From positions 1 through 64,000 of the forward strand of contig NZ_AUWQ01000011.1 in the NCBI RefSeq assembly GCF_000455205.1: a DNA stretch of 64,000 bases, in the 5' to 3' direction. The stretch's first letter is position 1, and every line of letters begins with the position of its first letter. The notes beneath the pieces were generated by a model. That model was not told the origin of the DNA. It did no database searches and saw only the letters and a list, made by a program, of their open reading frames with translations. The stretch is from Mycobacterium sp. UM_CSW. Its GTDB lineage: Bacteria; Actinomycetota; Actinomycetes; Mycobacteriales; Mycobacteriaceae. The position numbers were made by a program, and so were the translations under genes. Positions 1 to 64,000 of this stretch are shown here, in pieces.

Positions 1-923
1 CCCGGCAACGACAGGTTGATCGGCGGCAGCGTCAACGCCCCGGACAACACCGCATTCAACGCCGCGTTGATGTCCGCACCCAGGTTCGGGATCGTCAGCG
101 CGGGCAGACCCGGCAGCGACGCAAAGAAGTTCGCCGCCAGCGTCTCACCGGTCTGAAGCGCCCCGTTGAGACTCGCCCCGAGGTTGCCGGCCAAATTGCC
201 CAGTCCGTTAATTCCAGCGGCGAGGTTGGCGGCCAAGCCATTTAGGCTGCCACCCAGGCTGGCCGACAAGGCCGCGTTGAGGTCAAGAGCGAAGTTGGCG
301 TTCAGCAGCGCTTGAAGCGCGGCGTTGGCCTGAGCAATGAGCGGACCACCCATGGCCGACAGGGCCGCGCCCGCATTTTCAAGGGCGACCCCGGCCTGGA
401 CGATGGCGTTGCCGGTTTGGACCAGCCCGTTGCCGAGACCCGACAGGAACAGGCCACCGGTCTGGAAAGCGATTCCGCTGAGCCCGGCGCCGAGGAGCGT
501 TTCGATGGTGCCGCCAAGCGAGGCTCCCAGGCTGCTGGTCAAGCCGGCCGACAGTGACCCGCTAATCGCGGCACCCAAACCGGATATCGCGCCGCCGATC
601 TCGGCGGCCAGGTTCCCGCCGCCCGAGAGCACCGCGGCGCTGTTGGCGACCTCCGCTGCCGCATACGCGGCCGCCCCCCCGCCCAACGTGTTGACGAACG
701 CGTTGTGGAACGCCGCCGCCTGGGCGCTCAGCGCTTGGTACTCCTGCCCGAAGTTGCCGAAAAGCGCGGCGATGGCGGCCGATACCTCGTCGCCCGCCGC
801 TGGCGCCAAGCTGGTGGTCGGGGCGACTATCGCCTGGGTGACCTCATCCAGGGACGCGCGAATACCCGCAAGATCTTGGGCTGCCACCTCGACGAGATCG
901 GGAACTGCAACGACGAAAGACAT
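1..923 (-). CDS. PE family protein, 3' end outside window
   Basis: This is the N-terminal 307 codons of a PE protein; the reading frame runs off the left edge without a stop. The PE domain covers about residues 1-100, with Pro8-Asp9 in the position that names the family (Asp instead of Glu). A YxxxE type VII secretion motif lies at Tyr87-Glu91. After the domain comes a low-complexity stretch rich in Gly, Leu, Asn and Ala with GNL/GLG-type repeats. The ATG at 923 is preceded by GGGGAG at a good distance; an in-frame ATG at 929 is an alternative. It is the most distal visible gene of the array. Export, probably through an ESX system, is family knowledge; no specific function can be read from the sequence. 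Confidence 0.88.
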   Translation of the reverse strand, partial: MSFVVAVPDLVEVAAQDLAGIRASLDEVTQAIVAPTTSLAPAAGDEVSAAIAALFGNFGQEYQALSAQAAAFHNAFVNTLGGGAAAYAAAEVANSAAVLSGGGNLAAEIGGAISGLGAAISGSLSAGLTSSLGASLGGTIETLLGAGLSGIAFQTGGLFLSGLGNGLVQTGNAIVQAGVALENAGAALSAMGGPLIAQANAALQALLNANFALDLNAALSASLGGSLNGLAANLAAGINGLGNLAGNLGASLNGALQTGETLAANFFASLPGLPALTIPNLGADINAALNAVLSGALTLPPINLSLP

Positions 924-1295
924 GTTCATCTCCCCACGCGAATGAACGACATATACGTTTGTAAGCCCGAATTATCGAGGCAAGGCGAGCGTAATGGTGT
1001 GCCACACAAGCACATTCGAAAATGATTGTTTTCAACCGAGTCTGGCGCGCGTATTTACGATTCGGCGCGACCCGAATGCCCCCGTTGTTTGGTCCGAACG
1101 AGACTCAGCATACCGTAGGCGCGGCGGTCGCGATACTTAAGGTACAAAGCCCTTGCTATTGAACAAATTTCAGTCCGTTGGGCCTCCCTCGTCGTTGCAT
1201 TTGGGCTGCAGGTGACCACGTTTGGCATGTGGCGAATAAGGAGGTTTCCGGACTGTGCGTGTTTTAAACATCGCAACGTAATTTTATCCATTATT

Positions 1296-1309
1296 GGTAT
1301 TCGCGTACC
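1296..1309. promoter_or_regulatory. GGTA-N6-TACC palindrome, copy 1
   Basis: GGTA-TTCGCG-TACC, flanked by TT on the left and GGAAA on the right. A near-identical copy lies 165 bp away. The shape suits a dimeric repressor, but no regulator has been linked to it. Confidence 0.4.
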
Positions 1310-1460
1310 GGAAACAAGTGAATGACAAGCTGTTTCCGCAACCGCTCGTCGCGACGACTGGCTGAACGCAGGCACGCGAATTATCCGTTCGAGCGGTTAG
1401 GACCCGCGAGAGCCCCAGCAGGGGTAAGCCGGGCTGCCGCATGTCACGGTAGACCAAATT

Positions 1461-1474
1461 GGTATCCGCGTACC
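1461..1474. promoter_or_regulatory. GGTA-N6-TACC palindrome, copy 2
   Basis: GGTA-TCCGCG-TACC, flanked by AATT and GAAA. The shared block with copy 1 extends beyond the arms (TTGGTAT-CGCGTACCG), so the two are probably duplicates. It lies about 58 bp beyond the stop codon of the PE gene at 1532-2947. Confidence 0.4.
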
Positions 1475-1531
1475 GAAAAGTCAGGATTGACAAGGACTTT
1501 CCGTCGACGCCCGTCCTGGGACCCACCCGAA

Positions 1532-2947
1532 CTAGAAGGTTGGGAGAGTTATTGAGATCAGCGGCGGAGGCGACGCGGGCGCGCCGACAGCCTGGGCGAG
1601 CTGTTGCGGCAGGTAATTCACCAGGAAGGGCAGCAACCCGCTGAAGGGTGTGCTGCCGGCCCCGATGCTGACGTCGATCGGAGGCAGAACAGAGTTGTCG
1701 AGAAGCGTGACCGTCGCCGTCACCGGGTAGTAGCCGGGCGCATGAAGTATTCCGTCGAGCGGGAAGTCGGCGACCACGGTGACGTTGGCGATGCTCCCGA
1801 TGGCGGGCCCAGTGAGACTGGATAGGTTGAGCGCGTAAGGATATGTCGCCTGCCCGTTGAGGAAGCCGTTGACGATGAAGGCGGGTGCATCGACGAGTGC
1901 CGCGAATGCCGCGGGGGCGTTGCCGGTCTGCACGGCCGTCGCGAACGTTCCCGCGCTGTAGGCGGCCGCATCGATCGTGGCGGCGGGCGGGCCCATCAGG
2001 CTGGCCGCGAACACCAACGGCAGCCCGACGGCGTTGTCCAGTGTCACGTCGGTGGGGATCGTGAGCGACTGCACCACCAGTGATGACGTGACGCCGGTAT
2101 TGGTCAGCGTCCCAACGACATTGGCGACGTTCTGGGCGATATGACCGGGTATGGCCGCCACGGGCTGGAAGTCGCCGGTCTGCAGTGCTGTCGCAATAGT
2201 CTGGCCGTAGCTCATCTGGTTGGCGACGACCTGACGCAGGAACGGAAATGGATCGGCCAACCAACCACCCACCAGGCTCTGCAGGTTGTTCGCCGTGTTG
2301 TAGACGAGCGCTTCGTATGGTCCCGCGATGCCGGTGAAGTAGGGGCCGGAGCTAGCTTGGATGTTGATCAGCCCGGGAAGTACCGAATTGGCTACGCCGG
2401 TAAGGGGATTCGCCAGGCCAGCCAGCGTCGTCGGCAACCCGGGAAGCGCGCTCGTCAGCAGGGTGCCCAGGTTGTTTCCAAGCGAGCCCAGGTTTCCCAG
2501 GGGGCCCAAGACGCCCCCGAGCGAGCCCAAACCGTCAAGAAGCGAGCCGCTCGGGGACCCGCTCCCGAGGATCCCACCAAGCAGCCCGGCTGCGCTGACG
2601 GCCTGGGCAGCGCCGGCCCCTACCTCGGCGGGCCTGGTGACCACGTTCGCCACAGCCTGTTCGGCGTTGGCGAGCTCGGCTCCGGCATAGGCGCCCGCGC
2701 TCTTGGTCAACAATCTGACGAACTCGGCATGAAACGCCTGGGACTGGGCGCTGAGCGCTTGAAATTCCTGCCCGACCTTGGCGAACATCGCGGAGACGAC
2801 GGCCGATGTCTCGTCCGCCGCGGCGGGCACTATCGCCGTCGTGGGGCCCGCAACGAGTCCCGTCACTTCGACCAACGAGGCCCGAATACCCGCCAAATCC
2901 TCTGCCGCCGCCTCAACTGCCTCCGGCGCCGCGATTACAAACGACAT
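1532..2947 (-). CDS. PE family protein (471 aa)
   Basis: The PE domain spans about residues 1-100 with a genuine Pro-Glu pair at residues 8-9 and a YAGAE secretion motif near residue 87. A Gly/Leu/Ser-rich linker follows (repeated LGSL/LGNL). The C-terminal part resembles the neighbouring PE proteins: an NTANNLQ motif, a PFPFLRQ-NQMSYGQ motif, an NGFLNGQ motif and a C-terminal FSGLLPFLVNYLPQQLAQ segment. The start is the ATG at 2947, giving the family N-terminus MSFVIA; the frame is open further upstream but without family similarity. A 5' leader hairpin lies at 2963-2988. Likely a secreted or surface protein; specific role unknown. Confidence 0.9.
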   Translation of the reverse strand: MSFVIAAPEAVEAAAEDLAGIRASLVEVTGLVAGPTTAIVPAAADETSAVVSAMFAKVGQEFQALSAQSQAFHAEFVRLLTKSAGAYAGAELANAEQAVANVVTRPAEVGAGAAQAVSAAGLLGGILGSGSPSGSLLDGLGSLGGVLGPLGNLGSLGNNLGTLLTSALPGLPTTLAGLANPLTGVANSVLPGLINIQASSGPYFTGIAGPYEALVYNTANNLQSLVGGWLADPFPFLRQVVANQMSYGQTIATALQTGDFQPVAAIPGHIAQNVANVVGTLTNTGVTSSLVVQSLTIPTDVTLDNAVGLPLVFAASLMGPPAATIDAAAYSAGTFATAVQTGNAPAAFAALVDAPAFIVNGFLNGQATYPYALNLSSLTGPAIGSIANVTVVADFPLDGILHAPGYYPVTATVTLLDNSVLPPIDVSIGAGSTPFSGLLPFLVNYLPQQLAQAVGAPASPPPLISITLPTF

Positions 2948-2962
2948 GTCCTGCCACCTCGA

Positions 2963-2988
2963 TTCACCGGCAGCGACTACCCGGTGAA
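2963..2988. repeat. Inverted repeat in PE leader
   Basis: TTCACCGG and CCGGTGAA separated by 10 nt, ending 16 bp upstream of the PE start at 2947. Similar short GGTGA/TCACC or GGTCA/TGACC inverted repeats lie at comparable places upstream of three other PE genes of the array. Confidence 0.45.
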
Positions 2989-3235
2989 CGCCGAAGTAAA
3001 CACGAGTTGAATAGCAAGTTTTGATTTGCTCGGGGAAACCGAGGATTGATTCGAATCTCTCGGTCGGCTCAGGCGGGTGACCGCTGGAGCGCGGCGTCAA
3101 CGCAACTCGGAATGTCCGAAACTATCCCCGCGACAACATAATCCGGGAACCGAGCTTCGATCTTGGGGTGGCGATCTTGACGACGACGAGCACGCCACGC
3201 GCGAAGCGCTCTACAGGCGCCAGCAGGCGCGTCAA

Positions 3236-4267
3236 TTAACCGCCGAAGGAGGACGCAAGCAGTTGGGGCGTGTAGTCCAGGAGGGCGGGAACGATTCCGC
3301 CGACGGGCGGGCCGCTGACGCTGATCGAAGTCCCGAGGAGCGATGCCGTCGTCGTAAACGGTTGCACGGGCACGAGGAGCCCGGAGAACGGAACGTCGGC
3401 CGTCAGGCCAGGCGCCAGCATTACAGGTAGCGTCTGCTCGCCGTTGAGGAAAGCGTTGGCGATGTTGGCGGGGGCGTCGACGAACGCGGTGAACGCCGCC
3501 AGTGGGTTGCCCGTGCCAACGGCCTCGAGAAACGCTGCGCCGCTTAGTGATGCCGCGAGGCCGGCGTTGACCGGCGCGCCCAATGCGTCAAAAGCCAGCA
3601 ACTCCGGGAGTCCCAGGCCGACGGCAAACGATGGCGGATTAACGGACGTCACGGTCAGCGAGGCGGGAACGATCAGGTCGCGGAAAAGGTTGGCGGAGCC
3701 CAGCGCGAACTGCCCGCCCGTGCCCAGGACGGGCAGCGGGTTGCCGGTCTGCAACGCCCCGAGGATCAGCTGCGGGTTGGTGTAGGTGCTCATCGCCTTG
3801 AACACGGCGGGCGCAGTGACCGTGGTCCAGGTGTTGCCAATGCCCTGCAGGTTGGCAGCCGTGTTCGCGGCAAGGGTTTCGTACGGGCCCGCGATTCCGA
3901 GCGCGTCGCTGGTCGCCGCGGCCGCACCTCCTCCGATCAGCCCCTGCGCCGGAGCGTTCACTGCGCTCGCCAGGGCCTGCTCCGCATTCGCCGCTTCCGT
4001 GCTGAGGTAAGCCTCCGCGCCGGCGTTCATCAGGTTGACGAACTGGGCGTGAAACGCCTGAGCTTGCGCGTTGATGGCTTGGTACTCCTGGCCGATGCTG
4101 TCGAACAGCGCCGCGACTGCGCCCGACACCTCATCCTGGGCCGCAGCCACCACCCCGGTCGTCGGGCCGGCGGCGGCGGCGCTCGCCTCGATGAGCGCTG
4201 ATCGGATTCCGGCCAGGTTCTGGGCCGCCGCCTGCACCAATTCCGGCTGCGCAATGACAAACGACAT
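3236..4267 (-). CDS. PE family protein (343 aa)
   Basis: The shortest complete member of the array. The PE domain covers about residues 1-100 (Pro-Glu at 8-9, YLSTE secretion motif near residue 87). The low-complexity linker is nearly absent, so the domain passes quickly into the conserved region (GPYETLAANTAANLQ). The C-terminal half has the same modules as its neighbours: a FLNGEQTLPV motif, VPFSGLL, and a terminal GGIVPALLDYTPQLLAS segment. The ATG at 4267 gives MSFVIAQPEL; the in-frame upstream extension has no family similarity. A weak GCGCC-AGCA-GGCGC hairpin follows the stop (3216-3229). Function unknown. Confidence 0.9.
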   Translation of the reverse strand: MSFVIAQPELVQAAAQNLAGIRSALIEASAAAAGPTTGVVAAAQDEVSGAVAALFDSIGQEYQAINAQAQAFHAQFVNLMNAGAEAYLSTEAANAEQALASAVNAPAQGLIGGGAAAATSDALGIAGPYETLAANTAANLQGIGNTWTTVTAPAVFKAMSTYTNPQLILGALQTGNPLPVLGTGGQFALGSANLFRDLIVPASLTVTSVNPPSFAVGLGLPELLAFDALGAPVNAGLAASLSGAAFLEAVGTGNPLAAFTAFVDAPANIANAFLNGEQTLPVMLAPGLTADVPFSGLLVPVQPFTTTASLLGTSISVSGPPVGGIVPALLDYTPQLLASSFGG

Positions 4268-4295
4268 CGCCGTCTCCCATCGGCTCATCAGGAGG

Positions 4296-4310
4296 ATCAC
4301 CGGATGGTGA
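4296..4310. repeat. Inverted repeat in PE leader
   Basis: TCACC-GGAT-GGTGA, about 30-44 bp upstream of the PE start at 4267. It corresponds in position to the leader repeats of the other PE genes. Confidence 0.35.
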
Positions 4311-4426
4311 CCAAGATGAACATGAGGTTAAAGGGACCACTGTGCGAGCGGAGGAAATTGCGCATTTTCGTGGCACCTGTGGCATCACGATTTCGCCACG
4401 AAGCGCCCACCCGCGCCGAGCGGCGC

Positions 4427-4489
4427 CTATCCAGCGGGGGTGATCGCCAGGGCGAGTTGCTGGGGCGCGTAGACCAGCAGTCCGGTCCC
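4427..4489 (-). pseudogene. C-terminal stub of a lost PE gene
   Basis: Between two intact PE genes, one minus-strand frame reads GTGLLVYAPQQLALAITPAG followed by TAG. This matches the last 20 residues of the neighbours (for example GLLSFGSQLAAVITP and ALLDYTPQLLAS). Upstream the frame has no PE domain, start region or conserved middle, and the next PE gene ends only about 130 bp away. It is best read as what remains of a PE gene after deletion. Confidence 0.6.
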
Positions 4490-4622
4490 CCATCGCTTCA
4501 TCCGACGGTCGCCCGAGGGCCATCGAGATGAACGTGGGCTTAGTCGCGCCCCAGTCACCACGCCGAGAAGCGGCGGTTTTAGTGCGGCTATACCGCCGAA
4601 AGGCCGGCTCGCGACGGCGACG

Positions 4623-6149
4623 TCAGGGGGTGATGACCGCCGCGAGTTGCGACCCGAAGCTCAGCAGGCCCGGGATGAGGCCACCGATTTGAGTGCCCGG
4701 AAGCGGGCCACCACCCCCGCCAAGCTGAATGGGGCTGAGCGGAGTGAGGAGCCCACCCAAGGGAACCTCGGCCACCGAGTTGAGGGTCAAGAGCGGCTGG
4801 CCGGCAACCGTCACCGTGACGGGCAGCGTCGGCAGGCTGATGAACGTTTGGCCATTCAGGAAGCCGTTCGCAACGGCGCCCGGGGTACCGATCAGCGCGG
4901 CCGCCGCCCCCAACGGGTCGCCCGTCTGCACCGCCGTGACGAACGCGAGCGCACTGGAATTCAGCGCGCTCAAGGCGTTGGCCGGCGCGCCGATCGCGTC
5001 CAGGAGGAACTGCAAGGGCAAGCCGAAGGTGATGCCGAGGTCCGCGGGATTGAACGTCGCCCCGAAGTTGGTGAGCGTCTCGACCACGTTGGCGAAGTTC
5101 TGCGCCATCTGCGCGGGGATGGACCCCGGGGGGAACAGGTTGGCGACGTTCTGCGCCATCTGTCCGGGGATGGCGAGGATCGGTGCGAGGTCTCCCAGCG
5201 GTCCGAGCGGTGTGACCGGAAGGAGCGTCGCGGTGGGCGACCCGAGCTGGCCGATGTCGAAACTGAGGGGCTGGAAACCGGGCAGCACAACGTTTTCCAA
5301 GCCCTGCGCGACGGCGGTCACCGCGCCCTGGATGTCGCCGCCGGCGAGGGCCTGACCTGCCGCCTGGAAGCTGGCAGGCAAGCCGTTCAGCCCGGTGACG
5401 AGGTCGGTGCCGGCATTCTGCAGCCCCGTGACGACGGTCTGGGCGTAGCCGATCTGGTTGGTGACCAATTGCTGCAGCAGCGCACCGGGGTTCAGCGTCG
5501 ACAGGCCCTGGATGCCGGTCTGGACGGCCGCCGGCAAGCTGGCCAGCTCGGCGGGCAGGTTTTGGATACCGGTCACGATCGACGAACCGATCGTTTGCGC
5601 GTAGCCGATCTGGTTGTTGGCGAGCTGGTGCAGGAACGGGAACGGGTTGGCGGTGAAGGTGCTTCCGATCGCCTGCAGGTTGGTGACCGTGTTCGAGACC
5701 AGCGCCTGGTACGGCGCGGCCACGGCAGCGCCGAACGAGTTGAGGCCGGTGATCGCCGCGGAGGCGCCACCCGTGGGGAGCGAACCCAGACCGATGGGCG
5801 AGCTGGCGATCGCGTTCGAAATCGCTTGCGCGCCAGACTGAATCTCGCCACCGACGACCTGGGCGGCGTTGGCGGCCTCTGCACTCGCGTAGGCGCCCGC
5901 CCCCGCGTTCATCAAGGAGACGAACTGCTGATGAAAGGCCTGCGCCTGGGCGGTCAGCGCCTGAAATTCCTGGCCGAAGTTGCCGAACATCGATGCGATC
6001 GCGACCGATACCTCGTCCTGAGCGGCCGTGGCGATCCCGGTAGTGCGACCGGCCGCCGACGCCGCGGCCTCCGCAAGCGACGAACGAATACCGGCGAGAT
6101 CCTGGGCCGCGCTCTGCACCAGGTCCGGCGTTGCGATCACAAACGACAT
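4623..6149 (-). CDS. PE family protein (508 aa), paralogue A
   Basis: The PE domain spans about residues 1-100, with Pro8-Asp9 and Tyr87-xxx-Glu91. A linker (IQSGAQAISNAIASSPIGLG) is shared almost word for word with the next gene. The middle contains repeated units of the NQIGYAQTxxxxLQN type with short Leu/Pro spacers, and two PGQMAQNVANLFPPG-like units. The end carries NGFLNGQ, VPLGGLLTPL and GGLIPGLLSFGSQLAA. The ATG at 6149 follows GAGGAGAGGGTGGAG. This gene and the one at 6495-8045 look like a recent tandem duplication, leader included. The motif repeats suggest internal growth by unit duplication. Function unknown. Confidence 0.92.
   Translation of the reverse strand: MSFVIATPDLVQSAAQDLAGIRSSLAEAAASAAGRTTGIATAAQDEVSVAIASMFGNFGQEFQALTAQAQAFHQQFVSLMNAGAGAYASAEAANAAQVVGGEIQSGAQAISNAIASSPIGLGSLPTGGASAAITGLNSFGAAVAAPYQALVSNTVTNLQAIGSTFTANPFPFLHQLANNQIGYAQTIGSSIVTGIQNLPAELASLPAAVQTGIQGLSTLNPGALLQQLVTNQIGYAQTVVTGLQNAGTDLVTGLNGLPASFQAAGQALAGGDIQGAVTAVAQGLENVVLPGFQPLSFDIGQLGSPTATLLPVTPLGPLGDLAPILAIPGQMAQNVANLFPPGSIPAQMAQNFANVVETLTNFGATFNPADLGITFGLPLQFLLDAIGAPANALSALNSSALAFVTAVQTGDPLGAAAALIGTPGAVANGFLNGQTFISLPTLPVTVTVAGQPLLTLNSVAEVPLGGLLTPLSPIQLGGGGGPLPGTQIGGLIPGLLSFGSQLAAVITP
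5797..5846. repeat. 50-bp segment identical between two PE paralogues (copy 1)
   Basis: Read by eye, this 50-bp stretch inside the PE gene at 4623-6149 is identical to 7657-7706 in the next gene. It encodes the linker around GAQAISNAIASS. Identity at synonymous sites points to recent duplication or gene conversion. Confidence 0.7.
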
Positions 6150-6175
6150 CTCCACCCTCTCCTCGGGCACTAGCA

Positions 6176-6194
6176 GGATGACCGGTGGTCATCC
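6176..6194. repeat. Inverted repeat in PE leader
   Basis: GGATGACC-GGT-GGTCATCC, a perfect 8-bp-arm inverted repeat 27-45 bp upstream of the ATG at 6149. The equivalent place in the paralogue has TGACC-AGT-GGTCA. Confidence 0.5.
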
Positions 6195-6282
6195 GATATT
6201 CAGTACGAGACCAACGAGGACCCCGCGCCGGCGCGGCGCGAAACCCACGTGAGTCATTCGCTGCCGGTTACCGGCCGGGAAC

Positions 6283-6296
6283 TTACCCGGCAGTAA
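6283..6296. promoter_or_regulatory. TTAC-N6-GTAA operator upstream of PE gene
   Basis: TTAC-CCGGCA-GTAA. A degenerate second copy (TTAC-CGGCCG-GGAA, 6268-6281) sits immediately beside it. The same gapped palindrome occurs upstream of the next two PE genes. The arm length and spacing fit a TetR-type dimer site; the regulator is unknown. Confidence 0.5.
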
Positions 6297-6494
6297 CCCT
6301 TGACAGACACGAGCCTAATAAGCCCCCGGCCGCAACGAAAAAGACAATTTGCGTTTTCACAGCTTTCGCTACGGTTTGCGATGTTTTCGGGGTGACGCAC
6401 CAAATCCGCAGCTCGAGAGGCCCGTCGGACGCGACGAAGGGCGGGACGCCGGCCAACTCCGACGCCCCGCCCCTCAACAAATGGTGACGGCCGA

Positions 6495-8045
6495 TCAGGT
6501 AGCGGCGATGTCCGCCGCCAGCTGGGCGGGGAAGCTAAGCAGCCCGGGAATCAGCCCACCGATCGGGGTTCCCCCTGTGAGTTCGAGCTGCAACGGGAAT
6601 CCATCCAGATCAACCAAGACCTCGGGGGTAGTGAGCGGAGCGAGAATCCCGCCGAGAGTCAAGTAGGTCGTTGAGGGGAGGGAAAGGCCGAGCAGCGAGA
6701 CGGTCGCCGGGGGCAACGTCACGACAGTGGTGCCGTTGAGGAAGGCGTTGGCGACGACGGCCGGGGCGTCCAGGAAGGTGGCGGCGAACGCCGACGCGTT
6801 CCCGGCCTGCGCCGCGCCGACCAGCGCCGCGCCGGTCGAGTTGAGCGCGCTGAGCGCATTCGCTGGCCCGCCGATCCCGTCCAAGATCAGCTGCAGCGGG
6901 ATCCCAAAGCTCAGCTCGGCCGTGTTCGAGATGGTCAGCGTCGTCCCCAGGTTGGTGAATGCGCTGATCAGATTCGTCGCGTGCTGCGCAATTTGCGCCG
7001 GAACGCTTCCGGCGGGGAACAGATTGGCGACGTTCTGCGCCATCTGTCCGGGAATGGCCACGATGGGCGCCAAGTCCCCCAACGGACCTATCGGCACGAT
7101 ATCGGTAACGAGCGTCGATCCATCCGACCCAACCTGAACGCCGTTGAAGCCCGGGAGGAAGGCGTTGATGAGGGCTTGGTTGATGGCGCCGTATGCGCCA
7201 CCGTTGTCCCCGGCGAGGAGATCCTGGGCGGCCGTCTGGAAGCCCCCCGGCAGGGCTTGGATTCCGGTGACGAGATCATGGGCGGCGCTTTGCAGACCCG
7301 TGACGACGGTCTGCGCGTAGCCGATCTGGTTGCTGATCAGCTGCTGTAGCACTGCACCCGGATTGACCGTCGAAAGGCCTTGCAGCGCAGTCTGAATCGT
7401 CGCCGGCAAGTTCGCCAACGTGGCGGGCAGGTTTTGAATTCCGGTCGCGATCGTCTGGCCGTAGAAGATCTGGTTATTGACGAGTTGGTGCAGGAAAGGG
7501 AACGGATTGCTCACCACCGTGTTGCCGATGGCCTGCAGGTTGGTGACGGTATTCGAGACCAGCGCCTGGTAGGGCGCGGCCACCGTGGCGCCGAACGATC
7601 CGATTCCGCTCATCAGCGCGGACGCCCCGCCCGTCGGGAGCGAACCCAAACCAATCGGCGAGCTGGCGATCGCGTTCGAAATCGCTTGCGCGCCAGACTG
7701 AATCTCCCCGGCGACCCCACCGAGGCCCTGCTCGATCCCGCCGCCCAGCACCGTCTGCGCGGCGTTCGCGGCCTCGGTGCTGGCGTAGGCACCCGCGCCG
7801 GCATTCATCAATGACACGAACTGCTGATGAAAGGCGTGCGCCTGCGCGCTGACCGCCTGGAATTGCTCGCCGAAGTTGCCGAACATCGATGCGATCGCAA
7901 GCGAAACCTCGTCCTGGGCCGCGGTCACGATCCCGGTCGTGGGAGCCGCCGCGGTCGCTGCCGCCTCGACCAGGGACGAACGGATACCCGCCAAATCGGT
8001 GGCCGCGCTCTGGACCAAATCCGGCGTTGCGATCACAAATGACAT
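6495..8045 (-). CDS. PE family protein (516 aa), paralogue B
   Basis: Close paralogue of the PE gene at 4623-6149: Pro8-Asp9, the same YxxxE motif (YASTE), and the same order of modules. It has an extra glycine-rich insertion (TVLGGGIEQGLGG) just after the PE domain. The middle has NQIFYGQTIATGIQN and NQIGYAQTVVTGLQS units and the PGQMAQNVANLFPAG unit. The end reads GGLIPGLLSFPAQLAADIAAT. The ATG at 8045 follows GAGGAGAGGGTGGAT. The leader carries two adjacent TTAC-N6-GTAA sites and a strong 12-bp hairpin. Probably secreted; specific role unknown. Confidence 0.92.
   Translation of the reverse strand: MSFVIATPDLVQSAATDLAGIRSSLVEAAATAAAPTTGIVTAAQDEVSLAIASMFGNFGEQFQAVSAQAHAFHQQFVSLMNAGAGAYASTEAANAAQTVLGGGIEQGLGGVAGEIQSGAQAISNAIASSPIGLGSLPTGGASALMSGIGSFGATVAAPYQALVSNTVTNLQAIGNTVVSNPFPFLHQLVNNQIFYGQTIATGIQNLPATLANLPATIQTALQGLSTVNPGAVLQQLISNQIGYAQTVVTGLQSAAHDLVTGIQALPGGFQTAAQDLLAGDNGGAYGAINQALINAFLPGFNGVQVGSDGSTLVTDIVPIGPLGDLAPIVAIPGQMAQNVANLFPAGSVPAQIAQHATNLISAFTNLGTTLTISNTAELSFGIPLQLILDGIGGPANALSALNSTGAALVGAAQAGNASAFAATFLDAPAVVANAFLNGTTVVTLPPATVSLLGLSLPSTTYLTLGGILAPLTTPEVLVDLDGFPLQLELTGGTPIGGLIPGLLSFPAQLAADIAAT
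7657..7706. repeat. 50-bp segment identical between two PE paralogues (copy 2)
   Basis: Second copy of the segment at 5797-5846, in the corresponding place of the paralogous gene. Flanking sequence differs by scattered substitutions. Confidence 0.7.
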
Positions 8046-8073
8046 ATCCACCCTCTCCTCGGCCACTGGACGA

Positions 8074-8086
8074 TGACCAGTGGTCA
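8074..8086. repeat. Inverted repeat in PE leader
   Basis: TGACC-AGT-GGTCA, 29-41 bp upstream of the ATG at 8045; counterpart of the repeat at 6176-6194. Confidence 0.45.
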
Positions 8087-8109
8087 CCCACATGGACACA
8101 GCCGAATAA

Positions 8110-8137
8110 GGCCTCGCGCACGGACGTGCGCGAGGCC
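8110..8137 (-). terminator. Strong leader hairpin, possible attenuator
   Basis: GGCCTCGCGCAC and its exact reverse complement enclose a 4-nt loop, giving a 12-bp GC-rich stem. On the minus strand, which is read toward the PE gene at 6495-8045, the stem is followed by TTATT. It lies between the TTAC-N6-GTAA sites and the start codon, so it would be in the mRNA leader. It could act as an attenuator or stabilise the 5' end. The T run is short, so termination is uncertain. Confidence 0.45.
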
Positions 8138-8161
8138 CCCCTCGACTGTTCTTGCTGTCGC

Positions 8162-8191
8162 TTACCGAGCAGTAAACTTACCCACGGGTAA
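8162..8191. promoter_or_regulatory. Two adjacent TTAC-N6-GTAA operators
   Basis: TTAC-CGAGCA-GTAA (8162-8175) and TTAC-CCACGG-GTAA (8178-8191, within a perfect CTTACCC-AC-GGGTAAG palindrome). Their centres are 16 bp apart. They lie upstream of the PE gene starting at 8045, beside the block CTTATTAGACTCACGTCTGTC, which is also found upstream of the paralogue. Confidence 0.6.
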
Positions 8192-8325
8192 GCAAGACAG
8201 ACGTGAGTCTAATAAGGCGTCGCCTTTTGTCAATACGCGCGCACGGATTTCCCGAAAATGGTTACGCTTGCGAACCGTTTCGGACGCGGTGCGCCCAAAC
8301 ACCGCAGCTCAGGGTAGCCGCGCGG

Positions 8326-9717
8326 TTATCCGAGCGGCGGTGCGCCGATCGCCTGCGCGAGGGTTTCGGGAAGGAAGACCAGCAGGCCTGGGAGGATCCC
8401 CCCGAAGGCTGTGCCGCTCAGCGTGATGGATCCCGGCCCCAGCGCCGGGATGCTGAGCGAGGCGAACTGCAGGGGCGTGAGGACCCCGCCGACCGGGATC
8501 GCGGTGATCGTCTCGATACCGCCGGGACCGCCGAGCAGGGAAGGCAGCGGCAGTGCTGCCTGGCCGTTGAGGAAGCCGTTGGCGATGACGGCGGGGGCAT
8601 CGATCACTGCGGCGACCGCCCCCAGCCCGTCGCCGGTTTGCACCGCGCCGATGAACGCGCTCGCACTCGATCCGACCGCCTGCAGCGTGGTGATCGGCGG
8701 GCCCAGCGCGTCAAGCGCGAGCACCACCGGCAACCCGATGTGCAGGTTTCCGGTGTTGAGATCCAGCGTCTGGGACACATCCGTCAGCGTCGTGAACAGA
8801 TTGGTCGCGTGCTGCGCCACCGTTGCCGGAATCGTCCCGGCCGGAAGCAGATTCGTGAAGTTCTGCGCCATCTGCGCGGGGATGCCAAGGACGGGTAGCA
8901 GGTCCCCCAACGCGCCGCCGGGCACGATATCAAGGAGCCCGGTGACGGGGTCCATGGTGACGTTGAGGTCGGTGAAGACGGGGGCCAAAAAGGCGCCGCC
9001 GACTTGCAGCAGCCCTCCGGTGACGTCACCGGACATGATGGTTTGAAGACCGGTCTGCAGGTTCACCGGCAGCGCGGTCAAACCGGCCACGAAATCGTTG
9101 CCGGCGTTCTGCAGCGAGGTGGCGATCAACTGGGCGTAGCCGATTTGTTGGTTGACGAGCTGCTGCGCGAGGGACACCGGGTTGATCGCCGAGAGCGCCG
9201 AGATGTTCGCCGGCAGATTGGCCAGCTCGGCGGGCAGGTTCGCCACCGCGCTCTGGAATCCCGTCGCGACGGTCTGGCCATACCCGAGTTGGTTGCTGAG
9301 GAACTGGTTCAGGAGCGGCGCGGGGTTCACGCTGACGGCGCTGCCGAGGCTTTGCAGGTTGTTCGCCGTGTTCGCGACCAACGCCTGATAAGGGGCCGCG
9401 ACGGTGGCACCGAAGTCCAGCAGGACTTGCTCGACGTTGGCCGCCTCCGCACTCGCATAGGCGCCCGCTCCGGCGTTCATCAACGAGACGAACTCCGAGT
9501 GAAAGGCCTTGGCCTGTGCGCTCATCGCCTGGAATTCCTGCCCGGCGTTCCCGAACATCGCGGCGATCGCGACCGACACCTCGTCGCCGGCGGCGGCGGC
9601 GATCTCGGTGGTGGGACCCGTCGCGGTCGCGGTGGCCTCGGCCAGCGACGATCCAACACCCGCCAACTGTTCTGCGGCTCCCTGTAGCAGCTCCGGCGCC
9701 ACGCTCACAAACGACAT
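8326..9717 (-). CDS. PE family protein (463 aa)
   Basis: First PE gene after pheT. The PE domain spans about residues 1-95, with Pro-Glu at residues 8-9 and a YASAE secretion motif. The middle holds NTANNLQSLG, NQLGYGQTVATGFQS, NQQIGYAQLIATSLQN and PAQMAQNFTNLLPAG units. The end reads GGILPGLLVFLPETLAQAIGAPPLG. The ATG at 9717 gives MSFVSVAPEL; the in-frame ATG at 9747 lies close to the operator palindrome and is less likely. It lies 137 bp downstream of pheT on the same strand but has its own operator-like palindrome, so it is probably separately controlled. Function unknown. Confidence 0.9.
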   Translation of the reverse strand: MSFVSVAPELLQGAAEQLAGVGSSLAEATATATGPTTEIAAAAGDEVSVAIAAMFGNAGQEFQAMSAQAKAFHSEFVSLMNAGAGAYASAEAANVEQVLLDFGATVAAPYQALVANTANNLQSLGSAVSVNPAPLLNQFLSNQLGYGQTVATGFQSAVANLPAELANLPANISALSAINPVSLAQQLVNQQIGYAQLIATSLQNAGNDFVAGLTALPVNLQTGLQTIMSGDVTGGLLQVGGAFLAPVFTDLNVTMDPVTGLLDIVPGGALGDLLPVLGIPAQMAQNFTNLLPAGTIPATVAQHATNLFTTLTDVSQTLDLNTGNLHIGLPVVLALDALGPPITTLQAVGSSASAFIGAVQTGDGLGAVAAVIDAPAVIANGFLNGQAALPLPSLLGGPGGIETITAIPVGGVLTPLQFASLSIPALGPGSITLSGTAFGGILPGLLVFLPETLAQAIGAPPLG

Positions 9718-9749
9718 ACCGATCCCCTCGACTGTTTGCCCGATCACCA

Positions 9750-9771
9750 GTTCTTACTTGCAAGTAAGAAC
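9750..9771. promoter_or_regulatory. 22-bp perfect palindrome with TTAC-N6-GTAA core
   Basis: GTTCTTACTTG followed directly by its exact reverse complement. The core TTAC-TTGCAA-GTAA (9754-9767) is the motif also seen upstream of the next two PE genes. It lies 33-54 bp upstream of the PE start at 9717, where a bound repressor would block transcription. It is the most perfect operator of the set. Confidence 0.65.
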
Positions 9772-9854
9772 TTTTCGGCGTCGGCCGACGAAGACCATCG
9801 GCCAAATGGCGTAGAAAACCGCGCGAGGGGGTCGTAGATCCGCGGGCGCCGGTC

Positions 9855-12340
9855 TCAGGCGCGCAGTTCGGCGCCGACCACCTCGGCGGCGCGTCGCACG
9901 GCGGCGTCGCGGGCCGCGCTCGCGTCGTCCTCGGTCAGCGTGCGATCCGGCGCCCGGAAGCGCAGGGCGAAGGTCAGGGATTTGCGGTCCTCGCCGATCT
10001 GCGGACCGGTGAACACGTCGAACAGCTGCAGGTCTTCGAGCAGTTCGCCGGCCCCCTCGCGAACGGCGTCCGCCACCGCCTGGGCGGGCACGTGCGCGGC
10101 CACCACCAGGCTGACGTCCTGGAACACGGCGGGAAACGGCGACACCCGCGGCGCCGGCAGCACGTCGACGATGGGGATCGCGTCGAGGTTCAGCTCCATC
10201 GCGCAGGTGCCCTTGGGCAGCGCGGAGCGCTCGATCACGGCGGGATGTAGCTGCCCCGCATAACCCACGCACGTCTCCTCGACGAGCACCTCGGCGCACC
10301 GGCCCGGATGCCACGGCAGGTGCTGGGCCGCCCGCAAGCGAACGTCAATCCCACTGGCGCGGGCCACGATTCGCACCGCCTCGAACGCGTCCGCGGCTTC
10401 CACCCGGCGGCCGGGGCCCCAGGGGCCGCGCGGTTCACGCAGGCCGGTCAGCACCGCGGCGACGTGCTGCGGTTGTCGCGGCAGGGATGCGTCCAGCATC
10501 GCGATCTCGGCGTCGGTGGGCCGACGGTCGACCGGGATGAGCTCGACGCCGCGGGTCTCGTCGGTCGGCTGAACAACCTGCGCCAGGGCGAACAGCGCGG
10601 CGTCGACGATGCCGCGAGATACGTTGCGTCCCAAGGCTTCCAGCAGCGCCGGCAGCAGCGTGGTGGCCAGCGCCGGGCGGTCGGCTTCCAGCGGGTTGAG
10701 CACATGGGTGGTCGCGCGCCGCGGGTCGTCGGCGGGCAGGCCCCACAGGTCGAAGATGCCGGCGGGCAAGAACGGCGTCGGCAGGATCTCCACGTAACCG
10801 GATTGGGCCAGCGACTTGCCGATCGCGCGGCGCCGCTTCTGCGCCGCGGTGAGGCCCCGCCCCGAGGGCGCCGCCGGCAGCACCGACGGAATGACTTCCA
10901 GCCCCTCCAGCCGCATGACCTCCTCGACGAGGTCGGCGGGCTGCAACAGGTCAGGGCGCCAACTCGGCGGCGTCACGATCAGGATGTCGTCGTTTTCGGC
11001 CACCGCCGCGCCGATCTGGGTGAGGCGCCGGGCCGTCGTGCCCGGGCCGTAGGCCACCCCGGCTATGCGGTCCGGCAGGCCGACGCTGATCCGGATCGGT
11101 GGGAGCGACCAGTCCTCGCGCGGCGGATCGCCCCGCCAATCGGTCAGCGTCGGCGACACCGCTCCCCCGGCGATCTCGGCGAGCAGCGCAGCGCACCGGT
11201 CCAGGGCGGCGACCGAGATGGCCGGGTCGACGGAGCGCTCGTAACGGCGGGCCGCCTCGCTGGGCAGGTGGAGCCGTCGTTGGGTGCGCGACACCCCGGC
11301 CGGGTCCCACACGGCCGCCTCCAGCAGCACGTCGGTGGAGTCGTCGCGCACCTCGGTGGTGGCCGCGCCCATGACGCCGCCGATCGCCGCGGTCGCCTTG
11401 TCGTCGACAATGAGAACGTCGGCCGGATCGAGCCGCCGCTCGATGTCGTCCAGCGTGACGACGGTCTCGCCGGGCCGGGCGAACCGCACCGCGAGGCCCC
11501 CGGTGATGCGATTGCGGTCGTGCGCGTGCATGGGGTGGCCGAGCTCGAGCATCACGTAGTTGGTGACGTCCACCGCGGGCGACGTCGCGCGGATGCCGGC
11601 CAGCAGCAGCCGGCGCTGCAGCCACCACGGCGACACGGCGGTCGGGTCGATCCCGGTGACCGGGCGCAGGGCGAACCGGCGCACGCCCGTCTCCGGGTCC
11701 ACCGTGAGCGGCCACGCCTCCCCCTCGACCGGCAGCGGTTTGATGTCGGCCGGGTCGACGAAGTTGAGGTCGTAGGCGCACGCGATCTCGCGCGCCACCC
11801 CCCGCACCGACATGCAGTAGCCGCGGTCGGGAGTGATCGCCAGGTGGAAAACGACGTCGTCGAGGCCGAGCACATCGGCGCCCGAGGCGCCCGGCGCGGC
11901 GGTTTCGGGTGGCAGCACCAGGATCCCGGAATGGTCTGCGCCCATGCCGAGTTCGGCGGCCGAGCAGATCATGCCGTCGGAGCTGCGGCCGTAGGTCTTG
12001 CGAGCCGTGATGGCAAAGCCGCCCGGCAGCGTGGTGCCGGGCAACGCCACCACCACCAGATCGCCGACCGCGAAGTTGGTTGCCCCGCAGACGATCTCGC
12101 GTGGCTTGTCCTCGCCGACGTCCACCAGGCAGGCGCGGATGGGCTTCTTGAACTCGGTGAGCTCTTCGATGGAGGTGACGCGCCCGACCGTCAGCGGGCC
12201 GTCGACCGGGCCCAGGGTGACGACCTCTTCGACCTCGTGGCCGATGCGCACCAGGGTCTGCTCGATGTCGGCGGGCGTCGCGTCCCAGCCCGGGGCGCCG
12301 GCCGTCACGACCTCGCGGAGCCAGCTCAAGGGGACGCGCA

Positions 12341-12341
<1 letters not shown>
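9855..12341 (-). CDS. pheT: Phenylalanyl-tRNA synthetase beta subunit
   Basis: Forms the alpha2-beta2 enzyme with PheS that charges tRNA-Phe. The 828 residues are the expected length. Order: N-terminal EMAP/OB tRNA-binding region (about residues 40-150), B3/B4 editing region (about 210-400), B5 domain (about 405-480), synthetase-like core, and a C-terminal FDX anticodon-binding domain (about 735-828; [15 protein letters not shown]). The ATG overlaps the pheS stop as ATGA, so the two are translationally coupled. The downstream neighbour is the PE array, matching the position of PE_PGRS30 after pheT in M. tuberculosis. Confidence 0.97.
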
Positions 12342-13450
<1,109 letters not shown>

Positions 13451-13508
13451 TCATAGGTGATTCGGTGCGCGACGCTCGGTGCGTGCCGGGCCGTTGGCCG
13501 GCGGGTGA

Positions 13509-14321
13509 TTAGCCGGTTGCGACCGGCTGCGGAGCGGCGTCAACCGGCAGAACCGGCACCACACCGCGTCCGGTGACGAATCGATAGGCCTTGTGGGCCG
13601 CCAGCGCGCCCAGCACCCCGAACACCGGCGCAGCGGCCATCGTGCCCCAGTGGTGCGCCAGGATCAGGAAACCAAAGCCCGAGGACGCCGCAAGCATCAC
13701 GAGCCGCGTCGGCGTCCAGTGGATCGGCTGCCGGAACCGGGCGGACACCAGCACGCCCAGCACCACGGCCGCGGTGTGGCCCGCGTCGGTGAAATCGCCG
13801 CCGATGATCGCCGAGGCCAGGCCCGCCGCGACCCACCAACCGACCCATGCCGCGCGCCACCGCGCGGGGATCACCGCCGTCATCGCTCCGAGCACCGCCA
13901 GGGCGCCGTAGCTCATCCCGACATCGCTGGCCCGGGTGATCGACACCGGCATCCAGCCGAACTCGACTGCGGCGGCGAGGGCGGCGGCCACCAGCAGGGT
14001 GGCGCCGATGTGGCCAACCAGGAACGCCACCACCAGCCGGATGGTGCGCAGGTGCAGCTCGGCGAGCGCGAGCAGGCAGGTCAGGAAGGGCAACCAGAAG
14101 TACAGCGGTCCGGCGTCGACGACCAGCGCGCTGCCCAACAGAGTCCCCACGTGGCCGTGGGCCAGGTTGTGCAGGTTGGTGCTGGCTCGCTGGACGAGCA
14201 CGTCATGCGCGTGCGGGCCGAGCGCGATGAGCGCGCAGCTGATGGCGAGCAGCGCCGCCACATACCCCACGGTGAACCGAACCCGGGCAAGCCGGGAGAA
14301 GATGCCCCCAATCATTGCCAT
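13509..14321 (-). CDS. Rhomboid-like integral membrane protein (Rv1648-like)
   Basis: 270 aa, mostly hydrophobic, with about six or seven membrane spans. SDVGMSYGAL near residue 130 and DAGHTAAVVLG near residue 178 sit where a rhomboid protease has its catalytic Ser and His, so an intramembrane serine protease fold is likely. The exact GxSG motif is changed to GMSYG, so activity is open. It lies 12 bp downstream of the adenylate cyclase gene and upstream of pheS on the same strand. The ATG at 14321 is used; a second in-frame ATG follows at 14315. Confidence 0.75.
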   Translation of the reverse strand: MAMIGGIFSRLARVRFTVGYVAALLAISCALIALGPHAHDVLVQRASTNLHNLAHGHVGTLLGSALVVDAGPLYFWLPFLTCLLALAELHLRTIRLVVAFLVGHIGATLLVAAALAAAVEFGWMPVSITRASDVGMSYGALAVLGAMTAVIPARWRAAWVGWWVAAGLASAIIGGDFTDAGHTAAVVLGVLVSARFRQPIHWTPTRLVMLAASSGFGFLILAHHWGTMAAAPVFGVLGALAAHKAYRFVTGRGVVPVLPVDAAPQPVATG

Positions 14322-14333
14322 CCATTATGTGGG

Positions 14334-15257
14334 CTAATTTGTTTCGGAAGTGTGATCAAAGGCTGTTAACTCCTTAAGAGTCTTGAGGCGATATATCCCC
14401 AGGTCAGCGGGGACGCCGGCGGGCTTACCCGCGAATACGGGCTTACGTGCACGCTTGGCGACGATGCCCAACGCGTCCAGCTCGGTCTGCGGTATCTGGT
14501 CTAACGTCGAGCTCGACACCATGATTCCACCTTTGGTGGCGCGTTCCATAACTCGAGCGGCGACGTTCACATCGACGCCGAGCCAGTCCGCGGCCATCCG
14601 CTGCGGCCGGCCGGTGTGGATCCCCACCCGCATCCGTGGCGTGTAACCCGCCACCTCAACCGATTTCAGCGCCTCGTTCGCGGCCAGCGATGCCCGCAAG
14701 GCGACCGTCGGATCGCGGAACACGGCCATGAGCCCGTCGCCCATTCGCTTGACGATGTGGCCCCCAGCGTCAAGCAACGGCGGCTCGACCGCCCGTGCCA
14801 CCCGTCGCAGCAGGGTGAGCGCCGCCTCGTCGCCCGCTTGCAGCGACCATGTCGAGAAGCCGACCAGGTCGGTGAAGACCAGGGTGACCTCGGGGTTTGC
14901 CGGTCGTCGGGAAACGGTCTCGGTCAGCGCCTGCCACACCTGCAACACACCGAGGCTGAGCTCGCGCGACGCCGCGTCTCGATCGCCCAGCAAACGGTCG
15001 GCGGCGCGGGCCGCGGCCCGGGGGCCGCCGTCGCCGGCGGTGGACAACGGGTCGCCGAATTCCGGATCTCCCGGCAACAGCCGTCGCGCCCGTCGCAGAA
15101 ACGACACCACACCTGGGCTGTGATTCGTGGAGTGCAGCCAGCGCGCAGGAGACCGCCGCTCCGAAGCCGGGGGCGCCGTCGCCACCGCTTCGCGATCGGT
15201 CTTCAGATCGGTCTCCGAGGCCTCGCCCGGGTCCGGATCGCGCGGCGCGAGTTCCAC
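14334..15257 (-). CDS. Class III adenylate cyclase (Rv1647-like)
   Basis: 307 aa soluble protein producing cAMP from ATP. The catalytic domain covers about residues 120-300. Visible active-site elements are the metal Asp in FTDLVGFS, the substrate-specifying Lys in HIVKRMGDG with the second metal Asp, and the Asn and Arg in GVDVNVAARVMERA. The N-terminal 120 residues are basic and Ala-rich with no recognised sensor domain. The GTG start at 15257 fits a length close to the M. tuberculosis homologue. The order PE17-cyclase-rhomboid-pheS is conserved with M. tuberculosis. Confidence 0.9.
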   Translation of the reverse strand: MELAPRDPDPGEASETDLKTDREAVATAPPASERRSPARWLHSTNHSPGVVSFLRRARRLLPGDPEFGDPLSTAGDGGPRAAARAADRLLGDRDAASRELSLGVLQVWQALTETVSRRPANPEVTLVFTDLVGFSTWSLQAGDEAALTLLRRVARAVEPPLLDAGGHIVKRMGDGLMAVFRDPTVALRASLAANEALKSVEVAGYTPRMRVGIHTGRPQRMAADWLGVDVNVAARVMERATKGGIMVSSSTLDQIPQTELDALGIVAKRARKPVFAGKPAGVPADLGIYRLKTLKELTAFDHTSETN

Positions 15258-15375
15258 TTGGCCAGGTTAGGTGCTGTCAGGAGAAGCGGGCAATGACGGT
15301 CACCGCTGTGTGTCACATCTCGCAGGGAACGTCGGTCTGGCGATTCCACCGTCGCCACCCCGAGAGGCACTGAGG

Positions 15376-16278
15376 TTAGACGGCGCTCATGATGCCGGCG
15401 AGGAGGCCACCGAACTCAGTGCCGCTCAACGGGAAGGAAGTCACCGTCCCGTCAGTCGAGGTGAGGCTGAACGTAACGGGCTGGAGCGGGGCTAACAGCC
15501 CTCCGAAGGGAATGGTCACCGACCCCGTCGAATATCCCGAACCCGACGGCGCCGCCTGGGTGATCGTCACGGATTGCTGGCCGTAGAGGAACCCGCTGCC
15601 GACGTTCGCGGGAGCGGTGACGAGTGCGGTAAGGGCGGCCACCGGGTTCCCGGTCTGAACCGCGCCGACAAATGCCGCGCCGCTGGCGTTGAGCGCGGCT
15701 ACCCCGTTGATCGGCGCGCCTACCGCATCAACGGCCAGCGCGAGCGGCGCGCCCACCTGGAGGGTTCCTGAGGTAATGGTGACTCCCAGTAGCGATCCTT
15801 CCCCATACAGCGTCAGCACCACCGGACCGAGCGGGGTGAGCGTATTGATGATGGGAATGGCGATCTCTACCCCGACCAAACCGCTGAGCAGGCCCGTGCC
15901 GCTGGATTCCAGGGCGCCGGTCAGGGCGCCCAAGCCGCCGCCAGTGGACAACGCCTCGATGGGTCCATTCACCGCGTTCAGCAAGGTCTGCTGGGCGTTC
16001 GCGGCCTCGGTGCCGACATACATGCCGGCGGTGGTGGTCAAGGCGCCCACGAACCGGTCATAGAAGGCCCGCGATTCAGCGCTGAGCGCCTGAAATTCCT
16101 GGCCAACGTCGCCGAACAGTCCCGCGATCGCAATCGACAGCTCGTCCTGAGCCGCGGGCGCGATCACGGTGGTGGGGCCAGCCGCCACCGCGCTGGCGGA
16201 GTCCAGCACCAAGCCGATGCCCTCCAGGTCCCCGGCCGCCGCCGAGACGATATCCGGCACCACGCTGAGAAAAGACAT
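15376..16278 (-). CDS. PE family protein, PE17-like (300 aa)
   Basis: The PE domain spans about residues 1-95, with Pro8-Asp9 (MSFLSVVPD) and a YVGTE secretion motif. Then come a short linker and a C-terminal region with the modules GAPINGVAALNASGAAFVGA, GFLYGQ, IPFGGLLAPLQP and GTEFGGLLAGIMSAV. The last of these is also the terminal signature of the 1-9.7 kb array, so both groups share a C-terminal domain. Position next to the adenylate cyclase equals that of PE17 (Rv1646). The ATG at 16278 gives the family start. Function unknown. Confidence 0.9.
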   Translation of the reverse strand: MSFLSVVPDIVSAAAGDLEGIGLVLDSASAVAAGPTTVIAPAAQDELSIAIAGLFGDVGQEFQALSAESRAFYDRFVGALTTTAGMYVGTEAANAQQTLLNAVNGPIEALSTGGGLGALTGALESSGTGLLSGLVGVEIAIPIINTLTPLGPVVLTLYGEGSLLGVTITSGTLQVGAPLALAVDAVGAPINGVAALNASGAAFVGAVQTGNPVAALTALVTAPANVGSGFLYGQQSVTITQAAPSGSGYSTGSVTIPFGGLLAPLQPVTFSLTSTDGTVTSFPLSGTEFGGLLAGIMSAV

Positions 16279-16478
16279 AGTCGGTCCCCCTTGGACTCGC
16301 GACCGCGGTCACGAAATCGAGCACTGAGTGTACTGGCGCGGGGCCGACGCTGGCCTCACCTCCGGTCGACAGGCGACCACGTACCCAAACGCGCACCTCG
16401 GCAAACGTCCGTATCACGACGCCGCCACGCCGGCGCGGAAACTGCGTAACAACGGCGCCGCCGGCCTGCCAAATCGTA

Positions 16479-16494
16479 GACAACGTGCGTTGTC
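16479..16494. promoter_or_regulatory. GACAACG-TG-CGTTGTC palindrome
   Basis: A perfect 7-2-7 palindrome in the divergent region between the PE17-like gene and the oxygenase gene, 29 bp upstream of the latter's ATG. The form is typical of a TetR-family operator. The regulator is not in the immediate neighbourhood. Confidence 0.55.
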
Positions 16495-16522
16495 AAAGTT
16501 ATCGTGAGCCCAGGAGGCCGAG

Positions 16523-17581
16523 ATGACTGCCATACCAACGACATCCGCGGATCCCCTCGGACCCGACTCGCTCACCTGGAAGTACTTCGGTGACCTCCGC
16601 ACCGGAATGATGGGCGTCTGGATCGGCGCGATCCAGAACATGTATCCGGAACTGGGTGCGGGCGTCGAGGAGCATTCCATCCTGTTGCGCGAGCCGCTGC
16701 AGCGAGTGGCGCGCTCGGTCTATCCGATCATGGGCGTGGTCTACGACGGCGACCGTGCGGCCCAGACCGGTCAGCAAATCAAGAGCTATCACCGCACCAT
16801 CAAGGGCGTCGACGGCGCGGGGCGCCGCTACCACGCGCTCAACCCCGAGACGTTCTATTGGGCGCACGCCACGTTTTTCATGCTCATCATCAAGGTGGCC
16901 GAGTACTTCTGCGGGGGCCTGACCGAAGCCGAGAAGCGACAGCTCTTCGACGAGCACGTGCAGTGGTACCGCATGTACGGCATGAGCATGCGACCGGTGC
17001 CTCGATCGTGGGAAGAGTTTCTGGAGTACTGGGATCGGGTGTGTCGCGAGGAGCTGGAAATCAATCAGGCGACGCTGGACATCTTCAAGATCCGCATTCC
17101 CAAGCCCAAGTTCGTGCTGATGCCGACGCCGATCTGGGACCAGTTGTTCAGGCCGCTGGTGGCCGGTCAGCGCTGGATCGCGACGGGACTGTTCGAGCCG
17201 GCGGTGCGCGAGAAGGCGGGCATGCACTGGACGCCGGGCGACGAGGTGCTGCTGCGGGTGTTCGGGAAGCTCGTCGAGTTGGCCTTCCTGGCCGTTCCCG
17301 ACGAGATCCGGCTGCACCCGCGCGCGCTGGCCGCCTATCGCCGCGCCGAGGGCCGGCTACCTACCGACGCGCCGCTGGTGGAGGCGCCGGCGTTCATGGC
17401 ACCGCCGCGCGACCGCCGCGGGCTGCCGATGCACTACTTTCCGCCGCGATCGCGTTTCGCCCCCCGTACGCCGCTCGAGCCCGCCAAGTTCCTGATGGAG
17501 CGCGCGGGATCGTTCGTGCACGGCACGCTCTCGCTGACCGGGTTGCGACCCGCGCGGGGCCGGCGGCCCAGGGCGGCCTGA
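16523..17581 (+). CDS. MpaB-family oxygenase (DUF2236), Rv1645c-like
   Basis: 352 aa, soluble, of the DUF2236 family related to latex-clearing and mycophenolic-acid-pathway oxygenases, which use haem for oxidative cleavage. The conserved FYWAHATFF segment lies near residue 112, followed by a helical region with WYRMYGMSMRPVP and the WTPGDE segment in the C-terminal third. The substrate is unknown. The ATG at 16523 has AGGAGG a few bases upstream. It is divergent from the PE17-like gene and ends 13 bp from the convergent PE gene at 17595, so it is flanked by PE genes on both sides. Confidence 0.85.
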   Translation: MTAIPTTSADPLGPDSLTWKYFGDLRTGMMGVWIGAIQNMYPELGAGVEEHSILLREPLQRVARSVYPIMGVVYDGDRAAQTGQQIKSYHRTIKGVDGAGRRYHALNPETFYWAHATFFMLIIKVAEYFCGGLTEAEKRQLFDEHVQWYRMYGMSMRPVPRSWEEFLEYWDRVCREELEINQATLDIFKIRIPKPKFVLMPTPIWDQLFRPLVAGQRWIATGLFEPAVREKAGMHWTPGDEVLLRVFGKLVELAFLAVPDEIRLHPRALAAYRRAEGRLPTDAPLVEAPAFMAPPRDRRGLPMHYFPPRSRFAPRTPLEPAKFLMERAGSFVHGTLSLTGLRPARGRRPRAA

Positions 17582-17594
17582 GCAGGCCGGGCGG

Positions 17595-18299
17595 CTACTG
17601 GATCGAAGCGTTGGGAAGCAGGCCGCCGAAGTAGGTCCCCGGGAACGAAAGCTGCAGATGGCTGATGTCGACGGTCACCCCGGTGATCGAGATCGCGGGC
17701 AATAACGTCCCGGTCACCGATGTCCCGTAGGAAAAATACGGAAGGGCTTGGCCCACGGATAAGAAGAACTGCCCGTTGGGGGCGACGCCTTCGGTCCCGG
17801 CGGCCGACAGCAACGGCACGGCACCGAATGGGGTGTTCAGGGCGACGCTGCCATTCGCGATACCCAGCACTCCGCCGGTGCCGAAGGAAACGGCCGTCGC
17901 ATTCAGCGAGATGCCGAAGGGACCGACGTTGAAGGTCTGGTTGAGACCGGGGAGGGTGACAGCCGCCGGCAGAGCCGCGGCCGGCGCGTTCCCGACGCCC
18001 GCCAACGTTTGCTGAGCGTTGGTCAGTTCGGTGCTCGCATATTGGGCCGCGGCGCCACTGAGCCCGTTCACGAACTCCTCGTGAAAAGCCGACGCCTGCG
18101 CATTTATGGCTTGAAATTGCTGCGCGTGCGAACCAAGCAGCGCCGTGATTGCGGCCGACACCTCGTCGGCGGCGGGAGCAGCGACCGAGGTGGTCTGGCT
18201 CGCCGCCGCCGCGCTCGCTTCACGCAGCTCAGAACCCAAATTCTGTAAGTTTCCGCTTGCCGCCGCCACGATGTCGGGCGTCACGTTCAGCAATGACAT
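17595..18299 (-). CDS. PE family protein (234 aa)
   Basis: Short, divergent PE protein. Residues 1-95 form the PE domain, starting MSLLNVTPDIV with Pro8-Asp9 and a YASTE secretion motif. The remaining 135 residues have a beta-rich look (repeated G-x-hydrophobic pattern) and end in FPGTYFGGLLPNASIQ, a reduced version of the terminal GGLLP signature of the other PE proteins here. I do not recall a PE gene at this place, between tsnR and Rv1645c, in M. tuberculosis. The ATG at 18299 is the only start that gives the PE N-terminus. Confidence 0.85.
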   Translation of the reverse strand: MSLLNVTPDIVAAASGNLQNLGSELREASAAAASQTTSVAAPAADEVSAAITALLGSHAQQFQAINAQASAFHEEFVNGLSGAAAQYASTELTNAQQTLAGVGNAPAAALPAAVTLPGLNQTFNVGPFGISLNATAVSFGTGGVLGIANGSVALNTPFGAVPLLSAAGTEGVAPNGQFFLSVGQALPYFSYGTSVTGTLLPAISITGVTVDISHLQLSFPGTYFGGLLPNASIQ

Positions 18300-18455
18300 T
18301 GTCGTGCCTCCCTGCCGTCGAGACTGTCGCTACGCAGACCGCCGGACTAGCGACGAGACGCAAAGCCTAGCAGGCCGCGAGCACCGGAAAGTGTTATTGG
18401 CAAACTTTTCGCAACCAATCCCCGGATGCCAACGGCACAGTTTGCTGGAAGTGAC

Positions 18456-19241
18456 TTAAAGGCGGTCGAGCGCCCGGGCGCTCTGGTACAGGCAGATGGC
18501 CGCCGCGGCGGCCACGTTGAGGCTTTCGGCGCCGCCTGCCATCGGGATGCGTACGCGGCGGTCCGCCGCCGCCGCGAGCTCGGCCGACAAGCCGTGTGAT
18601 TCGGCTCCGAACAGCCAGGCCGTCGGCGCGGCGAGGTCCGCCTCGTCGAGCCGGGTCTCGCCGTCCACCGTCGTGGCCAGCACTTGCAACCCGGCGGCGC
18701 GCAACGCGGCGACCGCGCCGACGGCGTCGGGCGCGGAGACGACCGGGATCGAGAAGATGCTGCCGGCCGACGCGCGCAGGCACTTGCCGTTGTACGGGTC
18801 GACGCTGTGCCCGCCGAGCACTACCGCCCCCGCGCCCATCGCGTCGGCGATGCGAATCAGGGTGCCCGCGTTGCCCGGCTCACCGATCTCGACGGGAACA
18901 GCGACCAGCCGCGGCGAATCCGTCAGCGCGTCCTCGAGCGAGCTCACCGGCATGTCGCAAACCGCCACCAGCCCCGTCGGGGTGACCGTGTCGGACAACG
19001 CCTTTGCGGCGCGCTCCGTGACCAGGTGGACCGGGCATTGCTGCTCGGCAAGCAGCCCCGCGTGCTGCTGCGCGGCGAGTTCGGTGACGAACACGTCACG
19101 GACCAGCCCGCGTGCGGCCGCGGCCCCGACCAGGTTCGGCCCCTCGGCGAGGAACCGTCCCGCCCGGCGACGCCCGACATGCCGATGCAATTTGACCGCC
19201 GCGGCCACCCTGGCCGAGCGTTCGGTGAGCGGTGCCGGCAT
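18456..19241 (-). CDS. tsnR: TrmH/SpoU-type RNA 2'-O-methyltransferase
   Basis: 261 aa. A substrate-binding N-terminal domain (about 1-100, GRFLAEGPNLVGAA) is followed by the SPOUT methyltransferase domain with its three motifs: motif 1 EIGEPGNAGTLIRIADA, motif 2 LFGAESHGL and motif 3 IPMAGGAESLNVAAAAAI. It probably methylates ribosomal RNA. It lies 9 bp after rplT on the same strand, at the end of the infC-rpmI-rplT operon, as in M. tuberculosis (Rv1644). Confidence 0.9.
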   Translation of the reverse strand: MPAPLTERSARVAAAVKLHRHVGRRRAGRFLAEGPNLVGAAAARGLVRDVFVTELAAQQHAGLLAEQQCPVHLVTERAAKALSDTVTPTGLVAVCDMPVSSLEDALTDSPRLVAVPVEIGEPGNAGTLIRIADAMGAGAVVLGGHSVDPYNGKCLRASAGSIFSIPVVSAPDAVGAVAALRAAGLQVLATTVDGETRLDEADLAAPTAWLFGAESHGLSAELAAAADRRVRIPMAGGAESLNVAAAAAICLYQSARALDRL

Positions 19242-19250
19242 CGCCGGCAG

Positions 19251-19646
19251 TTAGGCGGCCTCTCCGGAATCCGAGGGGGCGTTGACATCCTCGGGCAGCG
19301 CCGCCCGGGCGACGTCGACCAGCGCGGTGAACGCAGCCGGATCGGTGATCGCGATGTCGGCGAGGTTCTTGCGGTCCACCTCGACGCCGGCGGCCTTCAG
19401 GCCCTGGATCAGGCGGTTGTAGGTGATGTCGTTGGCGCGTGCAGCCGCGTTGATCCGCGAGATCCACAACTTGCGGAACTCGCCCTTACGCGCACGACGG
19501 TCGCGGTAGGCGTAGTTCAGCGAATGCAGCTGCTGCTCTTTGGCTTTGCGATAGAGCCGGGACCGCTGGCCGCGATAGCCCTTCGAGGCCTTTAAGACGC
19601 TGCGCCTCTTCTTCTGGGCGTTGACCGCCCGCTTCACGCGTGCCAT
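19251..19646 (-). CDS. rplT: 50S ribosomal protein L20
   Basis: 131 aa. The basic N-terminal helix ([15 protein letters not shown]) and the globular C-terminal region ([21 protein letters not shown]) are typical. It binds 23S rRNA early in 50S assembly; in several bacteria L20 also represses this operon. The acidic tail ([15 protein letters not shown]) is an actinobacterial extension. Third gene of infC-rpmI-rplT. Confidence 0.98.
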
Positions 19647-19704
19647 GGATGTTCCTACTCTCGTTCTGGCAGTAAATGGTTCTAAATGGTCGGGTGCCGG
19701 CTGA

Positions 19705-19899
19705 CTAGCCGTTGAGCAGCTTGTTGACGCGCTTGGTGTCGTTGGCCGACACCGTGGTGCGGCCGTCCAGCCGTCGGGTCCGGGTCGACGGCTTGTGCTC
19801 CAGCAGGTGCCGGCGGTTGGCTTTCTGTCGCAGGATCTTCCCGGTGCCGGTGCGCCGGAACCGCTTCGACGACCCGCTGTGGGTCTTGGCCTTGGGCAT
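19705..19899 (-). CDS. rpmI: 50S ribosomal protein L35
   Basis: 64 aa, strongly basic, with the family N-terminus [20 protein letters not shown]. It lies between infC and rplT. Upstream, in the gap to infC, there is an array of about five 10-bp repeat units. Confidence 0.98.
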
Positions 19900-19910
19900 G
19901 TTTCCTCTAC

Positions 19911-19960
19911 TTTCAGTACTTTTCAGTACTTCTCAGCACCTTCGGTACTGGCTGGTACTC
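19911..19960. repeat. Five in-phase decamers between infC and rpmI
   Basis: Successive 10-bp units TTTCAGTACT, TTTCAGTACT, TCTCAGCACC, TTCGGTACTG and GCTGGTACTC (plus-strand reading). The first two are identical and the rest degenerate. They fill most of the 73-bp gap and are transcribed within the operon, directly upstream of the rpmI start. They may form RNA structure or reflect slippage. Confidence 0.65.
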
Positions 19961-19972
19961 GTTCGTGTCAGG

Positions 19973-20581
19973 TCAGTTGGGCGACGGGGTGGCGTCGGCT
20001 CCCGCATCGGTGTCCGGTGCCGCGCCTCCCCCCGGTGCTTCTGGGTGGCGCGCCCGCGCGCGGGTCTTGGCGCCGCGGTGCGGTGCCAGCACCATCGTCA
20101 TGTTGCGGCCGTCCTGCTTGGCGGACGTTTCGACGAATCCGTAGTCGGCGACGTCCGCGCCCAGGCGCTGCAGCAATCGGTAGCCCAGCTCGGGCCGCGA
20201 CTGCTCACGTCCGCGAAACATGATGGTGACCTTGACCTTCGATCCCGCCTCCAGGAAGCGGATTACGTGACCCTTCTTGGTCTCGTAATCGTGATCGTCG
20301 ATTTTCGGTCGCAGCTTTTGCTCTTTGACGACGGTCTGCTGCTGGTTCCGGCGGGATTCGCGCGCCTTTTGCGCCGCCTCGTATTTGAACTTGCCGTAAT
20401 CCATGATCTTGCAGACCGGAGGTCTGGCGTTCGGGGCAACTTCGACGAGGTCGAGATCGGCGTCCGCGGCGACGCGCAGTGCGTCCTCGATGCGCACTAT
20501 GCCTACCTGCTCTCCCCCGGGTCCGATCAGTCGAACTTCAGGTACGCGGATGCGCTCGTTGACGCGGGTCTCAGTGCTGAT
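19973..20581 (-). CDS. infC: Translation initiation factor IF-3, ATC start
   Basis: 202 aa: N-domain (about 1-80, [14 protein letters not shown]), basic linker helix ([20 protein letters not shown]) and C-domain (about 90-175), with a Pro/Ala/Gly-rich mycobacterial tail. It binds the 30S subunit and checks start codons. The only start that fits the family is ATC at 20581, preceded by AAGGGAGG with four bases between; the frame is open further upstream but the extra sequence is not IF-3-like. A non-AUG start is the classic basis of infC autoregulation. First gene of the ribosomal operon. Confidence 0.93.
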
Positions 20582-20647
20582 GGGGCCTCCCTTGTTGGGC
20601 TTCTTCTCCTTGTGGCGGCCGCAGCGGTGGAAAACCACACCATCAGC

Positions 20648-20673
20648 AAAAAGGCCCTGCACAAGCAGGGCCC
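20648..20673 (-). terminator. Intrinsic-terminator-like hairpin in the infC leader
   Basis: On the minus strand, GGCCCTGC-TTGT-GCAGGGCC is followed directly by TTTTT. The 8-bp stem with a U5 tail, about 67 nt upstream of the infC start and downstream of the likely promoter, fits a transcription attenuator. The plus strand has no T run here, so it does not serve lysX. Confidence 0.6.
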
Positions 20674-20844
20674 AATGCCGACCGATCGCCGCTGGAAGTG
20701 CTCCAGCCGCCCGCGCTGCACGCGGAACAGGCATTCACGATGCCTGTGACCGGACCGCTGAACCTTGAGAAAACTCGTGGCCAACGGTGGGAGTGGGACT
20801 CCACTTAACTGTCCCCGGCGTTCACCGGGATGGTCGCAATCGAT

Positions 20845-20850
20845 AGTTTA
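20845..20850 (-). promoter_or_regulatory. Putative -10 of infC (TAAACT)
   Basis: TAAACT on the minus strand, in an AT-richer pocket. No clear -35 is seen. It would give a leader of about 255 nt containing the terminator-like hairpin. Confidence 0.35.
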
Positions 20851-20972
20851 GCAGCCATGACGCGTCTTCCTGCACGTCTGCGGCCGGACGGGCATCCGGC
20901 GCGCGTCGCATCCCGACCAATTGCTGCCCGCCTCCCTTGGCGCTTCGCCAGGATTTTCACGGCTTGACGGCA

Positions 20973-20978
20973 TATCCT
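20973..20978 (+). promoter_or_regulatory. Putative -10 of lysX (TATCCT)
   Basis: TATCCT ends 8 bp before the proposed GTG start at 20987, leaving no room for a ribosome binding site, so the transcript would be essentially leaderless. Confidence 0.4.
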
Positions 20979-20986
20979 CGCGGTCT

Positions 20987-23900
20987 GTGACTCTCGCTAC
21001 GTCCCGCTTCGGCCCGCGTTCGGGCAGCCAGCCGAACTCCCGGTATCGCTGGGTACCGGCGGCGGCGGGCTGGACCGTCGGCGTCATCGCCACGGTGTCC
21101 CTGATCGCGAGCGTGTCGCCGCTGATCCGGTGGCTGATCAAGGTCCCACGGGAGTTCATCAACGACTACCTGTTCAACTTCCCCGACACCAGCATCGCGT
21201 GGTCGTTCGTGCTGGCCCTGCTGGCCGCCGCCCTTACGGCACGCAAACGCATCGCCTGGGTGTTGCTGCTCGGCAACATGGTCCTGGCCGCCGCTTTGAA
21301 CGCCGCCGACATCGCCGCGGGCGACAACACGGCGGCCGAGTCGTTCGGGGAGAACCTCGGCTTCGCCGTGCACATCGTCGCGATCGTGCTGCTGGTCCTG
21401 TCCTATCGGCAGTTCTGGGCCAAGGTGCGCAAGGCCGCGCTGTTCAAGGCGGCCGCGGTCCTGGTCACCGGGCTCGTAATCGGAATCCTGGCGTCCTGGG
21501 GCTTGGTCGAGATGTGGCCGGGCACCCTGGCGCCCGATTCGCGCTTTTGGTACGTCGTCAACCGGGTGGTCGGGTTCTCCATCGTCGATCCCGACGCGTT
21601 CACCGGCCGGCCGCACGTTCTGCTCAACGCGATCTTCGGGTTGTTCGGAGCGCTCGCGCTGATCGCGGCGACGATCGTGCTGTTCCAGTCCCAGCGTGCC
21701 GACAACGCGCTGACGGGCGAGGACGAGTCCGCGATCCGCGGGCTGCTCGAGCTCTACGGCAAACAGGACTCCCTCGGATATTTCGCCACCCGCCGCGACA
21801 AGTCGGTGGTGTTCGCCCCGAGCGGCCGGGCGGCCATCACCTACCGGGTCGAGATCGGGGTCTGTTTGGCCAGCGGTGACCCGATCGGTGACCCGAGGGC
21901 GTGGCCGCAGGCGATCGACGCGTGGTTGGGGTTATGCCAGACCTACGGCTGGGCGCCGGGTGTGATGGGCGCCAGTTCGCAAGGGGCCCAGGCGTTCCGG
22001 GAGGCCGGGCTCAACGCCCTCGAGCTGGGCGACGAGGCGATCCTGCGGACGTCCGACTACAAGCTGTCCGGCCCCGACATGCGCGGGGTGCGCCAGGCGG
22101 TGACCCGGGCGCGCAGGGCGGGGCTGACGGTACGCATCCGGCGACACCGCGACATCTCCGCCGACGAGATGGCCGAAACGATCTCGCGCGCCGACGCGTG
22201 GCGCGACACCCAAACCGAGCGTGGCTTTTCGATGGCGCTGGGCCGGCTCGGCGACCCGGCCGACGGCGACTGCCTGCTGGTCGAAGCCATCGATCGCGAG
22301 GGTCGGGTGGTCGCGATGCTGTCGCTGGTCCCGTGGGGAAGCACCGGCGTCTCCCTGGACCTCATGCGGCGTTCCCCGCAATCCCCCAACGGCACCATCG
22401 AACTCATGGTCAGCGAGCTCGCGCTGAACGCCGAAGCCCTTGGCATCATTCGCATTTCACTGAACTTTGCGATGTTCCGCTCGGCGTTCGAACAGGGCGC
22501 CCAGCTCGGCGCCGGGCCCATCGCCCGGTTGTGGCGCGGGTTCCTGTTGTTCTTTTCGCGGTGGTGGCAGCTCGAGACGCTGTACCGCTCGAACATGAAG
22601 TACCAGCCCGAGTGGGTTCCCCGGTACGCGTGTTACGAAGACGCCCGGCTGATTCCGCGGGTCGGCGTTGCCTCGGTGATCGCGGAGGGTTTCCTCGTCC
22701 TGCCGTTCAGCCGGCGGGAGAAGGTGCACACCGGGCACCATCCCGCGGTACCGGCCAGGCTGGCGGAGTCCGGGCTGCTGCATCACGACGGGTCGACGCC
22801 CGACGTGAGCGGCCTGCAACGCGGGGTCAAGGCGGCCGAGGCCGAGGAGTCGAGGTTGCGCCTGCCCGAGCAGGTACGGGTGCGCCTGGCCAAGCTGAAG
22901 ATATTGCAGCGCAACGGGGTTGACGCCTACCCGGTGGGGTGCCCGCCCAGCCACTCGATCGCCGCCGCGTTGGACGCCGACGATCAGGAGGACGTGTCGG
23001 TGGCCGGCCGCATCCTGCGGATCCGCGACTACGGCGGCGTGCTGTTCGCCCAGGTGCGCGACTGGTCGGGCGAAATGCAAGTGCTGCTGGACAATTCGCA
23101 TCTCGGACGCGGCCGTACCGCCGATTTCACCGCGGCCATCGATCTCGGTGATCTGGTCGAGATGTCCGGGCACATGGGCTTTTCCAAAAAGGGGACCCGC
23201 TCGTTGATCGTGCGCGACTGGCGGATGATCGGTAAGTGCCTGCGCCCGTTGCCGAATAAGTGGAAGGGGCTGACCGATCCCGAGGCGCGGGTGCGGACCC
23301 GCTACGTCGACCTGGCGGTCAACCCGGAGTCGCGCGAGCTGATCAGGGCCCGCAGCGAGGTGTTGCGCTCGGTTCGGGAAACCCTGTTCGCCAAGGGGTT
23401 CATCGAGGTCGAGACGCCGATCCTGCAGCAGATCCACGGCGGGGCCACCGCCCGGCCGTTCGTCACCCACATCAACACCTACGACATGGACCTGTTCCTG
23501 CGCATCGCGCCGGAGCTGTATCTGAAGCGGCTGTGCGTCGGCGGCGTGGAGCGGGTGTTCGAGCTGGGCCGGGCGTTCCGCAACGAGGGCGTCGACTTCA
23601 GCCACAACCCGGAGTTCACGCTGCTGGAGGCCTACCAGGCGCACGCGGATTACAAGGTGTGGATCGACGGCTGCCGGGAGCTCATTCAGAACGCCGCGCA
23701 GGCCGCCAACGGCGAGCAGACCGTGCTGCGTCCCCGGGCGGGGAGCGACGGCCGCCTCGAACCGGTCGACATCTCCGGCACATGGGCGGTGAAGACCGTG
23801 TACGGCGCGGTATCGGAGGCGCTGGGCGAGCACATCGATCCCGACACCTCACTGGCCGCCCTGCGCAGGATGTCCGACGCCCTGCACATTCCGTATCGGG

Positions 23901-24322
23901 CGCATTGGGATTCCGGCGCGGTGGTGCTGGAGCTCTACGAGCACCTGGTGGAGGACAGGACCGAGCAACCGACGTTCTACATCGACTTCCCCAGCTCAGT
24001 GTCTCCGCTGACCCGGCCGCACCGCAGTCAGCGCGGTGTTGCCGAGCGGTGGGACCTGGTGGCGTGGGGCGTCGAGCTGGGGACCGCCTACAGCGAGCTG
24101 ACCGACCCGGTGGAGCAGCGGCGCCGCCTGCAGGAGCAGTCGCTGTTGGCCGCCGGCGGGGATCCCGAAGCGATGGAGCTCGACGAGGACTTCCTGCAAG
24201 CCATGGAGTACGCGATGCCACCCACCGGCGGACTCGGTATGGGCATCGATCGGCTCGTCATGCTCATAACCGGCCGCAGCATCCGCGAAACCCTGCCGTT
24301 CCCGCTGGCCAAGCCGCATTAG
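20987..24322 (+). CDS. lysX: Bifunctional lysyl-tRNA synthetase / lysyl-phosphatidylglycerol synthase
   Basis: Two-part protein of about 1111 aa that transfers lysine from Lys-tRNA to phosphatidylglycerol, giving protection against cationic peptides. Residues 1 to about 220 hold multiple membrane spans; residues about 225-590 are the MprF-like transferase (DUF2156; [18 protein letters not shown]). From about 610 on there is a LysRS: OB-fold domain ([20 protein letters not shown]) and class II core ([45 protein letters not shown]). The GTG at 20987 fits a -10 just upstream; an in-frame TTG at 20921 would add 22 residues, some of which resemble the longer N-terminus I recall for the M. tuberculosis protein. 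Divergent from infC, as in M. tuberculosis. Confidence 0.95.
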
Positions 24323-24402
24323 CCCCGGCCTGCCACTGCCAGCGGACACACCGGGACCATCCGGTCAAAATGTTCCGGGAGTGTTAACGATGGCTCACAC
24401 TG

Positions 24403-25875
24403 ATGCACGTGACCGCCCCGACGCCCCTCGCCACGGCGCAGCTGGCCGGTAATTTCACCTCCCTGATGCACGGGTGGATACCCGCGACGATCCAGATCGG
24501 CACCGCCTTCGTGCTGGCGCTGGCCGTGGGCTGGCGGTCGCGACGATGGCGGGCGGTGTGGCTGCCGCTGGCCGGCGCCGCCGGGGGCGCCACGGCCTAC
24601 CTGACGCACTGGTACGTCGTCGACCGCGGCCTGTCCGACGAGCCGGCACCGTCGGCGCTGTGGGTGTGGGTCGCGTTGGCCGGCGTGGCCGCGGCAGTGC
24701 TGGTGGTGGGCTGGCGCAGCGCGCCGCCGTGGCGGCGCGGCGTGACGCTGCTTGCCGTGCCGTCGTGCTTGCTCTGCGCGGCGCTGGTGCTCAACGCGTG
24801 GGTCGGCTACTTTCCGACCGTGCAGGCGGCATGGAGCCAACTCACCTCCGGTCCCCTGCCCGATCAAACGGACCCGGCCACCGTCAGCGCGCTGGCCGCC
24901 AAGCGGACCCGCCCACCGCACGGCAGCGTGGTGCCGGTGGTGATCCCTTCGGATGCATCGCATTTCAAGCACCGCGGGGAACTCGTGTACCTGCCGCCCG
25001 AGTGGTTTACCAGCAGCCCGCCGCCGGCCCTGCCGACGGTGATGATGATCGGCGGACAGTTCAACACCCCCGCGGATTGGACGCGGGCGGGCAGCGCGGT
25101 CAGGACGATCGACGACTTCGCGGCCGCTCATGACGGCAAGGCGCCGGTGTTGGTGTTCGTCGACGCCGGAGGGGCCTTCAACAACGACACGGAATGCGTG
25201 AACGGCGTGCGCGGCAACGCCGCCGATCATCTGACCAAAGACGTTGTCCCTTACATGGTTTCGAAGTTCGGCGTGAGCGGCGACCGGTCCAACTGGGGCA
25301 TCACCGGCTGGTCGATGGGCGGGACGTGCGCCGTTGATCTGGCCGTGATGCACCCCGAGACGTTCAGCGCGTTCGTCGACATCGCGGGTGACTTCTTCCC
25401 GAATGCCGGCAACAGGTCTCAGACCATCGCCCGGCTGTTCGGCGGAAATGCCGAAGCCTGGGCCGCTTTCGACCCGACCACCGTGATCACCCGGCACGGC
25501 AGCTACCGCGACCTGGCCGGCTGGTTCGCGATCTCGTCGGACGGCCCGCCGACGCCGCGCGAGGACGTGGCCGTAACCGACTCCGGCGCAATGCGTCTCG
25601 CCGCGGCCAACCCGGGTAACCAGACCGCGGCCGCCTACTCGCTGTGCGCACTCGGCCGCGCCAACGGCATAGATTGCGCAGTCGTGCCCCAGCCGGGCAG
25701 GCACGACTGGCCGTTCGCCGGCCGGGCCTTCGCCGCCGCGCTGCCGTGGCTGGCCGGCCGGCTGGGCACCCCGGAGGCCCCACGCACGGCCCTGCCCCCC
25801 GCTTCCCCGCCCCCGCCGTCGCCCACCCGGGTAGTGGTTCCGGCTCAACGTTCCGCTACCGCAGGTGTTCGTTGA
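24403..25875 (+). CDS. Membrane-anchored alpha/beta-hydrolase, esterase D/Ag85-like (Rv1639c-like)
   Basis: 490 aa. The N-terminal 145 residues contain about four membrane spans. The outer part (about 185-470) is an esterase of the Ag85/esterase-D type, with an oxyanion-region segment (TVMMIGGQFNTPADW), nucleophile motif GWSMGG (Ser near residue 307), an acidic region (DAGGAFNNDTECVNG) and a candidate catalytic His in PGRHDW. The tail is Pro/Ala-rich. Length and place next to lysX match Rv1639c. The 3' end overlaps the convergent dienelactone hydrolase gene by 20 bp. An acyl transfer or esterase role in the envelope is inference. Confidence 0.8.
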   Translation: MHVTAPTPLATAQLAGNFTSLMHGWIPATIQIGTAFVLALAVGWRSRRWRAVWLPLAGAAGGATAYLTHWYVVDRGLSDEPAPSALWVWVALAGVAAAVLVVGWRSAPPWRRGVTLLAVPSCLLCAALVLNAWVGYFPTVQAAWSQLTSGPLPDQTDPATVSALAAKRTRPPHGSVVPVVIPSDASHFKHRGELVYLPPEWFTSSPPPALPTVMMIGGQFNTPADWTRAGSAVRTIDDFAAAHDGKAPVLVFVDAGGAFNNDTECVNGVRGNAADHLTKDVVPYMVSKFGVSGDRSNWGITGWSMGGTCAVDLAVMHPETFSAFVDIAGDFFPNAGNRSQTIARLFGGNAEAWAAFDPTTVITRHGSYRDLAGWFAISSDGPPTPREDVAVTDSGAMRLAAANPGNQTAAAYSLCALGRANGIDCAVVPQPGRHDWPFAGRAFAAALPWLAGRLGTPEAPRTALPPASPPPPSPTRVVVPAQRSATAGVR

Positions 25876-26560
25876 AGAACGTGACGATCCGCCGCCAGGC
25901 GTCCTCCGATTCGGGTTCGGAATAAGCCATCCCGGCCAGCCCCGCAATTATGCGGATTGGCGCGGGAACACAGTGGTCGTTCATGAAGCTGTGGCCGACA
26001 TTGGGATATTCCTTGACGTCACGCGGTACGTCACCCGCCGCCAATACGGCCTCGAGCCTTGCCGCGGTGCCGCGCCGCACGATGGGGTCGTTCGCGCCGA
26101 AGCTCGCGACCACCGGGCACGACTCGCCCAGCGCTTCCACGTCGCCAGGCAGCAGCCCGTAGTTCGGCGCTGCCGCGTCGAACACGCCGTGGGGGGCCAG
26201 TTGCATAACGAACCCCGCGCCGATGCAAAACCCGACGAGCCCGACCTTGCCGGAGCACCGCTCGTCGGCGACGAGGTGATCGCGGGCGGCAACCAGGTCG
26301 TCGTGGGCGGGGCCGCGGCCGGTCACATGGGCGCGGATGGTGCTCAGCATGCACCTGATCTTGGGACCGCGGCCGTAGAGCACCGGAGCCAGCGCCAGAT
26401 ACCCGCTGCGGGCCAAGCGGTCCGAGATCTGCCGCAAGTTCGCGGTCATGCCGAGTACGTCCTGAACGACCACCACACCGGGCCATGGCCCCGGGCCCTC
26501 GGGGACGGCGAGATAGCCGGGCAGGTGGCCGTCGGCGACCGAATAAGTGATATCACCCAT
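25856..26560 (-). CDS. Dienelactone hydrolase family protein
   Basis: 234 aa alpha/beta-hydrolase. The triad is visible: Cys112 in GFCIGAGF, Asp158 in GANDPIV and His190 in VGHSFMN. Cys as nucleophile is the DLH hallmark. The substrate is unknown. The ATG at 26560 starts MGDITYSVADG; the frame is open upstream without similarity. It is divergent from the TetR gene across 129 bp, a layout typical of a repressor with its target. Confidence 0.88.
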   Translation of the reverse strand: MGDITYSVADGHLPGYLAVPEGPGPWPGVVVVQDVLGMTANLRQISDRLARSGYLALAPVLYGRGPKIRCMLSTIRAHVTGRGPAHDDLVAARDHLVADERCSGKVGLVGFCIGAGFVMQLAPHGVFDAAAPNYGLLPGDVEALGESCPVVASFGANDPIVRRGTAARLEAVLAAGDVPRDVKEYPNVGHSFMNDHCVPAPIRIIAGLAGMAYSEPESEDAWRRIVTFFNEHLR

Positions 26561-26633
26561 GGCTCGGTGTTCCCCCAAATACCGTGTCGACCGTCGACCG
26601 TTTCCGCGGCGCGCATAGCCGTGACGATACGAA

Positions 26634-26660
26634 GATATGGTAATCCGATACCGCCATATC
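26634..26660. promoter_or_regulatory. Nested palindromes, probable TetR operator
   Basis: GATATGG and CCATATC (26634-26640, 26654-26660) enclose a second palindrome GGTA-ATCCGA-TACC (26639-26652). They lie in the divergent region between the DLH and TetR genes, 30-56 bp upstream of the TetR start, where an autoregulatory operator would be expected. The inner motif has the same shape as the sites at 1296 and 1461. Confidence 0.5.
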
Positions 26661-26689
26661 GTGACGCCGTGCCGGTGTATTGTCCGGCC

Positions 26690-27355
26690 GTGGAGCCTCC
26701 CCGGTTGTTTCCCTACGACCCGCCGCCTGCGCCCGAACCGTCGGCCAAAGAGCGGATTCGTGACGCCGCGCTGAGCTGTTTTGCCGTTCGCGGCATTGCT
26801 GCCACACCGCTGCGTGCGGTCGCCGAGACCGCGGAGGTTTCGATTGGGCTGGTGCAGCACCACTTCCACACCAAGGCCGCGTTAACCGCTGCCGTCGACC
26901 AGTACGTGCTCCAGGTGGTGGGTGAGGCATTGGAACCCTCAGCGCCGCTCGAACCGGAGTCCGACGCGCTCGAGGAAGCCGGCAACCGCCTGATCGCACT
27001 GATGGTCCGACGTCCCGACGTCATGACCTACCTGGGGCGCGCGCTCGCCGAGGGCGGCGCACTGGGGTCGGTGATCTTCACCGGGTTGGCGGCGATCAGC
27101 GCGGGGCAGGGTAACCAATTCGGGCAACACGGCAACCTTCGATCCGACCTCGATCCGGATTGGGGGGTGCTCAACCCGCTCATCCTGCGGATCGGCGCCA
27201 TCATTCTGCAGCCGTACATCGAGATCTACCTCGGCGAGCCGTTCTTCACCGAGCCGCAGCTGCGACGCTGGGATACCGCCGTCACCAGCCTGATACGGCG
27301 GGGCCAATTCGCCGAGGAAGCGGAGACCCCGGGCAGCGACGCCATCGCTTGGTGA
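26690..27355 (+). CDS. TetR family transcriptional regulator
   Basis: 221 aa. The N-terminal helix-turn-helix covers about residues 20-65 (AKERIRDAALSCFAVRGIAATPLRAVAE, recognition helix region SIGLVQHHF). The C-terminal ligand domain is unassigned. The GTG at 26690 is chosen; GTGs at 26669 and 26675 are in frame. It is divergent from the DLH gene and 61 bp upstream of the ThiF-nitroreductase gene on the same strand, so it may control either or both. Confidence 0.88.
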   Translation: MEPPRLFPYDPPPAPEPSAKERIRDAALSCFAVRGIAATPLRAVAETAEVSIGLVQHHFHTKAALTAAVDQYVLQVVGEALEPSAPLEPESDALEEAGNRLIALMVRRPDVMTYLGRALAEGGALGSVIFTGLAAISAGQGNQFGQHGNLRSDLDPDWGVLNPLILRIGAIILQPYIEIYLGEPFFTEPQLRRWDTAVTSLIRRGQFAEEAETPGSDAIAW

Positions 27356-27416
27356 GCGGCCAAGCGATGGCGGTTAGGCACCCGTGTCGCCGGTCGGGTG
27401 CTATACACGAAACACC

Positions 27417-29546
27417 ATGGACGAGCCCGAGGTAACCGCGCACAGCGCGCAAGTTCTCGACCCCGACGAGCCCGACGACGCACTGACGTTGGAGCGGCTA
27501 CGCGCCGATCCCCTCGTCGAGGTTGTCGACCGGCTCGATGCGCAACTGGCCAATCTGCGCAGCCTTCGGCCGGCACCGGATTCGGAGCTCCTCGGCGAGC
27601 CGAGCCGGTGGGCTTACTACCCCTGGCGGCGGACCGTCGTCGCGGTGCTGGGCCCGAAGGGGTTTCGGACGCTACGACTTGATCGCAACAGAAACAACAT
27701 CACCATTCGAGAACAGGCCCGGCTCCATTCGCTGACCATCGGCGTCGCCGGCCTGAGCGTCGGCCATGTCATCGCTCACACGCTGGCGCTACAGGGACTA
27801 TGTGGCAGGATTCGGCTGGCAGATTTCGATCATTTGGAACTGTCAAATCTGAATCGGGTGCCGGCCACCGTGTTCGATCTTGGGTTGAACAAGGCGCATG
27901 TGGCGGCACGCCGGATCGCCGAGCTTGATCCCTACCTCGCGGTGGACGTGTTCGACGCGGGACTCACCGCGAACAACCTCGACGCGTTCCTGGATGGACT
28001 CGACCTCGTTGTCGAGGAATGCGATTCGCTCGACATCAAGGTTGGCCTGCGCATGGCAGCGCGCGACCGGCGTCTCCCCGTGCTGATGGCAACAAGCGAT
28101 CGCGGCAGGGTCGACGTTGAACGCTTCGATCAAGACCCTGACCGTCCAATCCTGCACGGGCTGCTGGGCGACCTGGACATCGAGCTGCTGCCGGGCATGA
28201 GCATCCGGGAAAAAATTCCTTACATGCTCCGTTACGACGAAGCCGATCGGGTATCGCCCCGCACTGCCGCATCACTTCTCGAGATCGACCGATCGGTCTC
28301 GACCTGGCCTCAGCTGGCATCCGACGTCATCGTCGGCGCTTCGGCCCTAGCCGAAGCCGTACGCAGAATCGGGCTGGGCGAAGAACTGAGATCGGGTCGA
28401 TGCCGCATCGACATGGGCTGGGAACTCGATCAACTCGACGAAGTCGAGCCGGCCCACCGTCGCCCCGAGCCCGACGACGGACATGGCAGCGACGCAGCCC
28501 CTTCGATGGTCAGCGATCCTATTGTCGCTGCCGCGCTGCGCGCCCCCTCGGGCGGAAACAGCCAGCCATGGCGTATCGACGCAAACCCGACCAAACTAAC
28601 CATAAGCGTTGCGCCGGAACATACTTCAACCATGGACGTGGGGTTCCGCGGCAGCGCTGTCGCATTGGGCGCAGCCCTTTACAACGTCAGGATCGCCGCC
28701 GCCGCCCGCGGGGTGCTCGGGCCGGTGAGCGTCTCCGAAGACGTAGCCGGCTCTCCCCTACAGGCCGGGATCGACTTCGGAAACGGTAACGACCCCGCCC
28801 TCGCCGACCTTTACGAACCGATGCTCGCACGCGAGACCAATCGCCATCGCGGAACGCGTCAACCACTCGACGACCAGACGATCAAGTTGCTCTCGACCGC
28901 GGCAGAGCGGGAGGGCGCGCGTCTGCACCTGCTCACCGAGCGGGACGACCTTTCGCGGGCCGCAACGGTTTTCGGTGCAGCCGACCGAATCCGGTACTTG
29001 ACACCGCAGCTGCACAAAGAGATGTTTTCGGAACTGCGCTGGCCCGGTGACCCTGATCCCGACGTCGGTATCGAGGTGCTCAGCCTCGAACTCGACGACA
29101 GCGACTTGGCACTATTTGATGTCGTCCGGCGTCCCGACGTGATGGCTTGCCTTGCGGACTGGAACGCCGGCAGCGCGCTGGGCGACGGCATGCGCGACCA
29201 AGTCCTCGACAGCTCGGCACTGGCGGTGATCACCGTGACCGGGGAGCGTCTTACCGACTACGCCCGCGGTGGATCAGCCGTCGAGGCGGTATGGATCCTC
29301 GCGCAGCGCGAGGGCCTCGCCGTCCGGCCGTTGTCGCCGGTCTTCTTGCACGCTCGAAACGCTGACGATCTCCACGAGTTATCCGCCGACTTTGCCAGCG
29401 AATTGCAGCAATTGCAAAGCGATTTCGTCCGCCTTACCGCGACCGGTCCCGAGGAATCGATCGTGCTGGTCTTGCGGTTGACCACCGCACCACCTGCGTC
29501 GCGACCGAGTCGCCGCAGTCTGAGCCGACTCCGTTCCCGGCGGTAG
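27417..29546 (+). CDS. ThiF/E1-like - nitroreductase fusion (MoeY-like)
   Basis: 709 aa with two enzymatic domains. Residues about 100-330 are an E1/ThiF adenylation domain: nucleotide loop GVAGLSVG (109-116), Asp136/Asp138 in ADFD, SNLNR (143-147), Lys159 and Asp203. The adenylation residues are present, but no CxxC zinc pairs are seen. Residues about 366-700 are a flavin nitroreductase-like domain with RAPSGGNSQPWR (375-386), close in type to the Acg family. The architecture and length recall Rv1355c (annotated moeY), which in M. tuberculosis I remember next to the GGDEF-EAL gene Rv1354c; here a GGDEF-EAL gene also lies nearby. It could activate a carboxylate and oxidise or reduce the product. 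The molybdopterin label is unproven. The ATG at 27417 is preferred. Confidence 0.8.
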   Translation: MDEPEVTAHSAQVLDPDEPDDALTLERLRADPLVEVVDRLDAQLANLRSLRPAPDSELLGEPSRWAYYPWRRTVVAVLGPKGFRTLRLDRNRNNITIREQARLHSLTIGVAGLSVGHVIAHTLALQGLCGRIRLADFDHLELSNLNRVPATVFDLGLNKAHVAARRIAELDPYLAVDVFDAGLTANNLDAFLDGLDLVVEECDSLDIKVGLRMAARDRRLPVLMATSDRGRVDVERFDQDPDRPILHGLLGDLDIELLPGMSIREKIPYMLRYDEADRVSPRTAASLLEIDRSVSTWPQLASDVIVGASALAEAVRRIGLGEELRSGRCRIDMGWELDQLDEVEPAHRRPEPDDGHGSDAAPSMVSDPIVAAALRAPSGGNSQPWRIDANPTKLTISVAPEHTSTMDVGFRGSAVALGAALYNVRIAAAARGVLGPVSVSEDVAGSPLQAGIDFGNGNDPALADLYEPMLARETNRHRGTRQPLDDQTIKLLSTAAEREGARLHLLTERDDLSRAATVFGAADRIRYLTPQLHKEMFSELRWPGDPDPDVGIEVLSLELDDSDLALFDVVRRPDVMACLADWNAGSALGDGMRDQVLDSSALAVITVTGERLTDYARGGSAVEAVWILAQREGLAVRPLSPVFLHARNADDLHELSADFASELQQLQSDFVRLTATGPEESIVLVLRLTTAPPASRPSRRSLSRLRSRR

Positions 29547-29551
29547 CCGAC

Positions 29552-30421
29552 TCAGAACGGCTTTGCGGTGAATCCCCAGCGCAACAAGGCCGACTCGCGG
29601 CGGGCCGCCCCGCGTAACCGGGCATCATGCGTGCCGGTCAGAGCGTTCGGTTTGCCGCGCGCACCGAACATCCAGTACGCCTGCAGATAGGGCAACGGTG
29701 TCGAATGACCGCAGTGCATTCCTTGCAGTCCAGCCGCGGCAAGCTCTTTCGAGAGCTCGGCGATGGTGAACGCCGCCGCCTCGCTTGCGATTGCGTCTTT
29801 TCGCAAGACAGCCGGCGAGTCGGGGTCTGCGATCGCGAGCATGTTGGGGGCGGCTGTCGGGTCCCGTAGGCGCTGGAAATCGGAGATCCATACCGCGGCC
29901 CCGCTGTCGCTTTGGATAGCAGCGATCTGTCCGAGTGCACCGCGCAAAGAGACGAAATCCGGCAGCTGATGCAGCGTCCACATGCAGGAGATCGCGTCCC
30001 ACGGAGCCGTTGAAATCCGTCCTGGCAGCGCGGTGATGTCCTCGCGCAGCAGTTCGACACGTTCGCCTAGACCTTCAGCGTCGAACAGCTCGCGCGCCGT
30101 GGACAGCATGTTGGGGGCCAGATCGACGGCGGTCGCCCGGACATCGGGCCGTCGGCGCAGGACGGCGCTGAGCGCACGGCCCGAGCCGACGCCGAGATCC
30201 AACAGCGCGCCGCCTGGTGGAAGGAGCGCATCGAGCGCACGGGCGCAGAAGTCGTATATCGCGACTATCCCTGGGTTGGACGCGCCGCCGGTGTGGAACT
30301 GGGCGACGGATTCCGGATCGTCCACCACCATTGGCTCGGGAATGCGCTCGCGCCCCGCGGGATGGAAGCGCTCGCGCAAAACGACGCCGGGTACCCGCCA
30401 CATCGGCCGAATTCTCTTCAC
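29552..30421 (-). CDS. Class I SAM-dependent methyltransferase
   Basis: 289 aa. SAM motif I is LLDLGVGSGRA (near residue 73), with the acidic motif II residue in AVDLAPNM and a motif III region LREDITALP. The C-terminal third is unlike common families, so the substrate is unknown. The GTG at 30421 has GAGAGG six bases upstream; TTG 30427 and ATG 30403 are alternatives. Its stop lies 5 bp from the convergent stop of the ThiF-nitroreductase gene. Confidence 0.75.
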   Translation of the reverse strand: MKRIRPMWRVPGVVLRERFHPAGRERIPEPMVVDDPESVAQFHTGGASNPGIVAIYDFCARALDALLPPGGALLDLGVGSGRALSAVLRRRPDVRATAVDLAPNMLSTARELFDAEGLGERVELLREDITALPGRISTAPWDAISCMWTLHQLPDFVSLRGALGQIAAIQSDSGAAVWISDFQRLRDPTAAPNMLAIADPDSPAVLRKDAIASEAAAFTIAELSKELAAAGLQGMHCGHSTPLPYLQAYWMFGARGKPNALTGTHDARLRGAARRESALLRWGFTAKPF

Positions 30422-30629
30422 CCTCAACCTCTCATGGAGTCCGCGTCATCGATTTCGAGCCGCACTGTCATACATGATTATGAACTCGACACATGTTCTC
30501 CACTGGCCGCACGTGGTCTTTCGATCTTCGGAAAAGACGTTAAGGACTTGCCCGGTCACCCGGGATCGGTAAGCTTTGCCTGCGCGGTCCTTTGATCGAG
30601 ATAGGAAACGTTGTCCGCGGGAGGTAGGC

Positions 30630-32000
30630 GTGGTTCAGACCCTTGCGAGTGACGGACTCAAATCTTTACCGCTGCCGCCGGTGAATCCCATGCCCTATCG
30701 GCAGCGTCTTGCGGCGGTGCGGGAATTCAGCACGGGTACCGAACGGCTGCGTGATGCCGGCGGGCGAGTGTCCTTTTTCAGGTTAGGTCCGCGATGGCTG
30801 ATGCCGCCGATTGTGTTGGCAACATCTCCGGAGGCTATTCGCGACATCCTCAGCACCAAAGATGATTCCGTCGACAAGACGACCCCGGTCTTCGAGCAGG
30901 TGCGCCACATCATCGGGGCCAGCCTTACTGATCTTCCCTTCGAGCCGTGGAAGTCACGTCGGCGCACCCTGCAGCCGGTGTTCACCAAGCAGCGTGTGAA
31001 CGAGTTCGGCGGCCACATGGAGCAGGCAGCACAGTCCGTGAGCCAGGGGTGGCGCGAGGATGCCGTGATCGATTTGGACGCCGAGTGCCGCACGATCACG
31101 CTGCGCGCGCTTGGCCGGTCGGTGCTCGGGCTCGACCTGGAACAACGCGCCGACGAGGTTGTTGAGCCGCTGCGGGTGGCGTTGGCCTACGCGGTCAGGC
31201 GCGCGACGAGCCCGCTACGCGCCCCGCGCTGGTTGCCCACTCCCGCGCGTCAGCGCGCGCGAGCGGCAAGCGCGAAACTTCATGCCCTGACGCAGGAGAT
31301 TTTGCGCGACTGTCGCGCCGATCCGACGCGAGTCGCACCACTGGTCCACGCTCTCATCGCCGCCGAGGATCCAGAGACCGGAAAACGATTGACTGATGAA
31401 GAGATTTGCGACGAACTGGTCATGTTTCTCTTCGCCGGCCACGACACCACAACCACGGCGTTGACGTATGCATTGTGGGCGCTGGGACACCACCCCGACT
31501 GTCAGGACCGCGTCGCGGCAGAAGTCGCGGCACTGCCGGATCGGCCGCTGACGTCCGACGACATGCCGCGGCTGGGCTATACGGTCCAGGTCATCCGGGA
31601 ATCGCTTCGCCTGTGCCCCCCGGCGCCCACTGGTACACGTATGGCGTGCCGGGACGTGGAGGTCGGCGGTTACCGCGTGCCGAAGGGCACCATGCTCGTT
31701 GTCGGGAGGATGGCCGTACAGCGCGACCCGCAACTCTGGGAGGACCCGCTCCGATTCGATCCCGACCGGTTCAGCCCTGAGAACTTCAAGGCGCTCAACC
31801 GTTGGCAATATGTGCCATTTGGCGGCGGACCGCGCTCGTGCATTGGCGACCATTTCGCCATGCTCGAAGTGACCCTCGCCTTGGCGACGCTCATCCGCGG
31901 GTTCGAAATCCGCTCTCTCGACGACGAATTTCCGCTTGCATTGCACTTCACGATGATTGCCGGTGGTCCGATTCCTGCCCGTGTTCGACCGCGTCGCTAG
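30630..32000 (+). CDS. Cytochrome P450
   Basis: 456 aa monooxygenase. Visible are the I-helix oxygen-activation motif AGHDTTTT (near residue 270), the K-helix ExxR in RESLR, the PERF-type segment DPDRFSPENF, and the haem loop FGGGPRSC with the axial Cys at about residue 404. A hydrophobic N-terminal anchor is absent, so the enzyme is soluble. GTG at 30630 has GGGAGG six bases upstream. The substrate is unknown. It lies in the accessory block next to two methyltransferases; no ferredoxin or reductase gene is adjacent. Confidence 0.93.
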   Translation: MVQTLASDGLKSLPLPPVNPMPYRQRLAAVREFSTGTERLRDAGGRVSFFRLGPRWLMPPIVLATSPEAIRDILSTKDDSVDKTTPVFEQVRHIIGASLTDLPFEPWKSRRRTLQPVFTKQRVNEFGGHMEQAAQSVSQGWREDAVIDLDAECRTITLRALGRSVLGLDLEQRADEVVEPLRVALAYAVRRATSPLRAPRWLPTPARQRARAASAKLHALTQEILRDCRADPTRVAPLVHALIAAEDPETGKRLTDEEICDELVMFLFAGHDTTTTALTYALWALGHHPDCQDRVAAEVAALPDRPLTSDDMPRLGYTVQVIRESLRLCPPAPTGTRMACRDVEVGGYRVPKGTMLVVGRMAVQRDPQLWEDPLRFDPDRFSPENFKALNRWQYVPFGGGPRSCIGDHFAMLEVTLALATLIRGFEIRSLDDEFPLALHFTMIAGGPIPARVRPRR

Positions 32001-32514
32001 CGGTATCCGGCGCCAAGGCGTATCGACGGCTTGGGAACAACGATAGGGCGCGGCCACACCTGATCACCGACAAAAACGCTATCGCCTGTGCAGCAACGAT
32101 TCTGGCCCGAGCACTCCGCAGCCGCGACGGTGGCACACATGCACGGCTGCGGCGCTGCCCTGGACCTGACACGATCTCCGAGCTGCGCCGCCGGAAATCA
32201 AGCCCGTCGGCGCGAGACAGTGGGCGCCGCCCAAATGTCACGGTCCACCTGGCACAACAGCCGTAGCAGAGCGCTCGGTCGGTAATACACATATGTTGAA
32301 CAGTCCGCGCCGGCTGTAATGGCTGTCACCGAGCAGCAGCGTGGAATCAGGCGACCGGGGTGCGGCGACCGTCCCATCGGGGCGATCTGGCCCGGCTGCC
32401 TGCGGTAAACCGGGTCGGGGCGCGCATGGATCTGCCAGTGTGATTCCACACAGACGCGTGACGCGGCAAACAAAAACTGCCTCCGCGCACTAGTAACAGC
32501 TACGGTAAGGGCAA
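32001..32514. other. 514-bp spacer, no gene seen
   Basis: Between the P450 and GGDEF-EAL genes. No ORF has codon use or similarity that supports a gene, and no tRNA or riboswitch was recognised. A TACGGT -10-like hexamer at 32501-32506 sits 8 bp before the next ATG. Confidence 0.5.
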
Positions 32515-34422
32515 ATGTCGGGCACCTTGGACTACTTGGTCACTGCGGCCGCCGCCGAGTTGATGGCGGCCACCGCGGCTGACTCGGCCGCAGTCAGCGA
32601 ACGAGTGCTCGGCAACCTGGTTCGCGACTTGGGCGTCGATTTCAGCTTCCTGCGACACAACGACCACACCATCCGCGCCACGATCCTCATCGCCGAATTC
32701 CCGCCCCGCAATGCCGACCCGGACCCGATTGGCATAGTGCATTTCGCCGACGCCGACTCGATCTTCGCTCGGGCCGAACACCTCAAGGCGCCAGACGTGA
32801 TGCGGCCCCGGCCGGACAACGCCGACTATCAACACAACATTGAAGAGGGCACCGGTGCTCCTACCGTCTCCCTCGCCGCCGTTCCGCTGCTATCCGGCGA
32901 CGTCACCACCGGCACGCTAGCCTTCGGCAAGCTCGGAGACCGCGAATGGCTACCGGAAGAACTCAACGCCCTGCAAGCCATCGCCGCGCTGTTCGCCCAG
33001 CTGCAGGGCCGCACCGTCGCAGAAGAACGACTCCACTATCTCGCCGAACACGATGACCTCACCGGCCTGCTCAACCGCAGGGCGCTGATCGAGTACCTGG
33101 ACCAGCGGCTGGCCGCGGGGCAGCCCGGTCCGGTCTCGGTGGTGTTCATCGCCTTGGACCGCTTCAAGGTCATCAACGACCACCTGGGTCAAAACGCCGG
33201 CGACCGGTTCATCGAGGCCTTCGCCCAACTGGTGCGCGAGGCCACGGACATTCCGGCGGCCATCGCCCGTTTCGGCGGTGACGAGTTCGTCGTCGTACCC
33301 ACGACACCAATGGACATCGAGGCCGCCGAAGTGTTTGCCCAATCGCTGCACGACCTCGTCCACAAGCAGGTCGTGATCGACGATGAGCTGCTCACCCGTA
33401 CGGTCAGCATTGGCGTCACGTCGGCTCTACCCGGGCAGGACAGCACCTCGGACGTGCTGCGCCGGGTCGACCAGGCCCTCCGGTCGGCGAAAAGTTCCGG
33501 CGGCGACAGGGTCGTCACTTTCAGCCCGGAAATGTTGAGAACGAACATGATCCGCAACGACATCGAACTGCACCTGGAAGGGATGGTCGACAGCCGTACT
33601 GGCGCCATGGTGCTCCATTACCTTCCGGAGTTCGACATGCGAACCGGTGAGATCCTCGGCACCGAGGCGCTAATCCGTTGGCAACACCCCACTCTCGGAC
33701 TGTTGATGCCCGATTCGTTCATCCAGGTGGTCGAATCGATCAACCTGGGCGCCAAACTCGGCCGTCTCGTAATGCGTGCGGCGTGTGCGCAGTTCGGGCT
33801 TTGGCAGTCACGCGACGTCGGGCGCGGTGCGGTGTTGCGCATCAACGTATCGCCCGTGCAGCTCGTCACCGATGGCATCGTCGACACGGTCGCGACCACA
33901 CTCAACGAGTTCGGCCTCGACCCGCAGACGGTATGCCTGGAGATCACCGAAAGCGTGGTGGTCCAAGACATCGATGCCACACGCAAGACGCTCTTCAGAT
34001 TGAAGGAGATCGGGGTACAGATCGCCATCGATGACTTCGGCACCGGCTACAGCGTGCTGACGTATCTGAAATCGCTGCCCGTCGACACGCTCAAGATCGA
34101 CAAGGGGTTTGTCCGTAATCTCGACACCAACGCCGGCGACCTGGCGATCGTGCGCTCCACAATGGCCCTGGCCGATGCCTTCGGACTGAACGCCGTCGCC
34201 GAAGGCGTCGAAACCGTAGCCGCGGCCAAGACATTGCTCGGCCTGGGCTGCTACCGGGCGCAAGGCTTTCTGCTCTCCCGCCCGCTGGACAGCGCCGCGA
34301 TGGAGGCGCTGCTCGCCAAACGCGTCGTGCCGATGGACTTCTCCGACGGCGCGGCCACTGCACCGGATAAGGGCTCCGCCACCGAGAACGTAGTTGAGAT
34401 CCGCGGCAAGCAGAACTCTTGA
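32515..34422 (+). CDS. GAF-GGDEF-EAL protein, probable c-di-GMP phosphodiesterase
   Basis: 635 aa. Residues about 10-165 form a GAF-like sensor, 172-335 a GGDEF domain and 350-620 an EAL domain. GGDEF is intact at 254-258, but the first metal Asp of the DxDxFK motif is Ala213 (ALDRFK), and no RxxD inhibitory site precedes GGDEF. EAL (383-385), Asn in INVSP, EITES, DDFGTG (505-510), KIDKGFV, AEGVET and RAQGF are all present. The balance favours c-di-GMP hydrolysis, with GGDEF as a possible GTP-binding regulatory domain. The architecture equals Rv1354c of M. tuberculosis. No membrane span. Confidence 0.9.
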   Translation: MSGTLDYLVTAAAAELMAATAADSAAVSERVLGNLVRDLGVDFSFLRHNDHTIRATILIAEFPPRNADPDPIGIVHFADADSIFARAEHLKAPDVMRPRPDNADYQHNIEEGTGAPTVSLAAVPLLSGDVTTGTLAFGKLGDREWLPEELNALQAIAALFAQLQGRTVAEERLHYLAEHDDLTGLLNRRALIEYLDQRLAAGQPGPVSVVFIALDRFKVINDHLGQNAGDRFIEAFAQLVREATDIPAAIARFGGDEFVVVPTTPMDIEAAEVFAQSLHDLVHKQVVIDDELLTRTVSIGVTSALPGQDSTSDVLRRVDQALRSAKSSGGDRVVTFSPEMLRTNMIRNDIELHLEGMVDSRTGAMVLHYLPEFDMRTGEILGTEALIRWQHPTLGLLMPDSFIQVVESINLGAKLGRLVMRAACAQFGLWQSRDVGRGAVLRINVSPVQLVTDGIVDTVATTLNEFGLDPQTVCLEITESVVVQDIDATRKTLFRLKEIGVQIAIDDFGTGYSVLTYLKSLPVDTLKIDKGFVRNLDTNAGDLAIVRSTMALADAFGLNAVAEGVETVAAAKTLLGLGCYRAQGFLLSRPLDSAAMEALLAKRVVPMDFSDGAATAPDKGSATENVVEIRGKQNS

Positions 34423-34429
34423 TCGGCGC

Positions 34430-35029
34430 TTACGCGCGCCGCTGAAACAGGTAGTAGCGCGACGGGTTCTTGTGGTCAAGCTCTCGTTCATCGCCCGCGG
34501 AGACCAGCGTCCAGCCCGGGGTAAATCGGCGCTCTATTTCGGCATGGTCGATGCCTGGCACACCGATCCTGCGGCCGGGAGGAAACGCGGCGATGTAGAG
34601 CCACGCGTCGGGCGCCGCCACAGCAGAGACTTCCCGGACGTAGGCGTCACGATCGGCGCCACTCATGTTGTGGATGCAGGCGTTGTCGACGATCAACTGA
34701 AAGCCCGCACCGATTCCGGCCCGACTCAATTGCGTCACGTCGGCGCGCACAAAGTTGACCGAAACATCGGCGGCGCGAGCTTTGGCGCGGGCCTTGTCGA
34801 GCGGCTTGGCCACATAGTCGACCGCAGTTACCTGCCAACCGTGCTGGGCGAGGTAAATCGCGCAGTCTCCGGTACCGCATCCGACATCGAGGGCCGATCC
34901 CGTGGACAGTCCGGCTTCGCCCGACGTTCCTTCGACCAGGTCTCGTAGACCCTGCCCGATCGGATGGCCCTCCCAGGGTGTGAAGCCGATGCGGTAGAAA
35001 ATCCGAAAGCGAGTGTGTCGCGAGGCCAT
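34430..35029 (-). CDS. Class I SAM-dependent methyltransferase
   Basis: 199 aa from the ATG at 35029 (MASRHTRFRIFYRIGFTPWEGHP). SAM motif I is ALDVGCGTGDCAIYLA; the next acidic residue is in VTAVDYVAKPL. Overall it resembles the thiopurine/TehB-like small-molecule methyltransferases. No clear ribosome binding site is seen before 35029; the frame is open to 35155, so a longer form with a TTG or GTG start is possible. Convergent with the GGDEF-EAL gene, 7 bp between stops. Confidence 0.75.
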   Translation of the reverse strand: MASRHTRFRIFYRIGFTPWEGHPIGQGLRDLVEGTSGEAGLSTGSALDVGCGTGDCAIYLAQHGWQVTAVDYVAKPLDKARAKARAADVSVNFVRADVTQLSRAGIGAGFQLIVDNACIHNMSGADRDAYVREVSAVAAPDAWLYIAAFPPGRRIGVPGIDHAEIERRFTPGWTLVSAGDERELDHKNPSRYYLFQRRA

Positions 35030-35250
35030 ACACGCAATGATCGCATTCGCGGCGAGCAGCCGCTCTCCGGCCCGGTAATCGCCACGCCTGACCGCCCTTT
35101 CGACGATCTCGAGGTCATTACCGGCAACGGTTCGTCGAATTCTGTGTAGCACCAACGAAAATAGATGCGCCGCGCCGTCGCCGTAGTCCCAACGTTGCCG
35201 CCAATGAGATCACCGTCGACGAGGACGTTCAGGCTGCGGCCCGATCTCTC

Positions 35251-35967
35251 CTAAGCCGAAATGCGACCGAGAATTTCGGCGTTGTGGGCGCACATCAGCT
35301 TGAATTGTTCGGGTTCGGCGTGCGTCGCGATGGTTCGGCGGTCCCACCACATCACTTTGGTGCGGTAGTCCTCGGTGGGATAGGCGGCCGCCGGTATGCC
35401 AGAGGCCACGACGCCGCCGGAGGATGCCCACTGCTCCAACACGTGAGCCGCTGCGGTGGCCATGATGAACTGGACATCCAGCATCGTCATCACCGGCAGT
35501 GCGTTACGCGCCAGCACCCGGGACAGCACCCGGCTGCTGTAATCCTGGGAATTGGTCCAAGCGCTTTTGACTTCGACAACGCCGAAGGGGATGCGGTTGG
35601 CGATCATATGGCTCAGCACGGCACGTCCCGGATTGCCGGCCCACTCGTCGAGCGCGTGGGACTGCTCGGGTGCGCGCAGGGGACCCACGAGGCGGTGACC
35701 GCCGACCACCCGGCCGTTTGGGTCGACCACGGCGAAGAACAGCGTCGTGTCGGCGCCATCCCGAATCGCGTCGAGATCGAGCACCCACTCCAAGCCGTGA
35801 CGACGGTAGCTGCGGACCGCGCCGTCCAGGTATTGCTCCCATAGGTCGGGCTCCGCCTGTGGCGTGGCCGCGGAGACCCAGCATCCTGTCGCCAGATCGC
35901 GCCAGCCTGTCCCGCCTTCCAACCACGGGCCGTGAATCGCCTGACCAGTGAGCTGAGCCGCTTCCAT
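35251..35967 (-). CDS. Unassigned protein, GNAT/LuxI-like acyltransferase candidate
   Basis: 238 aa, not firmly recognised. The segment FFAVVDPNGRVVGGHRLVGP (residues about 76-95) looks like the core strand-turn-strand of acyl-homoserine-lactone synthases and N-acyl amino acid synthases (GNAT fold). VEVKSAWTNSQDYSS follows where those families place catalytic residues, and a terminal YRTKVMWWDRRT segment is similar in style. The ATG at 35967 has AAGGGA six bases upstream; an upstream in-frame start at 36036 lacks a ribosome binding site. The upstream region is unusually AT-rich. If it is an acyltransferase, an acyl-CoA or acyl-ACP donor is expected; this is inference. Confidence 0.5.
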   Translation of the reverse strand: MEAAQLTGQAIHGPWLEGGTGWRDLATGCWVSAATPQAEPDLWEQYLDGAVRSYRRHGLEWVLDLDAIRDGADTTLFFAVVDPNGRVVGGHRLVGPLRAPEQSHALDEWAGNPGRAVLSHMIANRIPFGVVEVKSAWTNSQDYSSRVLSRVLARNALPVMTMLDVQFIMATAAAHVLEQWASSGGVVASGIPAAAYPTEDYRTKVMWWDRRTIATHAEPEQFKLMCAHNAEILGRISA

Positions 35968-36048
35968 TGGTATCCCTTCGCTTGTTAACCATGACGGCCC
36001 GACTATTTCGTCGGCGCGCTTTGAATTATTTCTCAAAATGTGTGCACG

Positions 36049-36070
36049 ATAAATAACCGACAGTATTTAT
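36049..36070. promoter_or_regulatory. ATAAATA-N8-TATTTAT inverted repeat
   Basis: Perfect 7-bp arms in an AT-rich island 82-103 bp upstream of the acyltransferase-like gene. AT-rich islands in mycobacteria are typical Lsr2 targets; binding here is inference. Confidence 0.35.
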
Positions 36071-36107
36071 TCTGTTGAGATCGTTTGTTGTGGCCAAACC
36101 GTTAGCG

Positions 36108-36121
36108 TTACCGATGAGTAA
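36108..36121. promoter_or_regulatory. Isolated TTAC-N6-GTAA match
   Basis: TTAC-CGATGA-GTAA, the same gapped palindrome as in the PE array. It overlaps a CCGAT-GAGTA-ATCGG palindrome. A single match in 64 kb could be chance. Confidence 0.25.
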
Positions 36122-36580
36122 TCGGCAACGAGCCGAAAGTTTGCGGTCGCTGATGCAGTATGGCCCCCTGTTAGTGGAAGCGGTAGTCACTCCGCCGGCC
36201 CCGTCCGGGTCGGCCCCGGCATTGGCCGCCGACCCGGGTCGGTCCGCAGGCTGTCATGACCTTCACTTACCGCAGCCAGGGCCGTTCCCACTCAGATGAT
36301 TCAACCGGACCGCCCTGGCGGCTCTACCTGTGGATTTCCTGTGCCGCGGCCGCCGGAGCGGCGCAGGTTTGCTAGCGCGGCCCGAGGTAATGGAGCGCGT
36401 TTTCCGACAACTTTCTTGCGTTTCCGGCGATTTCACGCGCACAGGCATGACGGCGACGAAGAAGCAAAATTCCACAGGCAAAGCGATTTTGCGGGATGAT
36501 GTTTGGCAACTGATCGCTTTTAGTCAGGCCGCGTCAGGTGGCTCTTCGCGGACCCCGGCCATGGGGGCAGACTCGACGTC

Positions 36581-37009
36581 GTGACCAGCAAGCTAACCCT
36601 GGCGCGCCTCCGGCGAGCCATATTCGCGCGCCACTGCAACCCGTGGAGCGCCTGGACTCGCTGGGCGACCACGCCGCTGACGCTCGTGCCCGTCTGGACT
36701 CGGCGATGGAGACACGCGGCGTGGGTCGCGGTGTGGTTCGCCGTCAACCCGGTCGTCTTCGGCAAGCCGGCGCACGAACGGGCCTGGTCGACGCGTGCGA
36801 TGCTGGGCGAGGAACTGTGGATCAGCCGTCGGCCCCGGGACGCGGCGATGCTCGTCAGCGCCCTGACGTCCGCGTCCGCGGTGAGTGCCGTCGCCGCCGC
36901 CCGCCGCCATCGACTGGGACCGGCCGTGATCGCCACCGCGGTGCAGATGGCCCTGACGCTGGTGTATTGGCAGCAGATGGTGCGCTATCTGGGCCGCGAG
37001 GCGCAGTAG
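36581..37009 (+). CDS. Small membrane protein, DUF6653-like
   Basis: 142 aa. The motif HCNPWSAWTRWATTPL near residue 17 and the NPVVFGKP-AWSTRAMLGEELW region are those of the DUF6653 family, whose function is unknown. Two or three hydrophobic segments (about 45-57, 90-105, 113-130) suggest a membrane protein. GTG start at 36581. It lies 9 bp upstream of the next small gene. Confidence 0.65.
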   Translation: MTSKLTLARLRRAIFARHCNPWSAWTRWATTPLTLVPVWTRRWRHAAWVAVWFAVNPVVFGKPAHERAWSTRAMLGEELWISRRPRDAAMLVSALTSASAVSAVAAARRHRLGPAVIATAVQMALTLVYWQQMVRYLGREAQ

Positions 37010-37018
37010 CGTGGCGGC

Positions 37019-37258
37019 ATGCCCGACGAAACGACCATCCCCGAACCCGACCCCGGGTACGACAGCGCCGGTGTACCGACTTTCGAAGCCGTCCGCGAGA
37101 AAATCGAGAACCGGTACGCGACGGCAGAGGGCGCGGCGGAACTCGACGCGGACACGGCCGAGGGCCGCTCGGTAGAGGAGCAATACGAAGAGCGCCAGCG
37201 CGCCGCCGCCGAGCGGCTGGCGCAGATCCGGGAGTCGATGCGCCCCGACGAGCATTGA
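37019..37258 (+). CDS. Small acidic conserved protein (Rv1638A-like position)
   Basis: 79 aa, charged, without membrane span. Residues about 20-70 look helical (FEAVREKIENRYATAEG, then VEEQYEERQRAAAERLAQIRESM), probably a short coiled coil. Its place beyond the uvrA 3' end corresponds to Rv1638A of M. tuberculosis. ATG at 37019; the stop is 1 bp before the next GTG, so it is probably in an operon with the winged-helix gene. Function unknown. Confidence 0.65.
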   Translation: MPDETTIPEPDPGYDSAGVPTFEAVREKIENRYATAEGAAELDADTAEGRSVEEQYEERQRAAAERLAQIRESMRPDEH

Positions 37259-37259
37259 G

Positions 37260-38450
37260 GTGCGTGCGTTCACGATCAGTGAGCGACGTAACCGCTTGGC
37301 GCGCAGGCATTTTCTGGCGACGGGCGACACATTGCCGATCACCCGGGTGATCGCCGGGCTGCTCGGCCTGCACGCGAGCGATCCCGCCACCCCCTACCTG
37401 TCGCTGTGGGCGCGGTTGCCGGGCTTCGCGACCGTCGATCTCGAGGAGCAGCTGTACCGGAAGCGCTCTGCGGTCAGGCATTTGGCGATGCGCCGCACGC
37501 TGTGGCTGGTGCGCAGCGAGGACCTGACGACGATTCAGTCGGCCGCCAGCGACCGGGTCGCCGACAACGAGCGTCGGCGGCTGGCCGCCGACGTGCGCAA
37601 GGCCGGTGTGGCCGCCGACGGCGACCGCTGGCTCGACCTGGCCGGCGCCGCGGTGGTGCGCCACCTCGCCGCCAACGGGCCCGCCAGCAGCACCGAATTG
37701 CGGGCGGCGCTCCCGGAGCTGGCCGGGACGTACAACCCGGCCCCCGGGAAGCGTTGGGGCGGCGAGGTTCCGCTCGGCCCCCGGGTGCTGACCGTGCTGT
37801 CGGCGCGGGGCGAGATCGTGCGCGGGCCAAACGACGGCGCCTGGACCACGTCGCGGCCGCGTTGGGCCACCACAGCGCACTGGCTGGGCGAGCTGGGCGA
37901 GCCGCCCCCGGACCGCGAGACCCGGGCGGAGTTGACGCGGCGCTGGCTGGCAACCTTCGGGCCGGCAACCGTCACCGACGTCAAGTGGTGGTTCGGCACC
38001 ACGCTGACGGCGGCGCGCCAGGCCCTGGCCGACGTCGGCGCGGTGGAGGTCGAGCTGCACGACAGCGGCGCCGGCTGGGCCCTGCCCGACGACCTCGACC
38101 CCGAAGCCGACGCGCCGCCGTGGTGCGCGCTGCTGCCGGGCCTGGACGTCACGACAATGGGCTGGTTTCAGCGCGATTGGTACCTCGGCGAGCACCGCGC
38201 CCAAGTTTTCGACACCAACGGCAACGCCGGCCCGACGGCGTGGTGGAACGGGCGCGTGGTGGGCGGCTGGTACCAGGACGATGGCGCCCGCGTCCGGCTG
38301 CAGCTCCTCGAGGACCCCGGCCGCGACGGGCGGCGTGCCCTGCAGCGCCGCGCCGACGAACTGACCTCGTGGCTGGACGGCGTGCGGATCAGCCCGCGTT
38401 TCCCGTCGCCGCTGTCGAAAGCCGGTGCCGCCGCTCTCCGCGAAACTTAA
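37260..38450 (+). CDS. Winged-helix protein of the AlkZ/YcaQ-like family (HTH_42)
   Basis: 396 aa of the DUF1006/HTH_42 family, which includes DNA glycosylases that unhook interstrand crosslinks and bulky alkyl adducts. The N-terminal helix-turn-helix region has LLGLHASDPATPYLSLWAR (about residues 36-54). Many relatives have a Gln-containing catalytic motif where this has His-Ala-Ser-Asp, so activity must be judged with care. RHLAMRRTLWLV and the central WWFGTTL segment are family-like. GTG start, 1 bp after the small gene. Convergent with uvrA, which makes a DNA-repair role plausible. Confidence 0.75.
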   Translation: MRAFTISERRNRLARRHFLATGDTLPITRVIAGLLGLHASDPATPYLSLWARLPGFATVDLEEQLYRKRSAVRHLAMRRTLWLVRSEDLTTIQSAASDRVADNERRRLAADVRKAGVAADGDRWLDLAGAAVVRHLAANGPASSTELRAALPELAGTYNPAPGKRWGGEVPLGPRVLTVLSARGEIVRGPNDGAWTTSRPRWATTAHWLGELGEPPPDRETRAELTRRWLATFGPATVTDVKWWFGTTLTAARQALADVGAVEVELHDSGAGWALPDDLDPEADAPPWCALLPGLDVTTMGWFQRDWYLGEHRAQVFDTNGNAGPTAWWNGRVVGGWYQDDGARVRLQLLEDPGRDGRRALQRRADELTSWLDGVRISPRFPSPLSKAGAAALRET

Positions 38451-38500
38451 ATGGCTGCGGCGTTTTTCGGCGCGTCGTGTGCGACGTTTAAGTGTCGCGG
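38440..38500. terminator. Large inverted repeat between convergent genes
   Basis: Arms of 14 bp (38440-38453 and 38487-38500; CCGCGAAACTTAAA against a partner with one mismatch) enclose 33 bp that contain a smaller CGTCG-TGTG-CGACG hairpin. The left arm overlaps the stop codon of the winged-helix gene and the right arm ends 12 bp from the uvrA stop. It probably stops transcription from both sides, although there is no T run. Confidence 0.5.
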
Positions 38501-38511
38501 GCGAAGCCGGC

Positions 38512-41424
<2,913 letters not shown>

Positions 41425-41492
41425 GCTGCCTTCTTTCAGGAACTATCAACGAATGTCTGATGCTGTAGCCGTTGATGCGCACGGCGCATTCC

Positions 41493-41515
41493 ATGCTATG
41501 TGCCCATACCGACAA
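41493..41515 (-). promoter_or_regulatory. RecA-independent DNA-damage promoter (RecA-NDp/PafBC type) of uvrA
   Basis: On the minus strand TTGTCGGTA-N8-TAGCAT. It fits tTGTCRGTg-N8-TANNNT, the motif known from RecA-independent damage-induced mycobacterial genes, at all core positions. Transcription would start near 41486, about 60 nt upstream of the uvrA GTG. Confidence 0.8.
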
Positions 41516-41530
41516 GCGATCGATGACCAG

Positions 41531-41536
41531 TAACGT
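41531..41536 (+). promoter_or_regulatory. Putative -10 of MBL hydrolase gene (TAACGT)
   Basis: TAACGT lies 7 bp before the ATG at 41544, with CCGACA 16 bp further upstream as a possible -35. This would give a leaderless mRNA. The -35 overlaps the uvrA promoter on the other strand. Confidence 0.35.
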
Positions 41537-41543
41537 GGCCGCT

Positions 41544-42230
41544 ATGACCGTCTCGGTTGAGCCAAGCGACAACTACACCGGACACGTCGACCCTGGTACC
41601 GCGGCCCGCCGGACCCTACCCGGCGCCACGATTCTAAAGGCGTCGGTCGGCCCAATGGACAACAACGCGTATCTAGTCACGTGTTCCGCGACCGGGGAAA
41701 CCCTGCTGATCGACGCGGCCAACGACGCCGACGTGCTGATCGACCTGATCCGCCGGTACGCGCCGAAGTTGTCGCTGATCGTGACCAGCCACCAGCACTT
41801 CGATCACTGGCAGGCGCTCGAGGCCGTCGCGAAGGCCACCGGCGCCCCGACCGCCGCGAACGAGATCGACGCCGAGCCGCTACCGGTCAAGCCCGACCGT
41901 TTGCTGGCCGGCGGCGACACCGTCCGGATCGGCGAGCTCAGTTTCGACGTCATCCACCTGCGCGGGCACACTCCGGGCTCGGTCGCGCTGGCCCTCGATG
42001 GGCCCGCGACCGGCGGGGTGACGCAATTGTTCACCGGCGACTGCCTGTTCCCCGGCGGTGTCGGCAAGACCTGGCAGCCCGGAGATTTCGCCCAGCTGCT
42101 CGACGACGTCACGACGAGGGTGTTCGACGTTTACGACGACTCCACCGTCATCTACCCCGGCCACGGGGACGACACCGTGTTGGGCGCCGAGCGCCCGCAC
42201 CTGGCCGAATGGCGCGAGCGCGGCTGGTGA
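41544..42230 (+). CDS. MBL-fold hydrolase (Rv1637c-like)
   Basis: 228 aa metallo-beta-lactamase-fold protein of the glyoxalase II type. Metal-binding motif SHQHFDHW (near residue 80), later His in RGHTPGSV, Asp in FTGDCLF and terminal His in YPGHGDDT. Likely a thioester hydrolase or related; substrate unknown. The ATG at 41544 (MTVSVEPSDNY) is chosen because a -10 lies just upstream; in-frame ATGs at 41523 and 41475 are possible. Divergent from uvrA and convergent with the stress protein gene, as in M. tuberculosis. Confidence 0.87.
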   Translation: MTVSVEPSDNYTGHVDPGTAARRTLPGATILKASVGPMDNNAYLVTCSATGETLLIDAANDADVLIDLIRRYAPKLSLIVTSHQHFDHWQALEAVAKATGAPTAANEIDAEPLPVKPDRLLAGGDTVRIGELSFDVIHLRGHTPGSVALALDGPATGGVTQLFTGDCLFPGGVGKTWQPGDFAQLLDDVTTRVFDVYDDSTVIYPGHGDDTVLGAERPHLAEWRERGW

Positions 42231-42350
42231 GCCGTTCGTCGGTGAGTGTGTGCTGACGGCTTTCCGTGAGCGCTGACGGCGGGGTTTCGGCGATTTTTCC
42301 GCCCTGGGCCCACACTAAAAGCCCTGAATACACACCCAAACGCCGCGCCG

Positions 42351-42791
42351 CTACGTGGTGTGCACGATCAGCACGTCGACCTTGGCCCGGCGCGAGACGT
42401 TGGCCGGCACCGATCCCAGCAGGCGTCCCGCGATCGTGCTCAGGCCGACGTTGCCGACGACCAGCAGGTCGGCTTTTTCGTCCTCGGCGAGCTTGACCAA
42501 CGCGTCGACCGGGGCGCCGACGATCGACCGGTCTTCCACGTTCCTGGCGCCCGCGTTGTGCGCCCGCTCCTTGGCGTCCTGGAGGATCGCGTAAATCGGC
42601 GCGGTCCCGGACACCTTGTAGCTCTCGTCCCGCAGTGCGTCGGCGGCTCGGGTGTCTTCGTGTTGGGGCAGGTACGCCGACGCGATGATCAGCTTTGCGT
42701 CGTCCCCCGCGATCTGCGCCGCCCGGTCCACCGCGCGAAACGACGAATCCGAGCCGTCGGTCCCGACCACCACGGTTCGATAGGCACTCAT
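42351..42791 (-). CDS. Universal stress protein (Rv1636/TB15.3-like)
   Basis: 146 aa single-domain UspA protein. The ATP/cAMP-binding motif GNVGLSTIAGRLLGSVP lies near residue 115, with VGTDGSDSS at the N-terminus. The M. tuberculosis homologue binds cAMP and is thought to buffer it; near-identity suggests the same here. A GGTTGG-TCAG-CCAACC palindrome lies 17-32 bp upstream of the ATG (42808-42823) and may be regulatory. Confidence 0.95.
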   Translation of the reverse strand: MSAYRTVVVGTDGSDSSFRAVDRAAQIAGDDAKLIIASAYLPQHEDTRAADALRDESYKVSGTAPIYAILQDAKERAHNAGARNVEDRSIVGAPVDALVKLAEDEKADLLVVGNVGLSTIAGRLLGSVPANVSRRAKVDVLIVHTT

Positions 42792-43098
42792 TTACCCTCC
42801 CAGTTTCGGTTGGTCAGCCAACCCAAGACAGTATCGCGTTTGCCGGACGGAAAGGAGAAACAGTTCCGACCGAGCGCGGCGTGGCGCTACAGCCATTTAC
42901 CGTGGCCGCGCGGCACCGGCGGCGTATTTGCCCCGCGGTTAACGGGCCGGTTGAACAGGGCTAACGCCGAAAGCCTTGCACGGCCCCGGTTTTGGTGAAC
43001 CGCGGGCGCCCGTCGTAATTGTGAACAAGCACCCTACCCTCCCCCACCAGGCTCGTCGCGAGCCAGTTCACTTCGTGCCCCTTACAGTGACAAGCATC

Positions 43099-44682
43099 AT
43101 GGCCATGTCCACCGCTGAGCAGTGCGCCTCCGACGCCCCGGACGTCGCTGACGAGGCGGCGCCGGCGCGCCCGCGCGGCAGGTTGCTCGATCCGTGGGTG
43201 ATCGCCGTGTTCGCCGCCGTCGTCAGCGCCGCCTGGGCCTGCAGGCCGTCGTTGTGGTTCGACGAGGGAGCCACCATCTCGGCGTCGGCCAGCAGGACTT
43301 TGCCCGAGCTGTGGAAGCTGCTGGGCCACATCGACGCCGTTCACGGGCTGTATTACCTGCTCATGCACGGTTGGTTCGCGATATTTCCGCCGACGGAGTT
43401 CTGGTCGCGGGCGCCGAGCGCGCTTGCGGTCGGGGCCGCAGCCGCGGGCGTCACGGTGTTCACCAGGCGGTTCGTCCCCGGGCGTACCACGGCGCTGTGC
43501 GCGGGTGCGATCTTCGCCATTCTGCCGCGCACCACCTGGGCGGGAATGGAAGCGCGCTCGTATGCCTTCGCGGCCGCCGCGGCCATCTGGCTGACCGTGT
43601 TGCTCGTCGCCGCCGTAAGGCGCAACCGGCCGAGGTTGTGGGTGGCCTACGCGCTGGCGTTGATGCTGTCGATCCTGCTCAGCCTCAACCTGGTCCTGTT
43701 GGTGCTGGTGTACGCGGTCATGGTGCCGCTGCTGGCGCCGAAGGAAGCCCGCAGGTCGCGGGTCATCCGGTGGGCGGCCAGCTCGGCCGTCGCCGTCGGC
43801 GCCATGACGCCGTTCCTCGTCTTCGCCCACGGCCAGGTGTACCAGGTCAACTGGATCTTTCCCGTCAGCTGGCACTACGCCTTCGACATCAGCCTGCGGC
43901 AGTACTTCGACCACAGCGTCCCGTTCGCGATCCTCACGGCGGTGCTCCTCGTCGCGGCGATCGTGGCGTGGCGGAGGGGCGCGCGTGGTCCGGGCGGCGA
44001 CCTGCGCGTGCTCCTCGTCATCTGCGCGGTGTGGATCGTGCTGCCCACCGCGCTCGTGGTCATCTACTCGGCCGTCGTCGAACCGATCTACTTTCCCCGC
44101 TACCTGATCCTCACCACGCCCGCGGTGGCCGTCGTCATGGCCGTCTGCATCGTCACGCTGGCCCGCAAACCGTTGCTCGTCGCGGCGGTGGTCCTGGCGT
44201 TTGCCGCCGCGGCGGTGCCGAATTACCTGTTCATCCAGCGCTGGCCGTACGCCAAGGAGGGCTGGGATTACAGCCAGGTGGCCGACCTGATCAGCTCCCA
44301 CGCGGCGCCCGGGGATTGCCTGATGGTGGACAACACCGTCCCCTGGCGGCCCGGGCCGATCCGGGCCCTGCTGGCCACCCGGCCGGCGGCCTTCCGCTCG
44401 CTGATCGACGTGGAACGCGGCGCCTACGGGCCGAAGGTCGGCTGGCTGTGGGACGGTCACGTCGCCGTGTGGCTGACGACGGCCAAGATCAACAAGTGCC
44501 CGGCCATCTGGACCATCACCAACAGGGACGGCTCGCTGCCGGATCACCAAGCCGGACAGTCGTTGCCGCCGGGAACCGCCTTCGGCCGCTCCCCGGCGTT
44601 CCGCTTCCCGAGCTACCTCGGGTTCCGCATTGTCGAGCGTTGGCAGTTCCACTACTCGCAGGTCGTGAAGTCGACGCGGTGA
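43099..44682 (+). CDS. capA: Membrane mannosyltransferase, LAM cap-type (Rv1635c/CapA-like)
   Basis: 527 aa GT-C fold glycosyltransferase with about ten membrane spans. The catalytic acidic residues of the first outer loop are seen in LWFDEGATIS (near residue 56), and IDAVHGLYYLLMHGW is the second GT-C loop segment. The M. tuberculosis homologue adds the first mannose of the caps on lipoarabinomannan using polyprenyl-phosphomannose. The C-terminal 150 residues are hydrophilic. Start uncertain: ATG 43099 is used; GTG 43087 and ATG 43105 are in frame. Lies between the stress protein and the exporter, as in M. tuberculosis except for the MgtC-like gene. Confidence 0.87.
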   Translation: MAMSTAEQCASDAPDVADEAAPARPRGRLLDPWVIAVFAAVVSAAWACRPSLWFDEGATISASASRTLPELWKLLGHIDAVHGLYYLLMHGWFAIFPPTEFWSRAPSALAVGAAAAGVTVFTRRFVPGRTTALCAGAIFAILPRTTWAGMEARSYAFAAAAAIWLTVLLVAAVRRNRPRLWVAYALALMLSILLSLNLVLLVLVYAVMVPLLAPKEARRSRVIRWAASSAVAVGAMTPFLVFAHGQVYQVNWIFPVSWHYAFDISLRQYFDHSVPFAILTAVLLVAAIVAWRRGARGPGGDLRVLLVICAVWIVLPTALVVIYSAVVEPIYFPRYLILTTPAVAVVMAVCIVTLARKPLLVAAVVLAFAAAAVPNYLFIQRWPYAKEGWDYSQVADLISSHAAPGDCLMVDNTVPWRPGPIRALLATRPAAFRSLIDVERGAYGPKVGWLWDGHVAVWLTTAKINKCPAIWTITNRDGSLPDHQAGQSLPPGTAFGRSPAFRFPSYLGFRIVERWQFHYSQVVKSTR

Positions 44683-44721
44683 CGGGGGCGTAGAAGCGCC
44701 GTTCGTGGGTAGTTGACGGAG

Positions 44722-45441
44722 ATGCAGATTCTGCTGGCCAACCCGCTGCTCGGCGGTGACGTGCAGGGCGCGCGTCACGTGATCGAGCTGTTGGCCGCCT
44801 TCGGCCTGACGGCGCTCATTGGCCTGGAGCGCACGGTTCAGGGCAAGAGCGCGGGCCTGCGGACCCAGACCATCGTCGGCACGTCGTCGGCATTGATCAT
44901 GCTCGTCAGCAAATTCGGCTTCTTCGACATCGTGCACGAAGGGACCGTCGCGCTCGACCCGTCCCGCGTCGCGGCCCAAATCGTCTCGGGTGTGGGCTTT
45001 TTGGGCGCCGGAATCATCATCACGCGACGCGGCGCGGTGCACGGACTCACGACGGCGGCGGCGGTGTGGGAGTCGGCCGCGATCGGCATGGCGGTGGGCG
45101 CCGGCCTGTTGCTGCTGGCCATCGCGGTCGTGGCGCTGCACTTCGTCAGCGCGCTCGCGTTCAGCGCGGTCGAGCGCCAGCTCACCGCCCGGCTGCGCGG
45201 GACCCGCCGGCTGACCATCATCTACGAAAACGGCCGTGGCGTGCTGCGGGAGCTGCTGCGGATCTGCGGGCAGCGCGAGTGGCAGCTCACCGAGCTCGAC
45301 GCCGACGCCCACGACATCGATGACGGCGAGGTCAGGGTGACGATGACTCTGTCGGGCGCCAAGATGGGCAGCGCCTCCGAGGTTTTCGCCGAGGTCGACG
45401 GGGTGGTTGCCATCCTCCGCGGCGGCGAAGAACCCGACTGA
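44722..45441 (+). CDS. MgtC/SapB family membrane protein
   Basis: 239 aa. The MgtC signature GLERTVQGKSAGLRTQTIVG (about residues 37-56) and VSGVGFLGAGIII (near 90) are clear; four or five membrane spans fill the first 150 residues and a soluble C-terminal domain (about 155-239) has an ACT-like pattern. MgtC proteins help survival at low Mg2+ and in macrophages, partly by affecting the ATP synthase. ATG 44722 or TTG 44713 may start. No M-box fits into the 39 bp upstream. I do not recall this gene here in M. tuberculosis. Confidence 0.85.
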   Translation: MQILLANPLLGGDVQGARHVIELLAAFGLTALIGLERTVQGKSAGLRTQTIVGTSSALIMLVSKFGFFDIVHEGTVALDPSRVAAQIVSGVGFLGAGIIITRRGAVHGLTTAAAVWESAAIGMAVGAGLLLLAIAVVALHFVSALAFSAVERQLTARLRGTRRLTIIYENGRGVLRELLRICGQREWQLTELDADAHDIDDGEVRVTMTLSGAKMGSASEVFAEVDGVVAILRGGEEPD

Positions 45442-45443
45442 GT

Positions 45444-46840
45444 TCAGCGACTGCCGCGGACTGCGCGGTACGACGCCACGACACCGGCCCCCGTCAACGC
45501 GGTGAACACGGCGAACAGCCAGCGGGCCGCCGTCGCGTCGCCGCCGCCCTGGGCCGTGTTGACGACGACGCCGGCCACCCCGGCCCCGAATGCCCCCGAA
45601 ATGAGCTGCACGGTGTTGATCGCCGCGGCCGCCGCGACGCCTTCGGCCGGGTCGTCGACGGAATCCATTGCGCGGACGGACAAGTGGGGCCAGGCCATGC
45701 CGATCCCGATCCCGGCGACGAGCAGCCCCAGTGTCCAGGCCGCGACGGTCCCGGCCGTCGCGTTGTCGCGCTGGGTGAGCGCACCCAGCGCCAGCCCCAT
45801 CGCCACCACCACCGGCGCCGCCACGATCACCCGCCCGATCGCCCGCGGGCTCTCCAGCGACGCGCTTACGATCTCGGAGACCGTCCAGCCGACCGCCAGC
45901 GCCGCGCCCAGGAATCCGGCCGCCAGCGGCGACAGGTGAGCCAACCGCTGACCGAACAGCGGCACGTAGGTGTCCACCATGGCCCCGATCATCAGCAGGC
46001 CCATCGCCAGGTAGATCCACTTCAGGGGCCCGGGCCCAAACACGCTGGGCGGCAACACCGCCGCGTGCATCCGCCAGTCGACGACCGCGAACAGCCCGAC
46101 CAGCACGACGGCGGCGGCGAGCAGCCCGGCGGTCGCGGCGAGGTTGTGCGGGATCTGGGCGACGCTGACCGCCAGGGCCGCCGCGCCGATCAGCACCAGC
46201 GACCACACCGGCACCCGCAGCCGCGGTGTCTCATCGCTCGCGCCGGCGCGGCCCCCGGGCAGCGCGATCGGCACCAGCGTGGCCATCAGCGCGGTCAGAA
46301 CGGCCATCGCGACGAATGCCCACCGCCACAACCCGAATTGGGCGAACAGGCCGCCCGTCGCGGGACCGACCACCGTCGCGACCCCCCACATCGCCGAAAC
46401 CAGCGCAGAGGCCCGGGTCCACAGCGAGCGGGGCAGCGCCGCGTTGATGACCGCATAGCCCAGCCCGGCCAGCACGCCGCCGGCCACGCCCTGCAGGGCG
46501 CGCGCCGCGATCAGGACCTCCATGTTTGGGGCCGCCCCGCACGCCAGGCTGGAGACACCAAACACGCCCAGCCCCAACAGGAACGACGAGCGCGCCCCGA
46601 TGCGCACCAGCATCGGGTTGACCATGGTCGCGGCGACCACCGACCCGACCAGGTACAGGGTGGTCACCCACGCGTAGAGGCGGCTGCCGCCGATTTCGGC
46701 GACCGTGTTCGGCAGCAGGCTGATGGTCAGGAACTCGTTGGTGGCGTACAGCGCGACGCCACCGGCCAGCACGACCGAGGTGCCCAGGTACTTCGCGCCC
46801 AGCAGCTCGCGCCAGCTGCCGGTGACGGCGTCGGTGTGCG

Positions 46841-46844
<4 letters not shown>
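45444..46844 (-). CDS. MFS multidrug efflux transporter (Rv1634-like)
   Basis: 466 aa with 12-14 membrane spans. The first loop region holds [24 protein letters not shown], the MFS motif A area, and a central hydrophilic gap separates the halves. The M. tuberculosis homologue has been linked to fluoroquinolone efflux. The GTG at 46844 overlaps the uvrB stop as GTGA, which fixes the start and couples the two genes. Open frame beyond 46844 on this strand is only the shadow of uvrB. Convergent with the MgtC-like gene, 2 bp between stops. Confidence 0.93.
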
Positions 46845-49009
<2,165 letters not shown>

Positions 49010-49015
49010 GGCACC

Positions 49016-49038
49016 AGGGTAGAGGCGGGTACCGACAA
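49016..49038 (-). promoter_or_regulatory. RecA-independent DNA-damage promoter of uvrB
   Basis: On the minus strand TTGTCGGTA-N8-TACCCT. The -35 block is identical to that of uvrA. Only 6 bp separate the -10 from the ATG, so transcription should begin at or next to the start codon. Confidence 0.8.
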
Positions 49039-49211
49039 GTGTCCCGCCGCAGCAGAGAACCACCACTCGATCCAAAACTTGATAGCGCATGCGCTAGCGC
49101 GTTCCAAAGTCACCTATCGGTGCGCTGACTAAATCACCCCGCGAGCGCGCGCAAAATGCCGCGCAGCGCGGCGTGTCGGCGTACAGACACGGCCGCTCGC
49201 GGCCGAGACCG

Positions 49212-51254
49212 CTACGCCCCCGGACGCGTCCAGGTGCGGGTGACCGGGTCGCACTCCAGCAGGTAACCGTCACTGGACGTGGACATCGCGAACACCGAGG
49301 TGTTCGGGCGGTTGCAGGAGCTGCCGGTGGTGTGCACTCCCATCGTGATCGGCGCCTTGGCCCACGTGTTGCCCTCGCAGACGACCTGCTCGCTGTTGGT
49401 CGGGTCGTAGGCGAGCTTGTCGGCGTCGCTGCACGACCCGCCCAGGACCGGCGCCCCCGGGTGCGGCGGCGTGGTCGAGGCGCTGATCACCTGGGCGGGA
49501 TCGGCCACCGGCACGGACGGCGGGGCGTCGCCGACGCGGGTGGCCACCACCGGCACCCGCACCACCGCTCCCTGCGCGCCGCACTCGTCGGACAGGGCGG
49601 TTTGCGTGACCGTGCCTCGCAGCGTGCCGTCGGATTGCGGCGCCAACGACCCGGCGACGCTTTCCTGTTGGGTCGCGCTGACCTGTCCGTTCGGCTCGGT
49701 GCAGCCGGCCCGCTCCTGCTGGAACCCGCCCTGCCAATAACCACCGATGAACCGCAGCGAGTAGGTGTGACCGCCGTCGACGGTGCTGGCCACCTGGTGG
49801 TTGGTGTCGTCGAGCTGGGTTCCGGTCGCCGCGCACCCGTTGGCGGTGCACACCGAGCGGAACGCCCACCAGCTGGCGGCCGGGCCGTCGTGGCGGATCG
49901 GGATGCCGTTGGTGGTCTGCTTGCTGCGGTCGTAGGTCAGCTTGTAGGTGCCGTTGAGCACCGGCCCCCCGGGCCGCCCCGGCGCCGCGCTCGGCGCCGG
50001 CACGGAGGGGCGGGACGCGAGCGCGGGCACATTGGGCGTCGGGCTCTCCGGCTGAAACGAGTACAGCGTCGACCAGGTTGCCGCGATGGCGATCAGCACC
50101 GCGCACAGCAACGCGGTCGCCCACCGGGCCCGGGACGAGAACCGGTGATACAACCGCCGCCGCGGCGACGCCTCACCCGCCTGGTCGCCGGCCCGCTCCT
50201 CGGAAACCCGCTCGTCGACGGCGGCGGCGAACACGCGGCACCGCTCGAAGCGGTCCTCGGGGCGCTTGGCCAGGGCCATGAGGAACACGTCGTCGAGGTA
50301 GGCCAAGTCGGGGCGGTAGTCGCTGAGCCGCGGCGGATCCTCGTGCAGGTGCTGGCTGATCACCGCGACCGGGTTGGAGTGCTGGAACGGCGGCGCACCG
50401 GTGAGCAGATGAAATGCCGTGGCCGCCAACGCATACTGGTCCGCGCGGCCGTCGATGTTGGACCCGGTCAGCTGTTCCGGGGCGGCGTAAGCCACCGTCC
50501 CCACCGCGACGTTGGTCTCGGTGATGCCGCTGATGTTGGCGAGGTGGCGCGCTACACCGAAGTCCGCCAACAGGATTCGGCGTTCCCCCTCCTCGGGATG
50601 GGTGAGCAGGATGTTGGCGGGCTTGACGTCGCGGTGCAGCAGCCCGCGGTCGTGCGCATAATCCAGCGCCCCCGCGACCGCCTGCAGGATCGCGCACACC
50701 TCGTCGATGGGCATCCCGTCGGGATAGCGCTCCTTGACCAGCCGGGCCGCGTCGGTGCCCTCGACGTAGTCCATGGAAATCCAGAGCTGACCGTCGAATT
50801 CGCCGCGGTCGTGGACGCCGACGATGTGCGGGTGCCAGAGCGTCGCCGCCAGGTCGGCCTCACGGTTGAACCGCTCGCGGAACTCCGGGTCGGCGGTGAC
50901 CGCTTCGGCGAGCACCTTGATCACGTCGCGCCGCGGCAGCCGGGGATGCAGCGCCAGGTAGACCTCGGCCATGCCGCCGGCGCCGAGCTGCCGCAGGATC
51001 GTGTAGCCGGCGAACGCTGCACCGCTGCTCAGCGCGAGGCGCGATGCGCTGGCCTCGGGGCGGGACTCCACGGCCGGGGGCTCGGCGTTCGGGGTCGAGG
51101 TGACGGGCGGAATGCGGCGAAACAGGTGCGCGACGGTTGCCGAGGGACCCGAATTGAAGCCCGCGCGCAGGGCCTCACGCGCCAGGCGCGGGTTGCTCAG
51201 CAGCCGTCTCCCGGCGTCGATCCGCCGGGTCGTGCCCTTGTGTTCGTCCGTCAA
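49212..51254 (-). CDS. Receptor-like Ser/Thr protein kinase (PknF-like)
   Basis: 680 aa. The kinase domain spans about residues 83-345: GAGGMAEVY glycine loop, Lys113, HRD 207-209, DFG 231-233, and the activation loop with Thr residues ([10 protein letters not shown]). One membrane span lies at about 377-399. The external part of about 280 residues has two Cys-rich modules (for example [26 protein letters not shown]). The kinase domain resembles PknF, but the external part is longer and of a different type. There is also an N-terminal extension of about 75 residues; the TTG at 51254 has GGGGGC upstream, but a GTG at 51071 is possible. Divergent from the FHA-ABC transporter, its probable substrate. 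Confidence 0.88.
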
Positions 51255-51418
51255 TCGCTGCCCCCTCGTCGCTGTGCTTGCACTCCCCTCACGTCCGAAT
51301 GATGCCGGATCTCGGTGGGCGATTGGTCTCAGGAAGCTATGAGCACCCTATGAGTGGCCGAATCGAAATAAAGCCAAATCACAGGCGAGTCCCATGGAGA
51401 GCACTCAAACCGCGGACC

Positions 51419-51424
51419 GATACT
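51419..51424 (+). promoter_or_regulatory. Putative -10 of FHA-ABC gene (GATACT)
   Basis: GATACT ends 6 bp before the GTG at 51431, consistent with a leaderless transcript. Confidence 0.35.
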
Positions 51425-51430
51425 TGAGTA

Positions 51431-54106
51431 GTGAATCGACCCGCCCCGCCTGTCCTGACAATCCGGCACGACGGGTCCCAACGCTCGTTCGCGGCCGGCC
51501 ACGAGGTCGTCGTCGGGCGTGACGCGAACGCGGACTTGCGGATTCCCGATCCCCGGATCTCCCGCGCGCACCTGATCGTGCGGTTCGACCAGGGCCGCTG
51601 GCTGGCGATCGACAACGGCTCGCTGAACGGCACCTATGTCAACGGCTACCGGATGCCGGTCATCGACATCCACGACGGCCAGAGCATCAACGTCGGCAAC
51701 CCGCAGGGACCGCGGCTGACATTCGCGGTCGGACCGCAGCAGGGCCACGCCAGCGGACCGCCCCCACGCAGGCTGACGCGGGACTCGGGGCCGCCCACCG
51801 TGGCCTGGTCTGCGCTGCCGGAGCGGACGAACCCGACGGCGCCGCCCGTCCCCCGTCGGGGCCAGACCGGCAGCCAGCCCAGGCAGACCGCGCCGCCGCG
51901 TCCGATGCCGGCCCAGGGCCCGCCCCGGCAGCCACCCAGGCCACCGGGGCCACCGAGGCCACCGCAGCCGCGGCAGGCGCCGCCGCCCAGGCCACCCGAC
52001 CGGACGCCACCCGACCAGGTGACCACCGTCAACGCCGAGCCGGCGCTCCAGCCGGACGCGCGACCGCCCGCCGAGTCGACCGTGATCGACGCCAGGACGG
52101 CCGACGTCTCCAACCTGGCGACGAGGTTCGTGAAGTTGCTCTCGCCGCGCCTGTCGGCGGCCGCGGGCACGGCCGGCGCCAAGACGATCGGTCGCGCGGC
52201 CGAGAGCGACATCGTCGTCTACGACGTCCTCGCCTCGCGTCATCACGCCACGCTGCTGCACACCCCGCTCGGGACCGAGATCCGCGACAACAGCATCAAC
52301 GGCACCTTCGTCAACGGCACTCGGGTCGGGTCGGCGATCCTGACCGACGGCGACGTCGTCACCATCGGCAACGTCGACCTGGTGTTCCGGGGCGACACCC
52401 TAGTCGAGGGCGGCGCCGCCGCGGCACGCACCGGCGGCCTCGAGGTGCGCAACGTCCGCTACGTCGTCGACAGCGGCAAGCAGCTGCTCGACGACATCTC
52501 GCTGACCGCCCGCCCGGGCACGCTGACCGCCGTGATCGGGGGGTCGGGCGCCGGCAAGAGCACGCTGGCCCGGCTGATCGCCGGCTACACCAGCCCCACC
52601 TCGGGCTCGGTGAGCTTCGAGGGCCACGACATCCACGCCGAGTACGCGTCGTTGCGCAGCAGGATCGGCATGGTTCCTCAGGACGACGTGGTGCACCGCC
52701 AGCTGACGGTCAACCAGGCGCTGGGCTACGCCGCCGAACTGCGGCTGCCGCCCGACACCAGCAAGGCCGACCGCGCCAAGGTGGTCGCCCAGGTGCTCGA
52801 GGAGCTCGACCTCACCAAGCACGCCGACACCCGCGTCGACAAGCTGTCGGGCGGTCAGCGCAAACGGGCCTCGGTCGCGCTGGAACTCCTGACCGGGCCG
52901 TCGCTACTGATCCTCGACGAGCCGACGTCGGGCCTCGACCCGGCGCTGGACCACCAGGTCATGACGATGCTGCGCCAGCTGGCCGACGCCGGTCGCGTGG
53001 TGATCGTGGTGACGCACATGCTGTCCTACCTGGACATCTGCGACCAGCTCCTGCTGGTGGCCCCGGGCGGCAAGACGGCCTACTTCGGCCCGCCCGACCA
53101 GATCGGCGACGCGATGGGCACCACCAACTGGGCCAAGATCTTCACCAAGGTGGGCGCCGACCCCGAGGAGGCCAACCGGCGGTTCCAGGAGCGGGCCGAG
53201 GCCCAGCGGCGGCCCCAGAAACTGCTGCCCACCCGGACCGACGAGCCCGGCGACCTGGGCGCGCCGGTGCACACCAGCGTGCGGCGCCAGATTTCCACGG
53301 TCGCGCGCCGGCAGGTGCGGCTGGTCGTCGCCGACCGCGCCTATTTCGTCTTCCTGGCGTTGTTGCCGTTCATCCTGGGATCGCTGTCGCTGACGGTGCC
53401 GGGCAACCACGGGTTCCAGGTGCCGGGCCCGAATGCCGGGACACCCGACGAAGCCGCGCAGATCCTGGCCCTGCTGCTGCCGGCCGCGGCGTTCATGGGC
53501 ACCGCGCTGACGATCCGCGACCTGGTCGGCGAGCGCGCCATCTTCCAGCGCGAGCAGGCGGTCGGGCTGTCGACCACGGCCTATCTGCTCGCGAAGACGG
53601 CGGTGTTCTGTGGGTTCGCGATCCTGCAGTCGGCGATCGTCACCGCGATCGTGGTGATCGGCAAGAGCGCCCCGACTCGCGGCGCCGTTCTGCTCGGCCA
53701 CTCGACCGCCGGGGCGACCGTCGAGCTGTTCCTGACCGTGGCGGGGACGTGCGTCGCCTCGGCCATCCTCGGGCTGGCCATCTCGTCGCTGGTGCGCTCC
53801 AGCGAGCAGATCATGCCGCTATTCGTGGTCACGGTGATGGCGCAGCTCGTGCTGTGCGGCGGCATGGTCCCGGTGACAGGCCGGCTCGGCCTCGACCAGC
53901 TGTCGTTCGCGATGCCCGCGCGCTGGGGCTACGCCGCCGCGGCCTCCACTGTCGATCTGCGGCACCTGGTGCCCGACACGCTGCTCTCCCAGGACCGGTT
54001 CTGGGAGCACACCTCGAAGGTCTGGCTGATCGACATAGGCATGCTGGCCGCACTGTCGGTGATCTACGGCGGCTTCGTGCGGTGGAAAATCCGACTGAAG
54101 CGTTAG
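51431..54106 (+). CDS. FHA-domain ABC exporter (Rv1747-like)
   Basis: 891 aa. Order: FHA1 (about 8-98; VGRDANADLRIPD, ISRAHL, LNGTYVNG), a long Pro/Gln/Arg-rich linker (about 100-225) with Thr residues (QVTTVNAE, ESTVID), FHA2 (about 230-325; IGRAAESDIVV, SRHHA, INGTFVNG), ABC ATPase (about 340-560; GGSGAGKST, LSGGQRKR, LLILDEPTSGLD) and six membrane spans of the ABC-2 type (about 620-890). In M. tuberculosis Rv1747 is phosphorylated by PknF on linker Thr residues that its FHA domains bind, and is linked to PIM/cell-wall lipid export. The kinase lies divergently upstream. Confidence 0.93.
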   Translation: MNRPAPPVLTIRHDGSQRSFAAGHEVVVGRDANADLRIPDPRISRAHLIVRFDQGRWLAIDNGSLNGTYVNGYRMPVIDIHDGQSINVGNPQGPRLTFAVGPQQGHASGPPPRRLTRDSGPPTVAWSALPERTNPTAPPVPRRGQTGSQPRQTAPPRPMPAQGPPRQPPRPPGPPRPPQPRQAPPPRPPDRTPPDQVTTVNAEPALQPDARPPAESTVIDARTADVSNLATRFVKLLSPRLSAAAGTAGAKTIGRAAESDIVVYDVLASRHHATLLHTPLGTEIRDNSINGTFVNGTRVGSAILTDGDVVTIGNVDLVFRGDTLVEGGAAAARTGGLEVRNVRYVVDSGKQLLDDISLTARPGTLTAVIGGSGAGKSTLARLIAGYTSPTSGSVSFEGHDIHAEYASLRSRIGMVPQDDVVHRQLTVNQALGYAAELRLPPDTSKADRAKVVAQVLEELDLTKHADTRVDKLSGGQRKRASVALELLTGPSLLILDEPTSGLDPALDHQVMTMLRQLADAGRVVIVVTHMLSYLDICDQLLLVAPGGKTAYFGPPDQIGDAMGTTNWAKIFTKVGADPEEANRRFQERAEAQRRPQKLLPTRTDEPGDLGAPVHTSVRRQISTVARRQVRLVVADRAYFVFLALLPFILGSLSLTVPGNHGFQVPGPNAGTPDEAAQILALLLPAAAFMGTALTIRDLVGERAIFQREQAVGLSTTAYLLAKTAVFCGFAILQSAIVTAIVVIGKSAPTRGAVLLGHSTAGATVELFLTVAGTCVASAILGLAISSLVRSSEQIMPLFVVTVMAQLVLCGGMVPVTGRLGLDQLSFAMPARWGYAAAASTVDLRHLVPDTLLSQDRFWEHTSKVWLIDIGMLAALSVIYGGFVRWKIRLKR

Positions 54107-54118
54107 TCCGAGCCGACC

Positions 54119-54865
54119 CTAGATCTGCTCCGCGCCGCCGTCGACGAACAACTCGCTGCCGGTCATGAAACTGCTTTCGTCCGACGCGAGGAAAAGCACC
54201 GCCGCGGCGACTTCTTCGGGCCTGCCCGGGCGGCCCATCGGGACCTTGGCTGCCTCGGCTTCTCGTAGCTCCTGCTCGCGTCCGGCCGGCGCCAATCCCA
54301 ACAGCCCCGGCGTCTCGACCGGTCCGGGAACGATCGTGTTGACCCGAATCCCGCGGCCCACGAGTTCGGCGGCCCAGGTCCGCCCGAAAGAGCGGATCGC
54401 CGCTTTCGTCGCCGCGTACACGCTGAACGCCGGGGTGCCGTTGTAGGCGGCGGTCGAGCCGGTCAGCACGATCGACGAGCCGCGGTTGAGCAGCGGCAGC
54501 ATGGCTTGCACGGTGAACAACGTGCCGCCCACGTTGGTCATGAAGCTGGAGGTGAAGTGTTCGACGGAAATGTCGCCCAGTGCCGCGAATTCTCCGCCGC
54601 CAGCGTTGGCGAAGAGCACGTCGAGGCCGCCCCCGCGGGATGCGATGGCCTCGGCGACCGCCGCCACGTCGTCGAGGTTGCCCACGTCGGCGCGGATGCC
54701 GGTCGCCCGGTCACCGATCGACGCCACCGCGGCGTCGATGGTGTCCTGACTGCGACCGGTCAGGAAGACATGGGCGCCCGCGTCCGCCAGCCGCTGCGCG
54801 GTCGCCAACCCGATCCCCGAATTCCCGCCGGTGACGAGAGCTGTCTTTCCGCTGAGGTCGCTCAC
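54119..54865 (-). CDS. Short-chain dehydrogenase/reductase
   Basis: 248 aa classical SDR. Cofactor motif TGGNSGIG (residues 12-19), NAGG near 90, catalytic Ser in LTGSTA and YAATK near 155. FVDGGAEQI at the end is typical of this group. GTG at 54865 with AAGGGG upstream. Substrate unknown. Ends 12 bp from the convergent FHA-ABC gene. Confidence 0.9.
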   Translation of the reverse strand: MSDLSGKTALVTGGNSGIGLATAQRLADAGAHVFLTGRSQDTIDAAVASIGDRATGIRADVGNLDDVAAVAEAIASRGGGLDVLFANAGGGEFAALGDISVEHFTSSFMTNVGGTLFTVQAMLPLLNRGSSIVLTGSTAAYNGTPAFSVYAATKAAIRSFGRTWAAELVGRGIRVNTIVPGPVETPGLLGLAPAGREQELREAEAAKVPMGRPGRPEEVAAAVLFLASDESSFMTGSELFVDGGAEQI

Positions 54866-54928
54866 AGTGCCCCTTCCGCTTGGCCGTACTCATTCGACAT
54901 GGTGCTGCCTCCCAACGGCCCCAACAAC

Positions 54929-54934
54929 TAGAGT
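54929..54934 (+). promoter_or_regulatory. Putative -10 of DUF402/ligase operon (TAGAGT)
   Basis: TAGAGT is followed by six bases and then the ATC at 54941 that opens the conserved reading frame. The spacing is the same as for uvrB. Confidence 0.35.
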
Positions 54935-54940
54935 GGGTCA

Positions 54941-55447
54941 ATCCATCCCCCGAAGCGCGAGACGTTCGACCTGGTCACCCGCACCAACACCGATCCGAAG
55001 GGCATCGTGCGGGCCGTCGACGAGTACGTCCTGCACGCGTGGGGGCTCTACCTCGCCCGCCCCACCCCGGGCCGCCCGCAGTTCCACTACCTCGAATCCT
55101 GGCTGCTGCCGTCGTTGGGCTTGCGCGCCACCGTCTTTCACTTCAACCCGGGGCACGAACGCGACCAGGACTACTACCTCGACGTGGGCGAATACACGCC
55201 GGGCGTGGACGTGTGGCGTTCGGAAGACCACTACCTCGACATCGTCGTCCGGACCGGCTCCGGCGCCGAGCTGGCCGACGTCGACGAGCTGCTGGACGCC
55301 GTGCGCCACGGCCTGCTGACGCCGGAGGTGGCCGAACGGGCCGTGCGGCGCGCCGTGGTCGCCATCGACGGCCTGGCCCGCAACGGCTACGACCTTTCCC
55401 GCTGGCTGGCCACCCGTGGCATGGAGTTGACCTGGCGTGATGCATAG
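54941..55447 (+). CDS. DUF402 family protein (Rv1632c-like), start uncertain
   Basis: DUF402 proteins include nucleotide phosphatases; the function here is unknown. Conserved elements are FHFNPGHERDQDYYLDVGEY, HYLDIVVRTGS and VDELLDAVRHGLL. The frame is coding-like upstream of its first standard start (GTG 55007): HPPKRETFDLVTRTNTDPKG reads as a natural N-terminus but has no ATG, GTG or TTG before an in-frame stop at about 54930. ATC at 54941 is therefore proposed (168 aa); the conventional choice is GTG 55007 (146 aa). Its 3' end overlaps the phosphoesterase-domain gene by 11 bp. Confidence 0.75.
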   Translation: MHPPKRETFDLVTRTNTDPKGIVRAVDEYVLHAWGLYLARPTPGRPQFHYLESWLLPSLGLRATVFHFNPGHERDQDYYLDVGEYTPGVDVWRSEDHYLDIVVRTGSGAELADVDELLDAVRHGLLTPEVAERAVRRAVVAIDGLARNGYDLSRWLATRGMELTWRDA

Positions 55448-55922
55448 CTCGTTTCCTCACGTGACCCACGGGTATCACTTGGGGATGCGTTTGATCGACC
55501 ACCGACGCAAACGCCGGCCCGGCCAGGACCCGCGTTTCGTCGTCGAGCGGCAGAGGCCGGCCAGCGACCACTACTACCTTCGCCTCGAGATCGATGGCGT
55601 GCTGGTCTCCTGGGCGATCCCCGACCACAGCCGGATTGCCGGCCGCACCGAGGACCTCCCGCTCGAAGCCGCCGAGCGCGACGTCGACGGCGACGGTGGC
55701 ACCTATGTCAACGCGACGCCCTACGACATGGGCGAATGCCTTGAGCGCGGCCATCTTTCGTTCTTTCTGTGCGGCGAGTGGGTGCGCGGCTGGTACACGC
55801 TGACCCGCATCCGGGACGGCGATCACGAGACGTGGCTGCTGATCAGGCGCAAAGACGACGAGGACGCCGACACGCTGCGTCAGCCGGCGCTGACCGGCCA
55901 TTCACTGGACGACGTGTCGTGA
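55437..55922 (+). CDS. LigD-type 3'-phosphoesterase domain protein, probably degenerate
   Basis: 161 aa stand-alone version of the phosphoesterase domain of LigD. The core FVVERQ-DHYYLRLEIDGVLVSWAIP (about residues 34-62) aligns with the family pattern FVV-KH-LHYDFRLE. Of the manganese ligands known from Pseudomonas LigD, the first His is Gln and the Asp is Tyr; only the second His and the following Arg remain, and the later His of the EDHPLEY segment is also absent. It may be structural rather than catalytic. It overlaps both the DUF402 gene and the ligase gene. GTG 55437 or ATG 55440. Confidence 0.75.
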   Translation: MMHSSFPHVTHGYHLGMRLIDHRRKRRPGQDPRFVVERQRPASDHYYLRLEIDGVLVSWAIPDHSRIAGRTEDLPLEAAERDVDGDGGTYVNATPYDMGECLERGHLSFFLCGEWVRGWYTLTRIRDGDHETWLLIRRKDDEDADTLRQPALTGHSLDDVS

Positions 55923-56917
55923 CCGACGTCGCCGCCCTGCCCGCACCGGTGCGCGCGGCGCTGCACGACGAACCGGTGCCCGACTGGCGACCTCCCACGC
56001 TGGCCACGCTGACCGACCGGCGGTTCTCCGATCCGCAGTGGATATTCGAGCGCAAATTCGACGGGATGCGCTGCCTTGGCTTTCGCGACGGTGACCGGGT
56101 GCGGCTGCTGTCGCGAAATCGGCAGCCGCTCAACGGAACCTATCCCGAGCTCGTCGACGCGCTGGGCGCCCAGCGCACCACGCGGTTCGTGGTGGACGGC
56201 GAGGTGGTGGCGTTCGCCGGCCGACGCACCAGCTTCGAACGGTTGCAGGGCCGGCTGGGCATTACCGACCCCGAGGTGGCCCGCGCGTCACCGGTCCGCG
56301 TCTTCTACTACCTGTTCGACCTGCTGCACGTCGACGGCAAGTCGACCACCGATGTGCCGCAGCTGTGGCGAAAGAAACTGCTGCGCAAGGCGATTGACTT
56401 CGGTGATCCGCTGAGGTTCGCGGTGCATCGGGTCGAGGACGGGATCGGCGCCTACGAGGCGGCATGTAAACGCGGCGACGAGGGCGTGATCGCCAAGCGG
56501 ACCGACGCCACGTACGAAGGCGGCCGGTCGAAGAACTGGCTGAAGTTCAAATGCGTTCGCGACCAGGAATTCGTCGTCGGCGGCTACACCAGCCCGAAGG
56601 GCAGCCGCATCGAGTTGGGGGCGCTGCTGCTCGGCTACCACGACGGTCGCGACCTGGTCTACGCCGGCAAGGTGGGAACCGGGTTCGACGAACCCACGCT
56701 CCGGAGCCTGCACGAGCGGCTGTCCCCCCTCGAGCAGGACGAGCCACCGTTCACTCGGGGCCTGGTGCGCGAGAACGGCGCCCACTGGGTGCGCCCCGAG
56801 CTGGTGGCCCAGATCGGGTTCGCCGAGTGGACCCGCGACGGCAAGCTGCGTCACCCGCGATACCAGGGGCTGCGCACCGACAAGGACGCGTCCGACGTGG
56901 TGCGGGAGACGCGGTGA
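55919..56917 (+). CDS. ATP-dependent DNA ligase (LigC/LigD ligase-domain type)
   Basis: 332 aa. Nucleotidyltransferase core with the adenylated Lys46 in ERKFDGMR, motif III VDGEVVAFAGRRTSFERLQGR region, motif IV DEGVIAKR and motif V NWLKFKC; C-terminal OB-fold from about residue 220 (EFVVGGYTSPKGSR). It seals nicks with ATP. GTG at 55919 overlaps the preceding stop as GTGA; its own stop overlaps the polymerase gene in the same way. It sits in a four-gene overlapping set. Confidence 0.9.
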   Translation: MTDVAALPAPVRAALHDEPVPDWRPPTLATLTDRRFSDPQWIFERKFDGMRCLGFRDGDRVRLLSRNRQPLNGTYPELVDALGAQRTTRFVVDGEVVAFAGRRTSFERLQGRLGITDPEVARASPVRVFYYLFDLLHVDGKSTTDVPQLWRKKLLRKAIDFGDPLRFAVHRVEDGIGAYEAACKRGDEGVIAKRTDATYEGGRSKNWLKFKCVRDQEFVVGGYTSPKGSRIELGALLLGYHDGRDLVYAGKVGTGFDEPTLRSLHERLSPLEQDEPPFTRGLVRENGAHWVRPELVAQIGFAEWTRDGKLRHPRYQGLRTDKDASDVVRETR

Positions 56918-57801
56918 CGCCGCGCGTCGAGGTCACCCACCCGGACCGGGTGATGTTCCCCAAGGACGGCATCACCAAGGGCGAGCTGGTCGACTACTAC
57001 GGCGAGGTGGCCGACGCGATGCTGCCGCACCTGCGGGACCGGGCGCTCACCGTGCAGCGGTTCCCACGAGGCATCGGCGAACAAGGTTGGGTGCAACAGG
57101 ATTTCGCGGATTCGTTGCCCGACTGGATGGGCCGGGTGGAGGTCGGCAAAGAGGGCGGCACCGTGGTGCATCCCGTGGCGGAGCGCCCCGAGGCGCTGCG
57201 CTGGCTGGCCAACCAGAACTGCGTCACGCTGCACGTGTGGCAGTCGCGGCGGGACCGGCTGCACAAGCCCGACCGGCTGGTGTTCGACCTCGACCCCTCC
57301 GACAGCGACTTCGCGGTGGTGCGGGCGACGGCCCACGCGGCGGCCGGGGTCCTGGACGACCTCGGACTGGCGCGCTATGTGCAGACCACCGGGTCGCGCG
57401 GGTTGCACGTGGTGGTGCCGCTGCGTCCCGACACCGATTTCGACACCGTGCGCGAATTCGCCCGCGAGGTCGCCGAGGTGGTGGTGGCCGACGACCCCGC
57501 GCATCGCACCCTGGAAGCCCGCAAGGACAACCGCGGCGACCGCGTGTACCTCGACATCATGCGAAACGCCTACGCGCAGACGGCGGTTGCACCGTATTCG
57601 GTGCGGGCCCGGGCGGGCGCGCCGGTGGCGACCCCGCTGGAGTGGGACGAGCTGGACATGCGGGGCCTGCGGGCGGACCGATTCACCATCCGCGATCTCC
57701 CCAAACGGCTTGCCGGGCAGGGCGATCCGTGGGCCGGCATGTACCGGCACGCTCGCTCGCTGAAGGGTCCCGCGCAGCGGGTGGCCAAGCTTCGTGCCTG
57801 A
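56914..57801 (+). CDS. LigD-type polymerase/primase domain protein
   Basis: 295 aa stand-alone archaeo-eukaryotic-primase-type polymerase as in LigD. The metal Asp pair is in DLDPSD (Asp125, Asp127), with the SRGLHVVVPL segment and DNRGDRVYLDIMRNAYAQT further on. It adds nucleotides, often ribonucleotides, during end joining or gap repair. GTG at 56914 overlaps the ligase stop. M. tuberculosis has a similar stand-alone pair (Rv3730c/Rv3731) elsewhere. Confidence 0.9.
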   Translation: MTPRVEVTHPDRVMFPKDGITKGELVDYYGEVADAMLPHLRDRALTVQRFPRGIGEQGWVQQDFADSLPDWMGRVEVGKEGGTVVHPVAERPEALRWLANQNCVTLHVWQSRRDRLHKPDRLVFDLDPSDSDFAVVRATAHAAAGVLDDLGLARYVQTTGSRGLHVVVPLRPDTDFDTVREFAREVAEVVVADDPAHRTLEARKDNRGDRVYLDIMRNAYAQTAVAPYSVRARAGAPVATPLEWDELDMRGLRADRFTIRDLPKRLAGQGDPWAGMYRHARSLKGPAQRVAKLRA

Positions 57802-58573
57802 ACTGCCCGACGTGGAGGGCTTTCGGCGCGAGCTGGCCGACGCGCTGCCCGGCCGGCGGATCCGGGGCGTGCAGGTCCGCGATCCGGGCATCCTGCGAAA
57901 CACCACCGCCGACGCGCTCGGCCGTCGGCTCGACGGCCGCCGCTTCGATCGCCCACGCCGGCACGGCAAGTGGCTGATGCTGCCGACGGACGGCCCGACG
58001 CTGCTGGTGCACAGCGGGATGACCGGGCATCCGTACTACGCCGCCGACGGCGCCGAGCGCGAGCCATACGAGCGGCTGGTGATCGCGCTGGATCGCGGCG
58101 AACTGCGCTATGTCGACCTGCGCAAGCTGCGCGGGGTGTGGCTGGCCGACGACGACGAGGACGTCGTGCACGTGACGGGCCCGCAGGGCCCCGACGCGCT
58201 GGGCCTCGGCCTGCCGGCGTTCCGCGAGGCGCTGCGCGGCCGGTCCGGGCGGCTGAAGCCGACGCTGATGGACCAGGCGGTGATCGCGGGCCTCGGCAAC
58301 CTGCTCACCGACGAGATCTGCTGGCGGGCCCGGATCGCGCCGGCCCGCCCCATCCCACAACTCGAGGCCGACGACGTCAAGCGCCTGCACGCCGCGATGA
58401 CGCAGGTGCTGCGCACGGCGGTGCCGCACGGTCGGGTGCCCGGCCTGCCGCGGTGGCTCACCCGGGTTCGCGACGACCCCGACCCGTCCTGTCCACGCTG
58501 CGGCACCCGCCTCGCGCGGGCAAAGGTCGCCGGACGGACGTCGTTGTGGTGCCCGCGCTGTCAGGCCGGGTAA
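57794..58573 (+). CDS. Fpg/Nei family DNA glycosylase
   Basis: 259 aa base-excision glycosylase/AP lyase. The N-terminus after Met is PELPDVEGFR, giving the catalytic Pro and the Glu of the family. The H2TH region is DQAVIAGLGNLLTDEICW (about 157-174) and the C-terminal zinc finger has CPRC-x16-CPRC. GTG at 57794 overlaps the polymerase stop by 8 bp. Substrate preference (8-oxoguanine or oxidised pyrimidines) cannot be told from sequence alone. Confidence 0.9.
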   Translation: MPELPDVEGFRRELADALPGRRIRGVQVRDPGILRNTTADALGRRLDGRRFDRPRRHGKWLMLPTDGPTLLVHSGMTGHPYYAADGAEREPYERLVIALDRGELRYVDLRKLRGVWLADDDEDVVHVTGPQGPDALGLGLPAFREALRGRSGRLKPTLMDQAVIAGLGNLLTDEICWRARIAPARPIPQLEADDVKRLHAAMTQVLRTAVPHGRVPGLPRWLTRVRDDPDPSCPRCGTRLARAKVAGRTSLWCPRCQAG

Positions 58574-58576
58574 TCT
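58571..58576 (+). promoter_or_regulatory. Putative -10 of secreted protein gene (TAATCT)
   Basis: TAATCT ends 8 bp before the ATG at 58585 and overlaps the stop of the glycosylase gene. A near-leaderless transcript is likely. Confidence 0.4.
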
Positions 58577-58584
58577 CGGCTGCT

Positions 58585-59001
58585 ATGAGCCCCAGCAACC
58601 ACCGATGGATGGCAATCACTGCCTTGACCGTCATCGCGGCCGGGTCCCAGCTAAGCCCGGCAACCGCGCGAGCGGACTTGCACAACATCACCTACCGCGC
58701 CCGGATCGACGCGCTGACCACCGGCAGTCAGGCCATTTTCGTGATCAATGGCAACCGGGCGAACAGCACCAACCTTCCGTCGATGCCGGGCAACGTGTTC
58801 GAGGCCAACACGGTGTTGCCCGATCCGCAGCAGGCCGGAATGCAGATCGTGCTGCATTTCCCCTACTCGGCGAATGTGCACTGCGAGATCGACGTGGACG
58901 ACAACGTTTTCACGCAGCTCGATCAGTTCGTCAGACCAACGCCCGGTAATTCCGATCCCAAGAACGGCATGCTGCAGTGCGGCGCGCCCATACCCGCCTA
59001 A
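58585..59001 (+). CDS. Small secreted protein of unknown function
   Basis: 138 aa. A Sec signal peptide covers residues 1 to about 31 (hydrophobic ALTVIAAGSQL, cleavage after ARA). The mature part is about 107 residues with two Cys (HCEIDVDD and LQCGAPIPA) that may form a disulfide. I do not recognise the family. It has its own -10-like site, so it is probably not part of the repair operon before it. Confidence 0.75.
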   Translation: MSPSNHRWMAITALTVIAAGSQLSPATARADLHNITYRARIDALTTGSQAIFVINGNRANSTNLPSMPGNVFEANTVLPDPQQAGMQIVLHFPYSANVHCEIDVDDNVFTQLDQFVRPTPGNSDPKNGMLQCGAPIPA

Positions 59002-59054
59002 CCGCGGGAATTACATCCGCCACACAAGCCTCTCCGCCGAACCATTGCCCGTTG

Positions 59055-59100
59055 TGTCCACCTCGTAGCGACAAGCGGATTAGTCGCTATGAGGTGGACA
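59055..59100. terminator. 18-bp-arm inverted repeat between convergent genes
   Basis: TGTCCACCTCGTAGCGAC (59055-59072) and GTCGCTATGAGGTGGACA (59083-59100), separated by 10 nt. The single mismatch becomes a G-U pair in plus-strand RNA, so the stem is effectively perfect there. It lies between the stops of the secreted-protein gene and coaE, fitting a bidirectional terminator without a T run. It could also be a dispersed repeat. Confidence 0.55.
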
Positions 59101-59152
59101 TGACGCGTACCACCTCCCCCGGAGGCGCGTGGGGCTGTTGTGAAAGTTGGCG

Positions 59153-60367
59153 CTAGGGCTGCCATCCGGTTGAGTCGGCCCACTTCCAGGCCCGCCGGTA
59201 GGCCTCGGCAAACCATGGTTCCTTGGCGTCGACATAGCGCGAGATGTCACCGCCCGCGGCCTGTTCGGCCTTGAGCTTGACGGCCAGGTAGTCGGCGCGG
59301 GCGCCGACGTCGGCCCGCAGCCAGGCTACGAACAACAGGGCGAATTGCTGTCCCGGCCAGCCTTCCACCCTGACGTGCACATTGGTTGGCCGGCCGGGGT
59401 CAGCGGAGGCGTGAATCCGCTTGTGCCACAGGCCGGGATCGTCGCTGTGGTCGTAGCGCTCGACGGTGCTGCGCGCGTCGGTCCGGGCGGTGTCCTCGGT
59501 GATGTGCTCCAAGCGCGGGTAGCCGGCCGCCAACAACGGTTCGGCGAGTTCGTCGGCGACCGCGAGCGATTCGACGGTGATCTGCATGTCGATCACGTCC
59601 TTGGCGTCCAAGGCGGGCAGCGCGGTGGAGCCGATGTGGTCGACGCGAATTGCCCGGTGGCCGCACGCGGTCTGCAGCCGACCCGCGATCCGCCGCGCCT
59701 GGTCCGGCCAGCTCGGGTCGGCCGGCACGAGACGCACGGGCGCCTTTGCGATCTGGCGCGCGCTCAGGTTGTGGGCGAACGGCAGGATGCGGTCGTTCCA
59801 GACGTCGCGGGCCCGCTGCGCCAGCTCCTCCGGGCTGCCCGAGTTGTCCAGCCAGACATCGGCGACGGCGCGGCGCTGCTCGTCGTCGGCCTGCGCGGCG
59901 ATCCGCGCGCGGGCGTCGTCCTCGGGCATGCCGCGTTGGTCGACCAGCCGTCGCACCCGCACCTCGACGTCGGCGTGCACGACCACGACGAGCGGGAACA
60001 GCGGCGCCATCCCCGACTCCACCAACAGCGGAATGTCCTCGACGACAACCGAATCCGCGGGCACCGACGCGATGATCTCGGAACGCCGCTTGCCCACCAG
60101 CGGATGCACGATCCCGTTGAGCTTCTGGCGCGCCTCGTCGTCACGAAAGGCCTTGGCGGCCAACGCGGGACGATCGAGCGACCCGTCGGGCGACAGGATG
60201 TCGTCGCCGAACGCCTCGACGAGCGCCTTCAGGCCCTCGGTGCCCGGCTCGACCACCTCGCGCGCGATGACGTCCCCGTCGACGATGACGGCACCGCACT
60301 TCGCAAAGGTCGACGAGACTGCCGACTTGCCGGCGCCGATGCCACCGGTCAACCCGATGCGCAGCAT
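59153..60367 (-). CDS. coaE: Dephospho-CoA kinase with C-terminal GrpB/UPF0157 domain
   Basis: 404 aa; last step of coenzyme A synthesis. The kinase covers about residues 1-200 with P-loop GGIGAGKS (8-15), IVDGDVIAREVV and the lid region RRLVDQRGMPEDDARARI. Residues about 210-404 are a GrpB/UPF0157 domain (VDHIGSTALPALDAKDVIDMQI), a mycobacterial fusion reported to help fold or control the kinase. ATG at 60367. It lies 12 bp after rpsA on the same strand. Confidence 0.96.
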   Translation of the reverse strand: MLRIGLTGGIGAGKSAVSSTFAKCGAVIVDGDVIAREVVEPGTEGLKALVEAFGDDILSPDGSLDRPALAAKAFRDDEARQKLNGIVHPLVGKRRSEIIASVPADSVVVEDIPLLVESGMAPLFPLVVVVHADVEVRVRRLVDQRGMPEDDARARIAAQADDEQRRAVADVWLDNSGSPEELAQRARDVWNDRILPFAHNLSARQIAKAPVRLVPADPSWPDQARRIAGRLQTACGHRAIRVDHIGSTALPALDAKDVIDMQITVESLAVADELAEPLLAAGYPRLEHITEDTARTDARSTVERYDHSDDPGLWHKRIHASADPGRPTNVHVRVEGWPGQQFALLFVAWLRADVGARADYLAVKLKAEQAAGGDISRYVDAKEPWFAEAYRRAWKWADSTGWQP

Positions 60368-60379
60368 CCCTGAACGCCG

Positions 60380-61825
60380 CTAGGCGTTGCCGGCGAGCTT
60401 TTCCCGCAGGGCCGCCAACTGGGCGTCGCTGGCGAGCGATCCACCCGCCGCCTTCTCCGACGACGCGCCGTTGCCCGGCGCCGAGTCGCCGGCGGTGTGG
60501 GCGGCCGACTCGGCCGCGGCGAACTTCTCCATCTGCGCGGTGTGCATCTTGTGCCGGCGCTCCGCCTCGGCGTAGCGCGCCTCCCATTCGTTGCGCTGCG
60601 CGTCGAACCCCTCGAGCCATTCGTTGGTCTCGGAGTCGAAGCCCTCGGGGAAGATGTAGTTGCCCTGCTCGTCGTAGCTGTCGGCCATGCCGTACTTCGC
60701 CGGGTCGAATTCCTCGGTGTAGTCCTCGTTGGCCTGCTTGAGCGACAACGAGATTCGGCGGCGCTCCAGGTCGATGTCGATGACCTTGACCATCGCGTCG
60801 TCGCCGACGGCGACCACCTGGTCGGGCACCTCGACGTGCCGCTCGGCCAGCTCGGAGATGTGCACCAGGCCCTCGATGCCCTCCTCGACGCGGACGAACG
60901 CGCCGAACGGAACCAGCTTGGTGACCTTGCCGGGCACGATCTGGCCGATGGCGTGCGTGCGGGCGAAGTGGCGCCACGGGTCTTCCTGGGTCGCCTTGAG
61001 CGACAACGAAACCCGCTCGCGGTCCATGTCGACGTCGAGCACCTCGACGGTGACCTCGTCGCCGACCTGCACCACCTCGGACGGGTGGTCGATGTGCTTC
61101 CAGGACAGCTCGGAGACGTGCACCAGGCCGTCCACCCCACCGAGGTCGACGAACGCGCCGAAGTTGACGATGGACGAGACCACACCCTTGCGGATGCTGC
61201 CCTTCTGCAGCTGGTTGAGGAACTCGCTGCGCACCTCGGACTGGGTCTGCTCGAGCCAGGCCCGGCGGGACAGCACCACGTTGTTGCGGTTCTTGTCCAG
61301 CTCGATGATCTTGGCCTCGATCTCCTTGCCGATGTACGGCTGCAGGTCGCGGACGCGGCGCATCTCGACGAGCGAGGCGGGCAGGAAGCCGCGCAATCCG
61401 ATGTCGAGGATCAGGCCGCCCTTGACGACCTCGATGACGGTGCCCTTGACGGCCTCGTCCTTCTCCTTGAGCGCCTCGATGGTGCCCCAGGCGCGCTCGT
61501 ACTGTGCGCGCTTCTTGGACAGGATCAGCCGGCCCTCTTTGTCCTCTTTGGTGAGAACCAGGGCTTCGACCTCATCGCCGACGGAAACGACCTCGTTGGG
61601 GTCGACGTCGTGCTTGATGGAGAGCTCGCGGGCGGGGATGACCCCTTCGGTCTTGTAGCCGATGTCGAGGAGCACCTCGTCCCGGTCAACTTTGACGATC
61701 GTGCCCTCGACGATGTCGCCATCGTTGAAGTACTTGATCGTTTTGTCTATTGCGGCGAGAAAATCCTCGCTCGAGCCAATGTCGTTGACGGCTACTTGCG
61801 GCGAGGTGACGGCGGGACTCGGCAT
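60380..61825 (-). CDS. rpsA: 30S ribosomal protein S1
   Basis: 481 aa. Four S1 RNA-binding repeats (about 35-105, 120-190, 208-278, 295-365; each with a G-x-V...G-F/V-L pattern), then an acidic helical tail ending LAALREKLAGNA. It brings mRNA to the 30S subunit; in M. tuberculosis it has been discussed as a pyrazinoic-acid target. ATG at 61825. A likely promoter lies at 61883-61912. Confidence 0.98.
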   Translation of the reverse strand: MPSPAVTSPQVAVNDIGSSEDFLAAIDKTIKYFNDGDIVEGTIVKVDRDEVLLDIGYKTEGVIPARELSIKHDVDPNEVVSVGDEVEALVLTKEDKEGRLILSKKRAQYERAWGTIEALKEKDEAVKGTVIEVVKGGLILDIGLRGFLPASLVEMRRVRDLQPYIGKEIEAKIIELDKNRNNVVLSRRAWLEQTQSEVRSEFLNQLQKGSIRKGVVSSIVNFGAFVDLGGVDGLVHVSELSWKHIDHPSEVVQVGDEVTVEVLDVDMDRERVSLSLKATQEDPWRHFARTHAIGQIVPGKVTKLVPFGAFVRVEEGIEGLVHISELAERHVEVPDQVVAVGDDAMVKVIDIDLERRRISLSLKQANEDYTEEFDPAKYGMADSYDEQGNYIFPEGFDSETNEWLEGFDAQRNEWEARYAEAERRHKMHTAQMEKFAAAESAAHTAGDSAPGNGASSEKAAGGSLASDAQLAALREKLAGNA

Positions 61826-61882
61826 GTTGTTGGGTTGCTCCGGACAGGTTGGGTCGTAGGGACAAAATGGATTTACCTGTTG

Positions 61883-61912
61883 AGGCTACTCGACAGGGCA
61901 CTAGCTGGACAA
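61883..61912 (-). promoter_or_regulatory. Putative rpsA promoter
   Basis: On the minus strand TTGTCC, 18 bp, TAGCCT. The -10 lies 58 bp upstream of the ATG, leaving a leader of about 50 nt. Confidence 0.45.
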
Positions 61913-61950
61913 ACTCGGCCGCCACCAAGGCGACGCAAATGTAACGCCAC

Positions 61951-61976
61951 GGCGAATTTTCGGCCGAATTTTCGCC
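61951..61976 (-). terminator. Hairpin between polA and rpsA
   Basis: GGCGAA and TTCGCC arms surround a CGGCCG core. It lies after polA and before the rpsA promoter, so it may end polA transcripts; there is no T run. Confidence 0.3.
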
Positions 61977-62000
61977 CTCAACGTTACACCGGGCGGGCCT

Positions 62001-62042
62001 TAGTGCGCGGCCGTGTCCGATCGCCGCGCTAGTGCGCGGCCG
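62001..62042. repeat. 13-bp direct repeat at the polA 3' end
   Basis: TAGTGCGCGGCCG occurs at 62001-62013 and 62030-62042. The second copy contains the polA stop codon and last codons; the first lies 29 bp downstream of it. It looks like a small duplication of the gene end. Confidence 0.6.
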
Positions 62043-64000
62043 CATCCCAGCTGCGGCCGTAGCCGACCGAGACCTCGAGCGGGACGTCGAGCGGGTAGGC
62101 GCCGCCCATCTTCTCGCGCGCCAGCGCCTCAAGGACCTCTCGCTCACCAGGCGCGACTTCGAACAACAGTTCGTCGTGCACCTGCAGCAGCATCCGGGAA
62201 GCCAGCCCGGCCTGCTTGATGGCCTTGTCGACCTCGATCATGGCGACCTTGATGATGTCGGCCGCGCTGCCCTGGATGGGCGCGTTGAGCGCGGCCCGCT
62301 CGGCGGCCTCCCGGACCTGGCGATTGCTGCTGTCCAGCTCGGGCAGGTAGCGGCGGCGGCCCAGCACCGTGGAGGTGTAGCCGTCCTTACGCGCCTGCTC
62401 CACGACGTCCATCAGGTAGTCACGCACGCCTCCGAACCGGGCGAAGTAGGCGTCCATCTGGTCCTTGGCTTCCTCGGTGGAGATCTTCAATTGCTGCGAC
62501 AGCCCGTAGGCGCTCAAGCCGTAGGCCAGCCCGTACGACATCGCCTTGACCCGCCGGCGCAGCTCGGCGGTGACCTCCTCGATCGGCACGCCGAACGCTC
62601 GGGATGCGACGAACGAGTGCAGGTCCTCCCCGGTGTTGAACGCCTCGATCAGGCCTTCGTCCCGCGACAGGTGCGCCATGATCCGCATCTCGATCTGGCT
62701 GTAGTCCGCCGTCATCAGCTCGGCATAGCCCTTGCCGACGACGAACCCGTCCCGGATCTGCCGGCCTTCCTCGGTGCGGATCGGGATGTTCTGCAGGTTG
62801 GGCTCCGTCGACGACAGCCGGCCGGTCGCCGCGATGGTCTGGTTAAACGTGGTGTGGATGCGCCCGTCGGCGGCGACCGAGTTCAGCAGCCCGTCGACGG
62901 TGACCTTGAGCCGGGTGACGTCGCGGTGGGCCAGCAGGTGCTGCAGGAACGGGTGCCCGGTCTTGTCGAACAGCGACTGCAGGGCGTCGGCGTCGGTGGT
63001 GTAGCCCGTCTTGGTCCGCTTGGTCTTCGGCATCCCGAGCTCGTCGAACAGCACCACCTGCAACTGCTTGGGCGAGCCCAGGTTGATCTGCTTGCCGATC
63101 ACGGCGTCGGCCGCCTCGGCGGCGTCGCGGATCTGGTCGGCGAACTGGCTCTGCAGCTCGCCCAGCAGGCGCAGATCGACGGCGATGCCGGCACTTTCCA
63201 TTTCGGCCAGCACGTGCTGCACCGGCAGCTCCATCTCGCCCAGCAGCGCGGTGGAGTCGATGCGATCCAGCTCGGCGTCCAGCGCGTCGGCGAGGTCGAC
63301 GACGGCCCGGGCCCGCAGGATCAAGGTCGCGACGGCCTGCTCGTCCACCCCCTCCATGTCGTCGAGCAACGAAAGCTGTTGCTGCTCAGGGGTTTCCGCG
63401 CGCAGTTCGCGGCGCAGGTAGCGCAGCGACAGGTCGTCGAGGGTGAAGCTGCGCTGCCCGGGGCGCACCAGGTAGGCGGCCAGCGCGGTGTCGGAGGTGA
63501 CGCCGTTCAACGTCCAGCCGCGGCCCGCCAGGTCGTGGATGGCGAGCTTGGCCTCGTGCAGCGCTTTGGGTTTCGAGGGGTCGGCCAGCCAGGCCGCCAG
63601 CGCGGCGTCGTCGTCGGGGGTCAGCGTCGCGGTGTCGATGTAGGCGCCGTCGCCGTCGGCGGCGGCGATGCCCAGCCCGGTGGCGTCCCCGCCGTGCGGC
63701 AGGTGGGTGCCCGCGACGGCCAGCCCCGCCCGGCGCCCGTCGCCGGCGTGCGCGGCCAGCCATTGCCCGACGGTGCCGGGCTCGAGCGCGTCGCCGCGCA
63801 CGTCGAAGCCCTCGTCGACCTCGGGCTCGACGGCGACCAGGGTCTCGAACAGCCGGTCGCGCAGCACCCGGAACTCCAGGTCGTCGAACAGCCGGTGGAT
63901 CTGGTCGCGGTCCCAGGGCTGCAGCCGCAGCGTGTCCGGGGTTTGGGCCAGCGGCACGTCTTTGACGAGATCGGTGAGCTCGCGGTTGCGGATGACGCTG
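62029..64000 (-). CDS. polA: DNA polymerase I, 5' part outside window
   Basis: The C-terminal 657 residues are present; the frame is open to the right edge, where the 5'-nuclease domain must lie. The region about 63000-63900 is the exonuclease-like domain, which in mycobacteria lacks the proofreading residues. Polymerase motifs are intact: motif A DYSQIEMRIMAHLS, O-helix/motif B RRVKAMSYGLAYGLS, motif C QVHDELLFE. It fills gaps in excision repair and lagging-strand synthesis. It is upstream of rpsA on the same strand, as in M. tuberculosis. Confidence 0.96.
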   Translation of the reverse strand, partial: SVIRNRELTDLVKDVPLAQTPDTLRLQPWDRDQIHRLFDDLEFRVLRDRLFETLVAVEPEVDEGFDVRGDALEPGTVGQWLAAHAGDGRRAGLAVAGTHLPHGGDATGLGIAAADGDGAYIDTATLTPDDDAALAAWLADPSKPKALHEAKLAIHDLAGRGWTLNGVTSDTALAAYLVRPGQRSFTLDDLSLRYLRRELRAETPEQQQLSLLDDMEGVDEQAVATLILRARAVVDLADALDAELDRIDSTALLGEMELPVQHVLAEMESAGIAVDLRLLGELQSQFADQIRDAAEAADAVIGKQINLGSPKQLQVVLFDELGMPKTKRTKTGYTTDADALQSLFDKTGHPFLQHLLAHRDVTRLKVTVDGLLNSVAADGRIHTTFNQTIAATGRLSSTEPNLQNIPIRTEEGRQIRDGFVVGKGYAELMTADYSQIEMRIMAHLSRDEGLIEAFNTGEDLHSFVASRAFGVPIEEVTAELRRRVKAMSYGLAYGLSAYGLSQQLKISTEEAKDQMDAYFARFGGVRDYLMDVVEQARKDGYTSTVLGRRRYLPELDSSNRQVREAAERAALNAPIQGSAADIIKVAMIEVDKAIKQAGLASRMLLQVHDELLFEVAPGEREVLEALAREKMGGAYPLDVPLEVSVGYGRSWDAAAH

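What the first reader, a model, noticed from the sequence alone, without database searches (positions are those of the whole stretch)
27417..35967. Candidate undescribed locus: E1-nitroreductase fusion, P450, two methyltransferases, acyltransferase-like protein and a c-di-GMP enzyme
A protein that can adenylate a carboxylate and carry out flavin chemistry lies with tailoring enzymes (P450, methyltransferases) and a possible acyl donor enzyme, beside a GAF-GGDEF-EAL protein. In M. tuberculosis a MoeY-like gene (Rv1355c) is, as I recall, also next to a GAF-GGDEF-EAL gene (Rv1354c), so the link between E1-nitroreductase and c-di-GMP may be functional. The whole could make or sense a modified small molecule.
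Basis: inference. Interest (0 to 1): 0.75.

Follow-up and report, generated by a model that had tools for sequence, protein, structure and literature searches.

The report
Decorated tryptazolone gene cluster in Mycobacterium
This is an enlarged version of a recently described mycobacterial gene set that turns an amino acid into a small ring-shaped lipid (an acyl-oxazolone), here with an added P450 oxidase and methyltransferases and, as in most relatives, beside an enzyme for the second messenger c-di-GMP, which gives a way to test what these molecules do.

Summary
In detail: all six proteins are there, and both outer coordinates match plausible starts (27417, 35967). The core is not undescribed. 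P0001 is a TrzS (NCBIfam "Rv1355c family", 1020 bits), and P0006 belongs to the family encoded directly upstream of trzS in most relatives, i.e. TrzA. A December 2025 paper (PMC12856293) showed that Rv1356c/Rv1355c (TrzA/TrzS) acylate tryptophan, cyclise it and desaturate it to N-acyl tryptazolones.

New here is the decoration. A P450 subfamily lies within 4 kb of trzS at 44 of 128 other mycobacterial trzS loci, in all four relative orders and orientations. MT1 occurs in 17 of 218 genomes (E<=1e-60), in all 17 beside this P450. The same P450 subfamily lies between acyltransferase and ThiF genes in a split oxazolone-type cluster (2 genomes). I read the locus as a tailored acyl-oxazolone cluster.

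The c-di-GMP link is recurrent. A GGDEF+EAL gene lies within 3 kb at 104 of 128 mycobacterial loci. Outside the genus a GGDEF and/or EAL gene does so at 38 of 40 loci with trzA but 1 of 34, mostly more distant, loci without. Product, methyl acceptor and regulatory direction are untested. Verdict: new variant of a known kind.

The parts
26669..27355 (+). TetR-family regulator (C-terminal half of the mechanical ORF 25865-27355), directly upstream of trzS; probable local regulator; start approximate, set from the length of the homologue in L002
   Evidence: PF00440 38.9 bits; homologues in the same place in L002-L005 and next to trzS/P450 in further loci
27417..29546 (+). trzS homologue: ThiF-like cyclase + Acg-type flavin oxidase fusion (ORF from 27384)
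   Evidence: NCBIfam NF005901 1020.5 bits, cut-off 476; catalytic D214 and R537 invariant in 127 of 127 aligned rows
29552..30427 (-). MT1, class I SAM methyltransferase, beside the P450 wherever found
   Evidence: PF13649 48 bits; in 17 of 218 genus genomes at E<=1e-60, in all 17 beside the P450
30576..32000 (+). cytochrome P450 of a subfamily tied to trzS
   Evidence: PF00067 240.6 bits; haem motif FGGGPRSCIG at 415, AGHDTT at 287, ESLR at 342; relatives within 4 kb of trzS at 44 of 128 loci
32515..34422 (+). GAF-GGDEF-EAL protein (c-di-GMP synthesis/breakdown)
   Evidence: Pfam hits; GGDEF at 254 and EAL at 384 with further EAL-domain motifs
34430..35155 (-). MT2, second class I SAM methyltransferase
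   Evidence: PF13649 63.7 bits; among the 140 fetched stretches strong relatives (350 bits or more) only in nine, all close to the window's locus, directly after the GGDEF-EAL gene; not searched genus-wide
35251..35967 (-). trzA homologue: amino-acid N-acyltransferase (ORF to 36036)
   Evidence: Homologues within 300 bp of trzS at 79 of 84 loci without the P450 (upstream); fused to the N-terminus of TrzS at 18 loci outside the genus; function inferred from TrzA of PMC12856293

Best explanation
The locus makes a decorated N-acyl oxazolone. TrzA (35251-35967) transfers an acyl group from acyl-CoA to an aromatic amino acid, most likely tryptophan. TrzS (27417-29546) adenylates the carboxylate with its ThiF half, which closes the oxazolone ring, and desaturates the ring with its flavin half. 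The P450 then (or between these steps) oxidises the indole ring or the acyl chain, and MT1, perhaps also MT2, methylates the new hydroxyl. The neighbouring GAF-GGDEF-EAL protein links the pathway to c-di-GMP, either by sensing a pathway compound through its GAF domain or by tuning c-di-GMP under the same regulator. Shown elsewhere for homologues: the acylation, cyclisation and desaturation steps. Shown here: family membership, conserved catalytic residues and recurrent linkage. Inferred: the oxidation and methylation steps, the order of steps, the amino acid used, and the coupling to c-di-GMP.
For: TrzS identity: 1020.5 bits to the Rv1355c family. Residues whose change cripples M. smegmatis TrzS (D217, R540) correspond, by a constant offset of 3, to D214 and R537, invariant in 127 of 127 rows. 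TrzA: within 300 bp of trzS at 79 of 84 loci without the P450; fused to TrzS at 18 of 40 TrzA-bearing loci outside Mycobacterium. P450: within 4 kb of trzS at 44 of 128 loci; upstream same strand 18, upstream opposite 14, downstream same 7, downstream opposite 5; between trzA and trzS, same strand, in L147, L168 and L203; its sequence distances track those of TrzS (Mantel r 0.79, 0 of 2000 permutations as high). P450s 71-72% identical to the nearest trzS-linked one lie between a TrzA relative and separate ThiF and flavin-oxidase genes in L239 and L240. MT1: 17 of 17 beside the P450. Precedent for methylated products of related clusters: stieleriacines (passages of PMC12479983). c-di-GMP: GGDEF+EAL gene within 3 kb at 104 of 128 mycobacterial loci; GGDEF and/or EAL gene within 3 kb at 38 of 40 TrzA-bearing versus 1 of 34 TrzA-lacking loci outside the genus. 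In 10 genomes trzA keeps a GGDEF-EAL neighbour although trzS lies 10 kb or more away.
Against: Nothing was measured. The window has R at position 648 where 100 of 127 rows have Q (M. smegmatis Q651), though Q651A only reduced the product. The P450 subfamily is widespread: 136 of 218 genomes have a match at E<=1e-130, and only the closest members lie by trzS; five fetched P450s with about 615-632 bits do not (L241-L245). MT2 is seen with strong similarity only in the window's near relatives among the fetched stretches. In L007-L080 (outside Mycobacterium) no P450 match exceeds 62 bits. c-di-GMP: 11 of 128 loci have no GGDEF or EAL gene in the fetched stretch, and the TrzA-lacking comparison loci are more distant relatives (27 of 34 have no flavin domain in the same ORF), so the contrast is not a matched one.
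Confidence: 0.72

Rival explanations
1. Same cluster, other amino acid: TrzA/TrzS here act on tyrosine, phenylalanine or another residue, so the product is a decorated oxazolone but not a tryptazolone.
For: The window's TrzS lies in a 34-row clade made up mostly of P450-bearing loci (28 of 34), apart from most canonical loci, and TrzA is 42-57% identical to most others of the genus. In the P450-bearing group column 656 of the flavin domain is H in 55% where the other rows are 98% Y, and column 648 is R in 5 of 44 rows, the window included. TrzA of M. tuberculosis acylates phenylalanine weakly in vitro.
Against: Three TrzAS pairs tested in vivo in PMC12856293 gave oxazolones from tryptophan alone although TrzS of M. 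smegmatis and M. tuberculosis are just 55% identical.
Confidence: 0.3
2. The P450 and methyltransferases break down or detoxify oxazolones (or an unrelated lipid) and do not build a final product.
For: A TetR gene lies beside the cluster, as is common for catabolic P450s (inference); in 19 of 44 loci the P450 is on the strand opposite to trzS.
Against: Compact same-strand order trzA-P450-trzS in L147, L168 and L203 and trzA-P450-ThiF-oxidase in L240; MT1 was found only with the P450, which suits oxidation followed by methylation.
Confidence: 0.15
3. The c-di-GMP gene is only an old neighbour with no role in the pathway.
For: In mycobacteria much of the adjacency is inherited; 11 of 128 loci lack it in the fetched stretch, among them the P450-type loci L115, L116, L123, L125, L127, L128, L130. 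Between P450-bearing and other loci the GAF domain is not more diverged than GGDEF or EAL.
Against: 38 of 40 versus 1 of 34 outside the genus, with different architectures (joined GGDEF-EAL, or separate GGDEF and EAL genes); trzA keeps such a gene in 10 genomes where trzS lies elsewhere; GAF identity tracks the flavin domain and TrzA beyond EAL and GGDEF (partial r 0.32 and 0.30, 0 of 1000 permutations each), although weaker signals of the same kind exist for EAL and GGDEF.
Confidence: 0.3

Closest known systems
TrzA/TrzS (Rv1356c/Rv1355c and homologues in M. smegmatis and R. jostii RHA1), N-acyl tryptazolone pathway (PMC12856293, Dec 2025)
   Same: ThiF-flavin oxidase fusion with conserved Asp and Arg; N-acyltransferase homologue; c-di-GMP gene as neighbour
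   Different: Here trzA is inverted and 5.7 kb away; P450, MT1 and MT2 are added; TetR directly upstream; the block lies between lysX and uvrA
TyzACB (TyzC = Rv2337c) N-acyl tyrazolone pathway (PMC10404671, passages; PMC12856293)
   Same: Same three activities
   Different: Separate cyclase and oxidase genes; no P450 or methyltransferase is mentioned in the main text. L239/L240 resemble this split layout but carry the window's P450 subfamily
OxzAB of Pseudoalteromonas rubra (known here only through PMC12856293 and PMC10404671)
   Same: Acyltransferase plus ThiF-oxidase fusion
   Different: Proteobacterial; tyrosine/phenylalanine products
Stieleriacine-type N-acyl dehydrotyrosine clusters (PMC12479983, passages)
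   Same: N-acyl synthase, ThiF and nitroreductase-family proteins with a methyltransferase
   Different: Planctomycetes; the word P450 does not occur in the main text; no oxazolone observed there
Mycobacterial GAF-GGDEF-EAL proteins (Rv1354c type; domain make-up of Rv1354c recalled)
   Same: Domain order and motifs
   Different: Here beside MT2 and the P450 and not directly after trzS

Membership tests
TrzS (Rv1355c family, NF005901) | Score above the curated cut-off over the full length | tested here: met
   1020.5 bits versus cut-off 476, residues 14-714
TrzS (Rv1355c family, NF005901) | ATP-site Asp (M. smegmatis D217) and FMN-site Arg (R540) | tested here: met
   D214 and R537 by constant offset 3, invariant in 127 of 127 rows; the M. 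smegmatis sequence itself was not identified among the rows, so the mapping is by offset
TrzS (Rv1355c family, NF005901) | Gln651 near FMN (a tested residue, not essential) | tested here: inconclusive
   Column 648 is Q in 100 of 127 rows and R in the window; Q651A reduced but did not abolish the product
TrzA (Rv1356c type N-acyltransferase) | Homology to the protein encoded directly upstream of trzS | tested here: met
   42-57% identity to most genus homologues, 69-97% to near ones; within 300 bp of trzS at 79 of 84 loci without the P450; fused to TrzS at 18 loci. Rv1356c itself was not compared
TrzA (Rv1356c type N-acyltransferase) | Acyltransferase fold or activity | not testable with these tools
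   No Pfam or PDB relative by sequence; the structure job accepted was not finished at the last poll
trzAS tryptazolone pathway | Product N-acyl tryptazolone from tryptophan | not testable with these tools
   Needs expression and LC-MS
Cytochrome P450 | Haem-binding Cys motif, I-helix and ExxR motifs | tested here: met
   FGGGPRSCIG 415, AGHDTT 287, ESLR 342
Bifunctional GGDEF-EAL c-di-GMP enzyme | Intact GGDEF and EAL motifs | tested here: met
   GGDEF 254, EAL 384, NVSP, ITE, DDFG, KID, EGVE, QGF present; activity not testable

The most novel reading that the evidence does not exclude
Acyl-oxazolones (or their N-acyl amino acid precursors) are small diffusible signals of Actinomycetota, made by TrzA/TrzS and read by the GAF domain of the neighbouring c-di-GMP enzyme, a functional counterpart of acyl-homoserine-lactone signalling. 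The P450/MT1-decorated version in this window would then be a private 'dialect' of that signal, with its reader and writer kept together as the chemistry changes.
Probability: 0.22. Interest if true: 0.9.

Novelty: new variant of a known kind. Interest (0 to 1): 0.58.

Why it matters
The role of mycobacterial oxazolones is open (called a major unresolved question in PMC12856293). The locus predicts new, decorated members of the class in mycobacteria and names the enzymes to test. The contrast 38 of 40 versus 1 of 34 turns a remark about c-di-GMP neighbours into a testable link seen in several genera. The EAL-trzA-trzS-GGDEF/EAL set also has open frames in two 3.27-Mb genomes that match the leprosy bacilli by length, which suggests it is worth keeping even under strong gene loss.

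Tried and rejected
Rejected readings. MoeB/MoeY-type molybdopterin role: NCBIfam molybdopterin and ThiF models score far below their cut-offs while the Rv1355c family scores 1020 bits. Ubiquitin-like conjugation: I noticed no ubiquitin-like partner but ran no dedicated search for one; the fused oxidase and the TrzA partner fit oxazolone chemistry. Chance neighbours: excluded by recurrence.

Led nowhere: TrzA fold by sequence against PDB and Pfam (only noise); promoter and terminator scan (0 promoter-like sites, 3 terminator-like sites against a shuffled mean of 6.9); Pfam on ten neighbouring ORFs (hydrolase, antiporter, LysX, AMP-binding enzyme, acyl-CoA dehydrogenase, a methyltransferase, the rest without clear family) gave no further partner that I could argue for; literature search for the ThiF-nitroreductase and diguanylate cyclase link (no relevant paper). 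Structure prediction of TrzA was accepted but not finished at its last poll; MT1 was aligned but never folded. Distribution of the Rv1355c model in the order: 42 of 298 genomes at E<=1e-80, not followed further.

Limits of counts: mycobacterial loci come from 218 sampled genus genomes and share ancestry; 5 changes of the P450 label on the tree (shuffled mean 36.7) show clustering and not 44 independent events. Of the TrzS places, those of G142 and G158 (split matches) and one piece of G028 were not fetched. One row (L238, short) was dropped from the tree, leaving 127 loci plus the window; rows of 600 residues or fewer were dropped before (127 rows with the window). The match lists were cut by the tool. 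In one search, TrzA 'present' means over 60 bits; L070 and L071 with 23-24 bits were counted as absent. GGDEF/EAL calls there are by comparison with the window's domains; Pfam confirmed them only in the two loci tried (L030, L043). Genome names are withheld for G handles; the leprosy assignments rest on contig length (3,271,694 in the start of the abstract of PMC9248898 as listed; the M. leprae length is recalled). L013 is titled Candidatus Saccharibacteria but looks like the acidimicrobial loci in score and layout; I take the title as doubtful, untested.
Full report
What is there. The window lies on contig C11 of a 6.39-Mb Mycobacterium genome (nearest named relative Mycobacterium sp. E796, 96% over the 640 TrzS residues on its contig). 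Between lysX (20921-24322, 1894.6 bits) and uvrA (38512-41424, reverse, 1594.6 bits) lies an esterase-like gene (24403-25875) and then a block of lower G+C (0.63-0.66 per kb at 27-37 kb; 0.66-0.72 in the kilobases around it except 0.64 at 20 kb): TetR, a ThiF-nitroreductase fusion, methyltransferase MT1 (reverse), P450, GAF-GGDEF-EAL, methyltransferase MT2 (reverse) and a protein without Pfam hit (reverse).

What the core is. NCBIfam names P0001 'Rv1355c family' at 1020.5 bits (cut-off 476). The search for Rv1355c in full text led to PMC12856293 (parts 1 to 4 of 7 read, plus word searches). There Rv1356c = TrzA acylates L-tryptophan (best kcat/Km with C5:0-CoA) and Rv1355c = TrzS cyclises and then desaturates it to N-acyl tryptazolone; variants D217A and R540A of the M. 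smegmatis enzyme are deficient in cyclase and desaturase function. In my alignment of 127 rows the positions at the same offset, D214 and R537, never vary; the third tested residue, Q651, falls on column 648, which is Q in 100 rows and R in the window. The paper notes the adjacent c-di-GMP genes rv1354c and rv1357c once, and neither 'P450' nor 'methyltransferase' occurs in its main text; the same holds for PMC10404671 (passages only). Supplementary files were not seen.

TrzA. P0006 has no Pfam hit and no convincing PDB relative. It is TrzA by homology and position: relatives lie within 300 bp of trzS at 79 of the 84 mycobacterial loci without the P450 (upstream in the map). A second line is fusion: outside Mycobacterium, 40 of 74 loci (L007-L080) carry a TrzA relative, and in 18 of these it is the N-terminal part of one ORF with TrzS or its ThiF part, 965-1024 residues where complete and unextended (L052 is cut by the contig end, L037 is broken in frame, L025 and L031 have longer mechanical ORFs). 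PMC12856293 speaks of ThiF-oxidase fusions only, in the passages I saw.

The P450. In 218 genus genomes TrzS is found in 124 (E<=1e-60), TrzA relatives in 124 (E<=1e-25), MT1 in 17 (E<=1e-60). I fetched 140 stretches, of which 128 hold TrzS. A P450 of the window's subfamily lies within 4 kb at 44 of the 128: upstream on the same strand 18, upstream opposite 14, downstream same 7, downstream opposite 5. The highest 43 P450 matches (643 bits and more, the window's own included) comprise 41 with TrzS nearby on the same contig; the two others, G070 and G163, lie within 0.7 kb of a contig end, and G070 (73% complete) has no TrzS match. Gene order was thus reshuffled several times while the pair stayed together. 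P450 sequence distances follow those of TrzS (r 0.79, 0 of 2000 permutations; shared descent adds to this). On the TrzS tree the label needs 5 changes, shuffled mean 36.7. The most telling case is L239/L240: a TrzA relative, a P450 71-72% identical to the nearest trzS-linked one, a separate ThiF protein and a separate Acg-type oxidase follow one another within 16 bases or overlap, in L240 with a methyltransferase gene in front (in L240, the one scanned, the oxidase is below the Pfam and NCBIfam cut-offs, the ThiF protein over those of Pfam ThiF and of PRK08223). So the same P450 subfamily serves two oxazolone-type layouts. Against it: the wider subfamily has a match in 136 of 218 genomes (E<=1e-130), and five of the next-best members lie elsewhere (L241-L245).

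The methyltransferases. MT1 is in 17 of 218 genomes and in all 17 beside the P450 (16 fetched loci), which suits methylation of a group that the P450 introduces. Among the 140 fetched stretches MT2 has strong relatives (350 bits or more) only in nine, all of the window's near kin, directly after the GGDEF-EAL gene; weak relatives (47-66 bits) lie near trzS or the c-di-GMP gene in other loci, most of them with the P450. MT2 was not searched in whole genomes. Its part in the pathway is a guess.

The c-di-GMP link. A gene with both GGDEF and EAL lies within 3 kb at 104 of 128 mycobacterial loci and within 9 kb at 116; 11 have neither domain in the fetched stretch. The 25 genus genomes carry 0 to 14 EAL matches, 100 in all, i.e. 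about 4 per genome, so a chance neighbour within 3 kb is expected at under 1% of loci (my estimate). Outside the genus the contrast is 38 of 40 loci with TrzA (the two misses, L007 and L052, have little or no contig left) against 1 of 34 without TrzA (L023). The latter are more distant: 27 of 34 have no flavin domain in the same ORF, so this is not a matched control. Architectures differ: joined GGDEF-EAL downstream in Rhodococcus/Rhodococcoides L008-L012 and in the fused acidimicrobial-type loci; separate GGDEF and/or EAL genes in Gordonia, Williamsia and other Rhodococcus loci (Pfam on L030 and L043). In ten genomes whose P450-type trzS has no trzA in the fetched stretch (G185, G179, G109, G077, G213, G096, G034, G198, G187, G121), trzA matches 220-568 bp in front of a GGDEF-EAL match at a place 10 kb or more from trzS (coordinates). 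Of the five further such loci with full flanks, four (G087, G157, two of G206) belong to genomes that also have a trzA-trzS-GGDEF/EAL operon elsewhere (in G206 with trzA in two frames), and G204 was left open. After allowing for EAL and GGDEF identity, GAF identity over 98 loci still tracks the flavin domain (partial r 0.32) and TrzA (0.30), 0 of 1000 permutations each. Weaker signals exist for other pairs: GAF-ThiF domain 0.15 (1 of 1000), EAL-flavin 0.13 (9), EAL-TrzA 0.10 (30), EAL-ThiF 0.19 (0), GGDEF-TrzA 0.18 (0). Against a product-sensing GAF: between P450-bearing and other loci the GAF domain is not more diverged than GGDEF or EAL. Published transcript data are ambiguous: deletion of the phosphodiesterase gene BCG1419c (Rv1357c) raises BCG1418c (Rv1356c, trzA) about 1.8-fold (log2 0.867, PMC11126594) and 2.0-fold (PMC6005825) (passages), but it is the deleted gene's neighbour and other neighbours rise as well.

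Mechanism. Established for homologues: acyl-CoA + Trp to acyl-Trp (TrzA); ATP-dependent ring closure, then O2-dependent desaturation (TrzS). Inferred: P450 oxidation of indole or acyl chain; methylation by MT1 (perhaps MT2); TetR control; c-di-GMP coupling. The amino acid used here is not known; columns near the flavin site differ between the P450-bearing group and the rest (656: H in 55% against 98% Y), so a changed substrate is possible.

Verdict. What I could not find in print (open-access library, no supplements) is the P450/MT1-decorated form, the TrzA-TrzS fusion and the c-di-GMP contrast across genera.

Noticed in passing
   Followed up: partly
G075:C1 at 1032775, 2375082 and 2846244: The GGDEF-EAL gene occurs three times with equal score, within 100% identical repeated segments of this genome; real duplication or assembly effect is open.
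   Followed up: partly
L013-L022, L024-L026, L031, L034, L037, L052, L066: TrzA fused to the N-terminus of TrzS (18 loci), followed by a GGDEF-EAL gene in all but L052, where the contig ends.
   Followed up: yes
L239 (6827-11003, reverse) and L240 (8006-12906): Split oxazolone-type cluster: TrzA relative, P450, separate ThiF (PRK08223 family) and Acg-type oxidase, in L240 with a methyltransferase in front (domain searches on L240 only).
   Followed up: partly
G000:C104:32839-33510 (L247): The window's genome has a second TrzA relative (52% identity) with no trzS or c-di-GMP gene in the 20 kb fetched.
   Followed up: no
L113 (2621-3691), L119 (4691-5761), L120 (4176-5246): An additional GGDEF-only gene lies inside the cluster next to MT2 in some close relatives.
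   Followed up: no
window 24403-25875 and 38512-41424: The block sits between an esterase-like gene beside lysX and uvrA, with a G+C dip, which looks like an insertion there.
   Followed up: partly
L158 (G013:C105): A mycobacterial locus where TrzA and TrzS match in one open frame of 993 residues; may be a fusion or a chance lack of stop.
   Followed up: no
L128 (G087:C3, 152,685 bp) and L130 (G206:C2, 277,627 bp): P450-type trzS on a short second contig while a trzA-trzS-GGDEF/EAL operon is on the large one; may be plasmid-borne.
   Followed up: no
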